The position numbers and the translations under genes are program-made. Below, piece after piece: positions 1 through 64,000 of a stretch of 64,000 nt of DNA. The DNA comes from Pseudomonas brenneri (GTDB taxonomy: Bacteria; Pseudomonadota; Gammaproteobacteria; Pseudomonadales; Pseudomonadaceae): positions 62,001 through 126,000 of the forward strand of contig NZ_VFIL01000003.1 of NCBI RefSeq assembly GCF_007858285.1, in the 5' to 3' direction. Under the pieces are notes generated by a model, which had not been told where the DNA came from, did no database searches, and saw only the letters and a program-made list of their open reading frames with translations. How positions within the stretch are numbered: the first letter of the stretch is position 1; each line of letters begins with the position of its first letter.

Positions 1-62
1 AAATAGGCGCGGCATCCTATCACGCTCGCCTGCTCATCATGAGCCCGGTATGTGACCGCTGA

Positions 63-1052
63 TCATCCGTGTACCAGGTTTTGTGGCTGGCCGTTGGCCC
101 AGGCCTGGATATTGGCCAGGGTGGTCCCGGCAATCGCCGCCAGGGCTTCGCGCGTCAGGAACGCCTGATGCGCAGTGATGATCACGTTGGGGAAGGTCAG
201 CAGGCGTGCCAGCACGTCGTCCTGCAAGGGCAGGTCCGAGCGGTCCTCAAAAAACAGCTGGGCTTCTTCCTCGTACACATCCAGGCCCAGGTAGCCCAAT
301 TGCCCGTCCTTGAGCGCTTCAATCAGTGCCGGCGTGTCCACCAGGCCGCCGCGCCCGGTATTGATCAGCATCGCACCCGGCTGCATATGGGCCAGGGATT
401 GGGCATTGATCAAGTGCTTGCTGTCGGCGGTCAGCGGGCAGTGCAGGCTGATGATCTGCGCCTCGGCCAACAACTGGGGCAGGTCGACATAGCGCGCGCC
501 GAGGGCTTCGACCTGCGGATTAGGGTAGGGGTCGTAGGCCAGCAACGTGCAGCCGAAACCCGCCATGATCTTGGCAAAGGTCGCGCCGATCTGCCCGGTG
601 CCTACTACGCCAACGGTCTTGCCCACCAGGTCGAAGCCGGTCAGGCCGTGCAGGCTGAAGTCGCCGTCGCGGGTGCGGTTGTAGGCGCGGTGCAGGCGAC
701 GGTTGAGGGCCAATATCAGGGCCACGGCATGTTCGGCCACCGCATGGGGCGAGTACGCCGGCACCCGCACGATGGTCAGGCCCAGGCGCTTGGCGGCAGC
801 CAGGTCCACATGGTTGTAGCCGGCCGAACGCAGGGCAATCAGGCGTGTGCCACCGGCGGCGAGGTGTTCGAGCACTGGGGTGCCGAGGTCGTCGTTGATA
901 AAGGCACAGACCACTTCGTGCTTGTCGGCCAGGGCCACGGTATCGAGGTTCAGGCGTGCCGGTTGGAATTGCAGTTCCAGGCCGGCGGGCACGGGGGCGG
1001 CGAGGAAGCTGTCACGGTCATAGGTCTGGCTGCTGAATAGAATGATGCGCAT
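63..1052 (-). CDS. ldhA: D-lactate dehydrogenase (2-hydroxyacid dehydrogenase)
   Basis: A 329-residue D-2-hydroxyacid dehydrogenase that interconverts D-lactate and pyruvate with NAD(H) in the cytoplasm. The NAD-binding Rossmann motif GTGQIG is at residues 151-156, followed by the family signature around TGRGGLVDT and the catalytic histidine in the C-terminal TAHQAFLT segment. Length is normal for fermentative LdhA. The ATG has a purine-rich GGGAG upstream. It lies 36 bases downstream of gacS on the same strand, an arrangement conserved in Pseudomonas, so cotranscription with gacS is plausible. Bases 1-62 beyond its stop hold nothing I can identify. Confidence 0.95.
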   Translation of the reverse strand: MRIILFSSQTYDRDSFLAAPVPAGLELQFQPARLNLDTVALADKHEVVCAFINDDLGTPVLEHLAAGGTRLIALRSAGYNHVDLAAAKRLGLTIVRVPAYSPHAVAEHAVALILALNRRLHRAYNRTRDGDFSLHGLTGFDLVGKTVGVVGTGQIGATFAKIMAGFGCTLLAYDPYPNPQVEALGARYVDLPQLLAEAQIISLHCPLTADSKHLINAQSLAHMQPGAMLINTGRGGLVDTPALIEALKDGQLGYLGLDVYEEEAQLFFEDRSDLPLQDDVLARLLTFPNVIITAHQAFLTREALAAIAGTTLANIQAWANGQPQNLVHG

Positions 1053-1088
1053 TGGAGGGCTCCCTGCAAAATGGCGTGTTGTGCTGTG

Positions 1089-3842
1089 TCAGGCGTTGAC
1101 CCGTGCCTCGCTGGCAAGGCGGGCAATGGCCATGTCCAGCTCATCGAGGGCGGCCATGGCCTTGGCGTCATCCTGCTTGAGCAAGGTTTCGGCCCGCTGG
1201 CAGGCGGCCCGGAGTTGCGGCACGCCGCAGTAGCGGGTAGCGCCGTGCAGGCGATGGACCCGTTCGATCAACGCGTTATTGTCGCAGGCTTCGCGGGCGA
1301 TACAGACCGCCTCGCGGTCGGCTTCCAGGGAGGCCAACAGCATGGCCAGCATATCGGCGGCCAAGTCAGCCTTGCCGGCCGCCAGGCGCAGGCCTTCTTC
1401 ATGGTCCAGCACCGGCAGTTGCGCGGCAGGGCCGTGGCCCTCGGCAGCGCGTTCCGGGCCTTGATTACGCAAGGCCAGGCCGGTCCATTTCAGTACCACC
1501 TGGGCCAGTTGCCGTTCGCTGATGGGTTTGGTCAGGTAGTCATCCATGCCGCTTTGCAGCAGGGCGCGCTTTTCATTGGCCATGGCATGGGCCGTCAGCG
1601 CGACGATAGGCAGCGGCGTACCGTGGCGCTCGCTTTCCCACTGACGAATCGCTTCGGTGCTCTGGCGCCCGTCCATGCCGGGCATCTGCACGTCCATCAA
1701 CACCAGGTCGAAGGCTTCCTTCTTCACCGCTTCGATGGCGGTATAGCCGCTTTCCACGGCCTGGACCTTGGCGCCCATGTCTTCGAGCAGGGTCTGTACC
1801 AGCAACAGGTTGGCCGGGTTGTCGTCGACACACAACACCCGTGGCGCGCGGCTGGACAACGGCTCGCCCGGTTCGCTGCGCAATGGCCGAGGGCTGATCA
1901 GGTCGGACAGTGCCCGGCGCAATTTGCGGGTGCAGGCCGGCTTGGCCTGCAACTGGCTATTGGGGTTGGGCACCGACAGGTTGAACAGCATCTGTTCGGT
2001 GGTCGGGCACAGCACCAGGACTTTGCAACCCAGGTGTTCAAGGTCCCAGAGATGTTGGTTGAGGCGTTCCGGCGGAATATCGTTGGCGGTGATGCCCAGT
2101 ACGGCCAGGTCGATGGCCTGCTCGGTCTGGTGCGCGCTGGTAATGCCGTTGGTCAGGTTCTCCAGGCTGTTGAACGGCGTGACTTCAAGGCCGCAGTCTT
2201 CCAACTGATGTTGCAGCGCCTGGCGCGCCAGCTCGTGATTCTCCAGCACGGCCACACGCCGGCCCAGCAGCGGCGGGGCCGGCAGGTCTTCGATATCGTC
2301 GCGGGTCTTCGGCAGGTTGAGGCTGATCCAGAATTCCGAACCTTGGCCTGGCGTGCTGTCGACGCCGATTTCGCCGCCCATCTGCTCGATCAGGCGCTTG
2401 GAAATCACCAGCCCCAGGCCCGTGCCGCCCGGTTGGCGTGACAGCGAGTTATCCGCCTGGCTGAAGGCCTGGAACAGCGCCCGCACATCCTGGTTGGACA
2501 GGCCGATGCCGGTGTCCTGCACACTGATGCGCAGTTGCACGCTGTCTTCCTGCTCGTCTTCGAGCATGGCCCGGGCAACGATGGTGCCTTCGCGGGTGAA
2601 CTTAATGGCATTGCTGACCAGGTTGGTCAGGATCTGCTTGAGTCGCAGCGGGTCGCCTACCAGCGACAGCGGCGTATCGCGGTAGACCAGGCTCACCAGT
2701 TCCAGCTGTTTGGCGTGGGCGGCCGGGGCGAGGATGGTCAGGGTGTCTTGCAGCAAGTCGCGCAGGTTGAACGGAATATTGTCGAGTACCAGCTTGCCGG
2801 CTTCGATTTTCGAAAAGTCGAGAATTTCGTTGATGATGCCCAGCAGGTTGTCGGCGGACTTTTCGATGGTGCCCAGGTAATCCAACTGGCGGGGCGAGAG
2901 CTCGCTTTTCTGCAACAGGTGGGTGAAACCGAGGATGCCGTTGAGTGGCGTGCGGATTTCATGGCTCATATTGGCCAGGAATTCTGACTTGATGCGGCTG
3001 GCTTCCAAAGCCTCCTTGCGGGCCAGGTCCAGCTCGATGTTCTGGATCTCGATGGTTTCCAGGTTCTGGCGCACATCTTCGGTGGCCTGGTCGATGCTGT
3101 GTTGCAATTCTTCCTGGGCGTTTTGCAAGGTATCGGCCATGCGGTTGATGCCGGATGCCAACTGATCCAGCTCCTGGCTGCCCAGCGGTGGCAAACGGGT
3201 TTCCAGGTTGCCATCCTTGAGCTGTGCCACGGCTTGCTTGATCTGGCCGATGGGCGAGTTGATCGTGCGGCTAATGCGCAAGGCCAGGGCGGCGGTGCAG
3301 ATCAGGCCGATGGCGATCAACAGCAAACTGGCAAACAGGCTGCGATAGCCGCGCAACAGCATGCCATTGTGGGACAACTCCAGCTCGACCCAGCCCAGCA
3401 GGCGATCGGCCTCATCGGGAATCAGCTCGCCGGCAAGGTTGCGATGGCGGCCGAACACCGGCAGCAGGTAGCGGGTGGCGTCATTGCCCGTGCGCTGCAA
3501 CAGATGGGAGCTGTTGCCGATGGGCGATTGGTTGAGCATGGTCGGGCCAGCATGGGCCAGGGGCGAGCGGTCGGGCGCCAGGAAGGACACGGCGCGTACA
3601 TCGACTTGCTCCAGGGACTGGGTGGCGATGCGTTCCAGCAGATCGGTGTTCTTGTTGCCCAGTGCCGGGGCTACCAGTGGCGCCAGTTGCTCGGCAATCA
3701 TCTCGCCGCGATTGAGCAATTGGGTTTGCAGGTCCGAGAGCTGCATCCAGGTGAAATAACCGCCCAAAAGCAATGCCATCAGGCTGGTAGGCAACAAGGT
3801 CAGCAACAGTACGCGGCCTTTTATCCCCATTCTTCTAAGCAC
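1089..3842 (-). CDS. gacS: Hybrid sensor histidine kinase GacS
   Basis: A 917-residue inner-membrane tripartite kinase that phosphorylates GacA and so controls the Rsm small RNAs, secondary metabolism and lifestyle switching. An N-terminal membrane segment (about 10-30), a periplasmic sensor region, a second membrane segment (about 165-190) and a HAMP linker precede the kinase core. The phosphorylatable histidine is H294 in MSHEIRTP, the receiver aspartate is D717 in LMDVQMPG, and the Hpt histidine is H863 in VHRLHG; all three are intact. The start is a GTG preceded by GGGAGAG; an ATG four codons later is the alternative. ldhA follows on the same strand. Confidence 0.97.
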   Translation of the reverse strand: MLRRMGIKGRVLLLTLLPTSLMALLLGGYFTWMQLSDLQTQLLNRGEMIAEQLAPLVAPALGNKNTDLLERIATQSLEQVDVRAVSFLAPDRSPLAHAGPTMLNQSPIGNSSHLLQRTGNDATRYLLPVFGRHRNLAGELIPDEADRLLGWVELELSHNGMLLRGYRSLFASLLLIAIGLICTAALALRISRTINSPIGQIKQAVAQLKDGNLETRLPPLGSQELDQLASGINRMADTLQNAQEELQHSIDQATEDVRQNLETIEIQNIELDLARKEALEASRIKSEFLANMSHEIRTPLNGILGFTHLLQKSELSPRQLDYLGTIEKSADNLLGIINEILDFSKIEAGKLVLDNIPFNLRDLLQDTLTILAPAAHAKQLELVSLVYRDTPLSLVGDPLRLKQILTNLVSNAIKFTREGTIVARAMLEDEQEDSVQLRISVQDTGIGLSNQDVRALFQAFSQADNSLSRQPGGTGLGLVISKRLIEQMGGEIGVDSTPGQGSEFWISLNLPKTRDDIEDLPAPPLLGRRVAVLENHELARQALQHQLEDCGLEVTPFNSLENLTNGITSAHQTEQAIDLAVLGITANDIPPERLNQHLWDLEHLGCKVLVLCPTTEQMLFNLSVPNPNSQLQAKPACTRKLRRALSDLISPRPLRSEPGEPLSSRAPRVLCVDDNPANLLLVQTLLEDMGAKVQAVESGYTAIEAVKKEAFDLVLMDVQMPGMDGRQSTEAIRQWESERHGTPLPIVALTAHAMANEKRALLQSGMDDYLTKPISERQLAQVVLKWTGLALRNQGPERAAEGHGPAAQLPVLDHEEGLRLAAGKADLAADMLAMLLASLEADREAVCIAREACDNNALIERVHRLHGATRYCGVPQLRAACQRAETLLKQDDAKAMAALDELDMAIARLASEARVNA

Positions 3843-4044
3843 GCCACTCTCCCACTACCACACTGTTGTCGACATTCTACGCAGGCATCCGGCCCGCGCT
3901 ACCTGCGCAGTGTAGCCATATGAGGGGTTTGGAATCTTGCAAAAGATGATTGAGGGGACGATGGCGGGATTATTGAGCTGCGGTAACGGCGGGTATCGGT
4001 TCCGCCCTGACAGCCGACCTTATCGTCGAAGCGTGCGCATACTC

Positions 4045-4077
4045 CTGTAGGAGCTGGCTTGCCGGCGATGGCGCCAG
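4045..4077 (+). repeat. REP element, GTAGGAGCTGGCTTGCC family
   Basis: This copy begins GTAGGAGCTGGCTTGCCGG and continues into a GGCGATGGC tail. It lies in the gap between gacS and the DUF2062 gene. Related copies are at 63316 (same orientation) and at 16291 and 48681 (inverted). These are typical extragenic palindromes of Pseudomonas. Confidence 0.75.
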
Positions 4078-4115
4078 CCGGGACACCTCTGCTTCTAAAC
4101 AGAGGAGGCCGCCTT

Positions 4116-4631
4116 CTACCGATTACGCTGCTGGCGCTTTTTCCACTGATGACCCACCCACCACCGCCAATAGAGCATGGTCAGGCAGTACGCCAGCGCG
4201 CCCAATACCAGGCCCATCACCACCGAACCCAGCAGGAACGGCTGCCACATGGTCGACAGTTGCCCACTGATCCATTCCCAAGTCAGCTCATCGGGCAGGG
4301 TGCGGGCCGGGATGTTCATCAGCCAGGTGCCGGTCATGTAGGTGCAGAAGAACACTACCGGCATGGTAATCGGGTTGGTCAGCCATACCAGGCTCACGGC
4401 GATGGGCATATTGCCGCGCACGGAGATGGCGAGCACGGCTGCCAGCAACATTTGCAAGGGAATGGGAATGAAAGCAGCAAACAGGCCGACAGCCATGGCC
4501 CGGGCAACGGAGTGCCGATTCAGGTGCCAGAGGTTCGGGTCATGGAGCAACTTGCCGAGAAAGCGTAAGGACTTGTGTTCCCTGATGCTGGTCGGATCGG
4601 GCATGTACCGTTTGAATAAGCGCCGTGGCAT
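4116..4631 (-). CDS. DUF2062 family inner-membrane protein
   Basis: A 171-residue protein of the DUF2062 family, whose function is unknown. A basic N-terminus of about 45 residues (MPRRLFKRYMPDP) is followed by hydrophobic segments containing the family's small- and proline-rich stretch (FAAFIPIPLQMLLAA) and the WLTNPITMP motif. The tail is very basic (QWKKRQQRNR). It is therefore an inner-membrane protein with basic cytoplasmic ends. It is divergent from comEC, and the 135-base gap must hold both promoters. I cannot assign a biochemical role. Confidence 0.9.
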   Translation of the reverse strand: MPRRLFKRYMPDPTSIREHKSLRFLGKLLHDPNLWHLNRHSVARAMAVGLFAAFIPIPLQMLLAAVLAISVRGNMPIAVSLVWLTNPITMPVVFFCTYMTGTWLMNIPARTLPDELTWEWISGQLSTMWQPFLLGSVVMGLVLGALAYCLTMLYWRWWVGHQWKKRQQRNR

Positions 4632-4766
4632 AAGGGGTCCAGGTCAGTTCGAGGGGCAAGTATGCCCGTATTCTACGAACGGGAAATTCAGACTTTGTGA
4701 CAAAAAATAATAGTTCGCCCTGAACCGCTCGGCTAACACTCCTGGGTCACTTTCAAGGAATGGCCC

Positions 4767-7022
4767 ATGCGTACAGGGATGTTTGCGCTGGCGTTGGGGC
4801 TGCTGGCGTTGCGCCTGCTGCCCGTCTTGCCGCCGGTCGGTTGGTTGCTGGTGTTGCCGGTGGTGGCGTTGATGCTGCTGCCGTTTCGTACTTATCCGCT
4901 GGCGTTTTTTCTACTGGGCTTGGCGTGGGCCTGTTTCAGTGCGCAACGGGCACTGGACGACCGGCTAACTGTCGCGCTGGATGGCCAGACCCGTTGGCTG
5001 GAAGGGCGCGTCAGTGGGCTGCCGCAACAGGGCAATGGGGTCGTGCGGTTTGAGCTGAGCGACAGCCGGTCACGCCAGGACCGGCTACCTCAACGCATCC
5101 GCGTGAGCTGGCAGGGCGGCCCGCCAGTACACAGCGGTGAGCGCTGGCGTTTGGCCGTCACCCTCAAGCGTCCGTCTGGCCTGCTGAATTTCCATGGATT
5201 CGACCAGGAAGCCTGGCTATTGGCCCAGCGTGTGGGCGCGACCGGCTCGGTCAAGGATGGCCAACGCCTGGCGCCTGCCCGACAGGCCTGGCGCGACGGG
5301 ATCCGCCAGCAGCTACTGGCGGTCGATGCCCAGGGTCGTGAAGCCGGGCTGGCCGCATTGGTACTGGGTGACGGCTCCGGCTTGGCCGCCGAGGACTGGC
5401 GCATTTTGCAGGGCACCGGCACCGTACATTTATTGGTCATCTCTGGCCAACACATCGGCCTGTTGTCGGGGTTGATCTATGCACTGGTGGCCGGGTTGGC
5501 GCGCTATGGCTGCTGGCCCAGACGCTTGCCCTGGCTGCCTTGGGCCTGCGGCCTGGCATTTGCCGCGGCGCTGGCTTATGGCTTGCTGGCCGGTTTTGAG
5601 GTGCCGGTGCAGCGGGCCTGTGTGATGGTCGGGCTGGTGTTGCTGTGGCGCCTGCGGTTTCGCCATCTGGGGATCTGGTGGCCGCTGCTGCTGGCCCTGA
5701 ATGCGGTGTTGATCCTTGAACCCTTGGCCAGTCTGCAACCGGGTTTCTGGCTGTCATTTGCCGCCGTGGCCGTGTTGGTGCTGGCCTTCAGCGGCCGCTT
5801 GGGCCCCTGGCGTATGTGGCAGGCCTGGACCCGCGCCCAATGGCTGATCGCTATTGGGCTGTTTCCGTTACTACTGATCCTCGGTTTACCGATCAGCTTG
5901 AGTGCACCTCTGGCCAATTTGTTTGCGGTGCCGTGGATCAGCCTGCTGGTGCTGCCGCTGGCGTTGGCGGGCACGTTGTTGCTGGCGGTGCCAGGGCTGG
6001 GCAGTGGCTTGCTGTGGCTGGCGGGCGGGGCGCTGGATTGGCTGTTCAAGGCCCTGGCCTTGCTGGCCGGACAGGTGCCAGTGTGGATGCCTGCCGAGGT
6101 GCCCGTCGGTTACTGGCTACTGAGCCTGCTGGGGGCGCTGCTGTTATTGATGCCCAAGGGCATTCCTTTTCGTCTGCTGGGGTGGCCCCTGTTGCTGCTG
6201 GCGGTGTTCCCGCCCCGTGAATCGATCCCTCTGGGCCAGGTGGCAGTGGAGCAACTGGATGTCGGCCAGGGCCTGGCTGTGGTGTTACGTACCCGTCACC
6301 ACACGCTGTTGTATGACGCCGGGCCGCGCTTCGGGGATTTTGATATCGGCGCGCGCGTGGTACTGCCGACACTGCGCAAACTGGGAGTTACTCAACTGGA
6401 CTTGATGCTGCTCAGCCACGCCGACGCGGATCATGCCGGTGGCGCGGCGGCGGTAGCGCGCGGGTTGCCGGTCAAGCGGGTGGTGGGTGGGGAAACCCAG
6501 GGGCTGCCGGCATCCCTCGGCGCCCTGGCCTGTGTCAGTGGCGAGCGCTGGGAGTGGGATGGCGTGGTGTTTCAGTTATGGCAATGGGCCGATGCCCGCA
6601 ACGGCAATGCGAAGTCGTGCGTGCTACAGGTCCAGGCCAGTGGCGAACGGCTACTGCTGACCGGCGATATTGACCGCGAGGCCGAACGGGCCTTGCTCAC
6701 CACGCCATTGGCGGTGCCCACGGATTGGCTGCAAGTGCCCCATCATGGCAGCCGCAGTTCCTCGTCATGGCCGTTTGTCCAGCAGTTGGCGCCCAAGGCC
6801 GTGCTGATCTCCCGGGGGCGCGGCAATGGCTTTGGCCATCCGCACCCGCAAGTGCTGGCGCGTTATCAGCATTTTGGCAGCGCTATTTATGACAGCGCTG
6901 AACAGGGCGCCATACGTCTGCGCCTGGGGGCATTCCAGGCCCCGGTGATGGCGCGCAGCCAGCGCCGTTTCTGGCGCACGCCAGCAATTGACGCTTACCA
7001 AAGGCCGGTACCTGCGACATGA
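4767..7022 (+). CDS. comEC: DNA internalization protein ComEC/Rec2
   Basis: A 751-residue polytopic membrane protein expected to form the inner-membrane channel for single-stranded DNA in natural transformation. Hydrophobic helices at the N-terminus come first, then a DUF4131-like region, then the Competence domain with about ten helices, with LVISGQHIGLL near residue 225. A C-terminal metallo-beta-lactamase-like domain carries HADADHAGG near residue 551 and HHGSRSS near 660. AAGGAA precedes the ATG. Length is normal and the frame intact, so the gene looks functional. exbB starts 75 bases downstream. Confidence 0.94.
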   Translation: MRTGMFALALGLLALRLLPVLPPVGWLLVLPVVALMLLPFRTYPLAFFLLGLAWACFSAQRALDDRLTVALDGQTRWLEGRVSGLPQQGNGVVRFELSDSRSRQDRLPQRIRVSWQGGPPVHSGERWRLAVTLKRPSGLLNFHGFDQEAWLLAQRVGATGSVKDGQRLAPARQAWRDGIRQQLLAVDAQGREAGLAALVLGDGSGLAAEDWRILQGTGTVHLLVISGQHIGLLSGLIYALVAGLARYGCWPRRLPWLPWACGLAFAAALAYGLLAGFEVPVQRACVMVGLVLLWRLRFRHLGIWWPLLLALNAVLILEPLASLQPGFWLSFAAVAVLVLAFSGRLGPWRMWQAWTRAQWLIAIGLFPLLLILGLPISLSAPLANLFAVPWISLLVLPLALAGTLLLAVPGLGSGLLWLAGGALDWLFKALALLAGQVPVWMPAEVPVGYWLLSLLGALLLLMPKGIPFRLLGWPLLLLAVFPPRESIPLGQVAVEQLDVGQGLAVVLRTRHHTLLYDAGPRFGDFDIGARVVLPTLRKLGVTQLDLMLLSHADADHAGGAAAVARGLPVKRVVGGETQGLPASLGALACVSGERWEWDGVVFQLWQWADARNGNAKSCVLQVQASGERLLLTGDIDREAERALLTTPLAVPTDWLQVPHHGSRSSSSWPFVQQLAPKAVLISRGRGNGFGHPHPQVLARYQHFGSAIYDSAEQGAIRLRLGAFQAPVMARSQRRFWRTPAIDAYQRPVPAT

Positions 7023-7097
7023 TGGCTGTCGGCGGGCAGGCCCTTCCTCGCCAGCCTATATGCTAAAGTGGCGCACTTTTTCGAGGGGGCATTCACT

Positions 7098-7733
7098 GTG
7101 TGGGAATTGGTCAAATCCGGCGGCTGGATGATGTTGCCGATCATTCTGAGCTCCATCGCCGCACTCGGCATCGTTGCCGAACGCCTGTGGACCCTGCGCG
7201 CCAGCCGTGTGACCCCTGATCATCTGCTGGGGCAGGTCTGGCGCTGGATCAAGGACAAGCAACTGGACAAGGAGAAACTCAAGGAGCTGCGGGCCAATTC
7301 GCCCCTTGGGGAGATCCTCGCTGCCGGCCTTGCCAACTCCAAGCATGGTCGCGAGATCATGAAGGAATGCATTGAAGAAGCCGCCGCCCGAGTGATCCAC
7401 GAGCTGGAGCGCTATATCAATGCCCTGGGCACCATCGCGGCAATGGCACCGTTGCTCGGCCTGCTCGGCACCGTGCTGGGCATGATCGATATCTTCAGCG
7501 CCTTCACCGGTTCCGGCATGACCACTAACGCCTCGGTGTTGGCCGGAGGGATTTCCAAGGCCCTGATCACCACGGCGGCGGGCCTGATGGTGGGGATCCC
7601 GGCGGTATTCTTCCACCGTTTCCTGCAGCGCCGTATCGATGAGTTGGTGGTGGGCATGGAGCAGGAAGCCATCAAGCTGGTGGAAGTGGTCCAGGGCGAC
7701 CGTGATGTCGATCTGGTCGAGGGCAAAGCGTGA
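7098..7733 (+). CDS. exbB: MotA/TolQ/ExbB-type proton channel subunit
   Basis: The inner-membrane subunit of a proton-driven energy transducer, paired with the ExbD-like protein downstream. I place the start at the GTG (protein begins MWELVKSGG), which follows GAGGGGG at a good distance; an upstream in-frame ATG at 7068 has no ribosome binding site. This gives 211 residues. Three membrane helices are visible, with the conserved LGLLGTVLGMID segment and the ISKALITTAAGLMVGIPAV signature. The stop overlaps the exbD start (GTGA). In Pseudomonas this pair sits before lpxK, so it may serve the envelope rather than a specific TonB; tolQ-like naming is possible. Confidence 0.88.
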   Translation: MWELVKSGGWMMLPIILSSIAALGIVAERLWTLRASRVTPDHLLGQVWRWIKDKQLDKEKLKELRANSPLGEILAAGLANSKHGREIMKECIEEAAARVIHELERYINALGTIAAMAPLLGLLGTVLGMIDIFSAFTGSGMTTNASVLAGGISKALITTAAGLMVGIPAVFFHRFLQRRIDELVVGMEQEAIKLVEVVQGDRDVDLVEGKA

Positions 7734-8158
7734 AGTTTCGCCGCAAGCCCCGGGAAAGCGTCGATATCAACCTGGCGTCATTGATCGATGTGGTGTTCAT
7801 CCTGTTGCTGTTTTTTGTCGTCACCACCACCTTTACCCGGGAAACCCAACTGCGGGTCGAACTGCCGGAAGCCGTCAGCGGCTCGCCGGCCGAGGACCAG
7901 CAGCTCAAGCAACTGGACATCACCATCAGCGCCGAAGGGGTGTTTTCAGTGAACAACCAGTTGCTGGAGAAAAACGACGTGGCCAGCGTGATGGATGCGC
8001 TGCAGAAGGAGTCTGGCGGTGATACGCAAATGCCGCTGTCCATCAGCGCCGATGGCAAGACCCCGCACCAGGCCGTGATCACCGCGATGGATGCTGCCGG
8101 CAAGCTCGGTTTCAGCCATTTGCGCATGACCACCGTCGAGGCGGCGGGGCAGCCCTGA
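7730..8158 (+). CDS. exbD: ExbD/TolR family protein
   Basis: A 142-residue partner of the ExbB-like protein. A short basic cytoplasmic N-terminus (MKFRRKPRE) precedes one membrane helix that carries the family aspartate in [17 protein letters not shown] (about residues 15-32), the presumed proton-path residue. The rest is a periplasmic ExbD/TolR fold. It starts with GTG overlapping the exbB stop and ends in a TGATG overlap with lpxK, so translation of the three is coupled. Confidence 0.9.
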
Positions 8159-9168
8159 TGGCCTTGTCCGATCGTTTGCTCAAGGCCTGGTACGACGGCC
8201 ATCCGGCGCTCAAGCTCCTGCAACCGCTGGAGGCACTCTATCGCCGGGTGGTAACACGCAAGCGCGAGCGTTTCCTGGCGGGAGAAGGGACGATCTACCA
8301 ATCACCGGTGCCCATCGTTGTCGTCGGCAATATCACCGTGGGCGGCACGGGCAAGACGCCGTTGATCCTGTGGTTGATCGACCATTGCCAGCGCAGCGGC
8401 CTGCGGGTCGGCGTCGTCAGCCGTGGCTACGGGGCCAGTCCGCCGCAGTTGCCATGGCGGGTGCAAACCAGCGATAGCGCCCAGGTGGCCGGTGACGAAC
8501 CCTTGTTGATTGTGCAGCGCAGCGGCGTCCCCCTGATGATCGACCCTGATCGTAGCCGTGCGGTGCAGGCACTGTTGGCCAGCGAAACCCTGGACCTGAT
8601 CCTGTCCGACGACGGCTTGCAACATTATCGCCTGGCCCGTGACCTTGAACTGGTGCTGATCGACAACGCCCGTGGCCTGGGCAATCGCCGTTGCCTGCCC
8701 GCCGGGCCGCTGCGCGAGCCGGTCGAGCGCCTGCAAAGTGTCGATGCCGTGTTGTACAACGGTGCCGGAGCCGACCGCGAGGATGGCTTCGCCTTCCGTC
8801 TTTTACCGACCACGCTGGTCAACCTGTCAACCGGCGAGCGCCAGCCGCTGGACCATTTTCCCGTGGGGCAGCAGGTGCATGCGGTCGCCGGCATCGGCAA
8901 CCCGCAACGTTTCTTCAATACCCTTGAAACGCTACACTGGCTGCCAATACCCCATGCGTTTGCCGACCATGCACCCTACAGTGCAGAGGTCCTGAATTTC
9001 ACGCCGTCACTGCCGCTGGTCATGACCGAAAAGGACGCGGTGAAGTGCCGCGCCTTTGCCCAGGCACACTGGTGGTACCTTGCAGTCGATGCGGCACCGT
9101 CACCGGCGTTTATCGCCTGGTTCGACACGCAGTTGATGCGCCTGTTGCCGGCTCGCCTTTTGCCTTAA
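8158..9168 (+). CDS. lpxK: Tetraacyldisaccharide 4'-kinase
   Basis: LpxK phosphorylates the 4' position of tetraacyldisaccharide-1-phosphate to give lipid IVA, at the inner face of the cytoplasmic membrane. The 336-residue protein has an N-terminal hydrophobic and basic region and a Walker A motif, VGGTGKTP, near residues 60-68. The [11 protein letters not shown] segment (about 150) is a second LpxK signature. Its start overlaps the exbD stop (TGATG). The setting with kdsB and murB is a lipopolysaccharide and peptidoglycan supply cluster. Confidence 0.96.
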
Positions 9169-9192
9169 ACCGCTTTTATCCAGGAAATCCTC

Positions 9193-9378
9193 ATGGACAC
9201 CAAACTGCTCGATATCCTCGCTTGCCCGATCTGCAAAGGCCCGCTCAAGCTCAGCGCTGACAAGACCGAACTGATCAGCAAAGGCGCCGGCCTGGCGTAC
9301 CCGATCCGCGACGGCATCCCGGTGATGCTGGAAAGCGAAGCCCGTACCCTGACCACCGACGAGCGCCTGGATAAATGA
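9193..9378 (+). CDS. Trm112-like protein (YcaR family)
   Basis: A 61-residue protein of the Trm112/YcaR family. The N-terminus has the family pattern [15 protein letters not shown], with one CxxC pair; no second pair is present, as is usual for short bacterial members. AGGAAA precedes the ATG. The stop overlaps the kdsB start (ATGA). In proteobacteria this small protein is nearly always found between lpxK and kdsB, but its bacterial role is not settled; eukaryotic Trm112 activates methyltransferases. Confidence 0.92.
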
Positions 9379-10139
9379 CCACTGCCTTCACTGTTGTCAT
9401 TCCATCGCGCTACGCCTCCACCCGCCTGCCCGGCAAACCGCTGCAAATGATCGGCGACAAGCCGATGATCCAGTTGGTCTGGGAGCAGGCCTGCAAAAGC
9501 AGCGCCCAGCGCGTGGTGGTGGCCACTGATGACCTGCGGATCATCGAGGCCTGCAAGGGGTTTGGCGCCGAAGCGGTGCTGACCCGTGAAGATCACAACT
9601 CCGGCACCGACCGCCTGGCCGAAGTCGCCACGCACCTGGGCCTGGCGCCGGACGCCATTGTGGTCAACGTGCAAGGCGACGAGCCGCTGATCCCGCCGAG
9701 TGTCATCGATCAGGTCGCCGCCAACCTGGCCGCCCATCCTGAAGCACGCATGGCGACCCTGGCCGAACCGATCGAAGACATCCAGACCCTGTTCAATCCG
9801 AACGTGGTGAAGGTGGTCAGCGACATCAATGGCCTGGCCCTGACGTTCAGCCGTTCGACCCTGCCCTGGGCGCGCGATGAATTCGCCAAGCAGCGTGACG
9901 TATTGCCGGCCGGCGTGCCGTATCGCCGCCATATCGGCATTTACGCCTACCGCGCCGGCTTCCTGCATGATTTCGTCAGCTGGGGCCCGTGCTGGCTGGA
10001 GAACACCGAGGCCCTGGAGCAACTGCGGGCCCTGTGGCATGGCGTGCGGATTCATGTCGACGATGCCATGCAAGCCCCACCAGCCGGCGTCGATACCCAG
10101 GAAGACCTTGAGCGCGTACGCCGGTTGCTGGGGGTTTGA
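9375..10139 (+). CDS. kdsB: 3-deoxy-manno-octulosonate cytidylyltransferase
   Basis: KdsB activates Kdo with CTP to CMP-Kdo for lipopolysaccharide inner-core synthesis in the cytoplasm. The 254-residue protein shows the nucleotidyltransferase N-terminus [17 protein letters not shown], the [10 protein letters not shown] motif near residue 97, and [13 protein letters not shown] near 180. Length is standard. It is translationally coupled to the gene before (ATGA) and after (TGATG). Confidence 0.97.
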
Positions 10140-10603
10140 TGGAAGTCCTGTTTGTGTGCCTGGGCAATATCTGCCGCTCGCCCACCGCCGAAGGCGTCCT
10201 GCGCCATAAATTGCGGGCCGCCGGGTTGGCGGATCGGGTCGAGGTGGCCTCGGCCGGTACCGGCGAATGGCATATCGGCAAGGCACCGGACAAGCGCAGC
10301 CAGCAGGCAGCATTGCGTCGCGGCTACGACTTGTCGGCCCAGCGTGCGCAGCAGGTGTCGCGTGCCGACTTTGCACGCTACGACCTGATCCTGGCCATGG
10401 ACCAGAGCAACCTGCGTAACCTCAAGGCCATGCAACCGGCCAAGGGCAAGGCAGAGTTGGACCTGTTCCTGCGCCGCTACGATTCGGCGGTGGATGAAGT
10501 GCCGGATCCGTATTACGACGGCGAGCAAGGTTTCGAACAGGTCCTGGACCTGATCGAGGCCGCTTGTGATTTGCTGGTGATCGAATTGAAGGGGCGTTTA
10601 TGA
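10139..10603 (+). CDS. Low-molecular-weight protein-tyrosine phosphatase
   Basis: A 154-residue phosphatase of the low-molecular-weight PTP family. The P-loop CLGNICRS is complete, with nucleophile C7 and R13, and the general-acid segment DPYYDG is near residue 123. I use the ATG that overlaps the kdsB stop (TGATG); a TTG codon just before it is less likely. The stop overlaps murB (ATGA). Related enzymes act on bacterial tyrosine kinases or nucleotide sugars in exopolysaccharide control; the substrate here is unknown. Confidence 0.92.
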   Translation: MEVLFVCLGNICRSPTAEGVLRHKLRAAGLADRVEVASAGTGEWHIGKAPDKRSQQAALRRGYDLSAQRAQQVSRADFARYDLILAMDQSNLRNLKAMQPAKGKAELDLFLRRYDSAVDEVPDPYYDGEQGFEQVLDLIEAACDLLVIELKGRL

Positions 10604-11619
10604 GCCTGGATGTACAGCCCCAGGTTTCCCTGAAGGCCTTCAACAGTTTTGGTATCGATGTGCGAGCGCAGTTGTTCGCCGAAGCCCATAGCGACGCAGA
10701 TGTGCGCGAGGCCCTGGCCTATGCAGCCGCACAACAGCTGCCGTTGCTGGTGATCGGGGGCGGTAGCAACCTGCTGCTGACCCAGGATATCGCGGCGCTG
10801 GTGTTGCGCATGGCGACCCGTGGGATTCGGGTCCTGCACGATGATGGCCAGCAGGTTTTGGTGGAGGCTGAAGCGGGCGAAGCCTGGCATCCTTTTGTGC
10901 TGTGGACCCTTGAGCAAGGGTTCTCTGGCCTGGAAAACCTCAGCCTGATTCCCGGTACCGTCGGTGCCGCGCCGATGCAGAACATCGGTGCCTACGGGGT
11001 CGAGATCAAGGATGTGTTCGCCGGCCTGACCGCCCTCGACCGCCAGACCGGCGAGCTGCGGGATTTCAGCCTGCAAGAATGCAACTTCGCCTACCGTGAC
11101 AGCCTGTTCAAGCACGAAGTGGGACGCTGGCTGATCCTGCGGGTGCGCTTTGCCCTGAACCGTGTCGCGCACCTCAAGTTGGGTTATGGCCCGGTGCAGC
11201 AACGCCTGGCCGAACAAGGTATCACCCAGGCGACGCCGAGCGATGTCAGCCGGGCCATTTGCAGCATCCGCAGTGAAAAGCTGCCCGACCCTGCGGTCTT
11301 GGGCAATGCCGGCAGTTTCTTCAAGAACCCGCTGGTATCCCAGGTGCTGGCTGCGCAATTGCAGCTGCAATATCCCGATCTGGTGGCCTATCCCCAGGCT
11401 GATGGCCAAGTGAAACTGGCGGCGGGCTGGTTGATTGACAAGGCTGGCTGGAAGGGCTTTCGTGACGGCGATGCCGGCGTACACCGCTTGCAGGCGCTGG
11501 TGCTGGTCAATTATGGCGCGGCCACGGGCCTGGAAATTTCGAGCCTGGCGCAACGTATCCAGCGCGATATCGCCGAGCGCTTCCAGGTCGATCTGGAAAT
11601 GGAGCCCAATCGTTATTGA
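10600..11619 (+). CDS. murB: UDP-N-acetylenolpyruvoylglucosamine reductase
   Basis: MurB is the cytoplasmic FAD enzyme that reduces UDP-GlcNAc-enolpyruvate to UDP-MurNAc with NADPH, the second committed step of peptidoglycan synthesis. The 339-residue protein has the FAD-binding stretch VIGGGSNLLL, GLENLSLIPGTVGAAPMQNI around residues 110-128, the YRDSLFK motif typical of type I MurB, and GNAGSFFKNP with the catalytic serine. It overlaps the upstream phosphatase by ATGA and ends 23 bases before an intrinsic terminator. Confidence 0.97.
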   Translation: MSLDVQPQVSLKAFNSFGIDVRAQLFAEAHSDADVREALAYAAAQQLPLLVIGGGSNLLLTQDIAALVLRMATRGIRVLHDDGQQVLVEAEAGEAWHPFVLWTLEQGFSGLENLSLIPGTVGAAPMQNIGAYGVEIKDVFAGLTALDRQTGELRDFSLQECNFAYRDSLFKHEVGRWLILRVRFALNRVAHLKLGYGPVQQRLAEQGITQATPSDVSRAICSIRSEKLPDPAVLGNAGSFFKNPLVSQVLAAQLQLQYPDLVAYPQADGQVKLAAGWLIDKAGWKGFRDGDAGVHRLQALVLVNYGAATGLEISSLAQRIQRDIAERFQVDLEMEPNRY

Positions 11620-11642
11620 GCTACGCTTCTAGCGTGTTGAAC

Positions 11643-11668
11643 AAAGCCCTGCATTGCAGGGCTTTTTT
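11643..11668 (+). terminator. Intrinsic terminator after murB
   Basis: A perfect stem AAAGCCCTGC / GCAGGGCTTT with a 3-base loop is followed by a run of six T. It closes the comEC-to-murB block. The next 244 bases up to the molybdenum hydroxylase hold its promoter region; CATAAT near 11884 is a weak -10 candidate, and I see no clear operator. Confidence 0.9.
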
Positions 11669-11912
11669 GTTAATGCTGGGTTAACTTAGCAGGCTAACGA
11701 TGCCTGTTTATTGTTCGATCGATGCTGTTTATCAAAGGCCCGGTGAAAGGCTGGTGTTGTTCGCGCAGGGAATTGTAGGCACATTCCCTGACGCAAAACC
11801 TGTCTTCACAAGAGAGCCCGATTAGCCTGAGCCATCTGCGTGAACCGACTCCGCTTCCTTAAAAGCGGCAGATAGCTCGACCCCATAATCCAATCACTAT
11901 GCGGGCGTGCCC

Positions 11913-12383
11913 ATGATTACTCTCAAGCTCAACGGTCAAGATCATCCACTGGACGCCACCGAGGACATGCCCCTGCTGTGGGCGATCCGTGACGTGGCGG
12001 GTTACAACGGTACCAAGTTCGGTTGTGGCATGGGCTTGTGCGGCGCCTGCACCATCCATATCGATGGGGCGCCGGCACGCAGTTGCATCACGCCCATTGG
12101 CTCGGTCAAGGGGCAGAACGTCAGCACTATCGACAACCTGCACAATGATCCAGTCGGTCAAGTGGTGCAGCAGGCGTGGCTGGACACGGCGGTGGCCCAA
12201 TGCGGTTACTGCCAGGGCGGGCAGATCATGTCGGCCACCGCGCTGCTGAAAACCAACCCCAACCCCAGTGATGCGCAGATTGAAGAGGCGATGGTCGGCA
12301 ATATCTGCCGTTGTGGCACCTACAATCGGATCAAGACCGCGATCCGCCAGGCTGCCACCCACCTGCAGGAGGCCAAGGCATGA
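11913..12383 (+). CDS. (2Fe-2S)-binding subunit of a molybdenum hydroxylase (IorA-like)
   Basis: The small iron-sulphur subunit of a two-subunit xanthine oxidase family enzyme related to isoquinoline 1-oxidoreductase. The N-terminal plant-type ferredoxin domain has C38, C43, C46 and C58, and the C-terminal four-helix 2Fe-2S domain has QCGYCQGGQ and NICRCGTYNRI. I start at the ATG giving MITLKLNG (156 residues); a GTG two codons upstream is possible. It has no signal peptide and is expected to be exported bound to the Tat-targeted large subunit. The stop overlaps the next start (ATGA). Confidence 0.93.
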   Translation: MITLKLNGQDHPLDATEDMPLLWAIRDVAGYNGTKFGCGMGLCGACTIHIDGAPARSCITPIGSVKGQNVSTIDNLHNDPVGQVVQQAWLDTAVAQCGYCQGGQIMSATALLKTNPNPSDAQIEEAMVGNICRCGTYNRIKTAIRQAATHLQEAKA

Positions 12384-14701
12384 GCCAGTTGCCTGCTGAT
12401 TTCGTCCTGAACAACCTCAGCCGTCGCGGCTTTCTCAAGGGTGTTGGCGCGACCGGCGCCCTGGTAGTGGCTGCCAGTTGGGGCTTGCCCGATGCCTTTG
12501 CCGAAGAAGTGAAGAAGTACGGCGCCCAAGCCATGCCCAATGGCGTGATCGACGACCCCAAGGTCTACGTCAGTATTGCCGCCGACGGCAGCGTGACCGT
12601 GGTCTGCAACCGCTCGGAGATGGGCCAGGGCGTGCGCACCAGCCTGGCCATGGTGGTGGCCGACGAACTGGAAGCCGACTGGGCCAGGGTCAAAGTCGAA
12701 CAGGCGCCCGGTGACGAAGTGCGCTTTGGGAACCAGGACACTGATGGCTCGCGCAGCATGCGCCATTGGTACGAGCCAATGCGTCGTTGCGGTGCTGCCG
12801 CGCGGACCATGCTGGAACAGGCGGCCGCCGAGCAGTGGAAAGTCCCGCTGGGTGAGTGCCGTGCACAGCTGCATAAAGTGATTCACCAGCCCAGCGGTCG
12901 TGAACTGGGCTATGGCGCCCTGGCCGCTGCCGCCGCAGCACTGGCAGTACCGGCGCGGGACAGCCTGCGGCTCAAGCAACCGTCGGAGTTTCGTTATATC
13001 GGCAAAGAAGCGAGCAAGGCTATCGACGGTGTCGATATCGTCAACGGTCGGGCGGTGTACGGCGCCGATGTGCATTTTGACGGCATGCTGTTCGCCACTG
13101 TCGCGCGGCCCAAGGTGTATGGCGGCAAGGTCAAATCATTTGATGCCAGCGCGGCGCTGAAAGTGCCGGGTGTGATCAAGGTCCTGGAGATCGAGAGCCG
13201 CCCCATACCCTCGGAGTTCCAGCCATTGGGCGGCGTGGCGGTGGTCGCCAGCAACACCTGGGCGGCAATCAAGGGGCGTGAGGCGCTGCAGATTGTCTGG
13301 GACGACGGCGCCAATGCCGGCTACAACTCCACCGACTATCGCAAGACTCTGGAGGCCGCCGCCCTCAAACCCGGCAAAGTGGTGCGCAATACCGGCAGTA
13401 TCGACCAGGCCCTGAGCGATGCCGACAGCACTTTCGACGCGGCGTATTACTTGCCACACCTGGCGCAGTCGCCGATGGAGCCGATGGTGGCGGTGGCCCG
13501 TTATCAGGACGGGCAATGCGAGGCCTGGGCGCCGAGCCAGGCACCGCAGGTCACGCGGGAGCGGGTCGCCGAGCGCCTTGGCCTGCCGTTCGACAACGTC
13601 ACAATCCACGTCACCCTGTTGGGCGGTGGTTTTGGACGCAAATCGAAACCGGACTTTATCGTCGAAGCCGCGATCCTGGCCAAGGAGTTCCCCGGCAAGG
13701 CCGTGCGCGTGCAGTGGACCCGTGAAGACGATATCCACAACTCCTACTTTCATACCGTGTCCGCCGAGTATCTCAAGGCCGGCCTGAACAAGGATGGCCT
13801 GCCGTCGGGCTGGTTGCATCGCACCGTGGCCCCGAGCATCACCGCGTTGTTTGCGCCGGGCATGAACCACGAGGCCGCATTTGAACTGGGCATGGGCTTT
13901 ACCAACATGGCCTACGCCATCCCCAACGTGCGCCTGGAAAACCCCGAGGCCGCCGCCCACACCCGCGTGGGTTGGTACCGCTCGGTGTCAAACATCCCCC
14001 ATGGTTTTGCGATTCAGAGCTTTGTCGATGAATTGGCCCACAAGGCCGGCCAGGATCCGCTGAAGTACCAACTCAAACTGCTGGGCCCGGACCGTCAGAT
14101 TGATCCGCGAACCTTGAGTGAAGAGTGGAACTACGGCGAGTCGCCCGAGCGCTATCCGATCGACACCGCTCGTATGCGTGGCGTATTGGAAACCGCGGCC
14201 AAGGCTGCTGGCTGGGGTCGTACATTGCCCAAGGGGCGTGGCCTGGGGTTGGCGGTGCATTACAGTTTCGTCACTTATGTGGCGGCGGTGATTGAGGTGG
14301 AGGTCAAGGATGACGGCACGCTGATCGTACACAAGGCCGATATTGCCGTGGACTGCGGCCCGCAGATAAACCCGGAGCGCATTCGCTCGCAGTTCGAGGG
14401 CGCCTGCGTCATGGGCCTGGGCAACGCGGTGCTGGGGGAAATCAGCTTCAAGGATGGCAAGGTCCAGCAGGACAACTTCCATATGTATGAAGTGGCGCGC
14501 ATGTCCCTGGCGCCCAGGGAAATTGCCATTCATTTGGTCACGCCCAAGGGCGAGGTGCCTCTGGGCGGCGTCGGTGAGCCGGGCGTGCCGCCGATTGCGC
14601 CAGCACTGTGCAATGCGATTTTTGCGGCGACTGGCAAGCGCATCCGCAGCTTGCCGGTGCGTTATCAGTTGCAGGGCTGGCAGCAGGAGGCGAAGGCCTG
14701 A
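12380..14701 (+). CDS. Molybdopterin-binding large subunit of a molybdenum hydroxylase (IorB-like)
   Basis: The catalytic subunit (773 residues) of the molybdenum hydroxylase. A Tat signal, SRRGFLK at residues 14-20 followed by a hydrophobic stretch, indicates periplasmic export after cofactor loading. GGGFGRK near residue 415 and the terminal [14 protein letters not shown] segment, with the presumed catalytic E733, fit the family. The start is the ATG overlapping the small-subunit stop. No FAD subunit lies in the operon, so electrons probably go to a cytochrome or quinone. The substrate is an N-heterocycle or aldehyde by family analogy only. The stop is coupled to the xdhC-like gene (TGATG). 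Confidence 0.92.
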
Positions 14702-15687
14702 TGGACAGCGTTGATCTGAATGTCTTGCGCAGCGTGCTGGAGTGGCGCCGCGCAGGGCACCGGGTGGTGCTGTACAGCGTGGTCCAGACCTGGGGCAGCG
14801 CACCACGGCCGCCGGGGGCGATGCTGGCCCTGCGCGGCGATGGCGTGGTGATCGGCTCGGTGTCCGGTGGTTGCATCGAGGACGATCTGATCGCCCGTCT
14901 GTACGATGGCCGGTTGCTCGACGATGGACCACCGGTGCAACTGGTGACCTATGGCGTTACCCGGGATGAAGCCGCGCGCTTTGGCCTGCCGTGCGGCGGC
15001 ACCTTGCGCCTGACGCAGGAGCGGGTCGGTGATCCTGCGTGGGTCGCCGAGTTGCTGGCGCGTTGTGAGGCCCATGAAATTGTTGCGCGGGAGTTGGATT
15101 TGGCGACGGGCTCCGTGTGTTTAAGCGTGGCGAACAAGTCTGACATTGTTACGTTTGATGGTGAGCGCTTACGGGCCATTTATGGTCCGCGCTGGCGCCT
15201 GCTGTTGATCGGCGCGGGCCAGTTGTCGCGCTATGTGGCAGAAATGGCGCGCCTACTGGACTTTGAAGTGTTGATCTGCGACCCGCGCCAGGAGTTTGTC
15301 CATGGCTGGGAAGAGCAGCATGGACGCTTTGTGCCGGGAATGCCCGATGAGGCCGTGCTCACTATCCAGACGGACGAGCGCACGGCCATTGTTGCCCTGA
15401 CCCACGATCCGCGCCTGGACGATATGGCGTTGTTGACCGCATTGAACTCCCGGGCGTTCTACATCGGTGCCCTGGGTTCACGGGTCAATAGCCGCAAGCG
15501 CCGGGAGAACCTGGCGGTGTTGGGGTTGGGGGCCGAGGCGATTGCGCGGCTGCATGGCCCGATTGGCATTCATATCGGCAGTCATACGCCGGCAGAGATT
15601 GCCTTGTCGCTGATGGCGCATATCGTCGCGGTCAAGAACGGTGTGGAGCTGTTACAGAAGAACCCCGTACGGGAGGCGGTCAGTTGA
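14701..15687 (+). CDS. XdhC/CoxI family maturation factor
   Basis: A 328-residue XdhC/CoxI protein. These bind molybdenum cofactor, promote its sulfuration and deliver it to xanthine oxidase family enzymes. The N-terminal domain carries the GSVSGGCIEDDL signature (about 58-69), and the C-terminal Rossmann-like domain has LLIGAGQLSRYVAEMARLL and the FYIGALGSRVNSRKR motif. The ATG overlaps the large-subunit stop. Its place directly behind the catalytic subunit supports a dedicated maturation role. The stop overlaps the TTG start of the next gene. Confidence 0.92.
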   Translation: MDSVDLNVLRSVLEWRRAGHRVVLYSVVQTWGSAPRPPGAMLALRGDGVVIGSVSGGCIEDDLIARLYDGRLLDDGPPVQLVTYGVTRDEAARFGLPCGGTLRLTQERVGDPAWVAELLARCEAHEIVARELDLATGSVCLSVANKSDIVTFDGERLRAIYGPRWRLLLIGAGQLSRYVAEMARLLDFEVLICDPRQEFVHGWEEQHGRFVPGMPDEAVLTIQTDERTAIVALTHDPRLDDMALLTALNSRAFYIGALGSRVNSRKRRENLAVLGLGAEAIARLHGPIGIHIGSHTPAEIALSLMAHIVAVKNGVELLQKNPVREAVS

Positions 15688-16271
15688 CGAGCGCGATCAC
15701 TGCGATCGTCCTCGCGGCGGGGCAGGGCAGTCGTTTCCGTGCGCAAAATGGCCAGGACAAGCTATTGGCCCCTTGTGTGGGGCGTGATGGGGTGATGCGA
15801 CCGGTCTTCGAGCAGGTATTGGTCAATTTACCGGCCAGTATCTCCCGGCGTTGGGTCGTCACGTCGTCTGGGCGCAGCGAGGTCATTCGTCTGGCCAGGG
15901 ATTATGGATGCGAAGTGCTGCTTCTGGATGCTGCGGGTATGGGCGACAGCCTTGCAGCGGCAGTGGCGGCCAGTGGCCCAAGTGCCGGTTGGCTGGTGGT
16001 GCTGGGGGATATGCCGTTTATTCAGTCCTCGAGCATTGAGCGGGTGATAGAACGGGTGGAGGGCATCAGTGTGCCGGTGCATGCTGGGCAGTATGGCCAT
16101 CCCGTTGCGTTTGGCCGGGCTCTAGGGCCCGCCTTGATGGAACTGACTGGGGACCGTGGCGCCAAGCCCCTGTTTGCCCAGGCTGATGTGCGGGAAGTGC
16201 CGGTGGATGATCCCGGGGTGTTGTGGGATGTGGATGTACCGCAAATGCTCAAGTTCCCACAACCCCTATAG
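15684..16271 (+). CDS. mocA: Molybdenum cofactor cytidylyltransferase (MocA-like)
   Basis: A 195-residue MobA/MocA-type nucleotidyltransferase. It begins with the NTP-binding motif AIVLAAGQGSRF and later has LVVLGDMPF and GHPVAFGR, typical of enzymes that form the cytosine dinucleotide cofactor of this hydroxylase family. The start is a TTG with GGAGGCG about 6 bases upstream, overlapping the previous stop (TTGA). It is the last gene of the four-gene molybdenum hydroxylase operon and converges on rne. Confidence 0.88.
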   Translation: MTSAITAIVLAAGQGSRFRAQNGQDKLLAPCVGRDGVMRPVFEQVLVNLPASISRRWVVTSSGRSEVIRLARDYGCEVLLLDAAGMGDSLAAAVAASGPSAGWLVVLGDMPFIQSSSIERVIERVEGISVPVHAGQYGHPVAFGRALGPALMELTGDRGAKPLFAQADVREVPVDDPGVLWDVDVPQMLKFPQPL

Positions 16272-16290
16272 GAGCCCATCCCTCTCTACC

Positions 16291-16316
16291 GCCATCGCAG
16301 GCAAGCCAGCTCCCAC
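16291..16316 (-). repeat. REP element (inverted copy of the GTGGGAGCTGGCTTGCC family)
   Basis: Read on the minus strand this is GTGGGAGCTGGCTTGCCTGC followed by GATGGC. It sits in the convergent gap between mocA and rne, a typical REP location. Confidence 0.75.
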
Positions 16317-16347
16317 TTTTGATTGTTGTAGCTGCATGGAACGCATA

Positions 16348-16383
16348 AAAAAGCCCCGCCTGATTGCTCAGGCGGGGCTTTTT
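16348..16383. terminator. Bidirectional terminator between mocA and rne
   Basis: A perfect 16-bp stem (AAAAAGCCCCGCCTGA and its complement) with loop TTGC. The A/T ends give a U tract in both directions, so it can stop the mocA operon from the left and rne from the right. Confidence 0.93.
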
Positions 16384-16397
16384 AGTTGCCGTTGGAA

Positions 16398-19300
16398 TCA
16401 GGCGAGGGGTTTAGGCTCGTGCTCTTCTTCCAGGGCTTTTGGGTTGTGCTCTACCACTTCCTCAACGGAACGCAGGTTCTCGTCGATGGCTGGGGCCGCG
16501 TGCTCAACTTCTGCTTCGATCGCCGGTGCTTCGACAACCTCGGCAACCACCGGTGCGGCTTCGACTACGGCCGGAGCCGCCGCCGCTGCTTCTTCGGCTT
16601 CTTTCTGCAGACGCTCGGCTTCACGCTTGCGGCGACGCACTTCACGCGGGTCGTTCGGCGCACGGCCGTTTTCGGTCAGGGCGCTGGCCGGGGCTTCAAC
16701 CACCGGGGCGGCCACTTCGGCAACCACTGGTGCTTCCACGACCACCGGGGCAGGTTCTGCAACCACAACCGGTTCTACTGCAACCACGACGGCTTCGGCG
16801 ATCACCACTTCAGCGACCGGTGCAGGCGCTTCTTCTACCGGCGCTTGCGCGGGTGCTGGTTCGGCAGTCCACTGGAAGGCGGTCTGTTCTTCGCGAACTT
16901 CACGCACTTGTGGGGTTGGCTCGGCGGCTGGCGTTTCGACTGGCGCTTCGACAACGGCTTCAACCACAGGCTGTGGCTCAACCACGTCCGCAGGTGCAGC
17001 AACTGCTTGCGCTTCAGGCTGGGCTTCGCGAACCGGTGCAACTTCCACTTCTGGAGCAGCAGGTGTTTCGACCACGGTGGTGGCTTCGACAGCGGGTGCT
17101 TCAACGACGGCAGTTTCCTGCACGGCAGCGGTGGCACGTTCGGCCTGCTGGTTGGCTTCGGCTTCGGCAGGGGCGCTGATGACCGCGCTGGCAACGGCAG
17201 CGGTCACGGCCAGGCCAGCAGCCAGTTCGGTGCTGGTTGGCTCGTTGTTGGCGGTTTCTTCAGTGGCTTCGCCGGTCTCTTCCGAGCCTTCGATCACATT
17301 GCCGTTGGCGTCACGCTGACGCTCACGACGGTTGCTGCGACGACGCTGGCCACGGGAGCGGCGGCGTGGACGATCGCCTTCGGCGTTGTCCTGGCCATCT
17401 TCCTGTTGCTGCTCTTCGTTGGTCAGCAGTTCTTCTTCGCTGGCGGCAACGGCCTGCTCGGCGCGTGGTTGACGCTCTTCACGCGGTGGGCGTGGGGCGC
17501 GTTCCTCGCGCGGCTGGCGGGCCGGGCGTTCTTCAGTAGCGGCATCAACGGCAGCGGCGGCAACCGCCGGGACGGCGTCCAATGGCTCGCGCAGTTCACG
17601 TACACGTTCTTCACGCTCGCCACGCGGCTTGCGATCTTCACGCGGGGCGCGAGGTGCGCGCGGTGCACGTTCTTCACGTGGTGCACGCTCTTCACGCGGA
17701 GCACGTTCTTCACGGGCTACGGCCGGGGTTTCTTCACGGGCTTCGCGCGGTTGGCGCTCTTCGCGTGGTGCGCGTTCTTCACGCGGTGCACGCTCTTCGC
17801 GAGGCTTGCGCTCTTCATCACGGCGACCGTTGCGGTTACGGCTCTGCTGGCGACCGTTGCGACGCTCTTCATTGCGTGCAGGACGTTCAGCGGCAGGCTT
17901 CTCGACCACGGCAGGAGCTACCGGCTCTTCCTTGGTGGCGAACAGGCTGACCAGCGACTTCACCAGGCCCTTGAACAGGCTTGGCTCCGGCAGGGAGGCA
18001 GGAGCGGCAACCGGGGCTGCGGCTTCAGTCGGTACCGGTGCGTTGGCACGGGCCGGTGCGGTCTTGACGGCAGCTTCCTGGCGAACCAGGGTGCGGGTCG
18101 CGGCGGCTGGCTGGACTTCTTCGACTTCGGCAGCAGCAGCGGCGATTTCGTAGCTGGACTGGCCGCTGTGGGCTTCCGGGCTGTCATCACGCAGGCGTTG
18201 CACTTCGAAGTGCGGCGTTTCGAGATGATCGTTCGGCAGGATCACGATGCGGGCACGGGTGCGCAGTTCGATCTTGGTGATCGAGTTGCGTTTCTCGTTG
18301 AGCAGGAAGGCTGCAACCGGGATTGGCACTTGCGCGCGGACTTCGGCGGTGCGGTCTTTCAGGGCTTCTTCTTCGATCAGGCGCAGGATCGCCAGGGACA
18401 GCGATTCGACATCACGGATGATGCCGGTGCCATTGCAACGCGGGCAGACGATGCCGCTGCTTTCGCCCAGGGACGGACGCAGGCGCTGACGGGACATTTC
18501 CAGCAGGCCGAAGCGCGAGATGCGGCCGACTTGCACGCGGGCACGGTCGGCTTCCAGGCATTCGCGGACTTTTTCTTCCACGGCGCGCTGGTTCTTGGCA
18601 GGCGTCATGTCGATGAAGTCGATCACGATCAGGCCGCCGATATCACGCAGGCGCAGTTGGCGGGCGATTTCTTCAGCCGCTTCCAGGTTGGTCTGCAGGG
18701 CGGTTTCTTCGATGTCGCTGCCTTTGGTAGCGCGCGCCGAGTTGATGTCGATGGACACCAGGGCTTCGGTCGGATCGATGACGATGGAACCACCGGAAGG
18801 CAGTTCGACCACGCGCTGGAAGGCGGTTTCGATCTGGCTTTCGATCTGGAAACGGTTGAACAGCGGCACGCTGTCTTCGTACAGCTTGATCTTGCTGGCG
18901 TACTGCGGCATCACCTGGCGGATGAAGGTCAGGGCTTCGTCCTGGGCTTCAACGCTGTCGATCAGCACTTCGCCGATGTCCTGGCGCAGGTAGTCGCGGA
19001 TGGCGCGGATGATCACGTTGCTTTCCTGATAGATCAGGAATGGCGCGGAGCGGTCCAGGGATGCTTCTTTAATAGCAGTCCACAGTTGCAGCAGGTAGTC
19101 GAGGTCCCACTGCATTTCTTCGCTGCTGCGGCCAAGGCCGGCAGTGCGCACGATCAGGCCCATGTCGGCCGGGGCGATCAGGCCGTTCAGCGCTTCACGC
19201 AGTTCGTTGCGCTCTTCGCCTTCGATACGACGGGAGATGCCGCCGGCACGCGGGTTGTTCGGCATCAGGACCAGGTAACGGCCAGCCAGGCTGATGAAGG

Positions 19301-19646
19301 TGGTCAGGGCTGCGCCCTTGTTGCCACGTTCTTCTTTTTCGACCTGGACGATGACTTCCTGGCCTTCGCTCAGGACGTCCTTGATGTTCACGCGGCCTTC
19401 AGGGGCTTTCTTGAAGTATTCGCGGGAGATTTCCTTGAGGGGCAGGAAGCCATGGCGCTCAGAGCCAAAATCGACAAAGGCAGCCTCAAGGCTCGGCTCG
19501 ATACGAGTAATCCGGCCTTTATAGATGTTGGCCTTCTTCTGCTCGCGTGCACCGGACTCGATGTCCAGGTCGTAGAGGCGTTGGCCATCTACCAGTGCAA
19601 CACGCAACTCTTCGGGTTGAGTTGCGTTAATCAGCATTCTTTTCAT
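16398..19646 (-). CDS. rne: Ribonuclease E
   Basis: RNase E is the essential endonuclease and scaffold of the RNA degradosome. The 1082-residue protein starts at [10 protein letters not shown]. The N-terminal catalytic half has an S1 domain, the catalytic aspartates in SIDINSAR and VIDFIDM, and the zinc-link CPRCNGTG near residue 404. The C-terminal half is a long disordered scaffold: arginine/glutamate-rich repeats (REERAP units) followed by alanine/valine/proline-rich sequence. No clear Shine-Dalgarno precedes the ATG; a perfect hairpin ends 12 bases before it. It is divergent from rluC, as in E. coli. Confidence 0.98.
17638..17820 (-). repeat. Tandem REERAP-type repeat region inside rne
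   Basis: Repeated nucleotide units encode [12 protein letters not shown]-like tracts on the minus strand, interrupted by REARE and APRAPRE variants. This is the arginine-rich segment of the RNase E scaffold, probably RNA-binding. Such arrays are prone to copy-number change between strains. Confidence 0.85.
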
Positions 19647-20283
19647 GTTGTACCGTCGGTTTCCGGGCTGCCGGAAACGGCGTTCGGCACACACGACTTC
19701 TCACGGTCGGTGTCAGGTGCGTCAAGAGTGGTTGGCCACTCCAGTGTCCAGCAATACCGGCCAATTGGGCTGGTATCGCGACTTACGCGTCCTGCTTGCT
19801 GTGGTGACTTAATAAGCACTCAGTCAGGAGGAGGAATCAACCGGCGACTGTGGACGAGATGAAGCGTCTAAATATAAGCCTAGTGCTACACAGTCCGACG
19901 GTTGTGCATCTCCACCCTACACGTATCCCTGATAATTCGGGTGCTGCCGCGCGCAGAATCCGCAGCGGGTTGGCATTTACCGTGTTCTCCAATGGGGAGT
20001 TCACGCTCATGGCTAATAACAGGCGTTGTTTCCGAAGCATTCGCCGTGGTCTGGTACAAGACTGACTGCACTTTGTGAACTGGCCGTAAATATCGGCGCA
20101 AGAGACGAGTAATCACTCTGTTTCCTGCACTCGCTTCAGGCCTCATGTCACCTGCGCTTGTTACAATCTTGAGCCTTCCAGTGTGGCAAAAGCCCCGTAG
20201 GACGGCCTCGCGTCCTGATGAATTGCGATGGTCAGGGGCGGCAGTTTGCCGCGAGTCCTCTGTCCAGGCCGCTTTTGGCGGCG
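19647..20283 (-). promoter_or_regulatory. Long structured 5' leader of rne
   Basis: From the predicted start site near 20283 to the rne start codon is about 640 bases with no convincing gene. Several inverted repeats are visible, including AGGACG..CGTCCT close to the 5' end and the hairpin just before the start codon. RNase E messages are autoregulated through their leaders in E. coli, and a Pseudomonas rne-II leader motif is known; I infer that this leader is its counterpart. Confidence 0.65.
19659..19678 (-). promoter_or_regulatory. Perfect hairpin immediately upstream of the rne start
   Basis: An 8-bp perfect stem GTTTCCGG / CCGGAAAC with a 4-base loop, ending 12 bases before the ATG. The only GGA near the start lies within the stem, so the structure could limit ribosome access or serve as an RNase E site. 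Confidence 0.7.
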
Positions 20284-20289
20284 TTCGCG

Positions 20290-20318
20290 ACTATAGCAGC
20301 AATGATTAAGTGCTTCAA
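20290..20318 (-). promoter_or_regulatory. Sigma-70 promoter of rne
   Basis: On the minus strand, TTGAAG and TATAGT are separated by 17 bases, a good sigma-70 match. The predicted start near 20283 gives the rne message a leader of roughly 640 bases. Confidence 0.7.
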
Positions 20319-20347
20319 TTCCATAAAAAATTGTTATCATTCCCGGC

Positions 20348-21307
20348 ATGACGACTACCGCCCCCCCGACCCCCAGCGTCCAGCTGCTTGAGGTCTCGCC
20401 GGAATATGCCGGCCAACGCATCGACAATTTTCTTCTGGCCAGGCTCAAGGGCGTGCCCAAGACCTTGATTTATCGCATTTTGCGTAAAGGCGAAGTGCGG
20501 GTGAACAAAGGCCGGATCAAGCCCGAGTACAAGCTGCAGGCGGGCGATATCGTCCGGGTGCCACCTGTGCGGGTGCCTGAACGTGACGAGCCCGTGCCGC
20601 TGGCCCAGGGCCTGTTGCAGCGCCTTGAGGCGTCGATTGTCTTCGAAGACAGCAAGCTGATCGTGATCAACAAGCCATGTGGCATTGCGGTTCACGGCGG
20701 CAGCGGCCTGAATTTCGGGGTGATCGAAGCCTTTCGTCAGTTGCGTCCGGACGCCAAGGAGCTGGAGCTGGTCCATCGCCTGGACCGTGACACTTCCGGC
20801 CTGTTGATGATCGCCAAGAAGCGCAGCATGTTGCGCCACTTGCATACCGCCCTGCGCGGCGATGGCGTGGACAAGCGCTACATGGCCCTGGTGCGTGGCA
20901 ATTGGGCCTCTTCGATCAAGAGCGTGCGTGCGCCGTTGCAGAAGAGCAACCTGCGCTCCGGCGAGCGTATGGTCGAGGTGGACGAGGAGGGCAAGGAGGC
21001 GCTGACCCTGTTCAAGGTGCTACGGCGTTTTGGTGACTTCGCAACCATGGTCGAGGCCAAGCCGGTGACCGGGCGTACCCACCAGATTCGCGTGCATACC
21101 CTGCATGCTGGCCACTGCATTGCCGGTGATACCAAGTACGGCGACGAGGGCTTCTCCAAGGAGATTCGCGACCTTGGCGGCAAGCGCCTGTTCCTGCATG
21201 CCTACATGCTGACGGTGCCGTTGCCTGATGGTGGCGAATTGAAGTTGCAGGCCCCTGTCGATGAAATGTGGGCCAAGACCGTGGAGCGCCTGAGTGTCGC
21301 GCCCTGA
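20348..21307 (+). CDS. rluC: 23S rRNA pseudouridine synthase RluC
   Basis: RluC makes pseudouridines at positions 955, 2504 and 2580 (E. coli numbering) of 23S rRNA. The 319-residue protein has an N-terminal S4 RNA-binding domain ([20 protein letters not shown]) and the RluA-family catalytic motif [11 protein letters not shown] near residue 142, containing the catalytic aspartate. The ATG has no Shine-Dalgarno, and a TATCAT hexamer ends only 7 bases before it, so the message may be nearly leaderless. The HAD phosphatase gene overlaps its 3' end. Confidence 0.95.
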
Positions 21308-21956
21308 CTACAAGCTGCTGATTTTTGACTGGGATGGCACCCTGTGCGATTCCATTGGTCGGATTGTCGAGTCCATGCACATGGCCTCGACCCGTTCCGG
21401 CTTCGAGCTGTGCAGCGACCTAGCGGTCAAGGGCATTATTGGCCTGGGTTTGCCGGAAGCCATTCGCACCTTGTATCCGCAGATCACAGATAGCGAGTTG
21501 GTCGCGTTTCGCGAGCATTACGCTGATCACTACATTGCCCTGGAAGCTGAGCCTTCACCCTTGTTTGAGGGTGTGGTGCAGTCCCTGGCGGCATTGCGCG
21601 AGCAGGGCTATCACCTGGCAGTGGCCACCGGCAAGGCGCGGCGCGGCCTGGATCGGGTGCTCAAGGCCAATGGTTGGGAAGATTATTTCGATATCACCCG
21701 CGCCGCTGATGAAACCGCGAGCAAACCCCATCCCTTGATGCTGGAGCAGATCATGGCGCACTGCGGGGTTTCTGCCCGCGAGTCGTTGATGGTCGGTGAT
21801 GCTTCGTTCGATTTGCTGATGGCGCGCAATGCTGGCATGGACAGTGTTGCGGTCAGCTACGGTGCCCAGTCCCCCGAAGCCTTGCAGGCGTACGAGCCGC
21901 GACTGACGATTGATCGGTTTTCTCAATTGCACGCCTGGCTCAACCAGGCCCATTAA
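21294..21956 (+). CDS. HAD family hydrolase (phosphoglycolate phosphatase-like)
   Basis: A 220-residue HAD hydrolase of the Gph/YrfG-like group. Motif I is DWDGTLCDS (nucleophile aspartate near residue 12), motif II is AVATGK, and motif IV is [11 protein letters not shown]. The start is a GTG inside the rluC reading frame, a 14-base overlap. Pseudomonads keep this gene between rluC and sppA. The substrate is not evident; phosphoglycolate or a sugar phosphate is possible. Confidence 0.88.
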
Positions 21957-21977
21957 GTTTTTGCTGGGGTAGATGGC

Positions 21978-22967
21978 ATGACCGATGAGTGGAGGGCACC
22001 GAGCAAGGCCGGTGCCGACAATGGCGATGATAAAAGCTGGAAATTGCTGGAAAAGACCCTGCTGGCGGGCGTCCAGGAACAGCGTCGCGCCCGGCGCTGG
22101 GGGATCTTCTTCAAGCTCCTGACCTTTACCTACCTGATTGGCATGCTGGTGCTGTTCAGTCCCCTGGTGGACATGGAAAAAAGCGCCGTGCGCAGCGCCA
22201 ACTACACCGCACTGATCGAGGTGCGCGGGGTGATTGCCGACAAGGAGTCCGCCAGCGCCGACAACATTGTCAGCAGTCTGCGCACGGCTTTCGAGGATCC
22301 CAAGGTCAAGGGTGTGGTGCTGCGCATCAACAGTCCGGGCGGCAGTCCGGTGCAGTCGGGGTATGTCTATGACGAGATCCGTCGTCTACGCGCGCTGCAT
22401 CCGGACACCAAGCTGTACGCGGTGATCTCTGATCTGGGGGCTTCGGGCGCCTATTACATTGCCAGCGCTGCCGACCAGATCTACGCCGACAAGGCCAGCC
22501 TGGTAGGTTCCATTGGTGTGACGGCGGCCGGTTACGGTTTTGTCGGTGCCATGGAGAAGCTGGGTGTCGAGCGGCGTACCTATACGTCGGGCGAGCACAA
22601 GTCGTTCCTTGACCCGTTCCAGCCGCAAAAGGCTGAAGAAACCCAGTTCTGGCAGAGTGTGCTCGACACCACTCATCGCCAGTTTATTGCCAGCGTCAAG
22701 CAGGGGCGCGGTGAGCGACTCAAGGATAAAGAACATCCGGAGTTGTTCTCCGGCCTGATCTGGTCGGGTGAGCAGGCATTGCCGTTGGGCTTGATCGACG
22801 GCCTGGGCAGTGCCAGCTCCGTGGCGCGGGATGTGATTGGCGAGAAGGAGTTGGTGGACTTCACCGTCCAGGAATCGCCGTTCGATCGCTTCTCCAAGCG
22901 GCTGGGTGCCAGTGTGGCGGAGAAGCTGGCGCTGTATATGGGCTTCCAGGGCCCGACGCTGCGCTGA
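21978..22967 (+). CDS. sppA: Signal peptide peptidase SppA-type serine protease (S49)
   Basis: A 329-residue S49 peptidase anchored by one N-terminal membrane helix (about residues 45-62). The core has VLRINSPGGSPVQSG, the ASGAYYIASAAD block and SLVGSIGV with the likely catalytic serine. It is the short one-domain form, which works as a multimer and degrades cleaved signal peptides and small membrane peptides. It follows the HAD gene by 21 bases and is probably cotranscribed. Confidence 0.92.
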   Translation: MTDEWRAPSKAGADNGDDKSWKLLEKTLLAGVQEQRRARRWGIFFKLLTFTYLIGMLVLFSPLVDMEKSAVRSANYTALIEVRGVIADKESASADNIVSSLRTAFEDPKVKGVVLRINSPGGSPVQSGYVYDEIRRLRALHPDTKLYAVISDLGASGAYYIASAADQIYADKASLVGSIGVTAAGYGFVGAMEKLGVERRTYTSGEHKSFLDPFQPQKAEETQFWQSVLDTTHRQFIASVKQGRGERLKDKEHPELFSGLIWSGEQALPLGLIDGLGSASSVARDVIGEKELVDFTVQESPFDRFSKRLGASVAEKLALYMGFQGPTLR

Positions 22968-22992
22968 TCTCAGGGTTGGCATCGATCAAAAT

Positions 22993-23015
22993 GTGGGGGC
23001 GGGCAAGCCCGCACA
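22993..23015 (+). repeat. REP-like palindrome
   Basis: GTGGGGGCGGGCAAGCCCGC is an imperfect member of the GTGGGAGCGGGCTTGC group. It lies between the convergent sppA and maf genes and could form a hairpin through GCGGGC / GCCCGC. Confidence 0.65.
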
Positions 23016-23034
23016 TATTGGGTTTTGTGGTGTT

Positions 23035-23613
23035 CTACGGTACCTGCACACCTTCGGCCAGCAGCATATCCACCAGGCGAATCAGCGGTAGGCCGACGAG
23101 GCTGGTGGCGTCCGGCCCTTCGGTGCTCTGAAACAAGCTCACCCCCAGCCCTTCAGCCTTGAAGCTGCCAGCGCAATCGTAGGGCTGCTCGATCCGCAGG
23201 TAGCGCTCGATCTGTGCTGGGTCCAGTTGTCGCATGGTGACGGTAAAGGGGATGCAGTCCACCTGGCAATGCCCCGTTTCGCTATTGAGCAGCGCCAGGC
23301 CGGTCAGGAAGCTGACCTGCCTACCGCTGGCGGCGAGCAATTGTTCGCGGGCCTTTTCGAAGGTGTGGGGCTTGCCGATGATCTGGTCGTCGAGCGTCGC
23401 CACCTGGTCCGAGCCGATGATCAGGTGTCCAGGGTGGCTGCTGGCGAGGGCGCGAGCCTTTTCCTCGGCCAGGCGCTTGACCAGCTCGACAGCAGGCTCG
23501 TTTTTACGGTGGCTTTCGTCGATATCCGGGGAGCTGCAGATGAACGGCAGGTGCAGGCGATTGAGCAGTTCCCGGCGATAAACCGAGCTGGAAGCGAGTA
23601 ATAAAGGCAACAT
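23035..23613 (-). CDS. Maf family nucleotide pyrophosphatase (YceF type)
   Basis: A 192-residue Maf protein of the YceF subgroup, which hydrolyses 7-methyl-GTP in E. coli. The N-terminus LLLASSSVYRRELLNRL and the IIGSDQVATLDDQIIGKP motif are characteristic. The ATG follows TGAGGAGAG. The reading frame stays open far upstream, but the conserved Maf N-terminus fixes the start. It is divergent from yceD, 105 bases away, as in many gammaproteobacteria. Confidence 0.94.
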   Translation of the reverse strand: MLPLLLASSSVYRRELLNRLHLPFICSSPDIDESHRKNEPAVELVKRLAEEKARALASSHPGHLIIGSDQVATLDDQIIGKPHTFEKAREQLLAASGRQVSFLTGLALLNSETGHCQVDCIPFTVTMRQLDPAQIERYLRIEQPYDCAGSFKAEGLGVSLFQSTEGPDATSLVGLPLIRLVDMLLAEGVQVP

Positions 23614-23681
23614 GTGGCTCTCCTCAAGGCAGTTGCGGATTCTAGCGAGCGGGCAGTCTGGCGCACAGGGCTGAATTTCCT

Positions 23682-23709
23682 TTGACATGGCCGGGTGCAT
23701 CCCTATAAT
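23682..23709 (+). promoter_or_regulatory. Consensus sigma-70 promoter of the yceD-rpmF-plsX-fab operon
   Basis: TTGACA and TATAAT, both perfect consensus hexamers, are separated by 16 bases. The expected start site is near 23716, only about 3 bases before the yceD ATG. Confidence 0.9.
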
Positions 23710-23718
23710 GCTGCGCCT

Positions 23719-24249
23719 ATGTTGAATGACCCGATTCCACCTCACGTTGACCCGCGCAAATTGGCTGATCGTGGCACCACCCTCCAAGGTGAAGTGTTGC
23801 TGGCCGATTTGGAGAGACTCTGCGACCCGCTTTCCGACAATGTCGGTACGGTGCAGGCTAAATTCGTTTTTGAACGAGATGAACGTAAATCTGTGGTAAT
23901 CCACAGCTTTATCGACACCGAGGTCAAAATGGTTTGCCAGCGTTGTCTTGAGCTGGTCACCCTGCCGATCCACAGCGAATGCAGTTATGCTGTGGTGAAA
24001 GAGGGTGCGAATACCCAGTCGTTGCCGAAAGGTTATGACGTGCTGGAACTGGGCGAAGATCCTTTGGATCTGCATGCACTGATCGAGGAAGAGCTTTTGC
24101 TCGCCTTGCCCATTGTGCCTGCTCATCATCCGGAAGAATGCCAGCAGCCGGCGGGGCTCGATGACGAGTCCGAACCGAGCGAGGACGAGGTAACGCGGTC
24201 CAACCCGTTCAGTGTATTGGCGCAGTTAAAGCGTGACCCAAACGTTTAG
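23719..24249 (+). CDS. yceD: YceD/DUF177 family protein (23S rRNA accumulation)
   Basis: A 176-residue YceD protein, needed for normal 23S rRNA accumulation in the E. coli family member. It has the CQRCLELV cysteine pair near residue 76 and the conserved C-terminal NPFSVLAQLKRDP motif. The N-terminus MLNDPIPPHVDPRKLA aligns in register with E. coli YceD, which supports this ATG. There is no Shine-Dalgarno, and the predicted transcript begins only a few bases upstream, so translation is probably leaderless. rpmF follows by 13 bases. Confidence 0.93.
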   Translation: MLNDPIPPHVDPRKLADRGTTLQGEVLLADLERLCDPLSDNVGTVQAKFVFERDERKSVVIHSFIDTEVKMVCQRCLELVTLPIHSECSYAVVKEGANTQSLPKGYDVLELGEDPLDLHALIEEELLLALPIVPAHHPEECQQPAGLDDESEPSEDEVTRSNPFSVLAQLKRDPNV

Positions 24250-24262
24250 GAGTTAATCAATT

Positions 24263-24445
24263 ATGGCTGTTCAGCAGAACAAAAAATCCCGCTCTGCCCG
24301 TGACATGCGTCGTTCGCACGATGCCCTGACGGCAAGCACTCTGTCTGTAGAAAAAACCACCGGTGAAATTCACCTGCGTCACCACGTATCGCCAGAAGGC
24401 GTATACCGTGGCCGTAAAGTGATCGACAAGGGCGCTGACGAGTAA
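24263..24445 (+). CDS. rpmF: 50S ribosomal protein L32
   Basis: The 60-residue L32 protein of the large ribosomal subunit, with the basic N-terminus [17 protein letters not shown] and the family end [19 protein letters not shown] precedes the ATG. It lies between yceD and plsX in the conserved order that links ribosome and lipid synthesis. Confidence 0.97.
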
Positions 24446-24449
24446 TCAC

Positions 24450-25460
24450 TTGTCTGCTCAAGTCATCGCGATTGACGCAATGGGCGGGGACTTCGGTCCC
24501 CGCAGCATTGTTCAGGCCTGCATTGCCAGCCTGTCTGCAACGCCCTCGCTGCACCTGACCCTTGTCGGTCAACCTTCCCTACTTGAAGAACTGATTGCCA
24601 GTCATCCGGCTGTGGATCGCGCGCGCCTGACGATAATGCCGGCCAGCGAAACCATCGGCATGGACGAAAAACCGGCCCAGGCCCTGCGTGGCAAACCCGA
24701 CTCTTCCATGCGCGTGGCCCTTGAGCTGCTGCGTGACGGCAAGGTCCAGGCGTGTGTCAGTGCGGGCAATACCGGGGCGCTGATGGCGTTGTCTCGTCAT
24801 GTGCTGAAAACCTTGCCGGGGATTGACCGGCCTGCGATGGTCGCGGCGATCCCGACCCAGCGTGGCTATTGCCAGTTGCTGGACCTGGGGGCGAATGTCG
24901 ATTGCAGTGCCGAGCACCTGTTGCACTTTGCCCTGATGGGTTCGGTGGCGGCTGAAGCGCTGGGTGTGGTGCGGCCCCGGGTCGCCTTGCTCAATATCGG
25001 CACCGAGGACATCAAGGGCAACCAGCAGGTCAAGTTGGCCGCCAGCCTGCTGCAGCAGGCGCGGGGGTTGAACTACATCGGGTTTATCGAAGGTGATGGG
25101 TTATATCGTGGCGAGGCCGATGTGGTGGTTTGCGACGGTTTTGTCGGCAATATCCTACTCAAATCCAGCGAAGGCCTGGCTACGATGATTGCTGCTCGCA
25201 TTGAGGCCTTGTTCAAGCAGGGCATCGCCTCGCGACTGGTGGGTGCCTTGGCGCTGCCGTTGATGCGGCGCCTGCAGGCCGATTTGGCTCCGGCTCGGCA
25301 TAACGGCGCCAGCTTTCTCGGTTTGCAGGGCATTGTGGTAAAAAGCCACGGTTCGGCGGGTGTCCAGGGCTTTCAGAGTGCCATTGCGCGTGCCCAGATC
25401 GAGATCCAGGAGAACCTGCCGCAACGCTTGCATGGCCGTCTTGAGGATCTGTTGTCTTAG
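24450..25460 (+). CDS. plsX: Phosphate acyltransferase PlsX
   Basis: PlsX converts acyl-ACP and phosphate to acyl-phosphate for phospholipid synthesis at the membrane. The 336-residue protein starts [17 protein letters not shown] from a TTG codon 4 bases after rpmF, without a strong Shine-Dalgarno, so it may depend on coupling. [10 protein letters not shown] near residue 108 and [17 protein letters not shown] near 227 are family signatures. fabH, which follows plsX in E. coli, is not here. Confidence 0.96.
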
Positions 25461-25587
25461 GCGAATTGGTCCGGGAATGCTTAAATGTGACCGGCCAGTT
25501 CAATTGACCATCCAATCTGTCAGTTTCTTGCGCTCCCAGCTGTGGGGCGTCAATTCACCGACGACCAGATCATTAGGGGCTTGTTAC

Positions 25588-26526
25588 ATGTCTACATCCC
25601 TCGCATTCGTCTTTCCAGGGCAGGGTTCGCAGTCCCTCGGCATGTTGGCCGAGCTGGGCGCGCAATACCCGCTAGTCCTGGAAACATTCAAGGAAGCTTC
25701 CGCTGCCTTGGGCTACGACCTTTGGGCTTTGACCCAGGACGGGCCGGAAGAACTGCTCAATCAAACCGATAAAACCCAGCCGGCCATCCTGACGGCTTCC
25801 ATCGCGCTGTGGCGCGTCTGGTTGGCCGAAGGCGGCGCACGCCCGGCTTTTGTTGCCGGTCACAGCCTGGGCGAATACAGCGCCTTGGTCGCGGCAGGCA
25901 GCCTGACCCTTGCTGAGGCGGTCAAGCTGGTAGAGCGCCGTGGCCAACTGATGCAAGAAGCGGTTCCGGCCGGGCAGGGCGGCATGGCCGCTATCCTGGG
26001 CCTGGACGACGCGGTGGTGATCGAAGCCTGTGCCGAATCGGCCCAGGGTGAAGTGGTCAGCGCGGTGAACTTCAACTCCCCTGGCCAGGTGGTGATCGCC
26101 GGTGCCAAGGCGGCAGTTGAGCGTGCCGTCGAAGGCTGCAAGGCCCGTGGGGCCAAGCGCGCATTGCCGCTGCCGGTCAGCGTGCCGTCCCATTGCGAGC
26201 TGATGCGCCCGGCCGCCGAGCGGTTTGCCGAGTCCATCGCCGCCATCAACTGGCAGGCACCGCAGATCCCGCTGGTGCAAAACGTCAGCGCCGACGTGGC
26301 GCCGGACCTGGACACCCTCAAGCGCGACCTGCTGGAGCAGCTGTACAAGCCGGTGCGCTGGGTTGAATCGGTCCAGACCCTGGCTGCCAAGGGCGCTACC
26401 CAACTGGTTGAGTGTGGTCCGGGCAAAGTCCTGGCCGGTCTCAACAAGCGTTGCGCCGAAGGCGTGTCGACGTCCAATCTCAATACCCCGGATGGCTTCG
26501 TAGCCGCCCGCGCCGCACTGGCCTGA
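25588..26526 (+). CDS. fabD: Malonyl-CoA:ACP transacylase
   Basis: FabD transfers malonyl groups from CoA to ACP for type II fatty acid synthesis. The 312-residue protein has FVFPGQGSQSLGM at the N-terminus and the active-site GHSLGEYSAL (H92, S93). The start is the ATG after TAGGGGC; the frame is open further upstream, but that sequence does not resemble FabD. A 127-base gap separates it from plsX, where fabH would lie in enteric bacteria. fabG starts 17 bases downstream. Confidence 0.97.
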   Translation: MSTSLAFVFPGQGSQSLGMLAELGAQYPLVLETFKEASAALGYDLWALTQDGPEELLNQTDKTQPAILTASIALWRVWLAEGGARPAFVAGHSLGEYSALVAAGSLTLAEAVKLVERRGQLMQEAVPAGQGGMAAILGLDDAVVIEACAESAQGEVVSAVNFNSPGQVVIAGAKAAVERAVEGCKARGAKRALPLPVSVPSHCELMRPAAERFAESIAAINWQAPQIPLVQNVSADVAPDLDTLKRDLLEQLYKPVRWVESVQTLAAKGATQLVECGPGKVLAGLNKRCAEGVSTSNLNTPDGFVAARAALA

Positions 26527-26543
26527 ACTAAGGAGAAGCCTGC

Positions 26544-27287
26544 ATGAGTCTGCAAGGTAAAGTTGCACTGGTTACCGGCGCAAGCCGTGGCATTGGCCAG
26601 GCGATCGCCCTGGAGCTGGGTCGTCAGGGTGCCATCGTGATCGGTACTGCCACCTCCGCCTCGGGCGCCGAGCGTATCGCCGCGACCCTGAAGGAAAATG
26701 GCGTGCAGGGCACCGGTCTTGAACTCAACGTGACCAGCGATGAGTCCGTGGCTGCTGTCTTGGCCCAGATCACTGCACAGTTCGGTGTGCCGGCTATTCT
26801 GGTGAACAACGCCGGGATTACCCGTGACAACCTGATGATGCGCATGAAAGACGACGAGTGGTACGACGTGGTCGATACCAACTTGAACAGTCTGTTTCGC
26901 CTGTCCAAGGGTGTTTTGCGCGGCATGACCAAGGCGCGTTGGGGGCGAATTATCAATATTGGCTCCGTAGTGGGTGCCATGGGCAACGCAGGCCAAGTAA
27001 ACTACGCCTCTGCCAAGGCCGGCCTGGAAGGTTTCAGCCGTGCCCTGGCACGTGAAGTCGGCTCGCGGTCGATTACGGTCAACTCGGTAGCTCCAGGGTT
27101 TATCGATACCGATATGACCCGTGAGTTGCCTGAAGCGCAACGTGAAGCGTTGCTGACGCAAATTCCGCTGGGCCGTCTGGGCCAGGCCCAAGAGATCGCC
27201 AATGTGGTCTCTTTCCTGGCGTCTGACGGTGCGGCATACGTGACTGGGGCTACAATCCCGGTGAACGGCGGGATGTACATGAGTTAA
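26544..27287 (+). CDS. fabG: 3-oxoacyl-ACP reductase
   Basis: FabG reduces 3-oxoacyl-ACP with NADPH. The 247-residue short-chain dehydrogenase has the cofactor motif TGASRGIGQA (about 12-21), NNAG near 86-89, and the YASAK catalytic pair near 153-157. The AAGGAGA ribosome binding site is good. A separate acpP promoter lies in the 191-base gap that follows. Confidence 0.97.
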   Translation: MSLQGKVALVTGASRGIGQAIALELGRQGAIVIGTATSASGAERIAATLKENGVQGTGLELNVTSDESVAAVLAQITAQFGVPAILVNNAGITRDNLMMRMKDDEWYDVVDTNLNSLFRLSKGVLRGMTKARWGRIINIGSVVGAMGNAGQVNYASAKAGLEGFSRALAREVGSRSITVNSVAPGFIDTDMTRELPEAQREALLTQIPLGRLGQAQEIANVVSFLASDGAAYVTGATIPVNGGMYMS

Positions 27288-27399
27288 ATTGTGACGGATC
27301 GCTTCAAAAAAATGTCATACGAGCTGTCTAAAATCCGTTATAAAGCTGCAATCTATTTATAGGCAGGTGGTCGGTAGGGTACGAGGGTGAAGCTTTCAG

Positions 27400-27427
27400 T
27401 TGAAAAGCTGAAAAGCCTTTCTATACA
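27400..27427 (+). promoter_or_regulatory. Promoter of acpP
   Basis: TTGAAA and TATACA with a 16-base spacer lie about 50 bases upstream of acpP. A dedicated strong promoter fits the high demand for acyl carrier protein. Confidence 0.65.
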
Positions 27428-27478
27428 CTTACCCACTGGCCAGCTGCCTGAATTTGTCCATTAGGAGTTAAACAAGGT

Positions 27479-27715
27479 ATGAGCACCATCGAAGAGCGCG
27501 TCAAGAAAATCGTCGCCGAGCAACTGGGCGTTAAAGAAGAAGAAGTGGTCAACACTGCTTCCTTCGTAGAAGACCTGGGTGCCGATTCCCTTGACACCGT
27601 TGAGCTGGTGATGGCTCTGGAAGAGGAATTCGAGACCGAAATCCCGGACGAAGAAGCTGAAAAAATCACTACTGTTCAAGCTGCTATCGACTACGTTACT
27701 AGCCACCAGGCGTAA
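27479..27715 (+). CDS. acpP: Acyl carrier protein
   Basis: A 78-residue acidic acyl carrier protein. The phosphopantetheine attachment site is S37 in [12 protein letters not shown]. It carries the growing acyl chain among the Fab enzymes and donates acyl groups to lipid A, phospholipid and lipoate synthesis. TAGGAG precedes the ATG. It has its own promoter upstream and an intrinsic terminator downstream, so it can be made in excess over its neighbours. Confidence 0.98.
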
Positions 27716-27745
27716 TAGTTTGTAATCGTCGCTTGCTGTTATGGA

Positions 27746-27779
27746 AAAACCGCACTGCTGTAACGGCGTGCGGTTTTTT
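27746..27779 (+). terminator. Intrinsic terminator after acpP
   Basis: Stem AAAACCGCAC / GTGCGGTTTT with a 12-base loop and a T run. It probably attenuates read-through into fabF. Confidence 0.88.
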
Positions 27780-27842
27780 CTTTAGCTCTGATGAAAAATG
27801 AGCTGTGAAGCAAAGTGTCGTCATTAGAAAAAGGAGAGTGCT

Positions 27843-29087
27843 GTGTCGCGTAGACGCGTCGTAGTCACCGGTATGGGTATGTTGTCGCCACTGGGTACGG
27901 ATGTGCCGAGCAGTTGGCAGGGCATTCTGGCTGGCCACAGTGGTATTGGTCTGATCGAGCATACGGACCTTTCTGCCTATTCCACCCGTTTTGGCGGCTC
28001 GGTAAAGGGCTTCAACGTCGAGGAATATCTCTCGATCAAGGAATCCCGAAAACTCGACCTGTTCATTCAATACGGCTTGGCGGCCGGTTTTCAGGCAGTG
28101 CGTAATGCCGGCCTGGAAGTCACCGATGCCAACCGTGATCGCATTGGCGTGGCCATGGGCTCGGGTATTGGTGGTCTGACCAATATCGAAGAAACCAGCC
28201 GCACGCTGCACGACTCCGGCCCTCGTCGAATTTCACCGTTCTTCGTCCCGGGCTCGATCATCAATATGATTTCCGGTTTCCTGTCCATCCATCTGGGTGC
28301 CCAGGGGCCTAACTACGCCATTTCCACGGCGTGCACCACGGGCACTCACTGCATCGGCATGGCGGCGCGCAATATCGCCTATGACGAAGCTGACGTGATG
28401 ATCGCCGGTGGCGCCGAAATGGCCGCCTGTGGCCTGGGCATGGGCGGCTTCGGCGCGTCGCGTGCGCTGTCTACACGCAATGACGAGCCGACCCGCGCCA
28501 GTCGTCCGTGGGACAAGGGCCGTGATGGCTTTGTGCTGTCCGACGGCGCCGGTGCCCTGGTTCTCGAAGAGCTGGAGCACGCCAAGGCCCGCGGCGCGAC
28601 GATCTATGCCGAGCTGATCGGTTTTGGCATGAGTGGCGATGCTTACCACATGACCTCGCCACCCGCCGACGGCGCGGGCGCTGCGCGTTGCATCAGCAAT
28701 GCCCTGCGCGACGCGAAGATCAATGTCGATCAGGTGCAGTACATCAACGCCCACGGCACCTCGACGCCCACGGGTGACCTGGCGGAAGCGCAGGCCATCA
28801 AGTCGGTATTCGGTGAGCACGCCTACAAGCTGGCGGTCAGTTCCACCAAGTCCATGACCGGTCACCTGTTGGGTGCGGCAGGTGCGGTCGAAGCGATTTT
28901 CAGCGTGCTGGCGATCAAGGATCAGGTCGCGCCGCCGACCATCAACCTTGATGAGCCGGATGAGGGCTGCGACCTGAACTTCGTGCCTCACGAGCCGCAG
29001 AAAATGCCGATCGACGTGGTGTTGTCCAACTCGTTCGGCTTTGGTGGTACCAACGGTTCCCTGGTGTTCCGCCGGTTCGCCGAGTGA
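27843..29087 (+). CDS. fabF: 3-oxoacyl-ACP synthase II
   Basis: FabF is the condensing enzyme that elongates acyl-ACP and controls cis-vaccenate formation. The 414-residue protein carries the Cys-His-His triad: C164 in STACTTGTH, histidine in [11 protein letters not shown] and histidine in [11 protein letters not shown]. The start is a GTG after AAAGGAGAG. Its stop is fused to the pabC start (GTGATG). Confidence 0.97.
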
Positions 29088-29902
29088 TGCACAGCTGGGT
29101 CGACGGTCAGCCAGCGGATACCGTGCCGCTCAAAGATCGCGGCCTGGCCTACGGCGATGGTTTGTTTGAAACCATCGCGGTCAAGGCCGGGCAGCCCGTG
29201 CTGCTTGACCGCCACCTGCAACGCCTTGACGAAGGTTGCAGGCGCCTGGCGCTTACCGTCGACCAGGCACTGATCCGCCACGAGTTGCTGGCCTACGCGG
29301 CAGCCCTCGGTGACGGCGTGCTCAAGTTGATTCTCACCCGTGGCGATAGCTTGCGCGGTTATGGCATCAACCCAGGCGCCCCGGCGCGCCGTATCCTGCA
29401 AGGCAGCCCGCCTGCCACCTATCCCGAGGCTCATGGATCATCAGGCGTGCGCCTGTTTCCATGTGCCACCCGTTTGTCCGAGCAACCCTTGCTCGCCGGT
29501 CTCAAACACCTCAACCGCCTCGAACAGGTCCTGGCTCGCGCCGAGTGGCAAGATGCAGATCACGCTGAAGGATTGATGCTGGATATGTCCGGGCGCGTCA
29601 TCGAAGGCGTGTTCAGCAATCTGTTCCTGGTGCGTGACGGCCAGTTGCTGACCGCCGACCTGAGCCGCTGTGGCGTGGCCGGCGTCATGCGCGCCGAGCT
29701 GTTGAGCAGGGCCGAGGCGTTGGGCATTGTCACCACCGTTGCCGATATCAGCCTTGCGCAGTTGCAGCAGGCCGATGAAGTGTTCGTCTGCAACAGCGTA
29801 TATGGCATTTGGCCGGTGCTTGGATGTGGGCCAATGAGCTGGTCGGCCGGGCCACTCACCCGTAAACTGCAAGGCATTGTTCGCGCGCTATTGGGTGTTT
29901 GA
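29087..29902 (+). CDS. pabC: Aminodeoxychorismate lyase
   Basis: PabC releases pyruvate from 4-amino-4-deoxychorismate to give p-aminobenzoate for folate. The 271-residue protein is a fold-type IV PLP enzyme: GLAYGDGLFET near residue 21, the PLP lysine in LKHLNRLEQVLA near 140, and EGVFSNLFLV near 175. The ATG overlaps the fabF stop; a GTG one codon upstream is possible. Its place between fabF and mltG is conserved in gammaproteobacteria. Confidence 0.94.
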   Translation: MHSWVDGQPADTVPLKDRGLAYGDGLFETIAVKAGQPVLLDRHLQRLDEGCRRLALTVDQALIRHELLAYAAALGDGVLKLILTRGDSLRGYGINPGAPARRILQGSPPATYPEAHGSSGVRLFPCATRLSEQPLLAGLKHLNRLEQVLARAEWQDADHAEGLMLDMSGRVIEGVFSNLFLVRDGQLLTADLSRCGVAGVMRAELLSRAEALGIVTTVADISLAQLQQADEVFVCNSVYGIWPVLGCGPMSWSAGPLTRKLQGIVRALLGV

Positions 29903-29903
29903 T

Positions 29904-30998
29904 TTGAGACGTAAAATTGTATTGCTGCTGGAGATCGGTCTGGTCCTGGTGGGTTTGCTGCTGGGCTTTTCGGCCTGGAAGCTGGACTCGGCCTTGAAGC
30001 AGCCACTGAATCTGTCCCAGGAGCAATTGCTGGATGTAGCGACCGGCGCGACGCCTACGGGCACCTTCAACCGTCTGCAAGCGGATGGTGTACTTGAGGA
30101 TGCCTTTTGGCTGCGTCTGTACTGGCGCTTCAACCTTGATGGCCAGCCGCTGCACAGTGGCGAATACCGCATGACGCCAGGCCTGACGGCCCAGGGGCTG
30201 ATCGGCCTGTGGCAGCGCGGTGAAGTGGTGCAGTACAGCCTGACGCTGGTGGAAGGCTGGAATTTCCGCCAGGTGCGCAGTGCGCTGGCCAAGCACGAAA
30301 AGATCGAGCAGACCCTGTCGGGCTTGAGTGACCGTGAGGTGATGGAGAAGATCGGTCATCCCGACGTGTTCCCGGAAGGGCGGTTCTTCCCTGATACCTA
30401 CCGTTTCGTACGCGGTATGAGCGATGTCGAGTTCCTCAAGAAAGCCTACAACCGCCTGGACGATGTCCTTGAGCAGGAATGGAGCCGACGCGCCCCGGAT
30501 GCGCCCTATACCGATCCCTACCAGGCGCTGATCATGGCATCGCTGGTCGAGAAGGAAACCGGCGTGCCTGAAGAGCGTGGGCAGATTGCCGGGGTGTTTG
30601 TGCGGCGCCTGAAGATCGGCATGCTGCTGCAAACCGATCCCACCGTGATCTACGGCATGGGCGAGCGCTACAACGGCAAGTTGACGCGCGCGCACCTGAA
30701 AGAAGCCACGCCCTATAACACCTACATGATCAGCGGCCTGCCGCCGACGCCGATTGCCATGGTCGGCCGCGAGGCGATCCATGCCGCGTTGAATCCGGTG
30801 CCGGGCAGCAGCCTGTATTTTGTGGCCCGGGGCGATGGCAGCCACATTTTCTCCGATAGCCTGGATGCCCATAATGCGGCGGTGCGCGAGTACCAACTCA
30901 AGCGTCGCGCCGACTATCGCTCCAGCCCTGCGCCGGCCGCACCCGCGACCGTTGAGCCTGTCGCGCCTGACGCTGCGCCCGCGCAAAGCCCGCAATGA
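29904..30998 (+). CDS. mltG: Endolytic murein transglycosylase MltG
   Basis: MltG cleaves nascent glycan strands and helps set their length at the inner membrane. I choose the TTG start that gives MRRKIVLLLEIGLVLVGLLL, a basic end plus one membrane helix; a GTG three codons upstream is possible. That gives 364 residues. The YceG domain holds the catalytic glutamate in ASLVEKETGVPEER, then TDPTVIYGMG and TPYNTYMISGLPPTPI. The C-terminal 25 residues are alanine/proline-rich. Confidence 0.94.
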   Translation: MRRKIVLLLEIGLVLVGLLLGFSAWKLDSALKQPLNLSQEQLLDVATGATPTGTFNRLQADGVLEDAFWLRLYWRFNLDGQPLHSGEYRMTPGLTAQGLIGLWQRGEVVQYSLTLVEGWNFRQVRSALAKHEKIEQTLSGLSDREVMEKIGHPDVFPEGRFFPDTYRFVRGMSDVEFLKKAYNRLDDVLEQEWSRRAPDAPYTDPYQALIMASLVEKETGVPEERGQIAGVFVRRLKIGMLLQTDPTVIYGMGERYNGKLTRAHLKEATPYNTYMISGLPPTPIAMVGREAIHAALNPVPGSSLYFVARGDGSHIFSDSLDAHNAAVREYQLKRRADYRSSPAPAAPATVEPVAPDAAPAQSPQ

Positions 30999-31008
30999 CT
31001 CTGACTAA

Positions 31009-32629
<1,621 letters not shown>

Positions 32630-32694
32630 TATTCTCGGGGCCGACGGATGTCTCGTTGGCCAGACACTTCCTGTGACGCAAGTTGTAACTTCCT

Positions 32695-33477
32695 ATGCTC
32701 GTAGATTCCCATTGCCACCTTGATCGCCTCGACCTCGCCGCTCACAACGGCTCCCTGGATGCAGCGCTCGACGCTGCGCGCCAGCGTGGCGTCGGGCACT
32801 TCCTGTGTATCGGCGTCAGCGCCGAGAATGCCGCCGACGTCAAGGCCCTGGCCGAGCGCTATGCCGATGTCGATTGCTCGGTGGGCATCCACCCCCTGGA
32901 TCTCAAACCCGGCGAAGCCCCGGCCCTTGAGTGGCTGCTGGACGAGCTCAATCACCCACGGGTGGTGGCCATCGGTGAAACAGGCCTGGATTACCATTAC
33001 GAGCCAGAAGCCGCCGACTTGCAGCAGGCCTCGTTCCGCCTGCACCTGCAGGCGGCGCAGCAGACCGGCAAGCCAGTGATCGTACACACCCGTGGCGCCC
33101 GGGCCGACACCCTGGCCTTGCTGCGCGAAGCGGCGCTGCCCCAGGCGGGTGTGTTGCACTGCTTTACCGAAGATTGGGAGATGGCCAAGGCGGCCCTCGA
33201 CCTGGGCTTCTATATTTCCCTGTCGGGCATCGTCACCTTCCGCAACGCCGAGGCCCTGCGCGATGTGGCGCGCCAGGTGCCGGCTGACCGCCTGCTGGTG
33301 GAAACCGACTCGCCTTACCTGGCGCCAATCCCTCATCGTGGCAAGCCGAACCTGCCGGAATATGTGCGGGATGTGGCGGATTACCTGGCAATGTTGCGAG
33401 GGGAGTCGGTGGAGCGTTTTGCCGAGCAGACCACCGAAAACTTCAAGCGTCTGTTCCCGCTGGCGCACGTTGGCTGA
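32695..33477 (+). CDS. TatD family metal-dependent hydrolase
   Basis: A 260-residue TatD/YcfH-type nuclease or deoxyribonuclease. Metal ligands are visible in VDSHCHLDRL (residues 3-12), VGIHPLDL, GETGLDYHY near 93 and ETDSPYLAP near 202. The ATG fits the conserved N-terminus but has no Shine-Dalgarno, which may reflect a deletion between holB and this gene. A minus-strand sRNA terminator lies just downstream. Confidence 0.93.
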   Translation: MLVDSHCHLDRLDLAAHNGSLDAALDAARQRGVGHFLCIGVSAENAADVKALAERYADVDCSVGIHPLDLKPGEAPALEWLLDELNHPRVVAIGETGLDYHYEPEAADLQQASFRLHLQAAQQTGKPVIVHTRGARADTLALLREAALPQAGVLHCFTEDWEMAKAALDLGFYISLSGIVTFRNAEALRDVARQVPADRLLVETDSPYLAPIPHRGKPNLPEYVRDVADYLAMLRGESVERFAEQTTENFKRLFPLAHVG

Positions 33478-33486
33478 ATCCCAGGC

Positions 33487-33613
33487 AAAAAAAACCCGGG
33501 TTCTGGGGGGTGAATCCGGGTTAAGACCATTAGGAGTAAACAAAGGTACGCGGTCCGTTGGTACCCATATCGGTGTGTCACTTGGGGGAGATGTCACACC
33601 GACAGATGAAGTA
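33487..33613 (-). ncRNA. rgsA: RgsA-like small RNA
   Basis: A roughly 127-base minus-strand transcript is predicted. A GATACT -10 element (33620-33625, RpoS-like) is followed by a stem TCGGTGTG / CACACCGA, a second hairpin GGTAC / GTACC, and a terminator AACCCGG / CCGGGTT with eight T. Size, location between tatD and the TetR gene, and hairpin order match RgsA, the RpoS-dependent, Gac-linked sRNA of pseudomonads, from memory. A TGTAAG half-site at 33765 could be a remnant of a GacA element. A 12-codon ORF inside it lacks a ribosome binding site. Confidence 0.72.
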
Positions 33614-33902
33614 TTGATCAGTATCCCGTGCAGTCCAGCCGCATCTGATCGTTTTTTAAACAGATTTGGAATACGTGCGCTTCGCTTGAGTTCTCATTGA
33701 CGGCAATACATTGCGTGAATCAGTGTTTTATTTCTGACCCGTATCGCCTGATTCGTTGGCGTGCTGTAAGTTTAGTGTGTGGGTTGTTCATATAGACGTT
33801 GCCCAACGACCGCCCAGTCGGGATAATCCCTCGCACCGGGTAAAACGTTCCGTCATCGGGGCATCCCACCCTTCCAATACTGACCTCTGCAGACCTCTTT
33901 CT
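33614..33902. other. Intergenic region upstream of rgsA and the TetR gene
   Basis: AT-richer than its surroundings. It holds the rgsA -10 at 33620-33625 on the minus strand and presumably the TetR promoter on the plus strand. I see no gene and no clear TetR dyad. Confidence 0.5.
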
Positions 33903-34556
33903 ATGCACAAAGAACCCCGTAAGGTCCGTGAGTTTCGCCGCCGTGAGCAGGAAATTCTCGACACCGCGCTCAAATTGTTCCTCGAACAGGGTGAAGACAG
34001 CGTCACCGTCGAGATGATTGCGGATGCCGTGGGTATCGGCAAAGGCACCATCTATAAACACTTCAAGTCCAAGGCCGAGATCTATCTGCGCCTGATGCTC
34101 GACTACGAGCGCGACTTGAACGAGTTGCTGCACTCGGCTGATGTCGACAAGGACAAGGAAGCGCTGTCCCGGGCGTACTTCGAGTTTCGCATGCGTGATC
34201 CGCAGCGTTACCGCTTGTTCGACCGCCTGGAAGAGAAAGTGGTCAAGGGCCACCAGGTGCCGGAAATGGTCGAGGAGCTGCACAAGATCCGTGCCTCGAA
34301 CTTCGAACGCCTGACCCTGCTGATCAAGGGGCGGATCAGCGAAGGCAAGCTGGAAGACGTGCCGCCTTATTTCCACTACTGCGCCGCCTGGGCGTTGGTG
34401 CATGGCGCCGTGGCGTTGTACCACTCGCCATTCTGGAGCAACGTGCTGGAAGATCAGGAAGGCTTCTTCCAGTTCCTGATGGACATCGGCGTGCGCATGG
34501 GCAACAAGCGCAAGCACAGCACCGACCTGCCGAACCCCGAGACGCCTGCTACATAA
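33903..34556 (+). CDS. TetR family transcriptional regulator
   Basis: A 217-residue TetR regulator. The DNA-binding domain spans roughly residues 12-58, with the helix-turn-helix segment VEMIADAVGIGKGTIYKHFKSK. The ligand-binding half is helical, with no recognisable ligand signature. I start at the ATG giving MHKEPRKVREFRRRE, since upstream sequence does not resemble a protein. Its homologue sits in the same place in P. aeruginosa, but its ligand and targets cannot be read from here. Confidence 0.9.
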   Translation: MHKEPRKVREFRRREQEILDTALKLFLEQGEDSVTVEMIADAVGIGKGTIYKHFKSKAEIYLRLMLDYERDLNELLHSADVDKDKEALSRAYFEFRMRDPQRYRLFDRLEEKVVKGHQVPEMVEELHKIRASNFERLTLLIKGRISEGKLEDVPPYFHYCAAWALVHGAVALYHSPFWSNVLEDQEGFFQFLMDIGVRMGNKRKHSTDLPNPETPAT

Positions 34557-34632
34557 GGCATTCATCGGCACAATGGTGTGCTGATTTACTGCCGTATGTG
34601 GTAACCCAGGAATATACTCAGGCAAGGACCTT

Positions 34633-34664
34633 GCTAAAATCTGATTTATAAGTCAGGTTTTAGC
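34633..34664 (+). promoter_or_regulatory. Inverted repeat in the moaA upstream region
   Basis: GCTAAAATCTGA and TCAGGTTTTAGC are 12-base arms around an 8-base loop. The single DNA mismatch becomes a U-G wobble in RNA, so a full 12-bp RNA stem can form. A TATACT -10 candidate at 34613 would put it at the start of the moaA leader. It could be a leader hairpin or an operator. Confidence 0.55.
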
Positions 34665-34695
34665 GCGCCCGAATTATCCTCTGCCGGAGTGATCC

Positions 34696-35664
34696 ATGAT
34701 CGTTGATCGTCAAGGCAGGCGTTTTCGCAATTTGCGGATCAGCCTGACCTCAGCCTGCAATTATGCCTGTACCTACTGCGTGCCCAACGGCAAGCGGCTG
34801 GTGGCTGCGCAGGACGAACTCTCGGCTGAGGCCATGGCCCGTGGCGTGGCCTACCTGATCGAGGCGGCCGGTATTGATCGCCTGCGCATTACTGGCGGCG
34901 AGCCGCTGGTCAGTCCCAAGCTCGAAACCTTCATGCAGGCCGTCGGGCAGATGGGCTTGAGCGATATCAGCCTGACCACCAATGGCCAGTTACTGGCGCG
35001 CAAGTTGCCCTTGCTGGTGGATGCCGGAATCCGTCGTATCAATGTGTCCCTCGACACCCTCGATGCGGATGCCTTTCGTGGGATCGCCCGTGGTGGCGAC
35101 TTGGCTACAGTCCTCGATGGCATGGATCAGGCGCGTGCGGCGGGGATCAAGATCAAGGTCAATATGGTGCCGCTGCGCGGGCAGAACCTCGATCAGGTCA
35201 TGCCGCTGCTGGAGTATTGCCTGGCGCGCGGCTATGAGCTACGTTTTATCGAGTTGATGCGCATGGGCCACCTGGCCAGTGACTCCAACGCCTTCCTGCA
35301 ACAATTCGTCAGCCTGCAACAACTGTTGAGCCTGATTGGCGACCATCACGAATACTTGCAGGCCGACGCCCCGGTAGATGCCACTGCCGTGCGCTATGAA
35401 ATTCCCGGCCAGGGCTTTTTCGGCGTGATCGCCAATGAAAGCGTGCCATTTTGCCGAACCTGTTCGCGCCTGCGCCTGTCCTCCACCGGCTGGCTGCACG
35501 GCTGCTTGTCTTCGAGCAACCGCCATTACGTCGGCGACCTGTTGGACAAACCGCGGCACCAGGCTTTGCCTGCGTTGCAGCGCCTGCTGGTCAAGGCCTT
35601 GGGCGACAAACAGGAAGTGGCATTTTCGGGCGGCGCTACGGTGATGAAGATTATTGGTGGCTGA
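34696..35664 (+). CDS. moaA: GTP 3',8-cyclase (MoaA-type radical SAM enzyme)
   Basis: MoaA performs the first step of molybdenum cofactor synthesis, converting GTP to the 3',8-cyclo intermediate. The 322-residue protein has the radical SAM CxxxCxxC cluster in TSACNYACTYC, the ITGGEPLV motif near 72, a C-terminal second cluster in FCRTCSRLRLSSTGWLHGC, and the required terminal Gly-Gly. It stands apart from other moa genes, like the second moaA copy seen in some pseudomonads. Its product could feed the molybdenum hydroxylase at 11.9 kb. Confidence 0.93.
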   Translation: MIVDRQGRRFRNLRISLTSACNYACTYCVPNGKRLVAAQDELSAEAMARGVAYLIEAAGIDRLRITGGEPLVSPKLETFMQAVGQMGLSDISLTTNGQLLARKLPLLVDAGIRRINVSLDTLDADAFRGIARGGDLATVLDGMDQARAAGIKIKVNMVPLRGQNLDQVMPLLEYCLARGYELRFIELMRMGHLASDSNAFLQQFVSLQQLLSLIGDHHEYLQADAPVDATAVRYEIPGQGFFGVIANESVPFCRTCSRLRLSSTGWLHGCLSSSNRHYVGDLLDKPRHQALPALQRLLVKALGDKQEVAFSGGATVMKIIGG

Positions 35665-35758
35665 CGCCAAGCTATAGGCGTGCAGCTGCTTCTATGGCCC
35701 AAAATCTGCATCTCGTGCCCATTCGCCGGTTTTCCGTCACCGGCTTCTGGAGGATAGG

Positions 35759-36364
35759 ATGCGTAGTCTGGTTTTGTTGCTGGCGTCGTTCGCGCTGGGT
35801 GGCTGCATGACAGTCAGCGATATGGCCGAAGGCACTCGCTATCAGATGAGCGATGCCGGTTTGCTGGATCATAGCGACACCCGTCGTTCCAACTCGGTTC
35901 GCATACAGCCCGATTCCTTTGTGTTTATCGCCCAGGGCGCATTCACGCCGCCGGGCAGTGCCTATCCGCGTCCCAATGTGGTGGCCGAAGAAGCCTTCAA
36001 CGGTTTTATCGAATACTTCCCCATGGTCCGCCGCGCCCGTGCCCCGGAAGGCCTGGAGCAAGCCATGGCCGAGGCCCGTGAAGTCGGGGCGCATTACCTG
36101 TTGTACACGCGGTTCGCCAAGGCCGATGATCGCATTGGCAATGCCGATGAGTGGGCGGATCAGGAGGCCCTTGATCGGCTGGGAGTGGACAGCGGGGTTA
36201 TCCAGATCATGTTGATCGAGACCAGCACCCAGTATTTGATCGATACTGCACGGATTCGCAGTCGTGGCGGTTTACTGACGTTCCACGACAATAAGCCCGA
36301 GGATCTGCTTGGCCCACCGTTGCGGCAGTACGCCCGCACCTTGCTGGGCATGAGCGACCAGTAA
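35759..36364 (+). CDS. DUF4823 family lipoprotein
   Basis: A 201-residue predicted lipoprotein: signal peptide MRSLVLLLASFALGGC with the lipobox cysteine at residue 16. The mature part resembles the DUF4823 family found in pseudomonads, of unknown function, with a C-terminal YLIDTARIRSRGG segment. GGAGGATAG precedes the ATG. It precedes the DUF1285 gene by 16 bases, so the two are probably cotranscribed. Confidence 0.85.
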   Translation: MRSLVLLLASFALGGCMTVSDMAEGTRYQMSDAGLLDHSDTRRSNSVRIQPDSFVFIAQGAFTPPGSAYPRPNVVAEEAFNGFIEYFPMVRRARAPEGLEQAMAEAREVGAHYLLYTRFAKADDRIGNADEWADQEALDRLGVDSGVIQIMLIETSTQYLIDTARIRSRGGLLTFHDNKPEDLLGPPLRQYARTLLGMSDQ

Positions 36365-36380
36365 TTCAAAGGAGAACAGC

Positions 36381-36947
36381 ATGACGGGTTCGGCCAAGGC
36401 CAATGATTTGTTGGCACAGTTGCCCAAGGGCAAGGGACCGGCACCGGTTCACCTGTGGAACCCGGATTTCTGTGGTGATATCGACATGCGCATCGCCCGT
36501 GATGGCACTTGGTATTACCTGGGCACGCCTATCGGGCGCAAACCGATGGTCAAGCTGTTCTCCAATATCATCCGCCGCGATGGCGATGATTACTTCTTGA
36601 TCACGCCGGTGGAAAAGGTCGGGATCAAGGTGGATGACGCGCCCTTTGTGGCGGTGATGCTGGAGGTCGAAGGGCAGGGGGAGAGCCAGCTGCTGCGGTT
36701 TACTTCCAATGTCGATGATCCGATCGAGGCCGGCCCGGCGCATCCGCTGCGGGTGGTGATCGACGCACACACCCAGGAGCCTTCGCCCTACGTGCTGGTG
36801 CGCAACAACCTTGAGGCGCTGGTCCATCGCAACGTGTTCTACCAGTTGGTGGAGCTGGCGGTGACGCGCCTGATCGACGGCCAGCGTTGGCTGGGGGTTT
36901 GGAGTGGCGGGGTGTTCTTCCCGATCGGCCTGGAACCCGAGGGCTGA
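36381..36947 (+). CDS. DUF1285 domain protein
   Basis: A 188-residue protein of the DUF1285 family, which has a two-domain beta-rich fold. The family's WNPDFCGDIDMRI segment is near residue 28 and the VLVRNNLEALVHRNVFYQL segment is near 140. There is no signal peptide, so it is cytoplasmic. AAAGGAGAA precedes the ATG. The function is unknown; members occur as single-copy genes in proteobacteria. Confidence 0.88.
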   Translation: MTGSAKANDLLAQLPKGKGPAPVHLWNPDFCGDIDMRIARDGTWYYLGTPIGRKPMVKLFSNIIRRDGDDYFLITPVEKVGIKVDDAPFVAVMLEVEGQGESQLLRFTSNVDDPIEAGPAHPLRVVIDAHTQEPSPYVLVRNNLEALVHRNVFYQLVELAVTRLIDGQRWLGVWSGGVFFPIGLEPEG

Positions 36948-36973
36948 TCCCGGCTATAGGGTTGAACGACACA

Positions 36974-37001
36974 CCGCCATCTCTGGCAAGCCGACTCCTA
37001 C
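36974..37001 (-). repeat. Degenerate REP element
   Basis: Read on the minus strand it is GTAGGAGTCGGCTTGCCAGA followed by GATGG. It is a mutated copy of the GTAGGAGCTGGCTTGCC family, between convergent genes. Confidence 0.55.
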
Positions 37002-37035
37002 ATTGGTTTGGAGTGTGCGTCTGTCGGTTGATGGC

Positions 37036-37374
37036 TCAAGGCTGCTTCGGCGCACCGGGCAGGTTGTCATCGTTGCCGCTTGGGGTGGCATTCTTGCCTG
37101 GGCCGATCTTGCCGTTCTCGACATCGGTGCCCAGGCCCTGACGGTTGCCGTCATTACCCTGGGTGCGAGGGTCGGCGCCGTCCTGGATGATGGCACCGCC
37201 ATTGGTGTCCAGGCCGGTGCCCATGGAATTCTTGGTTTCTTCGGTTGCCGGGTTGGGTGGGCTGCCAATCGGGTCGGTCTTGCCGGTGGAGTGGTCGGAT
37301 GCGGCAAAGCTGCCAAGCGAAAACGCAGACAGCAAACCGGTGAGGGCAAGGGCAGTCATTTTGCGAGTATTCAT
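37036..37374 (-). CDS. Small secreted low-complexity protein
   Basis: A 112-residue protein with a clear signal peptide (MNTRKMTALALTGLLSAFSLGSFAA) and a mature part of about 87 residues rich in Gly, Asn, Asp, Pro and Thr. There are repeated N/D-G units (TNGGAI, GNDGN, SGNDDN), no cysteine and almost no hydrophobic residues. It is probably unfolded and periplasmic or secreted. I do not recognise a family function. It has a purine-rich GGAGGCTCC upstream. Confidence 0.8.
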   Translation of the reverse strand: MNTRKMTALALTGLLSAFSLGSFAASDHSTGKTDPIGSPPNPATEETKNSMGTGLDTNGGAIIQDGADPRTQGNDGNRQGLGTDVENGKIGPGKNATPSGNDDNLPGAPKQP

Positions 37375-37459
37375 GGTGGAGCCTCCATAGAAATAAGGTC
37401 CTTACCTTCTATTGGTCAGCCCATCTTTGTGGTTGGTGCCTGGGGCGCGACGAACGGTG

Positions 37460-38668
37460 TCAGGTCACCTGTAGGATTTTGTTTTGCGAAACCCGGCGCC
37501 AGATCAGGCGCGCCACCGTGATCAACCAATTGAGCAGGGCGATCCCCAGGACACTGGCCAGCAGGGCCGGCATGCCTTGCTCGACGATCAGCTTGCCTGC
37601 CAGCAGCGGAAACCCGAACACGCCGATAAAGTACGACAGGCTGAATAACAGCAAGGCCTGGGGCATGCTGGCGCTCGGTGCTTCGTTGGCGGCCAGGCCG
37701 TTGATCACCGAATAGGTCAGGCCGTAACCCACCCCCAAGGTCATGGCCGCCAGCAAGTAGCTGAAGCTGTCATGTACGCCGACGCTGAACATCAGGATCG
37801 ACACCACCATCAATCCGGACAATACACAGGCCGACCAATAGGCATCGCGCCTGACCACCACGCTGGCAATCAGCAAGCGACTGGTAATGGCTGCCCCCAT
37901 GAAGCCAAGAAAGAACCACGAATAATCCAGCCCACGGCTTGCCGCATAACTGGTCTGGAAACTCGACAGCCCACCAAATACGCAGCCGCCCAGGCCCACC
38001 ATGATGATTGCGAATACCGCCTTGGACCCGAGTACCTGCCGGGTGCTGGCCCAGGAGATTTTCGAGACGGTGCCGGCGCCCAGCAGGTTGGGTTGCCGCT
38101 TGAAATGGCTGCCCAGGCGCCAGAAGATCAGCACGCCCGCCAGGCTGGCGAGGGCTGCGATGTAGAACGCGGTTTCAAGGGGCAGGCCCAAGGCGCTGGC
38201 CACTCGCCCCAGCAAGGGACCTGAACCGATCCCGGTCATCATGCTGCCCGACAGCCAGGCAAAATACTTGGCCCTTTGGCTGGGCTCCACCAGCATCGCC
38301 ACAATGATCGGGCCCAGGGTATAGAACACGCCCCAGCCCAGCCCGAGTGCCAGGCCGAACAGCATCAGGCCCTGGCCAAAGCCCGGCGTCAGGGCAAAAC
38401 CCAGGCAGGCCGTCACCAACAGCATCCCCAGGCAGGCAATCGAGCGCGCGGCACCCAGGGCATCGGCCAGGTGCCCGGACGCCATTACCGCGATAAACGT
38501 ACTGAGCATTGCCATGGCGATCACGCTACCGGCGTCGTGCTCGTTGCCGTCTCTGGAGTCGATCAGCAGCGACAATAAAAACGTCGAGCCATACGACAGT
38601 GATAACAGGTAGCTGGCAAGGCAGAGCAGGGCGAAGAGTTTTCCGTCAACCGAAGCAGTGGGGCGCAT
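37460..38668 (-). CDS. MFS transporter
   Basis: A 402-residue major facilitator with 12 hydrophobic segments. I start at the ATG giving MRPTASVDGKLFALL; a TTG two codons upstream is possible. The loop after helix 2 has SGHLADALGAARS, a variant of the MFS GxxxDRxGR motif lacking the usual Arg-Arg. It resembles Pseudomonas drug or metabolite exporters without a defined substrate. It is divergent from the GNAT gene. Confidence 0.88.
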   Translation of the reverse strand: MRPTASVDGKLFALLCLASYLLSLSYGSTFLLSLLIDSRDGNEHDAGSVIAMAMLSTFIAVMASGHLADALGAARSIACLGMLLVTACLGFALTPGFGQGLMLFGLALGLGWGVFYTLGPIIVAMLVEPSQRAKYFAWLSGSMMTGIGSGPLLGRVASALGLPLETAFYIAALASLAGVLIFWRLGSHFKRQPNLLGAGTVSKISWASTRQVLGSKAVFAIIMVGLGGCVFGGLSSFQTSYAASRGLDYSWFFLGFMGAAITSRLLIASVVVRRDAYWSACVLSGLMVVSILMFSVGVHDSFSYLLAAMTLGVGYGLTYSVINGLAANEAPSASMPQALLLFSLSYFIGVFGFPLLAGKLIVEQGMPALLASVLGIALLNWLITVARLIWRRVSQNKILQVT

Positions 38669-38852
38669 GGGCAAGCCTGGGAGTCTGTTGGATTTATGAC
38701 GGACTTTTTACCACGCACCACCGTGTGGTTTGTTCTGTGGTTACTGGTGCCAGCATTGCTGGGCAGCGGAGTAACCGCGTGCATAAAACCCTGCAAGCGG
38801 TCATCAAAGCACCTTAGTATGTGTCCTTTATTTTTTAGCCGCAGGCCTGTTC

Positions 38853-39332
38853 ATGACCATCGAGATTCGTCCCGCCGTGCCCAGCGATGCTGCGCAGATC
38901 CTGACCTTCATCACGGAGCTGGCCGAGTACGAAAAAGCCCGCCACGAAGTGATCGCCAGCGTGGTGGATATCGAGCGCAGCCTGTTCAGTGAAGGCGCTA
39001 CCGCCCATGGCCTGATCTGCCTGCGTGATGGCTTGCCGATCGGTTTTGCGGTGTTCTTCTTCAGCTATTCCACTTGGCTTGGCAGCAACTGCCTGTACCT
39101 GGAAGACCTGTACATCAACCCGGAACAGCGTGGCGGCGGGGCGGGCAAGAAATTGCTGCGCCACCTGGCGAAGATTGCCTACGACAATGGCTGTGGGCGC
39201 TTCGAATGGAGCGTGCTGGACTGGAACGAGCCGGCCATTGCGTTCTACAAATCCATCGGTGCCCAGCCCCAGGAAGAATGGGTGCGCTACCGCATGGAAG
39301 GCGATGCGTTGCGTGAGTTTGCCCAGGGCTGA
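38853..39332 (+). CDS. GNAT family N-acetyltransferase
   Basis: A 159-residue GNAT acetyltransferase with acetyl-CoA-binding segment LEDLYINPEQRGGGAGKKLL near residues 72-92 and FEWSVLDWNEPAIAFYKSIGA near 115. The pattern matches the spermidine/spermine N-acetyltransferase-like group (LYxEDL..P..RG.G.G), so an amine substrate is possible but unproven. It stands alone between MFS and IclR genes. Confidence 0.9.
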   Translation: MTIEIRPAVPSDAAQILTFITELAEYEKARHEVIASVVDIERSLFSEGATAHGLICLRDGLPIGFAVFFFSYSTWLGSNCLYLEDLYINPEQRGGGAGKKLLRHLAKIAYDNGCGRFEWSVLDWNEPAIAFYKSIGAQPQEEWVRYRMEGDALREFAQG

Positions 39333-39404
39333 GATCGGTCCTGTCTTGAGGCCTGGCATTTGCCATAATGGCCGCCGCTTTCGTACGACACATAGGCTCC
39401 CGAC

Positions 39405-40208
39405 ATGCAGGAAAACGCCCCAACGCCCGTCAAAGATCCTGCCCCCACGGGCACCCAGACTCTGCTGCGCGGCCTGGGCGTGGTGCAGGCGGTGGCTAGC
39501 GGTGCGCGGGATCTCAAGGAGATTGCCCGGCGCATTGGCACCACCCGCAGCACCACGCACCGCCTGGCCAGTTGCCTGGTGGACGAGCGCTACCTGCGGG
39601 TGGTGCCACAAGTCGGCTATCTGTTGGGGCCGAAGTTGATCGAGTTGGGCTTCCAGGCGCGGGAAGAATTGCCGCTGGTGACGCTGGCGATGCCTTATCT
39701 GGATGAGTTGTCGGCGCTGACCGGCGACACCATCCACCTGGCGATCCGTGAATACGACGATGTGCTGTACCTGCACAAGAACCCTGGGCGCAATGGCCCG
39801 GAGATGCGCTCGCGGGTCGGCCACCGCATGCCCCTGGCACGCACCGGGATCGGCAAGGCCTTGTTGCTCGATGACACGCAAGAGGAATGGCAGCGCCTGT
39901 ATCAGGCCAGCTTGCCGGTAGGCGGGAAAAACCTGCACTGGCCGCAGCACCCGGAACAATCCTGGGAGCAGTTCGAGCAACGCATGCGCGACTATGTCGC
40001 GGGCGGCTATGCGTTCGACCTGGAAGACAACGAACCGTCGATCCGCTGCGTGGCCGCACCCGTGCGCGATGCCAGCCGGCGGATTGTCGCCGGCATCAGC
40101 ATCGCCAGTACGCTGCCCTACATGCCGCTGGAAAAAATGGCCGAGCTGATCCCTGTGGTCAAACAGGTCGCAGCTCGGCTGTCAGCGGAGTTGGGGGCGA
40201 AGGCCTGA
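39405..40208 (+). CDS. IclR family transcriptional regulator
   Basis: A 267-residue IclR regulator with a winged helix-turn-helix at about 20-75 (LKEIARRIGTTRSTTHRLASC) and an effector domain with RVGHRMPLARTGIGKALL. IclR proteins usually control adjacent catabolic genes; here the neighbours are a GNAT gene and the convergent alcohol dehydrogenase, so no target is obvious. The stop abuts the dehydrogenase stop with no spacer. Confidence 0.9.
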   Translation: MQENAPTPVKDPAPTGTQTLLRGLGVVQAVASGARDLKEIARRIGTTRSTTHRLASCLVDERYLRVVPQVGYLLGPKLIELGFQAREELPLVTLAMPYLDELSALTGDTIHLAIREYDDVLYLHKNPGRNGPEMRSRVGHRMPLARTGIGKALLLDDTQEEWQRLYQASLPVGGKNLHWPQHPEQSWEQFEQRMRDYVAGGYAFDLEDNEPSIRCVAAPVRDASRRIVAGISIASTLPYMPLEKMAELIPVVKQVAARLSAELGAKA

Positions 40209-41261
40209 TCAAGCCTTCAAGGTGGTCATGTCGATCACGAAGCGGTACTTCACGTCGCCGGCAATCATGCGCGCATAGGCTTCGTTGATCTGACGGATAT
40301 CAAGCATTTCGATATCGCAGGTAATGCCGTGCTCGGCGCAGAAATCCAGGACTTCCTGGGTTTCTGCAATACCGCCGATCATTGAGCCGGCCAGCACTTT
40401 ACGGCCCACTACCAGCTTGGCGGCGTTGACCGGAGGGTCGACCGGCTCGATCAAACCCACCAGGATATGCACGCCGTCAAAGCGCAGGGTATCGAGGTAG
40501 GGGTTGAGGTCGTGCTGCACCGGAATGGTGTCCAGCAGGAAGTCGAAACTGCCGGCTGCGGCCTTCATCTGCTCGGCATCAGTGGACACGATCACATGAT
40601 CGGCGCCCTGGCGACGGCCTTCTTCTGCCTTGCTCGCCGAGCGGGTGAACAGTGTCACTTCGGCGCCCATGGCCTTGGCAAACTTGATCCCCATGTGGCC
40701 CAGGCCGCCCATGCCAAGGATCCCGACCTTGTCGCCGGCCTTGACTCCATAGTGCTTGAACGGCGAGTAGGTGGTGATGCCTGCGCAGAGGATCGGTGCG
40801 GCGCTGGCCAGGTCGAGCTTGGCCGGAATCTTCACCACGAAGTGCTCGCTGACCACGATGCTATCGGAGTAGCCGCCCATGGTGTTGCTGCCGTCCACGC
40901 GATCCGGGGTGGCATAGGTCATGGTCGGGCCTTCGAGGCAGTATTGCTCCAGGTCCGATTTGCAGGCTTCGCAGTGGCGGCACGAATCCACCATGCAGCC
41001 CACGCCGACCAGGTCGCCGACTTTATGCGCGCTGACGCTGGCGCCGACGGCCGTGACCTTGCCGACAATCTCATGGCCCGGCATCAGCGGGTAGACGGCG
41101 ATGCCCCATTCGTTGCGTGCCTGGTGGATGTCGGAGTGGCAGACGCCGCAGTAGAGAATCTCGATCGCCACGTCATCGGCCCGCGGGCTGCGGCGCTCGA
41201 ACGACATGGGGGCGAGGGGAGTGGTGGCCGACTGGGCGGCGTAACCGATGGCGGTGTACAT
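40209..41261 (-). CDS. Zinc-dependent NAD(P)-alcohol dehydrogenase (YahK-like)
   Basis: A 350-residue medium-chain zinc alcohol dehydrogenase. Catalytic zinc ligands are in CGVCHSDIH and GHE, the structural zinc cysteines in CRHCEACKSDLEQYC, and the Rossmann motif is GMGGLGHMG near residue 181. The sequence fits the YahK/cinnamyl alcohol dehydrogenase group, which reduces aldehydes with NADPH. I start at MYTAIGYAAQ, preceded by GCGAGG. It is divergent from an AraC regulator, a likely controller. Confidence 0.93.
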   Translation of the reverse strand: MYTAIGYAAQSATTPLAPMSFERRSPRADDVAIEILYCGVCHSDIHQARNEWGIAVYPLMPGHEIVGKVTAVGASVSAHKVGDLVGVGCMVDSCRHCEACKSDLEQYCLEGPTMTYATPDRVDGSNTMGGYSDSIVVSEHFVVKIPAKLDLASAAPILCAGITTYSPFKHYGVKAGDKVGILGMGGLGHMGIKFAKAMGAEVTLFTRSASKAEEGRRQGADHVIVSTDAEQMKAAAGSFDFLLDTIPVQHDLNPYLDTLRFDGVHILVGLIEPVDPPVNAAKLVVGRKVLAGSMIGGIAETQEVLDFCAEHGITCDIEMLDIRQINEAYARMIAGDVKYRFVIDMTTLKA

Positions 41262-41486
41262 GGCGAAAACCTCGCAAAAGCTTGGACGGGAGAGGTGACG
41301 AATTCTGCGCGTGGACCCGGTGGGCGAACATGGCAAATGCTCCGAGTCTTATGCCTAAAGCTCCGAAGGAGCAGCCAAAAGCGGCAAGCCTCAAGCGCTA
41401 AGCTATAAACTCCACACTCTCTTGCAGCGTGTGGCTTGAAGCTTGTCCCGCTGCATCCGGTCGTGAATTTCCCGAGAACTGCTTTT

Positions 41487-42380
41487 ATGTTGTTGACCCG
41501 CCATCTTGATGCCAACGCCACGCTGGTTGCCTTGATTGAGCAGCTCACGCCCTGCGACGGTTTTTCCCCGACTCACCTGGCGGGCGTGCAGGTGTTGCGC
41601 GCCAGTTGCGACGTGGCGCGCGGGCCGCAGATCTACGAACCCAGCTTGATGTTCGTGGCCCAGGGCAGCAAGGTCGCCTACCTGGGGCCCCGGACGCTGG
41701 AGTATGGCGCCGGGCATTACCTGATCCAGGCAATGCCGGTGCCCTTTGAGTGCGAGACGTTTGCCATGGCCGCCGATGCCCCGCTGTATGGGGTGACTGT
41801 GGGTATTGACCGGGTGGTGTTGGGCGAGTTGGTGATGGCCATGGGCATGCAGGCCGGGCCACCGCCGACAGCGCAGACCCTGGAGTCGATGAGTTCGGTG
41901 GTGCTCGATGACGCGATGCGCGGCGCCGTGGAGCGGCTGTTGCAGTGCCTGCACGATCCACTGGAAAGTCGGATCATGGGACCGGCGCGGGTGCGGGAAT
42001 TGTTGTTCACCGCGCTGCGTGGGCCCCAGGCCGATGTACTGCGCGCGCTGGTGGAACAGCAGGGGCAGTTTTCGCGGATTGCCACGTCATTGAACCACCT
42101 GCATGCCCATTACGCCGAGCCGCTGAACATCGAGACCCTGGCTGGGTATGCGCATATGAGTGCGTCGACCTTTCATGAGCACTTCAAGCGCTGCACCTTG
42201 TTGTCGCCGGTGCAGTACCTCAAGCGCTTGCGATTGCTCAAGGCCCAGCAGTTGTTGCTGGTCGAAGGCATGGGCGTGGCGCAGGCGGCGCATAACGTGG
42301 GGTATCAGAGTACGTCGCAGTTCAGTCGCGAATATAAGCGCTACTTCCTGCGCAACCCGGGCGAAGAGCGTGCTGCGTAA
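41487..42380 (+). CDS. AraC family transcriptional regulator
   Basis: A 297-residue AraC regulator with an N-terminal cupin-like domain of the AraC_N type (YEPSLMFVAQGSK) and two C-terminal helix-turn-helix motifs (INIETLAGYAHMSASTFHEH region and AHNVGYQSTSQFSREYKR). I use the ATG giving MLLTRHLDAN; the frame is open 17 codons further. Divergent from the alcohol dehydrogenase, it probably controls that gene in response to an aldehyde or alcohol, by analogy with similar pairs. Confidence 0.9.
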   Translation: MLLTRHLDANATLVALIEQLTPCDGFSPTHLAGVQVLRASCDVARGPQIYEPSLMFVAQGSKVAYLGPRTLEYGAGHYLIQAMPVPFECETFAMAADAPLYGVTVGIDRVVLGELVMAMGMQAGPPPTAQTLESMSSVVLDDAMRGAVERLLQCLHDPLESRIMGPARVRELLFTALRGPQADVLRALVEQQGQFSRIATSLNHLHAHYAEPLNIETLAGYAHMSASTFHEHFKRCTLLSPVQYLKRLRLLKAQQLLLVEGMGVAQAAHNVGYQSTSQFSREYKRYFLRNPGEERAA

Positions 42381-42407
42381 ATCTCCCAGAGATACCAGGA
42401 TCCAAAT

Positions 42408-42433
42408 GTGGGAGCGAGCAAGCCCGCTCCCAC
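42408..42433. repeat. REP palindrome
   Basis: GTGGGAGCGAGCAAGCCCGC followed by TCCCAC: an almost perfect palindrome of the common fluorescent-pseudomonad REP type, in the convergent gap between the AraC and ETF-QO genes. Confidence 0.85.
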
Positions 42434-42453
42434 ACTAGATTTGTGTTGGCTAT

Positions 42454-42480
42454 AAAAAAGGCTCTCCAGTGGAGAGCCTC
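42454..42480 (-). terminator. Intrinsic terminator of ETF-QO
   Basis: On the minus strand, GGCTCTCC / GGAGAGCC with loop ACT, followed by six T. It lies just downstream of the ETF-QO stop. Confidence 0.88.
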
Positions 42481-42497
42481 ATGTTCAAGCAGATGAC

Positions 42498-44162
42498 TTA
42501 CATATTCGGGTAAGTCGGCCCGCCCGCGCCTTCCGGCGTCACCCAGGTGATGTTCTGCGAAGGGTCCTTGATGTCACAGGTCTTGCAGTGCACGCAGTTC
42601 TGGGCGTTGATCTGGAAGCGCTTCTCGCCGTCTTCCTGGGTGATGACTTCGTACACGCCCGCCGGGCAGTAGCGCTGCGCCGGTTCATCGTAGAGCGGCA
42701 GGTTGGTGCCGATCGGGATGCTCGGGTCCTTGAGTTTCAAGTGGCACGGCTGTTCTTCTTCATGGTTGGTGCTGGAGAGGAACACCGAGCTCAGCTTGTC
42801 GAAGCTCAACTTGCCGTCGGGTTTGGGGTAGTCGATCTTCTGGCTGTCCTTGGCCAGCTTGAGGCAGGCGTAGTCCGGCTTGGTGTCATGCAGGGTGAAC
42901 GGCATTTTGCCGCCGAGGATGTTCTGGTCGAACCAGTTGAAGCCAGCACCGATGATCGGGCCGAACTTGTGCATCGCCGGGCCGAAGTTGCGGGTGGCGA
43001 ACAGTTCTTCGTAGAGCCAGCTGGCTTTGAAGCTGTCGACGTAGGCGGTCAGTTCATCGCCGCCTTCGGACTCGGCGAACAGGCGATCAGCCACGGCGTC
43101 TGCGGCGAGCATGCCGGACTTCATCGCGGTGTGGCTGCCCTTGATCTTGGCCACGTTCATGGTGCCCAGGTCGCAACCGATCAAGGCGCCGCCCTTGAAT
43201 ACCATCTTCGGCAGCGAGTTGATGCCGCCCTTGGCCAGGGCTCGCGCGCCGTAGCTGATGCGCTTGCCGCCTTCCAGATATTGGGCCAGCACCGGGTGAT
43301 GCTTGAGGCGCTGGAACTCATCGAATGGCGACAGGAAGGTATTGCTGTAGGACAGGTCGACGATCAGGCCGACCACCACCTGGTTGTTTTCCAAGTGATA
43401 GAGGAACGAACCACCGGTGTTCTCGTTGCTCATGATGTCCAGCGGCCAGCCGGCGGTGTGGACCACCAGGCCTGGCTGATGCTTGGCCGGGTCGATTTCC
43501 CAGATTTCCTTGAGGCCGATGCCGTAGTGCTGCACGTCGGCGTCGCTGTCCAGGTTGAAGCGCTGGATCAGTTGCTTGCCCAGATGCCCACGGCAGCCTT
43601 CGGCGAACAGCGTGTACTTGCCGCGCAGTTCCATGCCTGGGGTGTACAGGCCGTCTTTTGGGTGGCCTTCACGGTCGACACCGAGGTCGCCAGTGATGAT
43701 TCCGCGTACTACGCCGTTCTCGTCGAACAGCACTTCCTGGGCGGCGAAGCCTGGGTAGATTTCCACGCCCAGGTTCTCGGCCTGCTGGGCCAGCCAGCGG
43801 CACAGGTTGCCCAGGGAGATGATGTAGTTGCCTTCGTTGTGCATGGTCTTGGGCACAAAGAAGTCTGGAACCTTGGTGGAGCTGTCGCTGCTGCGCAGTA
43901 CATAGATGTCGTCGCGCACCACGGGAGTGTTGAGCGGGGCGCCGAGTTCTTTCCAGTCCGGGAACAATTCATTCAGGGCGCGTGGTTCAAACACGGCACC
44001 GGACAGGATGTGTGCGCCGACTTCGGAGCCTTTTTCGACCACGCAGACGCTGATTTCCTTACCGGCTTCGGCGGCCTTCTGCTTCAGTCGGCAGGCGGCA
44101 GACAGGCCTGACGGCCCTGCGCCGACGATGACCACGTCGAATTCCATGTATTCGCGTTCCAC
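42498..44162 (-). CDS. Electron transfer flavoprotein-ubiquinone oxidoreductase
   Basis: ETF-QO passes electrons from reduced ETF to ubiquinone at the inner membrane and so connects acyl-CoA dehydrogenases to respiration. The 554-residue protein has the FAD motif VVIVGAGPSGLSAA near residue 10, and a C-terminal 4Fe-4S domain with CPAGVYEV and NCVHCKTCDIKDPSQN. The start is a GTG with TAGGAG at 7 bases. It is divergent from etfBA; a PsrA-type box and a palindrome lie between them. Confidence 0.97.
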   Translation of the reverse strand: MEREYMEFDVVIVGAGPSGLSAACRLKQKAAEAGKEISVCVVEKGSEVGAHILSGAVFEPRALNELFPDWKELGAPLNTPVVRDDIYVLRSSDSSTKVPDFFVPKTMHNEGNYIISLGNLCRWLAQQAENLGVEIYPGFAAQEVLFDENGVVRGIITGDLGVDREGHPKDGLYTPGMELRGKYTLFAEGCRGHLGKQLIQRFNLDSDADVQHYGIGLKEIWEIDPAKHQPGLVVHTAGWPLDIMSNENTGGSFLYHLENNQVVVGLIVDLSYSNTFLSPFDEFQRLKHHPVLAQYLEGGKRISYGARALAKGGINSLPKMVFKGGALIGCDLGTMNVAKIKGSHTAMKSGMLAADAVADRLFAESEGGDELTAYVDSFKASWLYEELFATRNFGPAMHKFGPIIGAGFNWFDQNILGGKMPFTLHDTKPDYACLKLAKDSQKIDYPKPDGKLSFDKLSSVFLSSTNHEEEQPCHLKLKDPSIPIGTNLPLYDEPAQRYCPAGVYEVITQEDGEKRFQINAQNCVHCKTCDIKDPSQNITWVTPEGAGGPTYPNM

Positions 44163-44323
44163 AGGCTATCTCCTACTCAAGGCTCAACAGTTTTTTTTCT
44201 AATGGGTGGAGGTTCGGTGTTTTATCTGTCGTCATCTGCGTAAATTTCTTACGAAGGGCAGGGGACGACCCACCTTTCTCTCTGGGTGGCGCATTATATC
44301 TACACCACTCTCAGCGTCCAATA

Positions 44324-44337
44324 CAAACGTTTGTTTG
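44324..44337. promoter_or_regulatory. PsrA-type operator
   Basis: CAAAC-GTTT-GTTTG fits the published PsrA consensus C/GAAAC-N2-4-GTTTG/C exactly. PsrA is the fatty-acid-responsive TetR regulator of pseudomonads, and the etf genes are among its reported targets in P. aeruginosa. Confidence 0.7.
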
Positions 44338-44395
44338 AATTGCCCGCGCGCTAGATAAATCAAAGCAGCGCGGCTTATATCTGACCATTTTGCTG

Positions 44396-44425
44396 TATTG
44401 ACCGGAAAAGGCGTTCCGGTCAATA
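44396..44425. promoter_or_regulatory. Perfect 12-bp inverted repeat
   Basis: TATTGACCGGAA and TTCCGGTCAATA flank a 6-base spacer without a mismatch. It lies 59 bases from the PsrA box in the ETF-QO/etfBA control region. It is not followed by a T run, so an operator is more likely than a terminator. The cognate regulator is unknown. Confidence 0.65.
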
Positions 44426-44718
44426 TACGGTCGGTTTTGCGCTTCCCGTAGGCGGACTGCCGGTTTCAAGGCCACGTCCAAAGACAAGGCACTGCTCCAT
44501 GCAGGTTGACGCGCACGTAATGCTGGTGCGCAGTTTACACGTTGCGACGATGAATGACTTGTCAGTCACCCCTGACGAACGGTCTTTATTATTGAGTACG
44601 TGCAACGTTATCTGTCATGACGGCCTGCGTTTTTAGAGGTGCCCTTGTGCGCCGTTGAGCATCTACCGCCAGGTTTATCCGGGCGGCTTCCTTTTCACCG
44701 GAGAGTAACGAGGAATCC

Positions 44719-45468
44719 ATGAAGGTTCTTGTAGCTGTCAAACGCGTTGTCGATTACAACGTGAAAGTTCGCGTCAAGGCGGACAATTCCGGCGTCGATC
44801 TGGCTAACGTCAAAATGTCGATGAACCCCTTCTGCGAAATCGCTGTGGAAGAAGCCGTACGCCTGAAAGAAAAAGGTGTTGTGACTGAAATCGTCGTCGT
44901 TTCCGTAGGGCCATCCACTGCTCAAGAGCAGCTGCGTACCGCTCTGGCGCTGGGTGCCGACCGCGCGGTGCTCGTCGAATCCGCTGAAGAACTGACCTCG
45001 CTGGCCGTTGCCAAGCTGCTCAAAGCCGTTGTCGACAAGGAGCAGCCACAACTGGTGATCCTCGGTAAACAGGCGATCGACAGCGACAACAACCAGACTG
45101 GCCAGATGCTGGCTGCACTGACCGGTTATGGCCAGGGCACCTTCGCCTCGAAAGTCGAAGTCAGCGGCGACAGCGTTGCCGTGACCCGCGAAATCGACGG
45201 CGGCGCACAGACGGTTTCCCTGAAACTGCCGGCCATCGTCACCACCGACCTGCGTTTGAACGAGCCGCGTTATGCGTCCCTGCCAAACATCATGAAAGCC
45301 AAGAAAAAGCCTCTTGAAGTGCTGACTCCTGATGCTTTGGGCGTTTCCACCGCCTCCACCAACAAGACCGTCAAAGTCCAAGCGCCAGCTGCACGCAGCG
45401 CGGGGATCAAGGTCAAGTCGGTGGCTGAACTGGTCGAGAAACTGAAAAACGAAGCGAAGGTGATCTGA
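44719..45468 (+). CDS. etfB: Electron transfer flavoprotein subunit beta
   Basis: The 249-residue beta subunit of ETF, which binds AMP and helps form the FAD site with Etf[20 protein letters not shown] starts the protein; [16 protein letters not shown] and [18 protein letters not shown] are family signatures, and the recognition-loop region [19 protein letters not shown] is near 178. It receives electrons from acyl-CoA and other dehydrogenases. etfA follows by 2 bases. Confidence 0.98.
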
Positions 45469-45470
45469 TC

Positions 45471-46400
45471 ATGACTATCCTCGTAATCGCCGAACACGAT
45501 AACAAGGTGCTGGCCCCGGCCACCCTGAACACCGTTGCTGCTGCTGCGAAAATCGGTGGTGATATCCACGTCCTGGTCGCTGGCCAGAATGTTGGCGCTG
45601 TGGCTGAAGCCGCCGCGAAAATCGCTGGCGTGAGCAAAGTACTGGCGGCCGACAATGCTGCCTACGCGCACCAACTGCCGGAAAACGTCGCGCCTCTGGT
45701 TGCAGAGCTTGGCGCTTCCTACAGCCACATCCTGGCTGCCGCTACCTCCAACGGCAAAAACATCCTGCCACGCGTTGCCGCGCAGCTGGACGTCGACCAG
45801 ATCTCCGAGATCGTTTCGGTGGAAAGCGCCGACACCTTCAAGCGCCCGATCTACGCCGGTAACGCCATTGCCACCGTGCAATCGACAGCTGCCGTCAAAG
45901 TCATCACCGTGCGTGCCACCGGCTTCGACCCGGTTGCCGCGGAAGGGGGTTCGGCTGCCGTTGAAGCCGTTGCGGCTGTGCACAATGCTGGCACTTCCAG
46001 CTTCGTTGGCGAAGAACTGGCCAAGTCGGACCGCCCTGAGCTGACCGCTGCCAAGATCGTCGTTTCCGGCGGTCGTGGCATGCAGAACGGTGACAACTTC
46101 AAGCACCTGTACGCCCTGGCCGACAAGCTGGGCGCGGCGGTCGGCGCTTCGCGCGCGGCGGTCGACGCAGGCTTCGTACCCAACGACATGCAGGTCGGCC
46201 AGACCGGCAAGATCGTTGCGCCACAGCTGTACATCGCGGTCGGTATCTCCGGCGCGATCCAGCATTTGGCCGGTATGAAAGACTCCAAAGTGATCGTTGC
46301 GATCAACAAGGACGAAGAAGCGCCGATCTTCCAGGTGGCTGATTACGGCCTGGTGGCGGACTTGTTCGAGGCGGTACCTGAGTTTGAGAAGCTGGTCTAA
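45471..46400 (+). CDS. etfA: Electron transfer flavoprotein subunit alpha
   Basis: The 309-residue alpha subunit, which holds FAD. The C-terminal FAD domain shows [14 protein letters not shown] near residue 198, [20 protein letters not shown] near 240, and [20 protein letters not shown] near 278. It is cotranscribed with etfB and ends before an intrinsic terminator. It works with ETF-QO encoded divergently and is relevant to the beta-oxidation genes at 58 kb. Confidence 0.98.
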
Positions 46401-46420
46401 ACCAGCCGCTTCACTTATAA

Positions 46421-46451
46421 AGAGCCCGGTCTTATGACCGGGCTTTTTTTT
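46421..46451 (+). terminator. Intrinsic terminator of etfBA
   Basis: Stem AGCCCGGTC / GACCGGGCT with loop TTAT and an eight-T run. Confidence 0.92.
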
Positions 46452-46481
46452 GCACGCCACTCTTGATCGGGAAACCACGCC

Positions 46482-47297
46482 ATGGAACTGCGTCGCTGGA
46501 CTGTACTGCTGGGCCTGTCACTGCTGCCGACCTTGTCTGTTGCTGCCGGCAAATGCGAGCGCCTGGTGGTGACCGGCAGCCCGGATGCGCCGCCCTATCT
46601 GTGGCGTGATCCGCAGGACCCGACCCGCCTGATCGGTGCCAATGCCGACGTGTTGCAACAAGTGGCCAAGGAACTGGGGCTGAAAATCGACCTGCTGTAC
46701 GGTGGCAAGCGTTCCCTGGCCCTGGAGGAAGTCCGCAGCGGGCGTATGGACCTGTTGGCCGACGCACCGTTGAATATCAACGAGCTGGAGGCTCTGGACT
46801 ACATCCACCCGGCACTGATGCAGGCCGATTACCGGGTGTGGACCCGTGTCGACTCGCCTCTGGTCTATACCAGCGCAGCCGACCTGCATGGCCACAAGGG
46901 CTCGGTCTCGGAGCGGGCGCGCCTGTCCCCTGAGTTTGAAGCCTTTGCCAGCGAACACCTGACCCTGGAACGTGTGCCAACCGTGACTCCGGCCTTGCAG
47001 AAACTGCTGCTTGGTGAAGTGGACTACGTGCTGGCCGGACGTTACTCCGGCATGGCCATGGCCCAGACCCTGGGTATGAGCAAAGACTTGCTGGCCCGTG
47101 AACTGCCGATCGATCAGCCGGGCCTGTTCCTGGCGATTTCCCACAACTCGGCTTGCAATGATCCGTGGTTGCGCGGACAGCTCGCCAAAAAGATGACAGA
47201 ATTGGCCGCGTCCGGTCTGACGGAAGCCGCGTTGCAGCGCAATATCGAACGCTGGAAGACGCAGTTGCAGCAACCTGTCGGTACCCCAACAAAGTAG
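46482..47297 (+). CDS. Periplasmic solute-binding-like protein
   Basis: A 271-residue protein of the SBP_bac_3 type with a signal peptide (MELRRWTVLLGLSLLPTLS, cleaved near VAAG). The motif GSPDAPPYLWRDP is near residue 33, and VLQQVAKELGLKIDLLYGG follows. No permease genes lie beside it, so it may act as an orphan binding protein or sensor-type domain. Two lipoprotein genes follow closely, suggesting an envelope operon. The ligand is unknown; amino acids are typical. Confidence 0.85.
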   Translation: MELRRWTVLLGLSLLPTLSVAAGKCERLVVTGSPDAPPYLWRDPQDPTRLIGANADVLQQVAKELGLKIDLLYGGKRSLALEEVRSGRMDLLADAPLNINELEALDYIHPALMQADYRVWTRVDSPLVYTSAADLHGHKGSVSERARLSPEFEAFASEHLTLERVPTVTPALQKLLLGEVDYVLAGRYSGMAMAQTLGMSKDLLARELPIDQPGLFLAISHNSACNDPWLRGQLAKKMTELAASGLTEAALQRNIERWKTQLQQPVGTPTK

Positions 47298-47306
47298 GGA
47301 TTTTTA

Positions 47307-47663
47307 GTGACTATTCGACCTCTTTTCGCCGCCCTCGCCGTTGTAACGCTGGCGGGCTGTGCCGCAGATCCTGCGCCGAATGAGCAAATGCGCCTGACCC
47401 AGCAAGCCTTGGAACAAGCCGCCGCCGTGGGGGCCGTTGCTGATGACGTGCCTGAGTTGAAACTCGCCGAGACAAAACTGGCCCAGGCCAAGGCCGACAT
47501 GGCTGATGAGTCCTACAAGGATGCCCGCATGCAGGCTGAACAGGCCGAACTGGATGCCCGCCTGGCCGAGGCGCGGGTGCTGACGCAAAAGAGTCAGGAA
47601 CAGTTGAATGTCCTCAACACCCGTATCACCCGCCTGCGCAAACAGCTGGGAGATGCCCAATGA
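47307..47663 (+). CDS. DUF4398 lipoprotein
   Basis: A 118-residue lipoprotein that starts with GTG and has the lipobox LAGC at residues 15-18 (MTIRPLFAALAVVTLAGC). The mature part is an alpha-helical, alanine/glutamate-rich coil (LAETKLAQAKADMADE), as in DUF4398 proteins. It overlaps the OmpA-like gene (ATGA), and the two are a common pair in Pseudomonas, probably tethering outer membrane and peptidoglycan. Confidence 0.88.
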   Translation: MTIRPLFAALAVVTLAGCAADPAPNEQMRLTQQALEQAAAVGAVADDVPELKLAETKLAQAKADMADESYKDARMQAEQAELDARLAEARVLTQKSQEQLNVLNTRITRLRKQLGDAQ

Positions 47664-48463
47664 GCCGCCTGACATATGGGCTGCTATTGAGCAGTTTGGT
47701 GCTTGCAGGCTGTGCCAGCCATCCCAATAGCGACACTGCGTTGCAGCAGGCGGGTAGCGACTTCCAGAAGGTCAAGGAAGATTCCAATGTGCTGCGCATC
47801 GCGCCCAAGGACGTGATCCGCGCCGGCGAGTCCCTGGCCCGCGCCGACCGTCTCTCCAGCTACTGGGGCAGCGGTGGCGACGTGGTGCATTACGCCTACC
47901 TGAGCCAGCGCTACAGCGCCATCGCCCGGGAACATACGGAACTGGTACTCAACGAAGAACGTGCGGCCAAACTCGAACTGGAGCGTCAGCGCCTGCAACT
48001 GGCGCTGCGCGAGGCCAAGCTGTTGAGCGTGCAGCAACAGGGCAAGTGGCTGGAAGAGCAGATTGCCAGCCTGACCACCACCCAGACCGATCGCGGCCTG
48101 GTGATGACCCTGGGCGACGTGCTGTTCGACACCGGCCAGGCAGAGCTGAAAAATTCCGCCAACCGTACAGTGCTCAAGATCGTGCAGTTCCTGCAACTGA
48201 ACCCCAAGCGGGTAGTGCGGATCGAGGGCTACACCGACAGTACCGGCGGCGAGCAGGAAAACCTCAAACTGTCCCGCGACCGTGCACAGGCCGTGGCGGA
48301 CGTACTGGTCGACCTGGGCATTGATGACAAACGCATTCAAGTCGAAGGCTACGGCGACCAGTACCCGGTGGAAGTGAATGCGTCCGAGCGTGGTCGTGCG
48401 CAGAACCGGCGGGTGGAAATCGTCTTCTCCGATGACAAGGGCCAGCTCGGCGCCGCGCGCTGA
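47660..48463 (+). CDS. OmpA family lipoprotein
   Basis: A 267-residue outer-membrane lipoprotein (signal MSRLTYGLLLSSLVLAGC, lipid cysteine 18). A DUF4398-like helical N-terminal part with long coiled-coil character (about 80-140) precedes a C-terminal OmpA peptidoglycan-binding domain: VLFDTGQAELKNSA, IEGYTDSTGGEQENLKLSRD and NRRVEIVF. It is translationally coupled to the DUF4398 gene. A terminator lies 270 bases downstream, beyond REP elements. Confidence 0.92.
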   Translation: MSRLTYGLLLSSLVLAGCASHPNSDTALQQAGSDFQKVKEDSNVLRIAPKDVIRAGESLARADRLSSYWGSGGDVVHYAYLSQRYSAIAREHTELVLNEERAAKLELERQRLQLALREAKLLSVQQQGKWLEEQIASLTTTQTDRGLVMTLGDVLFDTGQAELKNSANRTVLKIVQFLQLNPKRVVRIEGYTDSTGGEQENLKLSRDRAQAVADVLVDLGIDDKRIQVEGYGDQYPVEVNASERGRAQNRRVEIVFSDDKGQLGAAR

Positions 48464-48485
48464 ACCGCAGTGCGCACGCGGTCGT

Positions 48486-48600
48486 TGTAGGAGCGAGCTT
48501 GCTCGCGAAAAACTGACAGGCGCCGCATTCATTCAGTAAGCACGCGTTATCGTTGACGTTTTTCGTCGGAACGCCGCCCGGAGACAAGCTCGCTCCTACA
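48486..48600. repeat. REP doublet (REPIN-like)
   Basis: A left end GTAGGAGCGAGCTTGCTCGC and an inverted right end AGCTCGCTCCTAC enclose about 75 bases. The right element carries a CGGAACGCCGCCCGGAGA variant. Two inverted REPs at this spacing are the usual mobile unit of pseudomonads. Confidence 0.85.
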
Positions 48601-48633
48601 GAAGGCGATGACCGCTTAACTGACTGGCATTAT

Positions 48634-48710
48634 GGCTTGCCTGCGATAGCATCGGCGCGGTACATCTGAAAACTCACATCGCCAGCATCGCAGGCAAGCC
48701 AGCTCCCACA
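48634..48710. repeat. Second REP doublet, other sequence family
   Basis: GGCTTGCCTGCGATAGCATC and GATCGC-type ends CATCGCAGGCAAGCCAGCTC are inverted and can pair. It belongs to the GCTGGCTTGCC family rather than that of the neighbouring doublet. Confidence 0.8.
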
Positions 48711-48734
48711 GGGTATGTGGCGCACCCGCTATGG

Positions 48735-48758
48735 AACCCGATCTTTGATCGGGTTTTT
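48735..48758 (+). terminator. Intrinsic terminator of the OmpA operon
   Basis: Stem AACCCGATC / GATCGGGTT, 3-base loop, T run. It lies downstream of two REP doublets. Apart from these elements I see nothing else in 48464-48908. Confidence 0.85.
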
Positions 48759-48908
48759 CATGCCTGCGATTCAGTGCTCAACCCACACAGTTTTTTCTAT
48801 CACTGCCGCGCGTCCTCGACTATTGTGGCAACTGTCCCCGTACACTTCTAAACTGTGCTGGTACGTTTCACACAAAAATAAAATACCCGTGAAATCGAGT
48901 GCTGCGTC

Positions 48909-50348
48909 ATGACCAATCTCTTGCTTTACCAACGTATCGCCCAGCAATTGGCTGAGGATATCCGGCGCGGTGTCTATCAACCGGGTGAGCGCGTGCCTTC
49001 GGTGCGCAAGATGAGCTCCCAGCTCAATGTCAGTCATGCCACAGTGTTGCAGGCCTACGCCAACCTTGAAGACCAGGGTTTGATCCGCGCGCGGCCGCAG
49101 TCCGGGTATTACGTGCACCAGACGCCGGCCCTGACCGCACCGACGCCGGATATCGCCCGGGTCGAGCGCCCGGGCCTGGTCACCCGCAGCAGCATCATTC
49201 AACAGGTATTGGTCGAGTCCCGTCGCGAAGGGGTGTTCCCGCTGGGGGCCGCCGTGCCCAGCGTCGACTATCTGCCAGTGCGGGCGCTGCACCAGCAACT
49301 GGCCAAGGTCACGCGCTTCCAGAGCCCGCGGGCGTTCAGCTATATGTTCAGCCCGGGCTTCGAGCCGCTGCGGCGCCAGGTCGCGATTCGCATGCGTGAT
49401 GCCGGGGTGGTGGTCGACCCGTCCGAAGTGGTGATCACCCACGGCTGTGTCGATGCATTGCAGATGTCCTTGCGGGTGCTGACCCGTCCCGGCGACCTGA
49501 TCGCCGCCGAATCACCCACCTATTACGGGCTGCTGCAACTGGCCGACCTGCTTGGCCTCAAAGTCATCGAGATCCCCAGCGACCCGGCCACTGGCATGAG
49601 TCTTGAGGCCCTGCAGTTGGCGGCCAACCAATGGTCGATCAAGGCCCTGGTCCTGACCACGCGCCTGAGCAATCCCCTGGGCGGCACCATGCCCGAAGAG
49701 CGGCAGAAACAATTGCTGCGCCTGGCCTCGGATTTCGATATCCAGATCGTTGAAGACGACATCTACGGCGAGTTGATGTTCGAACTGGGCCGCACCAAGG
49801 CCCTGAAGGCCTATGACCGCCTGGATCGGGTGATCTACTGCTCCAGTTTTTCCAAGACCCTGTCCCCGGGGGTGCGTATCGGCTGGATGATTGCCGGCAA
49901 ATACCAGCAGGAGATCCAGCGCCTGCAGATGTTCAGCACCCATTCGGCGTGCAGCGTCACGCAGATGGGTGTGGCGGCGTACCTGGAGAACGGCGGTTAC
50001 GACCGGCACCTGCGCTACATTCGCCAGGAGTATCGCAAGAACCTCAGCGCCTTTCAGTTGGCGGTGCAGCAGTATTTCCCCGAGGGGACGCAGATGAGCC
50101 GGCCGACTGGCGGCTTTATCCTGTGGGTCAGTTTGCCGGGCCGGGTCAATACCCAGGAGTTGCACGTGCGCGCCTTGCAGCAGGGCATCAGCATTGCGCC
50201 GGGGCTGATCTTCAGCAATACGGAACAGTTCAACCACTGTATTCGGCTCAATTGCGGCACGCCGTGGAATCGCGAGGCCGAGCGAGCCTTGATGACCCTT
50301 GGCATGCTGGCCAATCAGTTGTGCCTGGAGGCTGCGGGCGGTTTTTGA
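48909..50348 (+). CDS. MocR-type regulator (GntR helix-turn-helix with aminotransferase domain)
   Basis: A 479-residue MocR protein. The N-terminal GntR winged helix (about 1-75) has GVYQPGERVPSVRKMSSQLNVS, joined to a type I aminotransferase domain with the YCSSFSKTLSPGVRIGWM PLP-lysine motif near residue 310. These proteins bind PLP as an effector or hold a substrate adduct and regulate amino acid, vitamin B6 or transport genes. No adjacent transporter or enzyme gene points to the target. Confidence 0.92.
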   Translation: MTNLLLYQRIAQQLAEDIRRGVYQPGERVPSVRKMSSQLNVSHATVLQAYANLEDQGLIRARPQSGYYVHQTPALTAPTPDIARVERPGLVTRSSIIQQVLVESRREGVFPLGAAVPSVDYLPVRALHQQLAKVTRFQSPRAFSYMFSPGFEPLRRQVAIRMRDAGVVVDPSEVVITHGCVDALQMSLRVLTRPGDLIAAESPTYYGLLQLADLLGLKVIEIPSDPATGMSLEALQLAANQWSIKALVLTTRLSNPLGGTMPEERQKQLLRLASDFDIQIVEDDIYGELMFELGRTKALKAYDRLDRVIYCSSFSKTLSPGVRIGWMIAGKYQQEIQRLQMFSTHSACSVTQMGVAAYLENGGYDRHLRYIRQEYRKNLSAFQLAVQQYFPEGTQMSRPTGGFILWVSLPGRVNTQELHVRALQQGISIAPGLIFSNTEQFNHCIRLNCGTPWNREAERALMTLGMLANQLCLEAAGGF

Positions 50349-50452
50349 AGCGCCAAAATGGGGCATGAACGGTAGCTGGCTAATCACCGCGCTTGTCATG
50401 CCGCGCTCAACAGGCGAGCATATGGCCTTCTGCCGTTAATGCTGTTGGCGAT

Positions 50453-50941
50453 ATGACCTCTATTTTTCCTGCCGCGCTGTTGATCTGTCTGGCGAGCCTG
50501 TGCAATGCCACTTCTGTGCTGGCAGCGCCTGCCAGTGCGCCAGTCGTGCTGGCCGCCGCCGCACAAAAGCCGGCACAGGCTAAAAAAACGGTCCCGGCGA
50601 AAAAAGCTGCACCGGCCAAAAAAGCCACGAAGGTCAAGAAGCGCGCACCGATCGCCAGCAAATCCAAATCGGCCAGCGAAGTGGCGCAGACCAAGCTGGC
50701 GCCGGCGCGACTGGATCTCAGCCTGCCCCAGGAAATGGTCCGGCACCTGCAACCCCTCGGCACCATGCCGCAGCCCAAGAACGTACCGTTATTGCCGCCG
50801 ATGTTTGAAGAAAAGCCGGTTGATAACAGTGCATTCCAGATCAACGGGCGCCTGCTGAGCAACGAAATGCAGTTGCAGATGCGCAATGAAGAGCGGCGCG
50901 ATGTTGAAGGCGCAGCCCTGGATTTTGAATTCAAAAATTAA
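50453..50941 (+). CDS. Exported lysine/alanine-rich protein
   Basis: A 162-residue protein with a signal peptide (MTSIFPAALLICLASLCNA, cleaved near VLAAP). Next comes a strongly basic PAKKA-type repeat region (about 43-75), like histone H1 tails. A conserved-looking C-terminal half follows, with LSLPQEMVRHLQPLG and INGRLLSNEMQLQMRNEERR. I choose the ATG that gives the signal peptide; the frame extends upstream without one. I recognise no function; binding to anionic envelope polymers is a guess. Confidence 0.8.
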   Translation: MTSIFPAALLICLASLCNATSVLAAPASAPVVLAAAAQKPAQAKKTVPAKKAAPAKKATKVKKRAPIASKSKSASEVAQTKLAPARLDLSLPQEMVRHLQPLGTMPQPKNVPLLPPMFEEKPVDNSAFQINGRLLSNEMQLQMRNEERRDVEGAALDFEFKN

Positions 50942-50952
50942 TCGTTGCTGCC

Positions 50953-51006
50953 AAAGTGACCTGAATCACTGACCTTCTGTCGCAGACTGGTCGGTCACTT
51001 TTGTTT
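50953..51006 (+). terminator. Probable terminator of the exported basic protein gene
   Basis: AAAGTGACC / GGTCACTTT with a loop of 31 bases and a TTGTTTT tract. The long loop makes it weaker than the others in this window. Confidence 0.6.
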
Positions 51007-51102
51007 TCTGCGAAAAACCCCTGTTAGACCATTTTAAAACGGCTGTTTTAGGGCGTACTCTAGCCCGGCCATCAACACTTTGTCGTCGAGGACCTGCTGG
51101 TC

Positions 51103-51357
51103 ATGAAATGCCGTGAAGGCTGTGGCGCCTGCTGTATCGCGCCTTCCATCAGTTCGCCGTTGCCCGGTATGCCCAATGGCAAGCCCGCGGGCGAACGCTG
51201 CCTGCACCTGTCGGTCGAACAATTGTGCCAATTGTTTGGCAAACCGGAACGGCCAGCGGTGTGTGGTGCCTTCGAGGCGGATATCGAAGTCTGTGGCAGC
51301 AGCCAGGAAGAAGCGATCAGGCTGATCGGCTGGTGGGAACAGATGACGGCGGCTTAG
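51103..51357 (+). CDS. YkgJ-like cysteine cluster protein
   Basis: An 84-residue protein of the YkgJ/UPF0153 type with the zinc- or iron-cluster pattern MKCREGCGACCIAPS, CLHL near residue 34, and a later VCGAFEA. Four to six cysteines could bind a metal. The family is widespread but has no established activity. The start is the conserved MKCREG. It is short but complete compared with the small Pseudomonas members. Confidence 0.88.
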   Translation: MKCREGCGACCIAPSISSPLPGMPNGKPAGERCLHLSVEQLCQLFGKPERPAVCGAFEADIEVCGSSQEEAIRLIGWWEQMTAA

Positions 51358-51398
51358 TGGGCTTTAATGTCTGAACTTCAACAATAAGGAATACAACA

Positions 51399-52007
51399 AT
51401 GGGTTCGCTGAAACGAATGGCTGTGTTGTGCGGTTTTACGGTGTTGTTTGCAGCTGCTGCACAGGCAGAAGAATGGCAGGTCGCCAAGGACGAGGAAGGT
51501 ATCAAGGTCGCCTTGAGTGAAGTGGCAGGCTCCAAATACAAGGCTTATCGCGGCGTTACCGTGATCAAGGCGCCATTGGCCAAGGTCCAGGCATTGCAGG
51601 ACGATGTCGTCGGTGCTTGCAAGTGGATTCACGAATGCAAGTCGCAGAAACTGCTGAAGAAGGAAGGTGACAAGAGCTGGACCTACACCCAGTTCAAGGC
51701 CCCGTTCCCAGTGACCGATCGGGACTCGATCCTGGAAATCACCACCACCCAGGCCGCCGACGGTAGCGTGACCCGCAAGCTGCTGGAAGTGCCGACCTAT
51801 CTGCCGGAAGAGAAAGGCTATGTGCGTGTGGCCCAGGTCGAAGGCTTCTGGAAACTGGTGCCCAAAGGCGCCGACCAGACCGAAGTGACTTACCAGGTCC
51901 ACACCGAGCCAGGTGGCAGCGTGCCGTCCTGGTTGGCCAACAAGTTTGTGGTTGAAGCGCCCTTCAACACCTTGAAAGCCTTGAAAGATCTCGCCGAGAA
52001 GCCTTAA
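51399..52007 (+). CDS. START domain protein
   Basis: A 202-residue exported protein with signal peptide MGSLKRMAVLCGFTVLFAAA (cleavage near AQAEE) and a START-type lipid-binding fold covering most of the mature part. Visible features are WQVAKDEEGIKVALSEV, YTQFKAPFPVTDRDSI and WLANKFVVEAPFNTLKAL. A periplasmic lipid-transfer or lipid-sensing role is inferred from the fold only. It is 41 bases from the YkgJ gene. Confidence 0.86.
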   Translation: MGSLKRMAVLCGFTVLFAAAAQAEEWQVAKDEEGIKVALSEVAGSKYKAYRGVTVIKAPLAKVQALQDDVVGACKWIHECKSQKLLKKEGDKSWTYTQFKAPFPVTDRDSILEITTTQAADGSVTRKLLEVPTYLPEEKGYVRVAQVEGFWKLVPKGADQTEVTYQVHTEPGGSVPSWLANKFVVEAPFNTLKALKDLAEKP

Positions 52008-52109
52008 GCGCAGCCGAGCAGTGCCTCCAGTCTTGAGTGGAACGATCACCGATCCTTCAAGGTCCAGATAGAGGTAAGCCCATCCATGGGCTTTATCGAG
52101 GAGGCACTG

Positions 52110-52346
52110 ATGCAAAAGTGGCAAGTTACCTTCGTTGATGATCACGGCGAGCAGTCCGTAGAGCTGTTCACTTGCGCGCAAAAGCCTAGCCTTGAAGACG
52201 CTGCGCAAATGATTCGCGCCAAATTGCTGCCCATCCCCGCCGAACTGGACCTCAATGACCTGGACGGGCGCATCGCCGAACCCACGGTCAAAAGCCTGAA
52301 GGATCAGAACAGCATTCAAATTCTCGATATTTCTCCCGCTGCCTGA
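52110..52346 (+). CDS. Small conserved protein of unknown function
   Basis: A 78-residue soluble protein beginning MQKWQVTFVDDHGEQSVELF. I start at the ATG 6 bases after a strong GAGGAGG; an earlier in-frame ATG at 52086 lies upstream of that site and is unlikely. The C-terminus reads DQNSIQILDISPA. No domain is recognisable. Composition is like that of its neighbours, so it appears native. Confidence 0.75.
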   Translation: MQKWQVTFVDDHGEQSVELFTCAQKPSLEDAAQMIRAKLLPIPAELDLNDLDGRIAEPTVKSLKDQNSIQILDISPAA

Positions 52347-52558
52347 ATATTCCCTGTCTGCCTTTAAAGCGCCGCTGGTGGAGGTGATAGCTTCGCGCTA
52401 CTCTGCAAGGGAGATCAGCGAATGAATCGCTAAGGTCTGGTCTTGTCAGCTACATGCTTGTTTTCCTGCGGCGATGTCATTGCCGTATAGCTGCGCCTTT
52501 CAGGCGTGGGCCTTGGGAAGCACGGAAAGTCTATCCATCGGTTTGAGGAGGACGTTTC

Positions 52559-52900
52559 ATGAGCACAGCCTATCAAGAAGACATCAGCACCCACGTGTTA
52601 CGCCGCATGAAAGAGGGCGGCTTCGACTTCTCACGTTTTCACCCCATCGAGTTCTACGCCATTTTCCCGGATGAGGAACGTGCGCGTCGGGCTGCGGGTC
52701 GGTTTCGTGGGGAATCCATCAATGCCCAGATCAGCGCAAGGGATGACGGCGCCTGGTTTCTGGAACTGAGCAAGGTGATGTTCGCCACCTATGATGGCAT
52801 CGGTGATTTTGAGCAGGACTTTGAGGCGGTAGTCGAGCCCTTGGGCGGGATTATCGAGGGATGGGGCGTCAAGCACGAGGTTCGTGGGTTACCCATGTAG
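52559..52900 (+). CDS. rraB: RraB-type inhibitor of ribonuclease E
   Basis: A 113-residue protein of the RraB family, which in E. coli binds the RNase E scaffold and changes degradosome composition and activity. FYAIFPDEERARRAAGRF and the C-terminal GIIEGWGVKHEVRG fit the family. GAGGAGG precedes the ATG at good spacing. Its presumed target, RNase E, is encoded 33 kb upstream in this window. It appears monocistronic. Confidence 0.82.
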   Translation: MSTAYQEDISTHVLRRMKEGGFDFSRFHPIEFYAIFPDEERARRAAGRFRGESINAQISARDDGAWFLELSKVMFATYDGIGDFEQDFEAVVEPLGGIIEGWGVKHEVRGLPM

Positions 52901-53001
52901 ACACATGATCAATAAAGCAGCGTATCGGCTGACCCTTGGGTCGGCCGATTTTGTTTGTGGCGCGGCAAAGTACTTGGAACTTATTGCGAAAAATCCTCCA
53001 C

Positions 53002-53125
53002 AAAAAAAAGGCCACCCGAGCAGGGTGGCCAAAAGGGAAGACCGGAAAGAAGGGGAACCGGTCGGTACTTGCACCAACAAGTTACCGGCGGTGATGGGGC
53101 GATGCTGTAGGACGAATCCTGTTCA
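53002..53125 (-). ncRNA. Candidate small RNA with C-rich loop
   Basis: On the minus strand, TTTCAC-N18-GATAAT (-10 near 53139) could start a transcript of about 125 bases. It has three ordered hairpins: GGTA(A)CTTG / CAAGTACC, GACCGG / CCGGTC with loop TTCCCCTTCTTT, and a terminator GGCCACCC / GGGTGGCC with eight T. The terminator has its U tract only in this direction, so it does not serve rraB. The pyrimidine loop could pair with ribosome binding sites. I cannot name the RNA. Confidence 0.6.
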
Positions 53126-53243
53126 GCGGATGAGTGCGATTATCCGCAGGCTTTGCCAGGCAGTGAAATCAACTCTGACTATGCTGGTGATAGGCAATGC
53201 CTGCGTCTCTTTGAGGCTTGTGTGCCGAGGCAGGGGCGTTTGC

Positions 53244-53260
53244 TGCACCAGGACGGTGCG
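53244..53260 (+). promoter_or_regulatory. NtrC-type enhancer dyad
   Basis: TGCACC-AGGAC-GGTGCG matches the NtrC consensus TGCACC-N5-GGTGCA at 11 of 12 positions. Its centre is about 86 bases upstream of the predicted sigma-54 start site, a normal enhancer distance. A weaker half-site TGCACC is near 53070. Confidence 0.72.
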
Positions 53261-53310
53261 ATTCGGCCTTTTACTATATCTAACTGGTTGATACTTAAGT
53301 GTTTATGCCG

Positions 53311-53326
53311 CTGGCACGGGCCTTGC
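53311..53326 (+). promoter_or_regulatory. Sigma-54 (RpoN) promoter of the ATP-grasp operon
   Basis: CTGGCACG-GGCC-TTGC matches the -24/-12 consensus YTGGCACG-N4-TTGC exactly. The start site is expected near 53338, 25 bases before the ATG and just before the AAGGAG ribosome binding site. Confidence 0.85.
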
Positions 53327-53362
53327 GACTGTCCGTTGCGTCCGGGTGACAAGGAGTTCGGC

Positions 53363-54772
53363 ATGATCCGCACTTATTACGATGAAATGTACGATGAGGC
53401 CGGCCAGGTCCGGCCTCACTATCGCGAGTTTGCCCGCTGGCTGGATCAAACCCCTGCCGAGCTGCTGGCTCAGCGTCGGCGTGAAGCCGATTTGCTGTTT
53501 CACCGCGCCGGTATCACCTTCACCCTGTACGGCGACGAGCAGGGCACCGAGCGCCTGATTCCCTTCGACACCATTCCGCGCAGCATTCCCGCCAGTGAAT
53601 GGCGCGTTGTGGAGCGTGGCTGTATTCAGCGGGTCAAGGCGTTGAACCTGTTCCTTGCCGACCTGTATCACGACCAGCGCATTATCAAGGCCGGGATTAT
53701 TCCAGCCGAGCAAGTGCTGGCCAACGAGCAATACCAGCTTGCGATGCAGGGCCTGGACCTGCACCGGGATATCTATTCCCACGTCTCGGGTGTGGACCTC
53801 GTACGCGATGGCGACGGCACGTACTACGTGCTGGAAGACAACCTGCGCACTCCCAGCGGTGTGAGCTACATGCTCGAAGACCGCAAGATGATGATGCGCC
53901 TGTTCCCCGAACTGTTCGCCGCCCAGCGCATCGCACCGATCGATCATTACCCCAACCTGTTGCTCGACACCCTGAAAAGCTCCAGCCCGCTGGACAACCC
54001 CAGCGTGGTGGTGCTGACGCCCGGGCGCTTCAACAGCGCGTTTTTCGAGCATGCGTTCCTCGCCCGGGAAATGGGCGTGGAGCTGGTGGAGGGTGCCGAT
54101 CTGTTCGTGCGTGACGACCGCGTATTCATGCGCACCACCGATGGGCCGAAGGCGGTGGACGTTATCTACCGTCGCCTCGACGATGCCTACCTCGACCCGT
54201 TGGCCTTCAACCCGGAGTCGATGCTCGGCGTGCCGGGCCTGTTGGCCGCCTATCGGTCGGGCAACGTGGTGCTGGCCAATGCCATCGGCACCGGGGTGGC
54301 GGATGATAAGTCGGTGTATCCCTTCGTCACTGACATGATCCGTTTTTACCTGGATGAAGAGCCAATCCTGAAGAACGTTCCGACGTTCCAGTGCCGCAAG
54401 CCTGACGAGCTGTCCCATGTGCTGGCGAATCTGCCGGAGCTGGTGGTCAAGGAGACCCAGGGTTCCGGTGGCTACGGCATGCTGGTCGGTCCGGCAGCCA
54501 CGGCCGCCGAGATCGAAGCCTTTCGTGCGCGGATCAAGGCCAAGCCCCATGCCTACATTGCCCAACCGACCTTGTGTCTGTCGACGTGCCCGACCTTTGT
54601 CGAAAACGGCATTGCGCCCCGGCATATCGACCTACGGCCGTTTGTCCTGTCCGGCAAGGAAACCCGTGTAGTGCCGGGCGGGTTGACCCGTGTGGCGTTG
54701 CGCGAAGGCTCGTTGGTGGTCAACTCATCACAGGGCGGCGGCACTAAAGACACCTGGGTGGTCGAGGAGTGA
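53363..54772 (+). CDS. Circularly permuted type 2 ATP-grasp protein
   Basis: A 469-residue circularly permuted ATP-grasp ligase (COG2308 type). The N-terminal part begins MIRTYYDEMYDEAGQVRPHY; YYVLEDNLRTPSGVSYMLEDR lies near 157; the ATP-binding loop VKETQGSGGYGMLVG near 365; and the end is SSQGGGTKDTW. I start at the ATG after AAGGAG; the open frame upstream crosses the promoter. Such enzymes are predicted to form amide or peptide bonds, and no substrate is known. The alpha-E gene follows 4 bases later. Confidence 0.93.
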   Translation: MIRTYYDEMYDEAGQVRPHYREFARWLDQTPAELLAQRRREADLLFHRAGITFTLYGDEQGTERLIPFDTIPRSIPASEWRVVERGCIQRVKALNLFLADLYHDQRIIKAGIIPAEQVLANEQYQLAMQGLDLHRDIYSHVSGVDLVRDGDGTYYVLEDNLRTPSGVSYMLEDRKMMMRLFPELFAAQRIAPIDHYPNLLLDTLKSSSPLDNPSVVVLTPGRFNSAFFEHAFLAREMGVELVEGADLFVRDDRVFMRTTDGPKAVDVIYRRLDDAYLDPLAFNPESMLGVPGLLAAYRSGNVVLANAIGTGVADDKSVYPFVTDMIRFYLDEEPILKNVPTFQCRKPDELSHVLANLPELVVKETQGSGGYGMLVGPAATAAEIEAFRARIKAKPHAYIAQPTLCLSTCPTFVENGIAPRHIDLRPFVLSGKETRVVPGGLTRVALREGSLVVNSSQGGGTKDTWVVEE

Positions 54773-54776
54773 AACC

Positions 54777-55727
54777 ATGTTGAGTAGAACTGCCTCGGAT
54801 TTGTATTGGATGTCGCGCTACCTGGAGCGCGCGGAAAACCTCGCGCGCATGCTCGATGTCAGCTATTCACTGTCGCTGATGCCCCAGGATGGGCGCGGCG
54901 ATGGCCTGCACGAACTGGCCATGCCGCTGCTGATCACCGGCACCCTGGATGACTACCATGAGCGCCATGGCGAGCTGCATGCCGAGCGCCTGTTGCACTT
55001 CTTCGCCCTGGACGCGGCCAACCCGGCAAGCATCTACAGCTGCCTGGGCGCCGCCCGCGCCAGTGCCCATGCCGTGCGTGGGCGAATTACTGCAGACATG
55101 TGGGAAAACATCAACGCCACTTGGCTGGATATTCGTGTCATCGCCCAGGAAGGCTTGAGCCGTTATGGCATGAGCCGCTTCTGCGAGTGGGTCAAGGAAC
55201 GCTCCCACCTGTTTCGCGGTGCCACTTACGGCACCATCATGCGCAATGACGCCTTTCGTTTTATTCGCCTGGGCACCTTCATCGAAAGGGCCGACAACAC
55301 CCTGCGCCTGTTGGATGCCCGCTACGAGATGGCCGGTGACCAGGCCGAAGTCGTGATTGATGGCACCGCCCACGCCTATTACCAGTGGAGTGCGCTGCTG
55401 CGGGCGCTGTCGTCTTTCGAGGCCTATACCGAGATCTATCGTGATGCGCCCGGCGCGCGCCAGGTGGCCGAACTGTTGCTGCTGCGCGCCGATGTGCCGC
55501 GCTCCTTACGGGCATGCAGCGAAGAAATCGACCAGATCCTCGCCAGCCTGCCCGGCATCAACGGCCGCCCGGCGCAGCGCCTGGCCGCCGAGATGGATGC
55601 GCGCCTGCGCTTTACCGCCATTGACGAAATCCTTGAAGAAGGCCTGCACGCCTGGCTGACCGACTTCATCCCGCTGGTCCGCCAGTTGGGTAACGCTATT
55701 CACCATTCCTACCTGGAGGCGGCATGA
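54777..55727 (+). CDS. Alpha-E domain protein
   Basis: A 316-residue, all-helical alpha-E protein (COG2307). The N-terminal LSRTASDLYWMSRYLERAEN and the FIRLGTFIERADNTLRLLDARY block near residue 160 are signature elements. It always accompanies the ATP-grasp and transglutaminase genes, and its role may be as a partner or substrate carrier; this is not known. The stop overlaps the transglutaminase start (ATGA). Confidence 0.92.
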   Translation: MLSRTASDLYWMSRYLERAENLARMLDVSYSLSLMPQDGRGDGLHELAMPLLITGTLDDYHERHGELHAERLLHFFALDAANPASIYSCLGAARASAHAVRGRITADMWENINATWLDIRVIAQEGLSRYGMSRFCEWVKERSHLFRGATYGTIMRNDAFRFIRLGTFIERADNTLRLLDARYEMAGDQAEVVIDGTAHAYYQWSALLRALSSFEAYTEIYRDAPGARQVAELLLLRADVPRSLRACSEEIDQILASLPGINGRPAQRLAAEMDARLRFTAIDEILEEGLHAWLTDFIPLVRQLGNAIHHSYLEAA

Positions 55728-56527
55728 GACTTTCCATCAGCCACGAAACCACCTACCGCTATGAAGACCAGGTGCGCGCCAGCATCCAGTACCTGCGCCT
55801 GACTCCCCACGACAGCGAACGCCAGCATGTGCTCAGTTGGCAGCTGGATTTACCGCGTCCGGTACGGGCCCAGTTGGACCCGTTCGGCAATATCCTGCAT
55901 GTGCTGACCATGGATGAACCCCATGAATCGATCATCATCGGTGCCCGTGGCCAGGTGGACATTGACGAGTGGCGGGAGGCTGAACATGACAGCCAGTCAC
56001 CATTTCCCTTCCAGCGTTGCACGCGCCTGACCGAACCGGACGAGGCCCTGCGCGCCTTTGCACAGCAGCACTGCGGCAAGCGTCGGGATCGCAATGCCCT
56101 GATCGACCTGATGCACGCGCTCAACCAGCATATCGAGTACGTGCCGGGTGCCACGCAGGTGGAGACCTGTGCGGCCGAGGCGTTCGCCGGGCGTGCCGGC
56201 GTTTGCCAGGATCACGCCCACGCCTTCCTGGCCTGCGCGCGCAGCCTGGGGATCGCGACGCGGTATGTGTCGGGGTATTTGTACAGCGAGGACAGCGAAC
56301 ACCTGGCCAGTCACGCCTGGGCCGAAGCCTGGCTGGATGACGCCTGGTACAGCTTCGATGTGACTAACCAACTGGCCCGCCCGGAGCGGCATTTGAAACT
56401 GGCGGTGGGCCTGGATTACCTGGACGCGTGCCCGGTGCGCGGCATGCGCCGTGGCGGTGGGCATGAGCAGATGCATGCCCGGGTGTTCGTGGCGCCGACC
56501 CCGGTGATTCTGGTGCAGCAGCAATAA
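55724..56527 (+). CDS. Transglutaminase-like cysteine protease family protein
   Basis: A 267-residue transglutaminase-like protein with a complete Cys-His-Asp triad: C161 in AGVCQDHAHA, H197 in SHAWAEAWL and D212 in FDVTN. An N-terminal beta domain (about 1-85) begins MRLSISHETTYRYEDQV. There is no signal peptide. It may cleave or transfer gamma-glutamyl or peptide bonds made by the ATP-grasp partner. Third gene of the sigma-54 operon. Confidence 0.93.
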   Translation: MRLSISHETTYRYEDQVRASIQYLRLTPHDSERQHVLSWQLDLPRPVRAQLDPFGNILHVLTMDEPHESIIIGARGQVDIDEWREAEHDSQSPFPFQRCTRLTEPDEALRAFAQQHCGKRRDRNALIDLMHALNQHIEYVPGATQVETCAAEAFAGRAGVCQDHAHAFLACARSLGIATRYVSGYLYSEDSEHLASHAWAEAWLDDAWYSFDVTNQLARPERHLKLAVGLDYLDACPVRGMRRGGGHEQMHARVFVAPTPVILVQQQ

Positions 56528-56537
56528 CCCATCACAC

Positions 56538-56590
56538 CTGCCGGCGATAAGGCCCGAAAGATCGCCATCGCCGCCAAGCTGGTTCCTACA
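56538..56590. repeat. Degenerate REP pair overlapping the cytochrome c stop
   Basis: CCTGCCGGCGATAAGG and the inverted ATCGCCATCGCCGCCAAGCT with GGTTCCTACA tail. The TAG stop of the minus-strand cytochrome gene falls inside its outer TTGTAGGAAC end. Confidence 0.6.
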
Positions 56591-57410
56591 AGGCCGCGTC
56601 GGTTTTGCGAGCGGCCATATGCTTCAAATACCCCACCAGCAGGTCCAGGTCGGCATCAGGCAGCACGCTGGTGGCAAACGCCGGCATCTTCGCCTGTGGC
56701 CAGTGCCTCAGGCTTTGGGGATCACGGATATAACGCTTGAGGAAGTCGCCGCCAAAATACTCGGTCGGGCTGTAGGGCACATTCAGGTCCGGCCCTACCT
56801 GTGCGTCACCCGCGCCGTTGAGGCGATGGCAGGCCAGGCAGTTCTTCTGGAACAGGGCGAACCCCAGGTTGACCGGATCATCCACCGCCAGCGCAGGGTC
56901 CGGCAGCAGCACCGGGAAGCGTTCGGCGACGGTTTTCAGCTGTCTGATCTTAGAGACCTGGAATGGCCACTGTTCCGGGCTGATCCCGCTTGCCTGGGGC
57001 TGGGTCCACACCAGATAGAACGGGCCGGCACTGGGTTTGCCAGCGGCCAGCGGGGGCCACGGATGAGCCGGATCCTCCACCGCCAGCCACGCCTGTGCGC
57101 CGCTTTGCGCAAGCAGCGGCGCGACGGCCAGTTCGGCGGCGAAACCATCGAGTGCCACCGCCTGCACATGGTTCTGCGCTACCAGGCCCGGTAGGAGTGC
57201 GGCCATTGGGACTGCGCGATACGTCATATTGCGCTTGTAGGAAACATCATCGACGATCTGTACTACCTGCGCCGCCGGATGCTGGAGCAGGTCGGCGGTT
57301 TGCCAGGTCGTGCGGTTGTGATCCAGCTCGATGGTCAACTGGGCCGCGCTGACGGGGTAGGCCAGGATCAGCATCAGCAGGACGATAATCTGTTTCAAGG
57401 AGAAGCCCAT
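56586..57410 (-). CDS. Periplasmic c-type cytochrome
   Basis: A 274-residue exported protein. A signal peptide at the N-terminus (MGFSLKQIIVLLMLILAYPV, cleaved near SAAQ) is followed by a 140-residue domain without haem sites, then a C-terminal cytochrome c domain with CLACH at 191-195 and a distal methionine in AKMPAFATS. The N-terminal part looks like a molybdopterin-oxidoreductase-type fold, but this is uncertain. The ATG has AAGGAGAA upstream. It may accept electrons from a periplasmic enzyme. Confidence 0.85.
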   Translation of the reverse strand: MGFSLKQIIVLLMLILAYPVSAAQLTIELDHNRTTWQTADLLQHPAAQVVQIVDDVSYKRNMTYRAVPMAALLPGLVAQNHVQAVALDGFAAELAVAPLLAQSGAQAWLAVEDPAHPWPPLAAGKPSAGPFYLVWTQPQASGISPEQWPFQVSKIRQLKTVAERFPVLLPDPALAVDDPVNLGFALFQKNCLACHRLNGAGDAQVGPDLNVPYSPTEYFGGDFLKRYIRDPQSLRHWPQAKMPAFATSVLPDADLDLLVGYLKHMAARKTDAAL

Positions 57411-57465
57411 TTCGCAGTGACGATGCGGGCCCACGATACCGGAAAACGGCCACTAGACTGTAGGC

Positions 57466-57521
57466 AAAAAGACAGCCCCGGCCACGGGGACGCGGTACGC
57501 GGTTTCCCGGGCGGAGCTGTC
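57466..57521 (-). terminator. Terminator of the 31-residue membrane protein gene
   Basis: On the minus strand, GACAGCTCCG / CGGGGCTGTC (one G-U pair or mismatch) with a long loop and a five-T run. It separates the small gene from the cytochrome gene. Confidence 0.65.
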
Positions 57522-57554
57522 AAAGACTGCAATGTTTCGCTGTGATCGGCCCGT

Positions 57555-57650
57555 TCAACCAATGATCTTGGTCAGGTTGGGCAGAATCAGAATCAGTGTG
57601 GTGGCGAAGAGAATAAGCCCCGCCTGGCGAACTTTCGATTGTTTGAACAT
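57555..57650 (-). CDS. 31-residue single-span membrane protein
   Basis: A very short open frame: MFKQSKVRQAGLILFATTLI is followed by LILPNLTKIIG. The basic N-terminus, about 17 hydrophobic residues and short polar tail give a classical one-helix small membrane protein with the N-terminus inside. AAAAGG lies 9 bases before the ATG, and a terminator follows. Its function is unknown; such proteins often modulate transporters or sensors. Confidence 0.72.
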   Translation of the reverse strand: MFKQSKVRQAGLILFATTLILILPNLTKIIG

Positions 57651-58083
57651 GGCTGACTGCCTTTTGTTGTTATTCCTGAGCGTCAAATGCGCCGATACCA
57701 GCACCATCATTTCCTACGTTAAGCCGGCTAGATGGCATTTTTCTTACAGCTGCTCCAGCAAGACCCGGCAGCAGCTTCATACACTTCTTACTGATTCAAC
57801 CTTAGAGCCCCTGTCGGGCGTGGCTTAGATCGCTTTCATATCAAGTTAGATTGAAATCTGTTTAAAAAGGTATGAGGCATGTGGCCATCTCCGCGCCAGC
57901 CCCTTGGCTAGACAGCTAAAACGATTAATCAGGGGTTTCCGGTAGCCTCTTACCGTTCGTCTGAGCGTGGTCGTCAAGGCCAATGAGCGTATCGGTCATT
58001 GAATCTGCCCTCGTGGCGCTTAAGGTAAGGGCACGGTCGGCTCTCCCCTTGAGAGCTCCATTGCACAGTGGTTCGAGGACGTC
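57651..58083. other. Intergenic region upstream of the beta-oxidation pair
   Basis: 433 bases without a gene. It should contain the promoters of the small minus-strand gene and of the thiolase operon. GAAAT-CT-GTTTA at 57853-57864 is an imperfect PsrA-like site. I found no convincing -10/-35 pair for the thiolase gene. Confidence 0.45.
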
Positions 58084-59289
58084 ATGACCCAAGCTTTGAT
58101 CTTTGATGCGATACGTACGCCCCGGGGCAAAGGCAAGGCTGATGGCGCGTTGCACAGCGTCAAGCCGGTGGACCTGTTGGCCGGCTTGCTCACCGCCCTG
58201 CAGCAGCGCAGCGACCTGGATACGCGCCTGGTCGATGACATCGTGCTCGGCTGCGTCACCCCGGTCGGGGACCAGGGCGCGGATATCGCCAAGACCGCCG
58301 CGCTGGTGGCCGACTGGGACGTCAGCGTCGCCGGCGTGCAGGTCAATCGCTTCTGTGCGTCGGGCCTGGAAGCGGTCAATCTCGGTGCGATGAAAGTGCG
58401 CTCCGGCTTCGAGGATCTGGTGGTGGTCGGCGGTGTCGAGTCCATGTCCCGCGTGCCCATGGGCAGCGACGGCGGGGCCTGGGTGCTGGACCCGCAAACC
58501 AATATGCATAGCCACTTCACGCCCCAGGGGATTGGCGCCGACCTGATCGCCACCCTGGAAGGTTTCAGTCGCGACGATGTCGATGCTTTTGCCTTGCACT
58601 CCCAGCAGAAAGCGGCACGGGCCAGATCAGATGGTTCCTTCAAGAAATCGCTGATCCCGGTGCAGGACCAGAACGGTATCGTGCTGCTCGATCACGACGA
58701 ATTCATCCGTGGCGACTCGACGCTTGAAGGCCTGGGCAAACTCAAACCCAGCTTCGAAATGATGGGCCAGATGGGCTTCGATGCCACGGCCTTGCGGGTC
58801 TATAGCCATGTCGAGCGCATTCACCATGTCCATACACCGGGTAACAGCTCCGGGATCGTCGATGGCGCGGCCTTGATGTTGATCGGCTCCGAAGCTCGGG
58901 GTCGTGAACTGGGCCTGCAACCGCGCGCGCGCATTGTCGCCACGGCTGTGACCAGCACCGACCCGACGATCATGCTCACCGGCCCCGCGCCTGCTACCCG
59001 CAAGGCCCTGGCCAAGGCCGGCCTGCGGGTCGAGGACATCGACCTGTTCGAGGTCAACGAAGCCTTTGCCTCGGTGGTACTCAAGTTCATCAAGGACATG
59101 GGCATCGATGCCGACCGGGTCAACGTCAATGGTGGTTCGATTGCCATGGGCCACCCGCTGGGGGCCACGGGGTGCGCGATCCTCGGCACCTTGCTCGACG
59201 AACTGGAAGTGCGCCAGCAGCGCTACGGCCTGGCCACGCTCTGTGTGGGCGGCGGCATGGGTATCGCCACCATTATCGAACGCCTCTGA
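58084..59289 (+). CDS. Acetyl-CoA C-acyltransferase (thiolase, FadA-like)
   Basis: A 401-residue thiolase II-type enzyme that cleaves 3-ketoacyl-CoA in beta-oxidation. The nucleophile cysteine is in [11 protein letters not shown] near residue 91, the histidine in GHPLGATGC near 357, and the second cysteine in LCVGGGMG near 387. It precedes the multifunctional enzyme, the reverse of the main fadBA order, so this is an accessory beta-oxidation pair. The preferred chain length is not evident. Confidence 0.93.
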
Positions 59290-59305
59290 GCCTAAGGAAT
59301 TTGTC

Positions 59306-61450
59306 ATGACCGACGCCATTCGTTACGAAAAAGGCCAGGACCAGATCGTGGTGCTGACCCTCGACATGCCCGGCCAGAGTGCCAACACCATGAACGCGGC
59401 CTACCGCGAGGCCATGGCCACCACTGTCGCGCGCCTGGACGCGGAAAAGGATGAGATTGCCGGGGTCATTATCACTTCGGCGAAAAAAACTTTCTTTGCC
59501 GGCGGCGACCTCAATGAACTGATCAAAGTCGACAAGCCCCACGCCAAGGCGTTCTACGACATGGTCCTGGGCCTGAAGGCGCAACTGCGCAGCCTGGAAA
59601 CCCTCGGCAAGCCGGTGGTGGCGGCGATCAACGGCGCGGCGCTCGGCGGTGGCTGGGAGCTGTGCCTGGCGTGCCAGCATCGTGTGGCGCTGGATCATCC
59701 CTCGGTGCAGATCGGCTTGCCGGAAGTCACCCTCGGCCTCTTGCCGGGCGGCGGCGGGGTGGTGCGGATGGTGCGCATGCTGGGCCTGGAGAAGGCCTTG
59801 CCGTACCTGCTGGAAGGCAAGAAGGTCAGCGCGCAAAAGGCCCTACAGGCCGGTCTGATCGACGAGTTGGCGGCGGATCGCGATGAGTTGCTGGCCAAGT
59901 CCCGGGCCTGGATCCTGGCCAATCCTGCGGCTAAACAGCCTTGGGATATCAAGGGCCACCAGATCCCGGGTGGCACACCGTCCAACCCGAAAGTCGCGCA
60001 AATGCTCGCCATTGCGCCATCGATCCTGCGCAGCAAAACCAATGGTTGCTTCCCCGCGCCGGAGAAAATCCTCTGTGCTGCCGTGGAAGGCGCCCAGGTG
60101 GACTTCGACACCGCACACCTGATCGAGACTCGCTACTTCACCGAGCTCACCACCGGCCAGGTGGCGAAGAACATGATCGGCACCTTCTGGTTCCAGCTCA
60201 ACGAAATCAACGCCGGTGGCTCACGCCCTACAGGGTTTGCGCCGTATGTCACGCGCAAGGTCGGCATCCTTGGGGCTGGCATGATGGGGGCGGGGATTGC
60301 CTACGCCAGCGCATCGGCGGGAGTGGACGTAGTGCTCAAGGACGTCACGCTGGCGGCGGCAGAGAAGGGCAAGGCCCACTCGGCAGCGCTGCTGGACAAG
60401 AAGGTCAGCCGTGGGCAGCTGACGGTCGAGCAGCGCGACAGTACCCTGGCGCGGATCCGTCCTACAGACAGCGACGCCGACCTGGCCGGTTGCGACCTGA
60501 TCATCGAAGCCGTCTTCGAAGACCGCGACCTCAAGGCCAAGGTCTCGGCTGCGGCCCAGCGTGTAGTAGGGGCTGACGCGGTGATTGCTTCCAATACGTC
60601 CACCTTGCCTATCAGCGGCCTGGCGAGCGCGGTGCCCGATCAAGGTAAATTCATCGGCTTGCACTTCTTTAGCCCGGTGGAAAAAATGCCCCTGGTGGAA
60701 ATCATCAAGGGCGCCAACACCAGCGACGAAACCCTGGCTCGCGGTTTTGATTTCGTACTGCAAATCAAGAAAACCCCGATTGTGGTGAATGACAGTCGCG
60801 GCTTCTTCACCTCACGGGTGTTCGGCACCTTCACCAACGAAGGCATTACCCTGCTCGGCGAAGGTGTGGCCGCGCCGATGATCGAAACCGAGGCGCGCAA
60901 GGCCGGGATGCCGATTGGCCCGCTGGCGATCTCGGACGAAGTTTCCCTCAGCCTGATGAGCCATATCCGTCAGCAGACCGCCAAGGACCTACAAGCCGAA
61001 GGTAAAACACTGCCGGAACACCCGGCGTTTGCGGTGATCGACCTGCTGCTCAATGAATACAAGCGTCCCGGCAAGGCGGCGGGCGGTGGTTTCTACGAGT
61101 ACCCCAGCGGTGGGCAGAAGCATTTGTGGCCTGAGCTCAAGGCGCGCTTTGAAAGGCCCGGGCAGCGGATCTCGGCGCAGGATGTGCGCGACCGCCTGCT
61201 GTTTATCCAGGCCATCGAGACTGTGCGCTGTGTGGAGGAGGGCGTATTGATGTCCACCGCCGATGCCAACGTGGGTTCGATCTTCGGTATCGGTTTTGCG
61301 GCCTGGACCGGCGGGGCGCTGCAATTTATCAACCAGTACGGGCTCAACGACTTCGTGGCGCGGGCGCGTTACCTGGCCGAGCAGTACGGCGAGCGGTTCA
61401 ACCCGCCAGCCTTGCTGCTGGAAAAGGCCGCCCAGGGCGCTACGTTCTAG
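59306..61450 (+). CDS. Multifunctional enoyl-CoA hydratase/3-hydroxyacyl-CoA dehydrogenase (FadB/FadJ-like)
   Basis: A 714-residue beta-oxidation protein. The N-terminal crotonase domain has the oxyanion segment INGAALGGGWELCLACQHRV near residue 108 and GLPEVTLGLLPGGGG near 133. The NAD domain has VGILGAGMMGAGIAYA near 319, and the C-terminal 3-hydroxyacyl-CoA dehydrogenase domains have FFSPVEKMPLVEII and GGGFYEYP. The start is the ATG after TAAGGA, 16 bases from the thiolase stop. Reducing equivalents feed the ETF and respiratory systems. Confidence 0.94.
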   Translation: MTDAIRYEKGQDQIVVLTLDMPGQSANTMNAAYREAMATTVARLDAEKDEIAGVIITSAKKTFFAGGDLNELIKVDKPHAKAFYDMVLGLKAQLRSLETLGKPVVAAINGAALGGGWELCLACQHRVALDHPSVQIGLPEVTLGLLPGGGGVVRMVRMLGLEKALPYLLEGKKVSAQKALQAGLIDELAADRDELLAKSRAWILANPAAKQPWDIKGHQIPGGTPSNPKVAQMLAIAPSILRSKTNGCFPAPEKILCAAVEGAQVDFDTAHLIETRYFTELTTGQVAKNMIGTFWFQLNEINAGGSRPTGFAPYVTRKVGILGAGMMGAGIAYASASAGVDVVLKDVTLAAAEKGKAHSAALLDKKVSRGQLTVEQRDSTLARIRPTDSDADLAGCDLIIEAVFEDRDLKAKVSAAAQRVVGADAVIASNTSTLPISGLASAVPDQGKFIGLHFFSPVEKMPLVEIIKGANTSDETLARGFDFVLQIKKTPIVVNDSRGFFTSRVFGTFTNEGITLLGEGVAAPMIETEARKAGMPIGPLAISDEVSLSLMSHIRQQTAKDLQAEGKTLPEHPAFAVIDLLLNEYKRPGKAAGGGFYEYPSGGQKHLWPELKARFERPGQRISAQDVRDRLLFIQAIETVRCVEEGVLMSTADANVGSIFGIGFAAWTGGALQFINQYGLNDFVARARYLAEQYGERFNPPALLLEKAAQGATF

Positions 61451-61547
61451 CCACCCGACCGGACACGGCTGGGGCTTGCCTTGAAAGGGTATTTCAGGGC
61501 AGGCTGGTGGGTGTGCGTTATTCCCATCACCGTGTCAGGTATTTTTT

Positions 61548-62270
61548 ATGTCGCTACGCGTCTGCATTCTGGAAACCGATATCCTGCGTCCGGAACTGGT
61601 CGATCAATATCAAGGTTACGGGCAGATGTTCCAGCGCCTGTTTTCACAGCAGCCGATTGCCGCCGAGTTCATCGTCTACAACGTGATGCAAGGTGACTAC
61701 CCGGCTGACAGCGAAGTCTTCGATGCCTACCTGGTAACGGGCAGCAAAGCGGACTCCTTTGCCACCGACCCGTGGATCGAAACCCTCAGGGCCTATCTGC
61801 TGAACCGCTACGAGCGGGGCGACAAGTTGCTCGGTATCTGTTTCGGCCATCAACTGCTGGCGCTGCTGCTGGGCGGCAAGAGCGAGCGGGCGAGCCAGGG
61901 CTGGGGCGTGGGCATCCACAACTACCAACTGGCCGCCAAAGCGCCGTGGATGAGCCCGGTGGTGGAAGAACTGACCCTGTTGATCAGCCATCAGGATCAG
62001 GTCACGGCCTTGCCGCAAAACGCCACGGTGATTGCCTCCAGCGACTTCTGCCCGTTTGCCGCTTATCACATCAATGACCAGGTGCTGTGCTTCCAGGGGC
62101 ATCCCGAGTTTATCCACGATTACTCGCGGGCACTGTTGGACATTCGCCAGCAGAACCTGGGCGAGCAGATCTACCAAAGTGGCGTCGCCAGCCTGGCGCA
62201 CGACCACCACGGCGTGACTGTGGCGGAATGGATGATGCGGTTCGTGGCGCACAAGCCGCAGGTGGCCTGA
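61548..62270 (+). CDS. Class I glutamine amidotransferase-like protein
   Basis: A 240-residue class I glutamine amidotransferase-type protein. The nucleophile elbow GICFGHQ has C98, and the FQGHPEF block supplies the His-Glu pair near 181. It stands alone without a synthetase domain, resembling GMP synthase-like and gamma-glutamyl hydrolase-like proteins of pseudomonads. The substrate is unknown. No Shine-Dalgarno is strong before the ATG. It converges on corA. Confidence 0.88.
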   Translation: MSLRVCILETDILRPELVDQYQGYGQMFQRLFSQQPIAAEFIVYNVMQGDYPADSEVFDAYLVTGSKADSFATDPWIETLRAYLLNRYERGDKLLGICFGHQLLALLLGGKSERASQGWGVGIHNYQLAAKAPWMSPVVEELTLLISHQDQVTALPQNATVIASSDFCPFAAYHINDQVLCFQGHPEFIHDYSRALLDIRQQNLGEQIYQSGVASLAHDHHGVTVAEWMMRFVAHKPQVA

Positions 62271-62283
62271 TCAGTTGGGCCGG

Positions 62284-63255
62284 CTATAGCCACCCCGAGC
62301 GCTTGAAGCTGGCCCACAACCCCGTGCACCCCACCGCGATAAACCCCAACACCGCAAAATAGCCGTAGTGCCACTGCAGCTCCGGCATGTTCTGGAAGTT
62401 CATCCCGTAGATCCCGGCCACCGCCGTGGGGAACGCGAGGATCGCCGCCCAGGCGGCAAACTTGCGTTGCACCACGCTCTGGCGCGAGGCCTCCAGCAGC
62501 ACACCGATCTCGATGGTCTGGCTGGCGATGTCGCGCAGGGTGGAAAGGTCTTCCATCTGCCGCGTGACATGGATCTGCACATCGCGAAAATACGGGCGCA
62601 TGTTCTTGTCGATGAACGGGAAGCTCAGCTTCTGCAATTCCTCGCTGATCTCCACCATCGGCGCCACATGCCGGCGCAGCCTCAGCACATCGCGGCGCAG
62701 GCCATGCAGGTTCTGGATATCCCGCTCATTGAGGGCGTCGCACAGCACGCTGCGCTCCAGCGCATCGATCTCGGCATGAATCGCCTCGCTCACCGGCTGG
62801 TAGTTTTCGGTGACAAAATCCAGCAGCGCATAGAGTACGAAATCTTCCCCGTGTTCCAGCAGCAGTGGCCGCGCCTCACAACGTTGGCGCACATACCCGT
62901 AGGACGCCGAGTGGCCATTGCGGGCGGTGATGATATAGCCGTTACCGGCGAAGATATGGGTCTCGATAAACTCCAGCTTGCCCTCATGGCGCACCGGCGA
63001 ATAGGTCACGATAAACAGCGCGTCGCCAAAGGTTTCCAGCTTGGGCCGGCTGTGTTTTTCCAGGGCGTCTTCGATGGCCAGTTCATGCAGGTTGAACTGG
63101 CGTTGCAGGTTGGCCAACTCCTGGGCGTCGGGCTCTTCCAGGCCGATCCACACAAAGTGACCGGGCTTGGCCGCCCAGGCGGCGCCTTCATCGAGGGTGA
63201 TATCCCTGACTTTTTTCCCGGCGCTGTAGACGGCTGCTGCAACAACTCTACCCAT
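62284..63255 (-). CDS. corA: CorA family magnesium and cobalt transporter
   Basis: A 323-residue CorA protein. A long cytoplasmic N-terminal domain (about 1-255) is followed by two C-terminal membrane helices, with the pore signature YGMNF near residue 285 and a short MPEL loop. It is the pentameric Mg2+/Co2+ (or Zn2+) channel family. The start ATG gives MGRVVAAAVYSAG. A REP element lies between it and the acyltransferase gene. Confidence 0.94.
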   Translation of the reverse strand: MGRVVAAAVYSAGKKVRDITLDEGAAWAAKPGHFVWIGLEEPDAQELANLQRQFNLHELAIEDALEKHSRPKLETFGDALFIVTYSPVRHEGKLEFIETHIFAGNGYIITARNGHSASYGYVRQRCEARPLLLEHGEDFVLYALLDFVTENYQPVSEAIHAEIDALERSVLCDALNERDIQNLHGLRRDVLRLRRHVAPMVEISEELQKLSFPFIDKNMRPYFRDVQIHVTRQMEDLSTLRDIASQTIEIGVLLEASRQSVVQRKFAAWAAILAFPTAVAGIYGMNFQNMPELQWHYGYFAVLGFIAVGCTGLWASFKRSGWL

Positions 63256-63315
63256 AATGCTGATCGCTTCTTCACAAGTGGCAGTAACCGGCCAGCTTAG
63301 CCTGAAACGCTACAT

Positions 63316-63363
63316 TGTAGGAGCTGGCTTGCCGGCGATGGCGTCCTCAAGATCGCCATCGCC
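63316..63363 (+). repeat. REP element with hairpin
   Basis: GTAGGAGCTGGCTTGCCGGC followed by GATGGCGTCCTCAAGATCGC; GGCGATGGC pairs with GCCATCGCC. It is the same family as 4045, in the gap between corA and the acyltransferase. Confidence 0.8.
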
Positions 63364-63369
63364 TGTCAT

Positions 63370-64000
63370 TCAGGTTTTTTGCAGTTCTTGATCCATCGCT
63401 TCAATACATTCGATCATCTGCCCGCGGCATTTCTCGATCAGCCCGGGCATGTCATCCATCGTCAAACCAGCCGTCGGAATCGGCGCCAAGGATCGGATCA
63501 AAATATCACCACTGTCCCAGCGATTGAGCTTCATCTGCTTCACATAAGTACTGACGCACACCGGCACAATCGGCACCCCGGCGGCAATCGCCATCTGGAA
63601 CGCGCCCTTCTTGAACGGCAGCAAGGCTTCACCCAGGTTGCGGGTGCCTTCCACAAACACCCAGATCGAGGTGTCTTCGTGTTGCAGGGTATGGGTGGTG
63701 GTCAGCATCGACCGCCGTGCCTTCTGTGCATTGCCCCGATCAATCAGCACATTGCCCGCCAGCCAGAACAGTTGCCCGAACAGCGGCACCCACTTCAGGC
63801 TCTTCTTGCCGATACATACGGTGCGATAGGGCACCACGTTGCCGAACACGAACAAATCATAGTTGGACTGGTGGTTGGCAATGATCACGCAACTGCTCGA
63901 CTTGTTGCGCAGCGAGTCCACTTGCGCCTTGACCCGCAGCCGTAGGATCCACATGGCCGGCAGTGCATACAGGCGTGCGCACAGGCGGCTGTTGTCCGGG
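63370..64000 (-). CDS. plsC: 1-acyl-sn-glycerol-3-phosphate acyltransferase (5' end beyond window)
   Basis: A PlsC-type acyltransferase whose beginning lies outside the window: the frame is open to base 64000 and continues upstream of the first internal methionine at 63954 (residues LCARLYALPAMWILRLR). At least 210 residues are visible. The NHQSNYD (HX4D) motif, the IDRGNAQKARRS segment, the EGTRN motif and FKKGAFQMAIAAGVPIVPV are intact. It acylates lysophosphatidic acid at the inner membrane. Several PlsC paralogues exist in pseudomonads, so the precise symbol is uncertain. Confidence 0.9.
   Translation of the reverse strand, partial: PDNSRLCARLYALPAMWILRLRVKAQVDSLRNKSSSCVIIANHQSNYDLFVFGNVVPYRTVCIGKKSLKWVPLFGQLFWLAGNVLIDRGNAQKARRSMLTTTHTLQHEDTSIWVFVEGTRNLGEALLPFKKGAFQMAIAAGVPIVPVCVSTYVKQMKLNRWDSGDILIRSLAPIPTAGLTMDDMPGLIEKCRGQMIECIEAMDQELQKT

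Follow-up and report, generated by a model that had tools for sequence, protein, structure and literature searches.

The 64,000 nucleotides of Pseudomonas brenneri DNA analyzed here (the window) almost certainly contain a free-standing small RNA gene, located on the minus strand at 53002-53132. The predicted RNA is about 131 nt long, with a start deduced from the position of the -10 box. Its gene lies in a gap of 462 bases that is bordered on one side by rraB (52559-52900, plus strand; Pfam RraB, 79.7 bits) and on the other by an ATP-grasp gene of the circularly permuted type (53363-54772, plus strand; CP_ATPgrasp_2, 546.1 bits). This gap houses a complete minus-strand transcription unit, which has its own promoter and intrinsic terminator and stands outside the neighboring mRNAs. 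Because both neighbors are encoded on the plus strand, no recognizable minus-strand gene needs this terminator. The gene is a conserved and uncatalogued regulatory RNA gene, occurring as a single copy in roughly half of the genus genomes sampled and lacking a match at gathering score in Rfam 15. A preliminary description of this DNA had proposed a minus-strand small RNA with its own promoter and terminator, set between two plus-strand genes; both the RNA and the setting, with rraB on one side and the ATP-grasp gene on the other, were borne out. That description was right in kind, and the emphasis should now shift from a hairpin loop to the promoter element and the linker.

The promoter scan placed a -35 box, TTCACT, at 53162-53167 and a -10 box, GATAAT, at 53139-53144, both on the minus strand. 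TTCACT-N17-GATAAT is the sole sigma-70-like match on either strand between 52500 and 53700, a region for which shuffled sequences gave a mean of 0.3. The GATAAT and the TTTCAC 18 bases upstream of it (53163-53168), named earlier as the possible promoter, are both present when the sequence is read; as a -35 box, however, TTCACT with its 17-base spacer is the better choice. A 31-bp element, CTATCACCAGCATAGTCAGAGTTGATTTCAC (53163-53193, minus strand), ends in the -35 region and is a candidate activator site. In an alignment of 30 loci this element was the most strongly conserved part, with the consensus CTATC-N2-CAGCATAG-Y-CAGAGTTGATTTCAC. It lies upstream of the box 53002-53145 drawn in the preliminary description, which encloses the RNA but leaves the most informative part outside. 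In the loci fetched by the RNA, the information content was 1.83 bits per column for the element, 1.81 for the -10 box, and 0.63-0.79 directly upstream. The distance from ATTTC to the -10 box is identical in 146 of 155 distinct elements and one base longer in 2, the -10 box having been missed by the search pattern in the other 7. At up to 3 mismatches, the element occurs at one place in its own genome.

The element is widespread in the genus. At up to 3 mismatches it was detected in 186 of 398 genus genomes, against 0 of 398 for a reversed control pattern, and never more than one copy appeared in any row of the 398-genome table. A blastn search with the 151-base stretch matched 105 of the 398 genomes. 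In the family sample, searched with one more base fixed than in the 398-genome pattern, 12 of the 33 same-genus genomes contained the element, compared with none of 165 genomes from 18 other genera. A scan of named genomes returned at least 118 stretches; among the matches listed (80), all were Pseudomonas, including P. fluorescens, P. chlororaphis, P. brassicacearum, P. koreensis, P. jessenii, P. marginalis, P. viridiflava, P. simiae, P. gessardii and others. P. chlororaphis and P. brassicacearum are root-associated or biocontrol species. A search of E. coli genomes gave no match.

In the sequences compared, the promoter element and the RNA predict each other. The RNA alone fetched 53 distinct loci, a count that omits seven weak non-syntenic matches (L069-L071, L073-L076) and ten low-scoring loci of the same genus fetched later, and in 52 of the 53 the element was found within 3 mismatches. 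The sole exception, L068, retains CTAT-N7-ATAG and GATTTC. The reverse search gave a similar picture: of 118 loci fetched by the element (L107-L224), the linker and terminator were recognized by pattern in 111 and by eye in two others (L150 and L164), which amounts to 113 of the 114 complete loci, 4 of the 118 being incomplete. Only L176 is without them. At that locus the element has been kept and unrelated, repeat-like sequence occupies the place of the RNA body and terminator, which looks like a natural loss.

Model searches gave larger counts (280 of 398 and 76 of 148 genomes), which overstate the family because the weak matches are non-syntenic. Six weak matches in other genera (L069, L070 and L073-L076; 28-33 bits) and a second match in the own genome (L071; 24 bits) were rejected as non-syntenic and as having no element by pattern; L364-L366, three of the ten low-scoring same-genus loci, were likewise rejected as non-syntenic. 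The other-genus loci examined thus reached 33 bits, below weak matches such as G483 (34.5 bits). A better lower bound is 186 of 398 plus the eight genomes that the element pattern missed (L068, L359-L363, L367 and L368).

These eight divergent loci, recovered via weak model matches, carry 4 to 10 mismatches to the 31-bp element, and in all of them rraB or the ATP-grasp gene adjoins the RNA. All eight retain a dyad, CTAT-N7-ATAG, followed by N7 and NNATTTC. In the window the dyad spans 53179-53193 on the minus strand and is centered at about -54. Binding sites of LysR-type regulators have the form T-N11-A. The dyad has this form and stands upstream of the -35 box at a fixed spacing, the features by which such sites are recognized, and it is classed here as a candidate LysR-type site. 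Past the dyad, a third half-site at N7 reads TGAT in 149, CGAT in 5 and TCAT in 1 of the 155 distinct elements, in a count whose pattern demanded CTAT, ATAG and the final AT and left the first two letters alone free. The dyad is not absolute, since its first half reads CTCT in G046 and CTAC in G233. With these features, LysR-type control of the RNA is probable.

The regulator may be a genus-specific activator, LysR-type or other, that has the RNA as its only or main target, for which the chances are a little short of even. The near-invariant 31-bp element with one copy per genome, its presence in only 1 of the 19 genera of the family sample, and its mostly fixed distance to the -10 box would all be expected of such a dedicated activator. 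However, no regulator gene lies directly beside the RNA in the window, where the neighbors are rraB and the ATP-grasp operon.

A second candidate is OxyR, which would make the RNA a peroxide-response RNA and the Pseudomonas counterpart of OxyS, the OxyR-activated RNA of enterobacteria. OxyS and the present RNA are alike in possible LysR-type control, in half-sites that are spaced by 7 and end at the -35 box, and in size; they differ in that one outer half-site is unconserved here, and no Rfam match at gathering score was obtained. OxyR binds half-sites in an ATAG-N7-CTAT-N7-ATAG-N7-CTAT-like arrangement. Their spacing is the same as that of the dyad here (PMC5720770). Compared with this arrangement, the central CTAT-N7-ATAG pair is perfect, the right outer half-site is present at N7 as NNAT, and the site ends at the -35 box, but the left outer half-site is unconserved, its commonest four-letter forms being GCGG, GCAG, AATG and CACT. 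The window site agrees with 12 of 16 consensus positions, which equals P. aeruginosa ahpC (12) and exceeds katB (9) in table 2 of PMC5720770; as katB with its 9/16 illustrates, verified OxyR sites can score poorly too. The sites compared in that table nevertheless all start with AT, unlike the left half-site here. In addition, when the own genome was scanned for the four-part consensus with up to 3 mismatches allowed, the small RNA site was not among the matches, and the 31-bp element is single in the genome, unlike a regulon-wide box. Because the left outer half-site is unconserved, OxyR was dropped from certain regulator to rival, and its control of this RNA is considered unlikely. Elsewhere in the own genome, a 14/16 match to the OxyR consensus lies upstream of a gene that by eye resembles thioredoxin reductase (L091:1501-1537).

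The body of the RNA is composed of hairpins, a linker and a terminator, all on the minus strand. From the 5' end these are hairpin 1 (GCUGAACAGGAUUCGUCCUACAGC, 53104-53127), hairpin 2 (53064-53086), and hairpin 3 (53040-53063), in which GACCGG/CCGGTC holds a 12-nt loop, TTCCCCTTCTTT (53046-53057). The linker CUUCCCUUU (53032-53040) follows, and its first C doubles as the closing base of hairpin 3. The terminator stem GGCCACCC/GGGTGGCC (53010-53030) has 8 pairs, 7 of them G-C, and leads into a terminal tract of 8 U (53002-53009). A strong terminator with a U tract in the minus direction only had been described before and was confirmed; the plus reading gives AAAAGGG after the stem. Of the RNA of about 125 nt ending near 53002 that had been anticipated, the 3' end stands and the length becomes about 131 nt (53132-53002). 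Hairpins in series were likewise seen, although folding of the 131-nt RNA predicts four of them and not three; the third bears the pyrimidine loop UUCCCCUUCUUU, and the last is the terminator.

The predicted fold of the 131-nt RNA has an energy of -45.7 kcal/mol (z -4.27), and 0 of 200 shuffles were equally stable. For the 151-nt stretch with flanks, z was -2.92 and 1 of 200 shuffles was equally stable. Shorter forms from other genomes, folded alone, also beat their shuffles at 68 nt (z -4.36) and 81 nt (z -2.89); a 58-nt form did not (z -0.53), 53 of its 200 shuffles being equally stable.

Base changes across the loci indicate that the RNA structure is under selection, with limits. A model-fitted alignment of 67 loci (59 distinct) contains two-sided changes in 7 of 14 pairs, in 35 cells, which 0 of 500 shuffles matched; further pair types in the same alignment were not above shuffles (310/500). 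In hairpin 3, one pair shows a double change from C-G to U-A in 11 of 59 distinct rows, counted on the 67 hand-picked long-form loci fitted to the model, a procedure that leans towards structure and was used because MAFFT displaces some rows by one at this hairpin. Among the 151 RNAs scored, the fourth pair of the terminator is A-U in 110, G-C in 36 and G-U in 5; the best-pairing choice was taken as the 3' partner, and 7 of 158 RNAs went unscored, their arm being missed by the pattern. Hairpin 2 has 9 pairs, 4 of which show two-sided changes, with 90.1 percent of cells paired. Hairpin 1 is invariant within its group and is shortened or absent in other lineages; its 8 pairs are constant in 36 sequences and thus hold no covariation information. 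When hairpins 1 and 2 were taken jointly, the cells paired, the two-sided cells and the covariation score were each reached by 0 of 500 shuffles, and the number of pairs with two-sided changes (133/500) and further pair types (131/500) were not above shuffles. A slide of these two hairpins by -2 gave 21 two-sided cells versus 20, but only 54.3 versus 95.0 percent of cells paired. The compensatory changes in the stems that the preliminary description had named as a check are therefore present, and some measures lie within the shuffle range.

The length of the RNA varies greatly among genomes. A total of 158 distinct RNAs, collected by requiring the promoter element, the -10 box and 6 or more T at the terminator, range from 57 to 164 nt, with clusters near 58, 68, 81, 118-132 and 139-164 nt. 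On one FastTree tree of rraB and the ATP-grasp gene, with 133 tips and branch support not weighed, parsimony requires no fewer than 12 switches between short and long forms. The five length classes need 18 changes on this tree, whereas none of 200 label shuffles needed fewer than 67; RNA length is thus inherited yet changes often. The RNA of L360 is apparently the shortest, measuring about 47 nt from the predicted start to the U tract.

The pyrimidine-rich loop on which the preliminary description dwelt is indeed exposed on a hairpin in the window, but it is not a common feature of the family. Hairpin 3 is limited to certain lineages, and a pyrimidine run of at least 7 in the 37 nt before the linker was found in 63 of 86 long RNAs versus 6 of 72 short ones (57-82 nt); the feature belongs to the longer versions. 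The linker, an anti-Shine-Dalgarno-like candidate seed, stands ahead of the terminator in nearly all of the 158 distinct RNAs, as the exact sequence CUUCCCUUU in 151. This linker, rather than the loop, would be the candidate segment for pairing that is close to universal. At the divergent loci L068 and L359 a CTCCTGTGG stretch stands in place of the linker, and the CU-rich loop (GCTCCCCTTCTT) is kept. The seed is thus not universal, and either stretch may carry the anti-Shine-Dalgarno character.

A U-rich stretch together with a terminator and its U tail is a known Hfq-binding module. The sequence features typical of Hfq clients, a U tail of at least 7 and a U-rich stretch before the terminator, are both present in the RNA, and a tail of this length was found in 157 of 158 RNAs (at least 6 having been required for collection). 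That the RNA is held by Hfq and also blocks ribosome binding sites is, as a joint proposal, slightly favored. Another possibility is that the RNA works through protein binding, to Hfq or as a sponge of the CsrA/Rsm type, and not through mRNA pairing. The smallest versions, which have little beyond the U-rich linker and the terminator with its U tail, are consistent with such a role; the linker, however, is conserved as the exact CUUCCCUUU, beyond mere U-richness, and GGA motifs judged by eye are inconstant across the RNAs. A function through protein binding alone is therefore held to be quite unlikely, while CUUCCCUUU itself may be conserved as an Hfq site instead of a seed.

Potential targets were searched among ribosome binding sites complementary to the linker. 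In 21 genomes, AAGGGAAG-N(2-14)-ATG occurred at 264 sites versus 185 for the reversed control, an excess to be expected of any Shine-Dalgarno-like string. The own genome has 23 places with AAGGGAAG-N-ATG versus 19 for the reversed control, and the genes concerned include a LysE-type exporter, a PcaB-like and a nitrilase-like gene, named by eye from their translations. The rsd/algQ gene, which has a conserved ribosome binding site, AAGGGAAGAGA, complementary to the linker, was rejected as a target. At this site AAGGGAAG was found in 37 of 47 genomes with the element versus 18 of 23 without it, in a comparison that covered 70 of 115 rsd matches and took "without" to mean no element at up to 3 mismatches, so that a divergent copy is possible. 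Because AAGGGAAG is about equally frequent with and without the element, the rsd site is explained by the translation of rsd itself. As an observation on this gene, AAGGGAAGAGA is widely conserved in the genus sample (L253 and relatives), and the blastn match often starts about five bases before it.

The neighborhood of the RNA is conserved as well. Across 140 distinct loci, all of them recognized by the element and with 25 more lying too near the locus end to judge, 139 have a convergent rraB beyond the 3' end of the RNA and 134 have the ATP-grasp gene on its 5' side. Six of the 140 loci (L021, L024, L025, L026, L050 and L124) have the RNA and the element without an ATP-grasp neighbor. L124 was fetched by the element and the other five by the RNA; as all 140 loci were recognized by the element, only these five count for its presence. 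In the five, the element and the RNA stay together without the nitrogen-type operon gene adjoining. By eye, L021 and L025 have in place of the ATP-grasp gene a gene like the cytochrome-c-like one of the window (56586-57434), and L050 has an Alpha-E gene there.

A nitrogen-type promoter alongside the RNA formed part of the preliminary description. This sigma-54/NtrC-type promoter is that of the ATP-grasp operon: the RNA and the element persist in the 6 of 140 loci where the ATP-grasp neighbor is absent. The sigma-54-like site, TGGCACGGGCCTTGC (53312-53326, plus strand), has one mismatch to TGGCACN5TTGCW, and is weak on its own, with 4 matches in the window versus 4.08 expected. About 52 bases further upstream lies TGCACCAGGACGGTGC (53244-53259, plus strand), which we take to be an NtrC-like motif. 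Both sites precede the ATP-grasp, Alpha-E and transglutaminase genes. The upstream block does sit between the RNA and the sigma-54-like site, and it might have served the plus-strand ATP-grasp operon as an enhancer or promoter, with the hairpins as a leftover terminator. This is very improbable, because the block is kept in six of 140 loci without an ATP-grasp neighbor, five of them fetched by the RNA, which largely refutes such a control function; moreover, its spacing to the minus-strand -10 box is nearly fixed, and the linker and terminator accompany it. A small protein gene or an mRNA leader is hardly credible, since an open reading frame of at least 10 codons closed inside the RNA is present in 38 of the 158 RNAs but absent in the other 120, and the next gene, rraB, is convergent in 139 of 140 distinct loci.

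Comparison with Rfam 15 gave no family at gathering score, either at the locus in the window or at the loci of 20 relatives; the known RNA family that the preliminary description had considered as a possible outcome did not turn up. Elsewhere in the window, matches at gathering score were obtained for RgsA (33496-33688, minus strand; 189.9 bits) and for the rne-II leader (19656-19926, minus strand). RgsA and the other Pseudomonas RNAs in Rfam resemble the new RNA in being intergenic small RNAs, but RgsA is located elsewhere in the window and the new RNA matches none of them at gathering score. Two weak matches cover hairpin 3, the linker and the terminator: the best is RF02837 (anti-hemB of Burkholderia), with 22.2 bits where 49.5 are needed for gathering, and the other is RF00519 (suhB/mmgR), with 21.9 bits against 41. 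In a permissive Rfam scan of the short-form locus L072, the only match at the RNA was asX2, with 20.1 of 70 bits and on the opposite strand, and it was rejected together with three microRNA matches elsewhere in the locus that look spurious. Among the matches listed from the openly licensed literature, no title or beginning of an abstract describes the RNA, and six sequence strings matched no paper there, publication elsewhere being possible.

AbcR1 may be regarded as the closest working analogue, while membership of its family (alpha-r15) is unsupported by the homology tests made, no Rfam match at gathering score having been found at the locus or in 20 relatives. AbcR1 and AbcR2 of Sinorhizobium and relatives are trans-acting RNAs of 114-121 nt (PMC8844928). 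AbcR1 of Sinorhizobium carries anti-Shine-Dalgarno motifs in a loop (CUCCUCCC) and between stem-loops (UUCCCCUC), and its transcription depends on the LysR-type regulator LsrB (PMC8844928). To that extent, the two RNAs share C/U-rich anti-Shine-Dalgarno stretches both in a loop and between stem-loops, together with LysR-type control, which is predicted for the Pseudomonas RNA. They differ in length, the Pseudomonas RNA being only 57-82 nt in many lineages.

Taken as a whole, the gene is reasonably likely to encode a LysR-type-activated, Hfq-type, non-coding trans-acting RNA that blocks ribosome binding sites and works like rhizobial AbcR1. Judging from its sequence, a LysR-type regulator would bind CTAT-N7-ATAG, centered some 54 bases ahead of the start and accompanied by another half-site beside the -35 box, and would activate a sigma-70 promoter whose -35 box is imperfect. 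This promoter would then yield a short RNA, with 131 nt in the window and down to about 57 nt in many relatives, that ends at the strong intrinsic terminator with about 8 U; this anatomy is observed and its expression is predicted. Hfq would hold the U tail and the U-rich linker. The exposed CUUCCCUUU would pair with AAGGGAAG- or GGGGAA-like ribosome binding sites and block translation, and in long forms the pyrimidine-rich hairpin loop would pair likewise. Those hairpins that follow the 5' tip and precede the linker would be dispensable parts, repeatedly gained and lost.

The near-frozen promoter and the RNA body with its repeatedly changing hairpins form a natural experiment on which parts a small RNA needs. 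To identify the regulator, the 31-bp element could serve directly as a bait. A broader proposal, bold and on the whole doubtful, is that of a genus-wide redox- or metabolite-sensing switch, in which a single LysR-type regulator (either OxyR or a dedicated protein) would switch on an anti-Shine-Dalgarno RNA convergent with the AbcR1 and OxyS design, an RNA that several lineages would have pared down to about 47-60 nt. If this is true, the pared-down form, in essence a promoter, a nine-base seed and a terminator, would be among the smallest independently transcribed base-pairing RNAs known.
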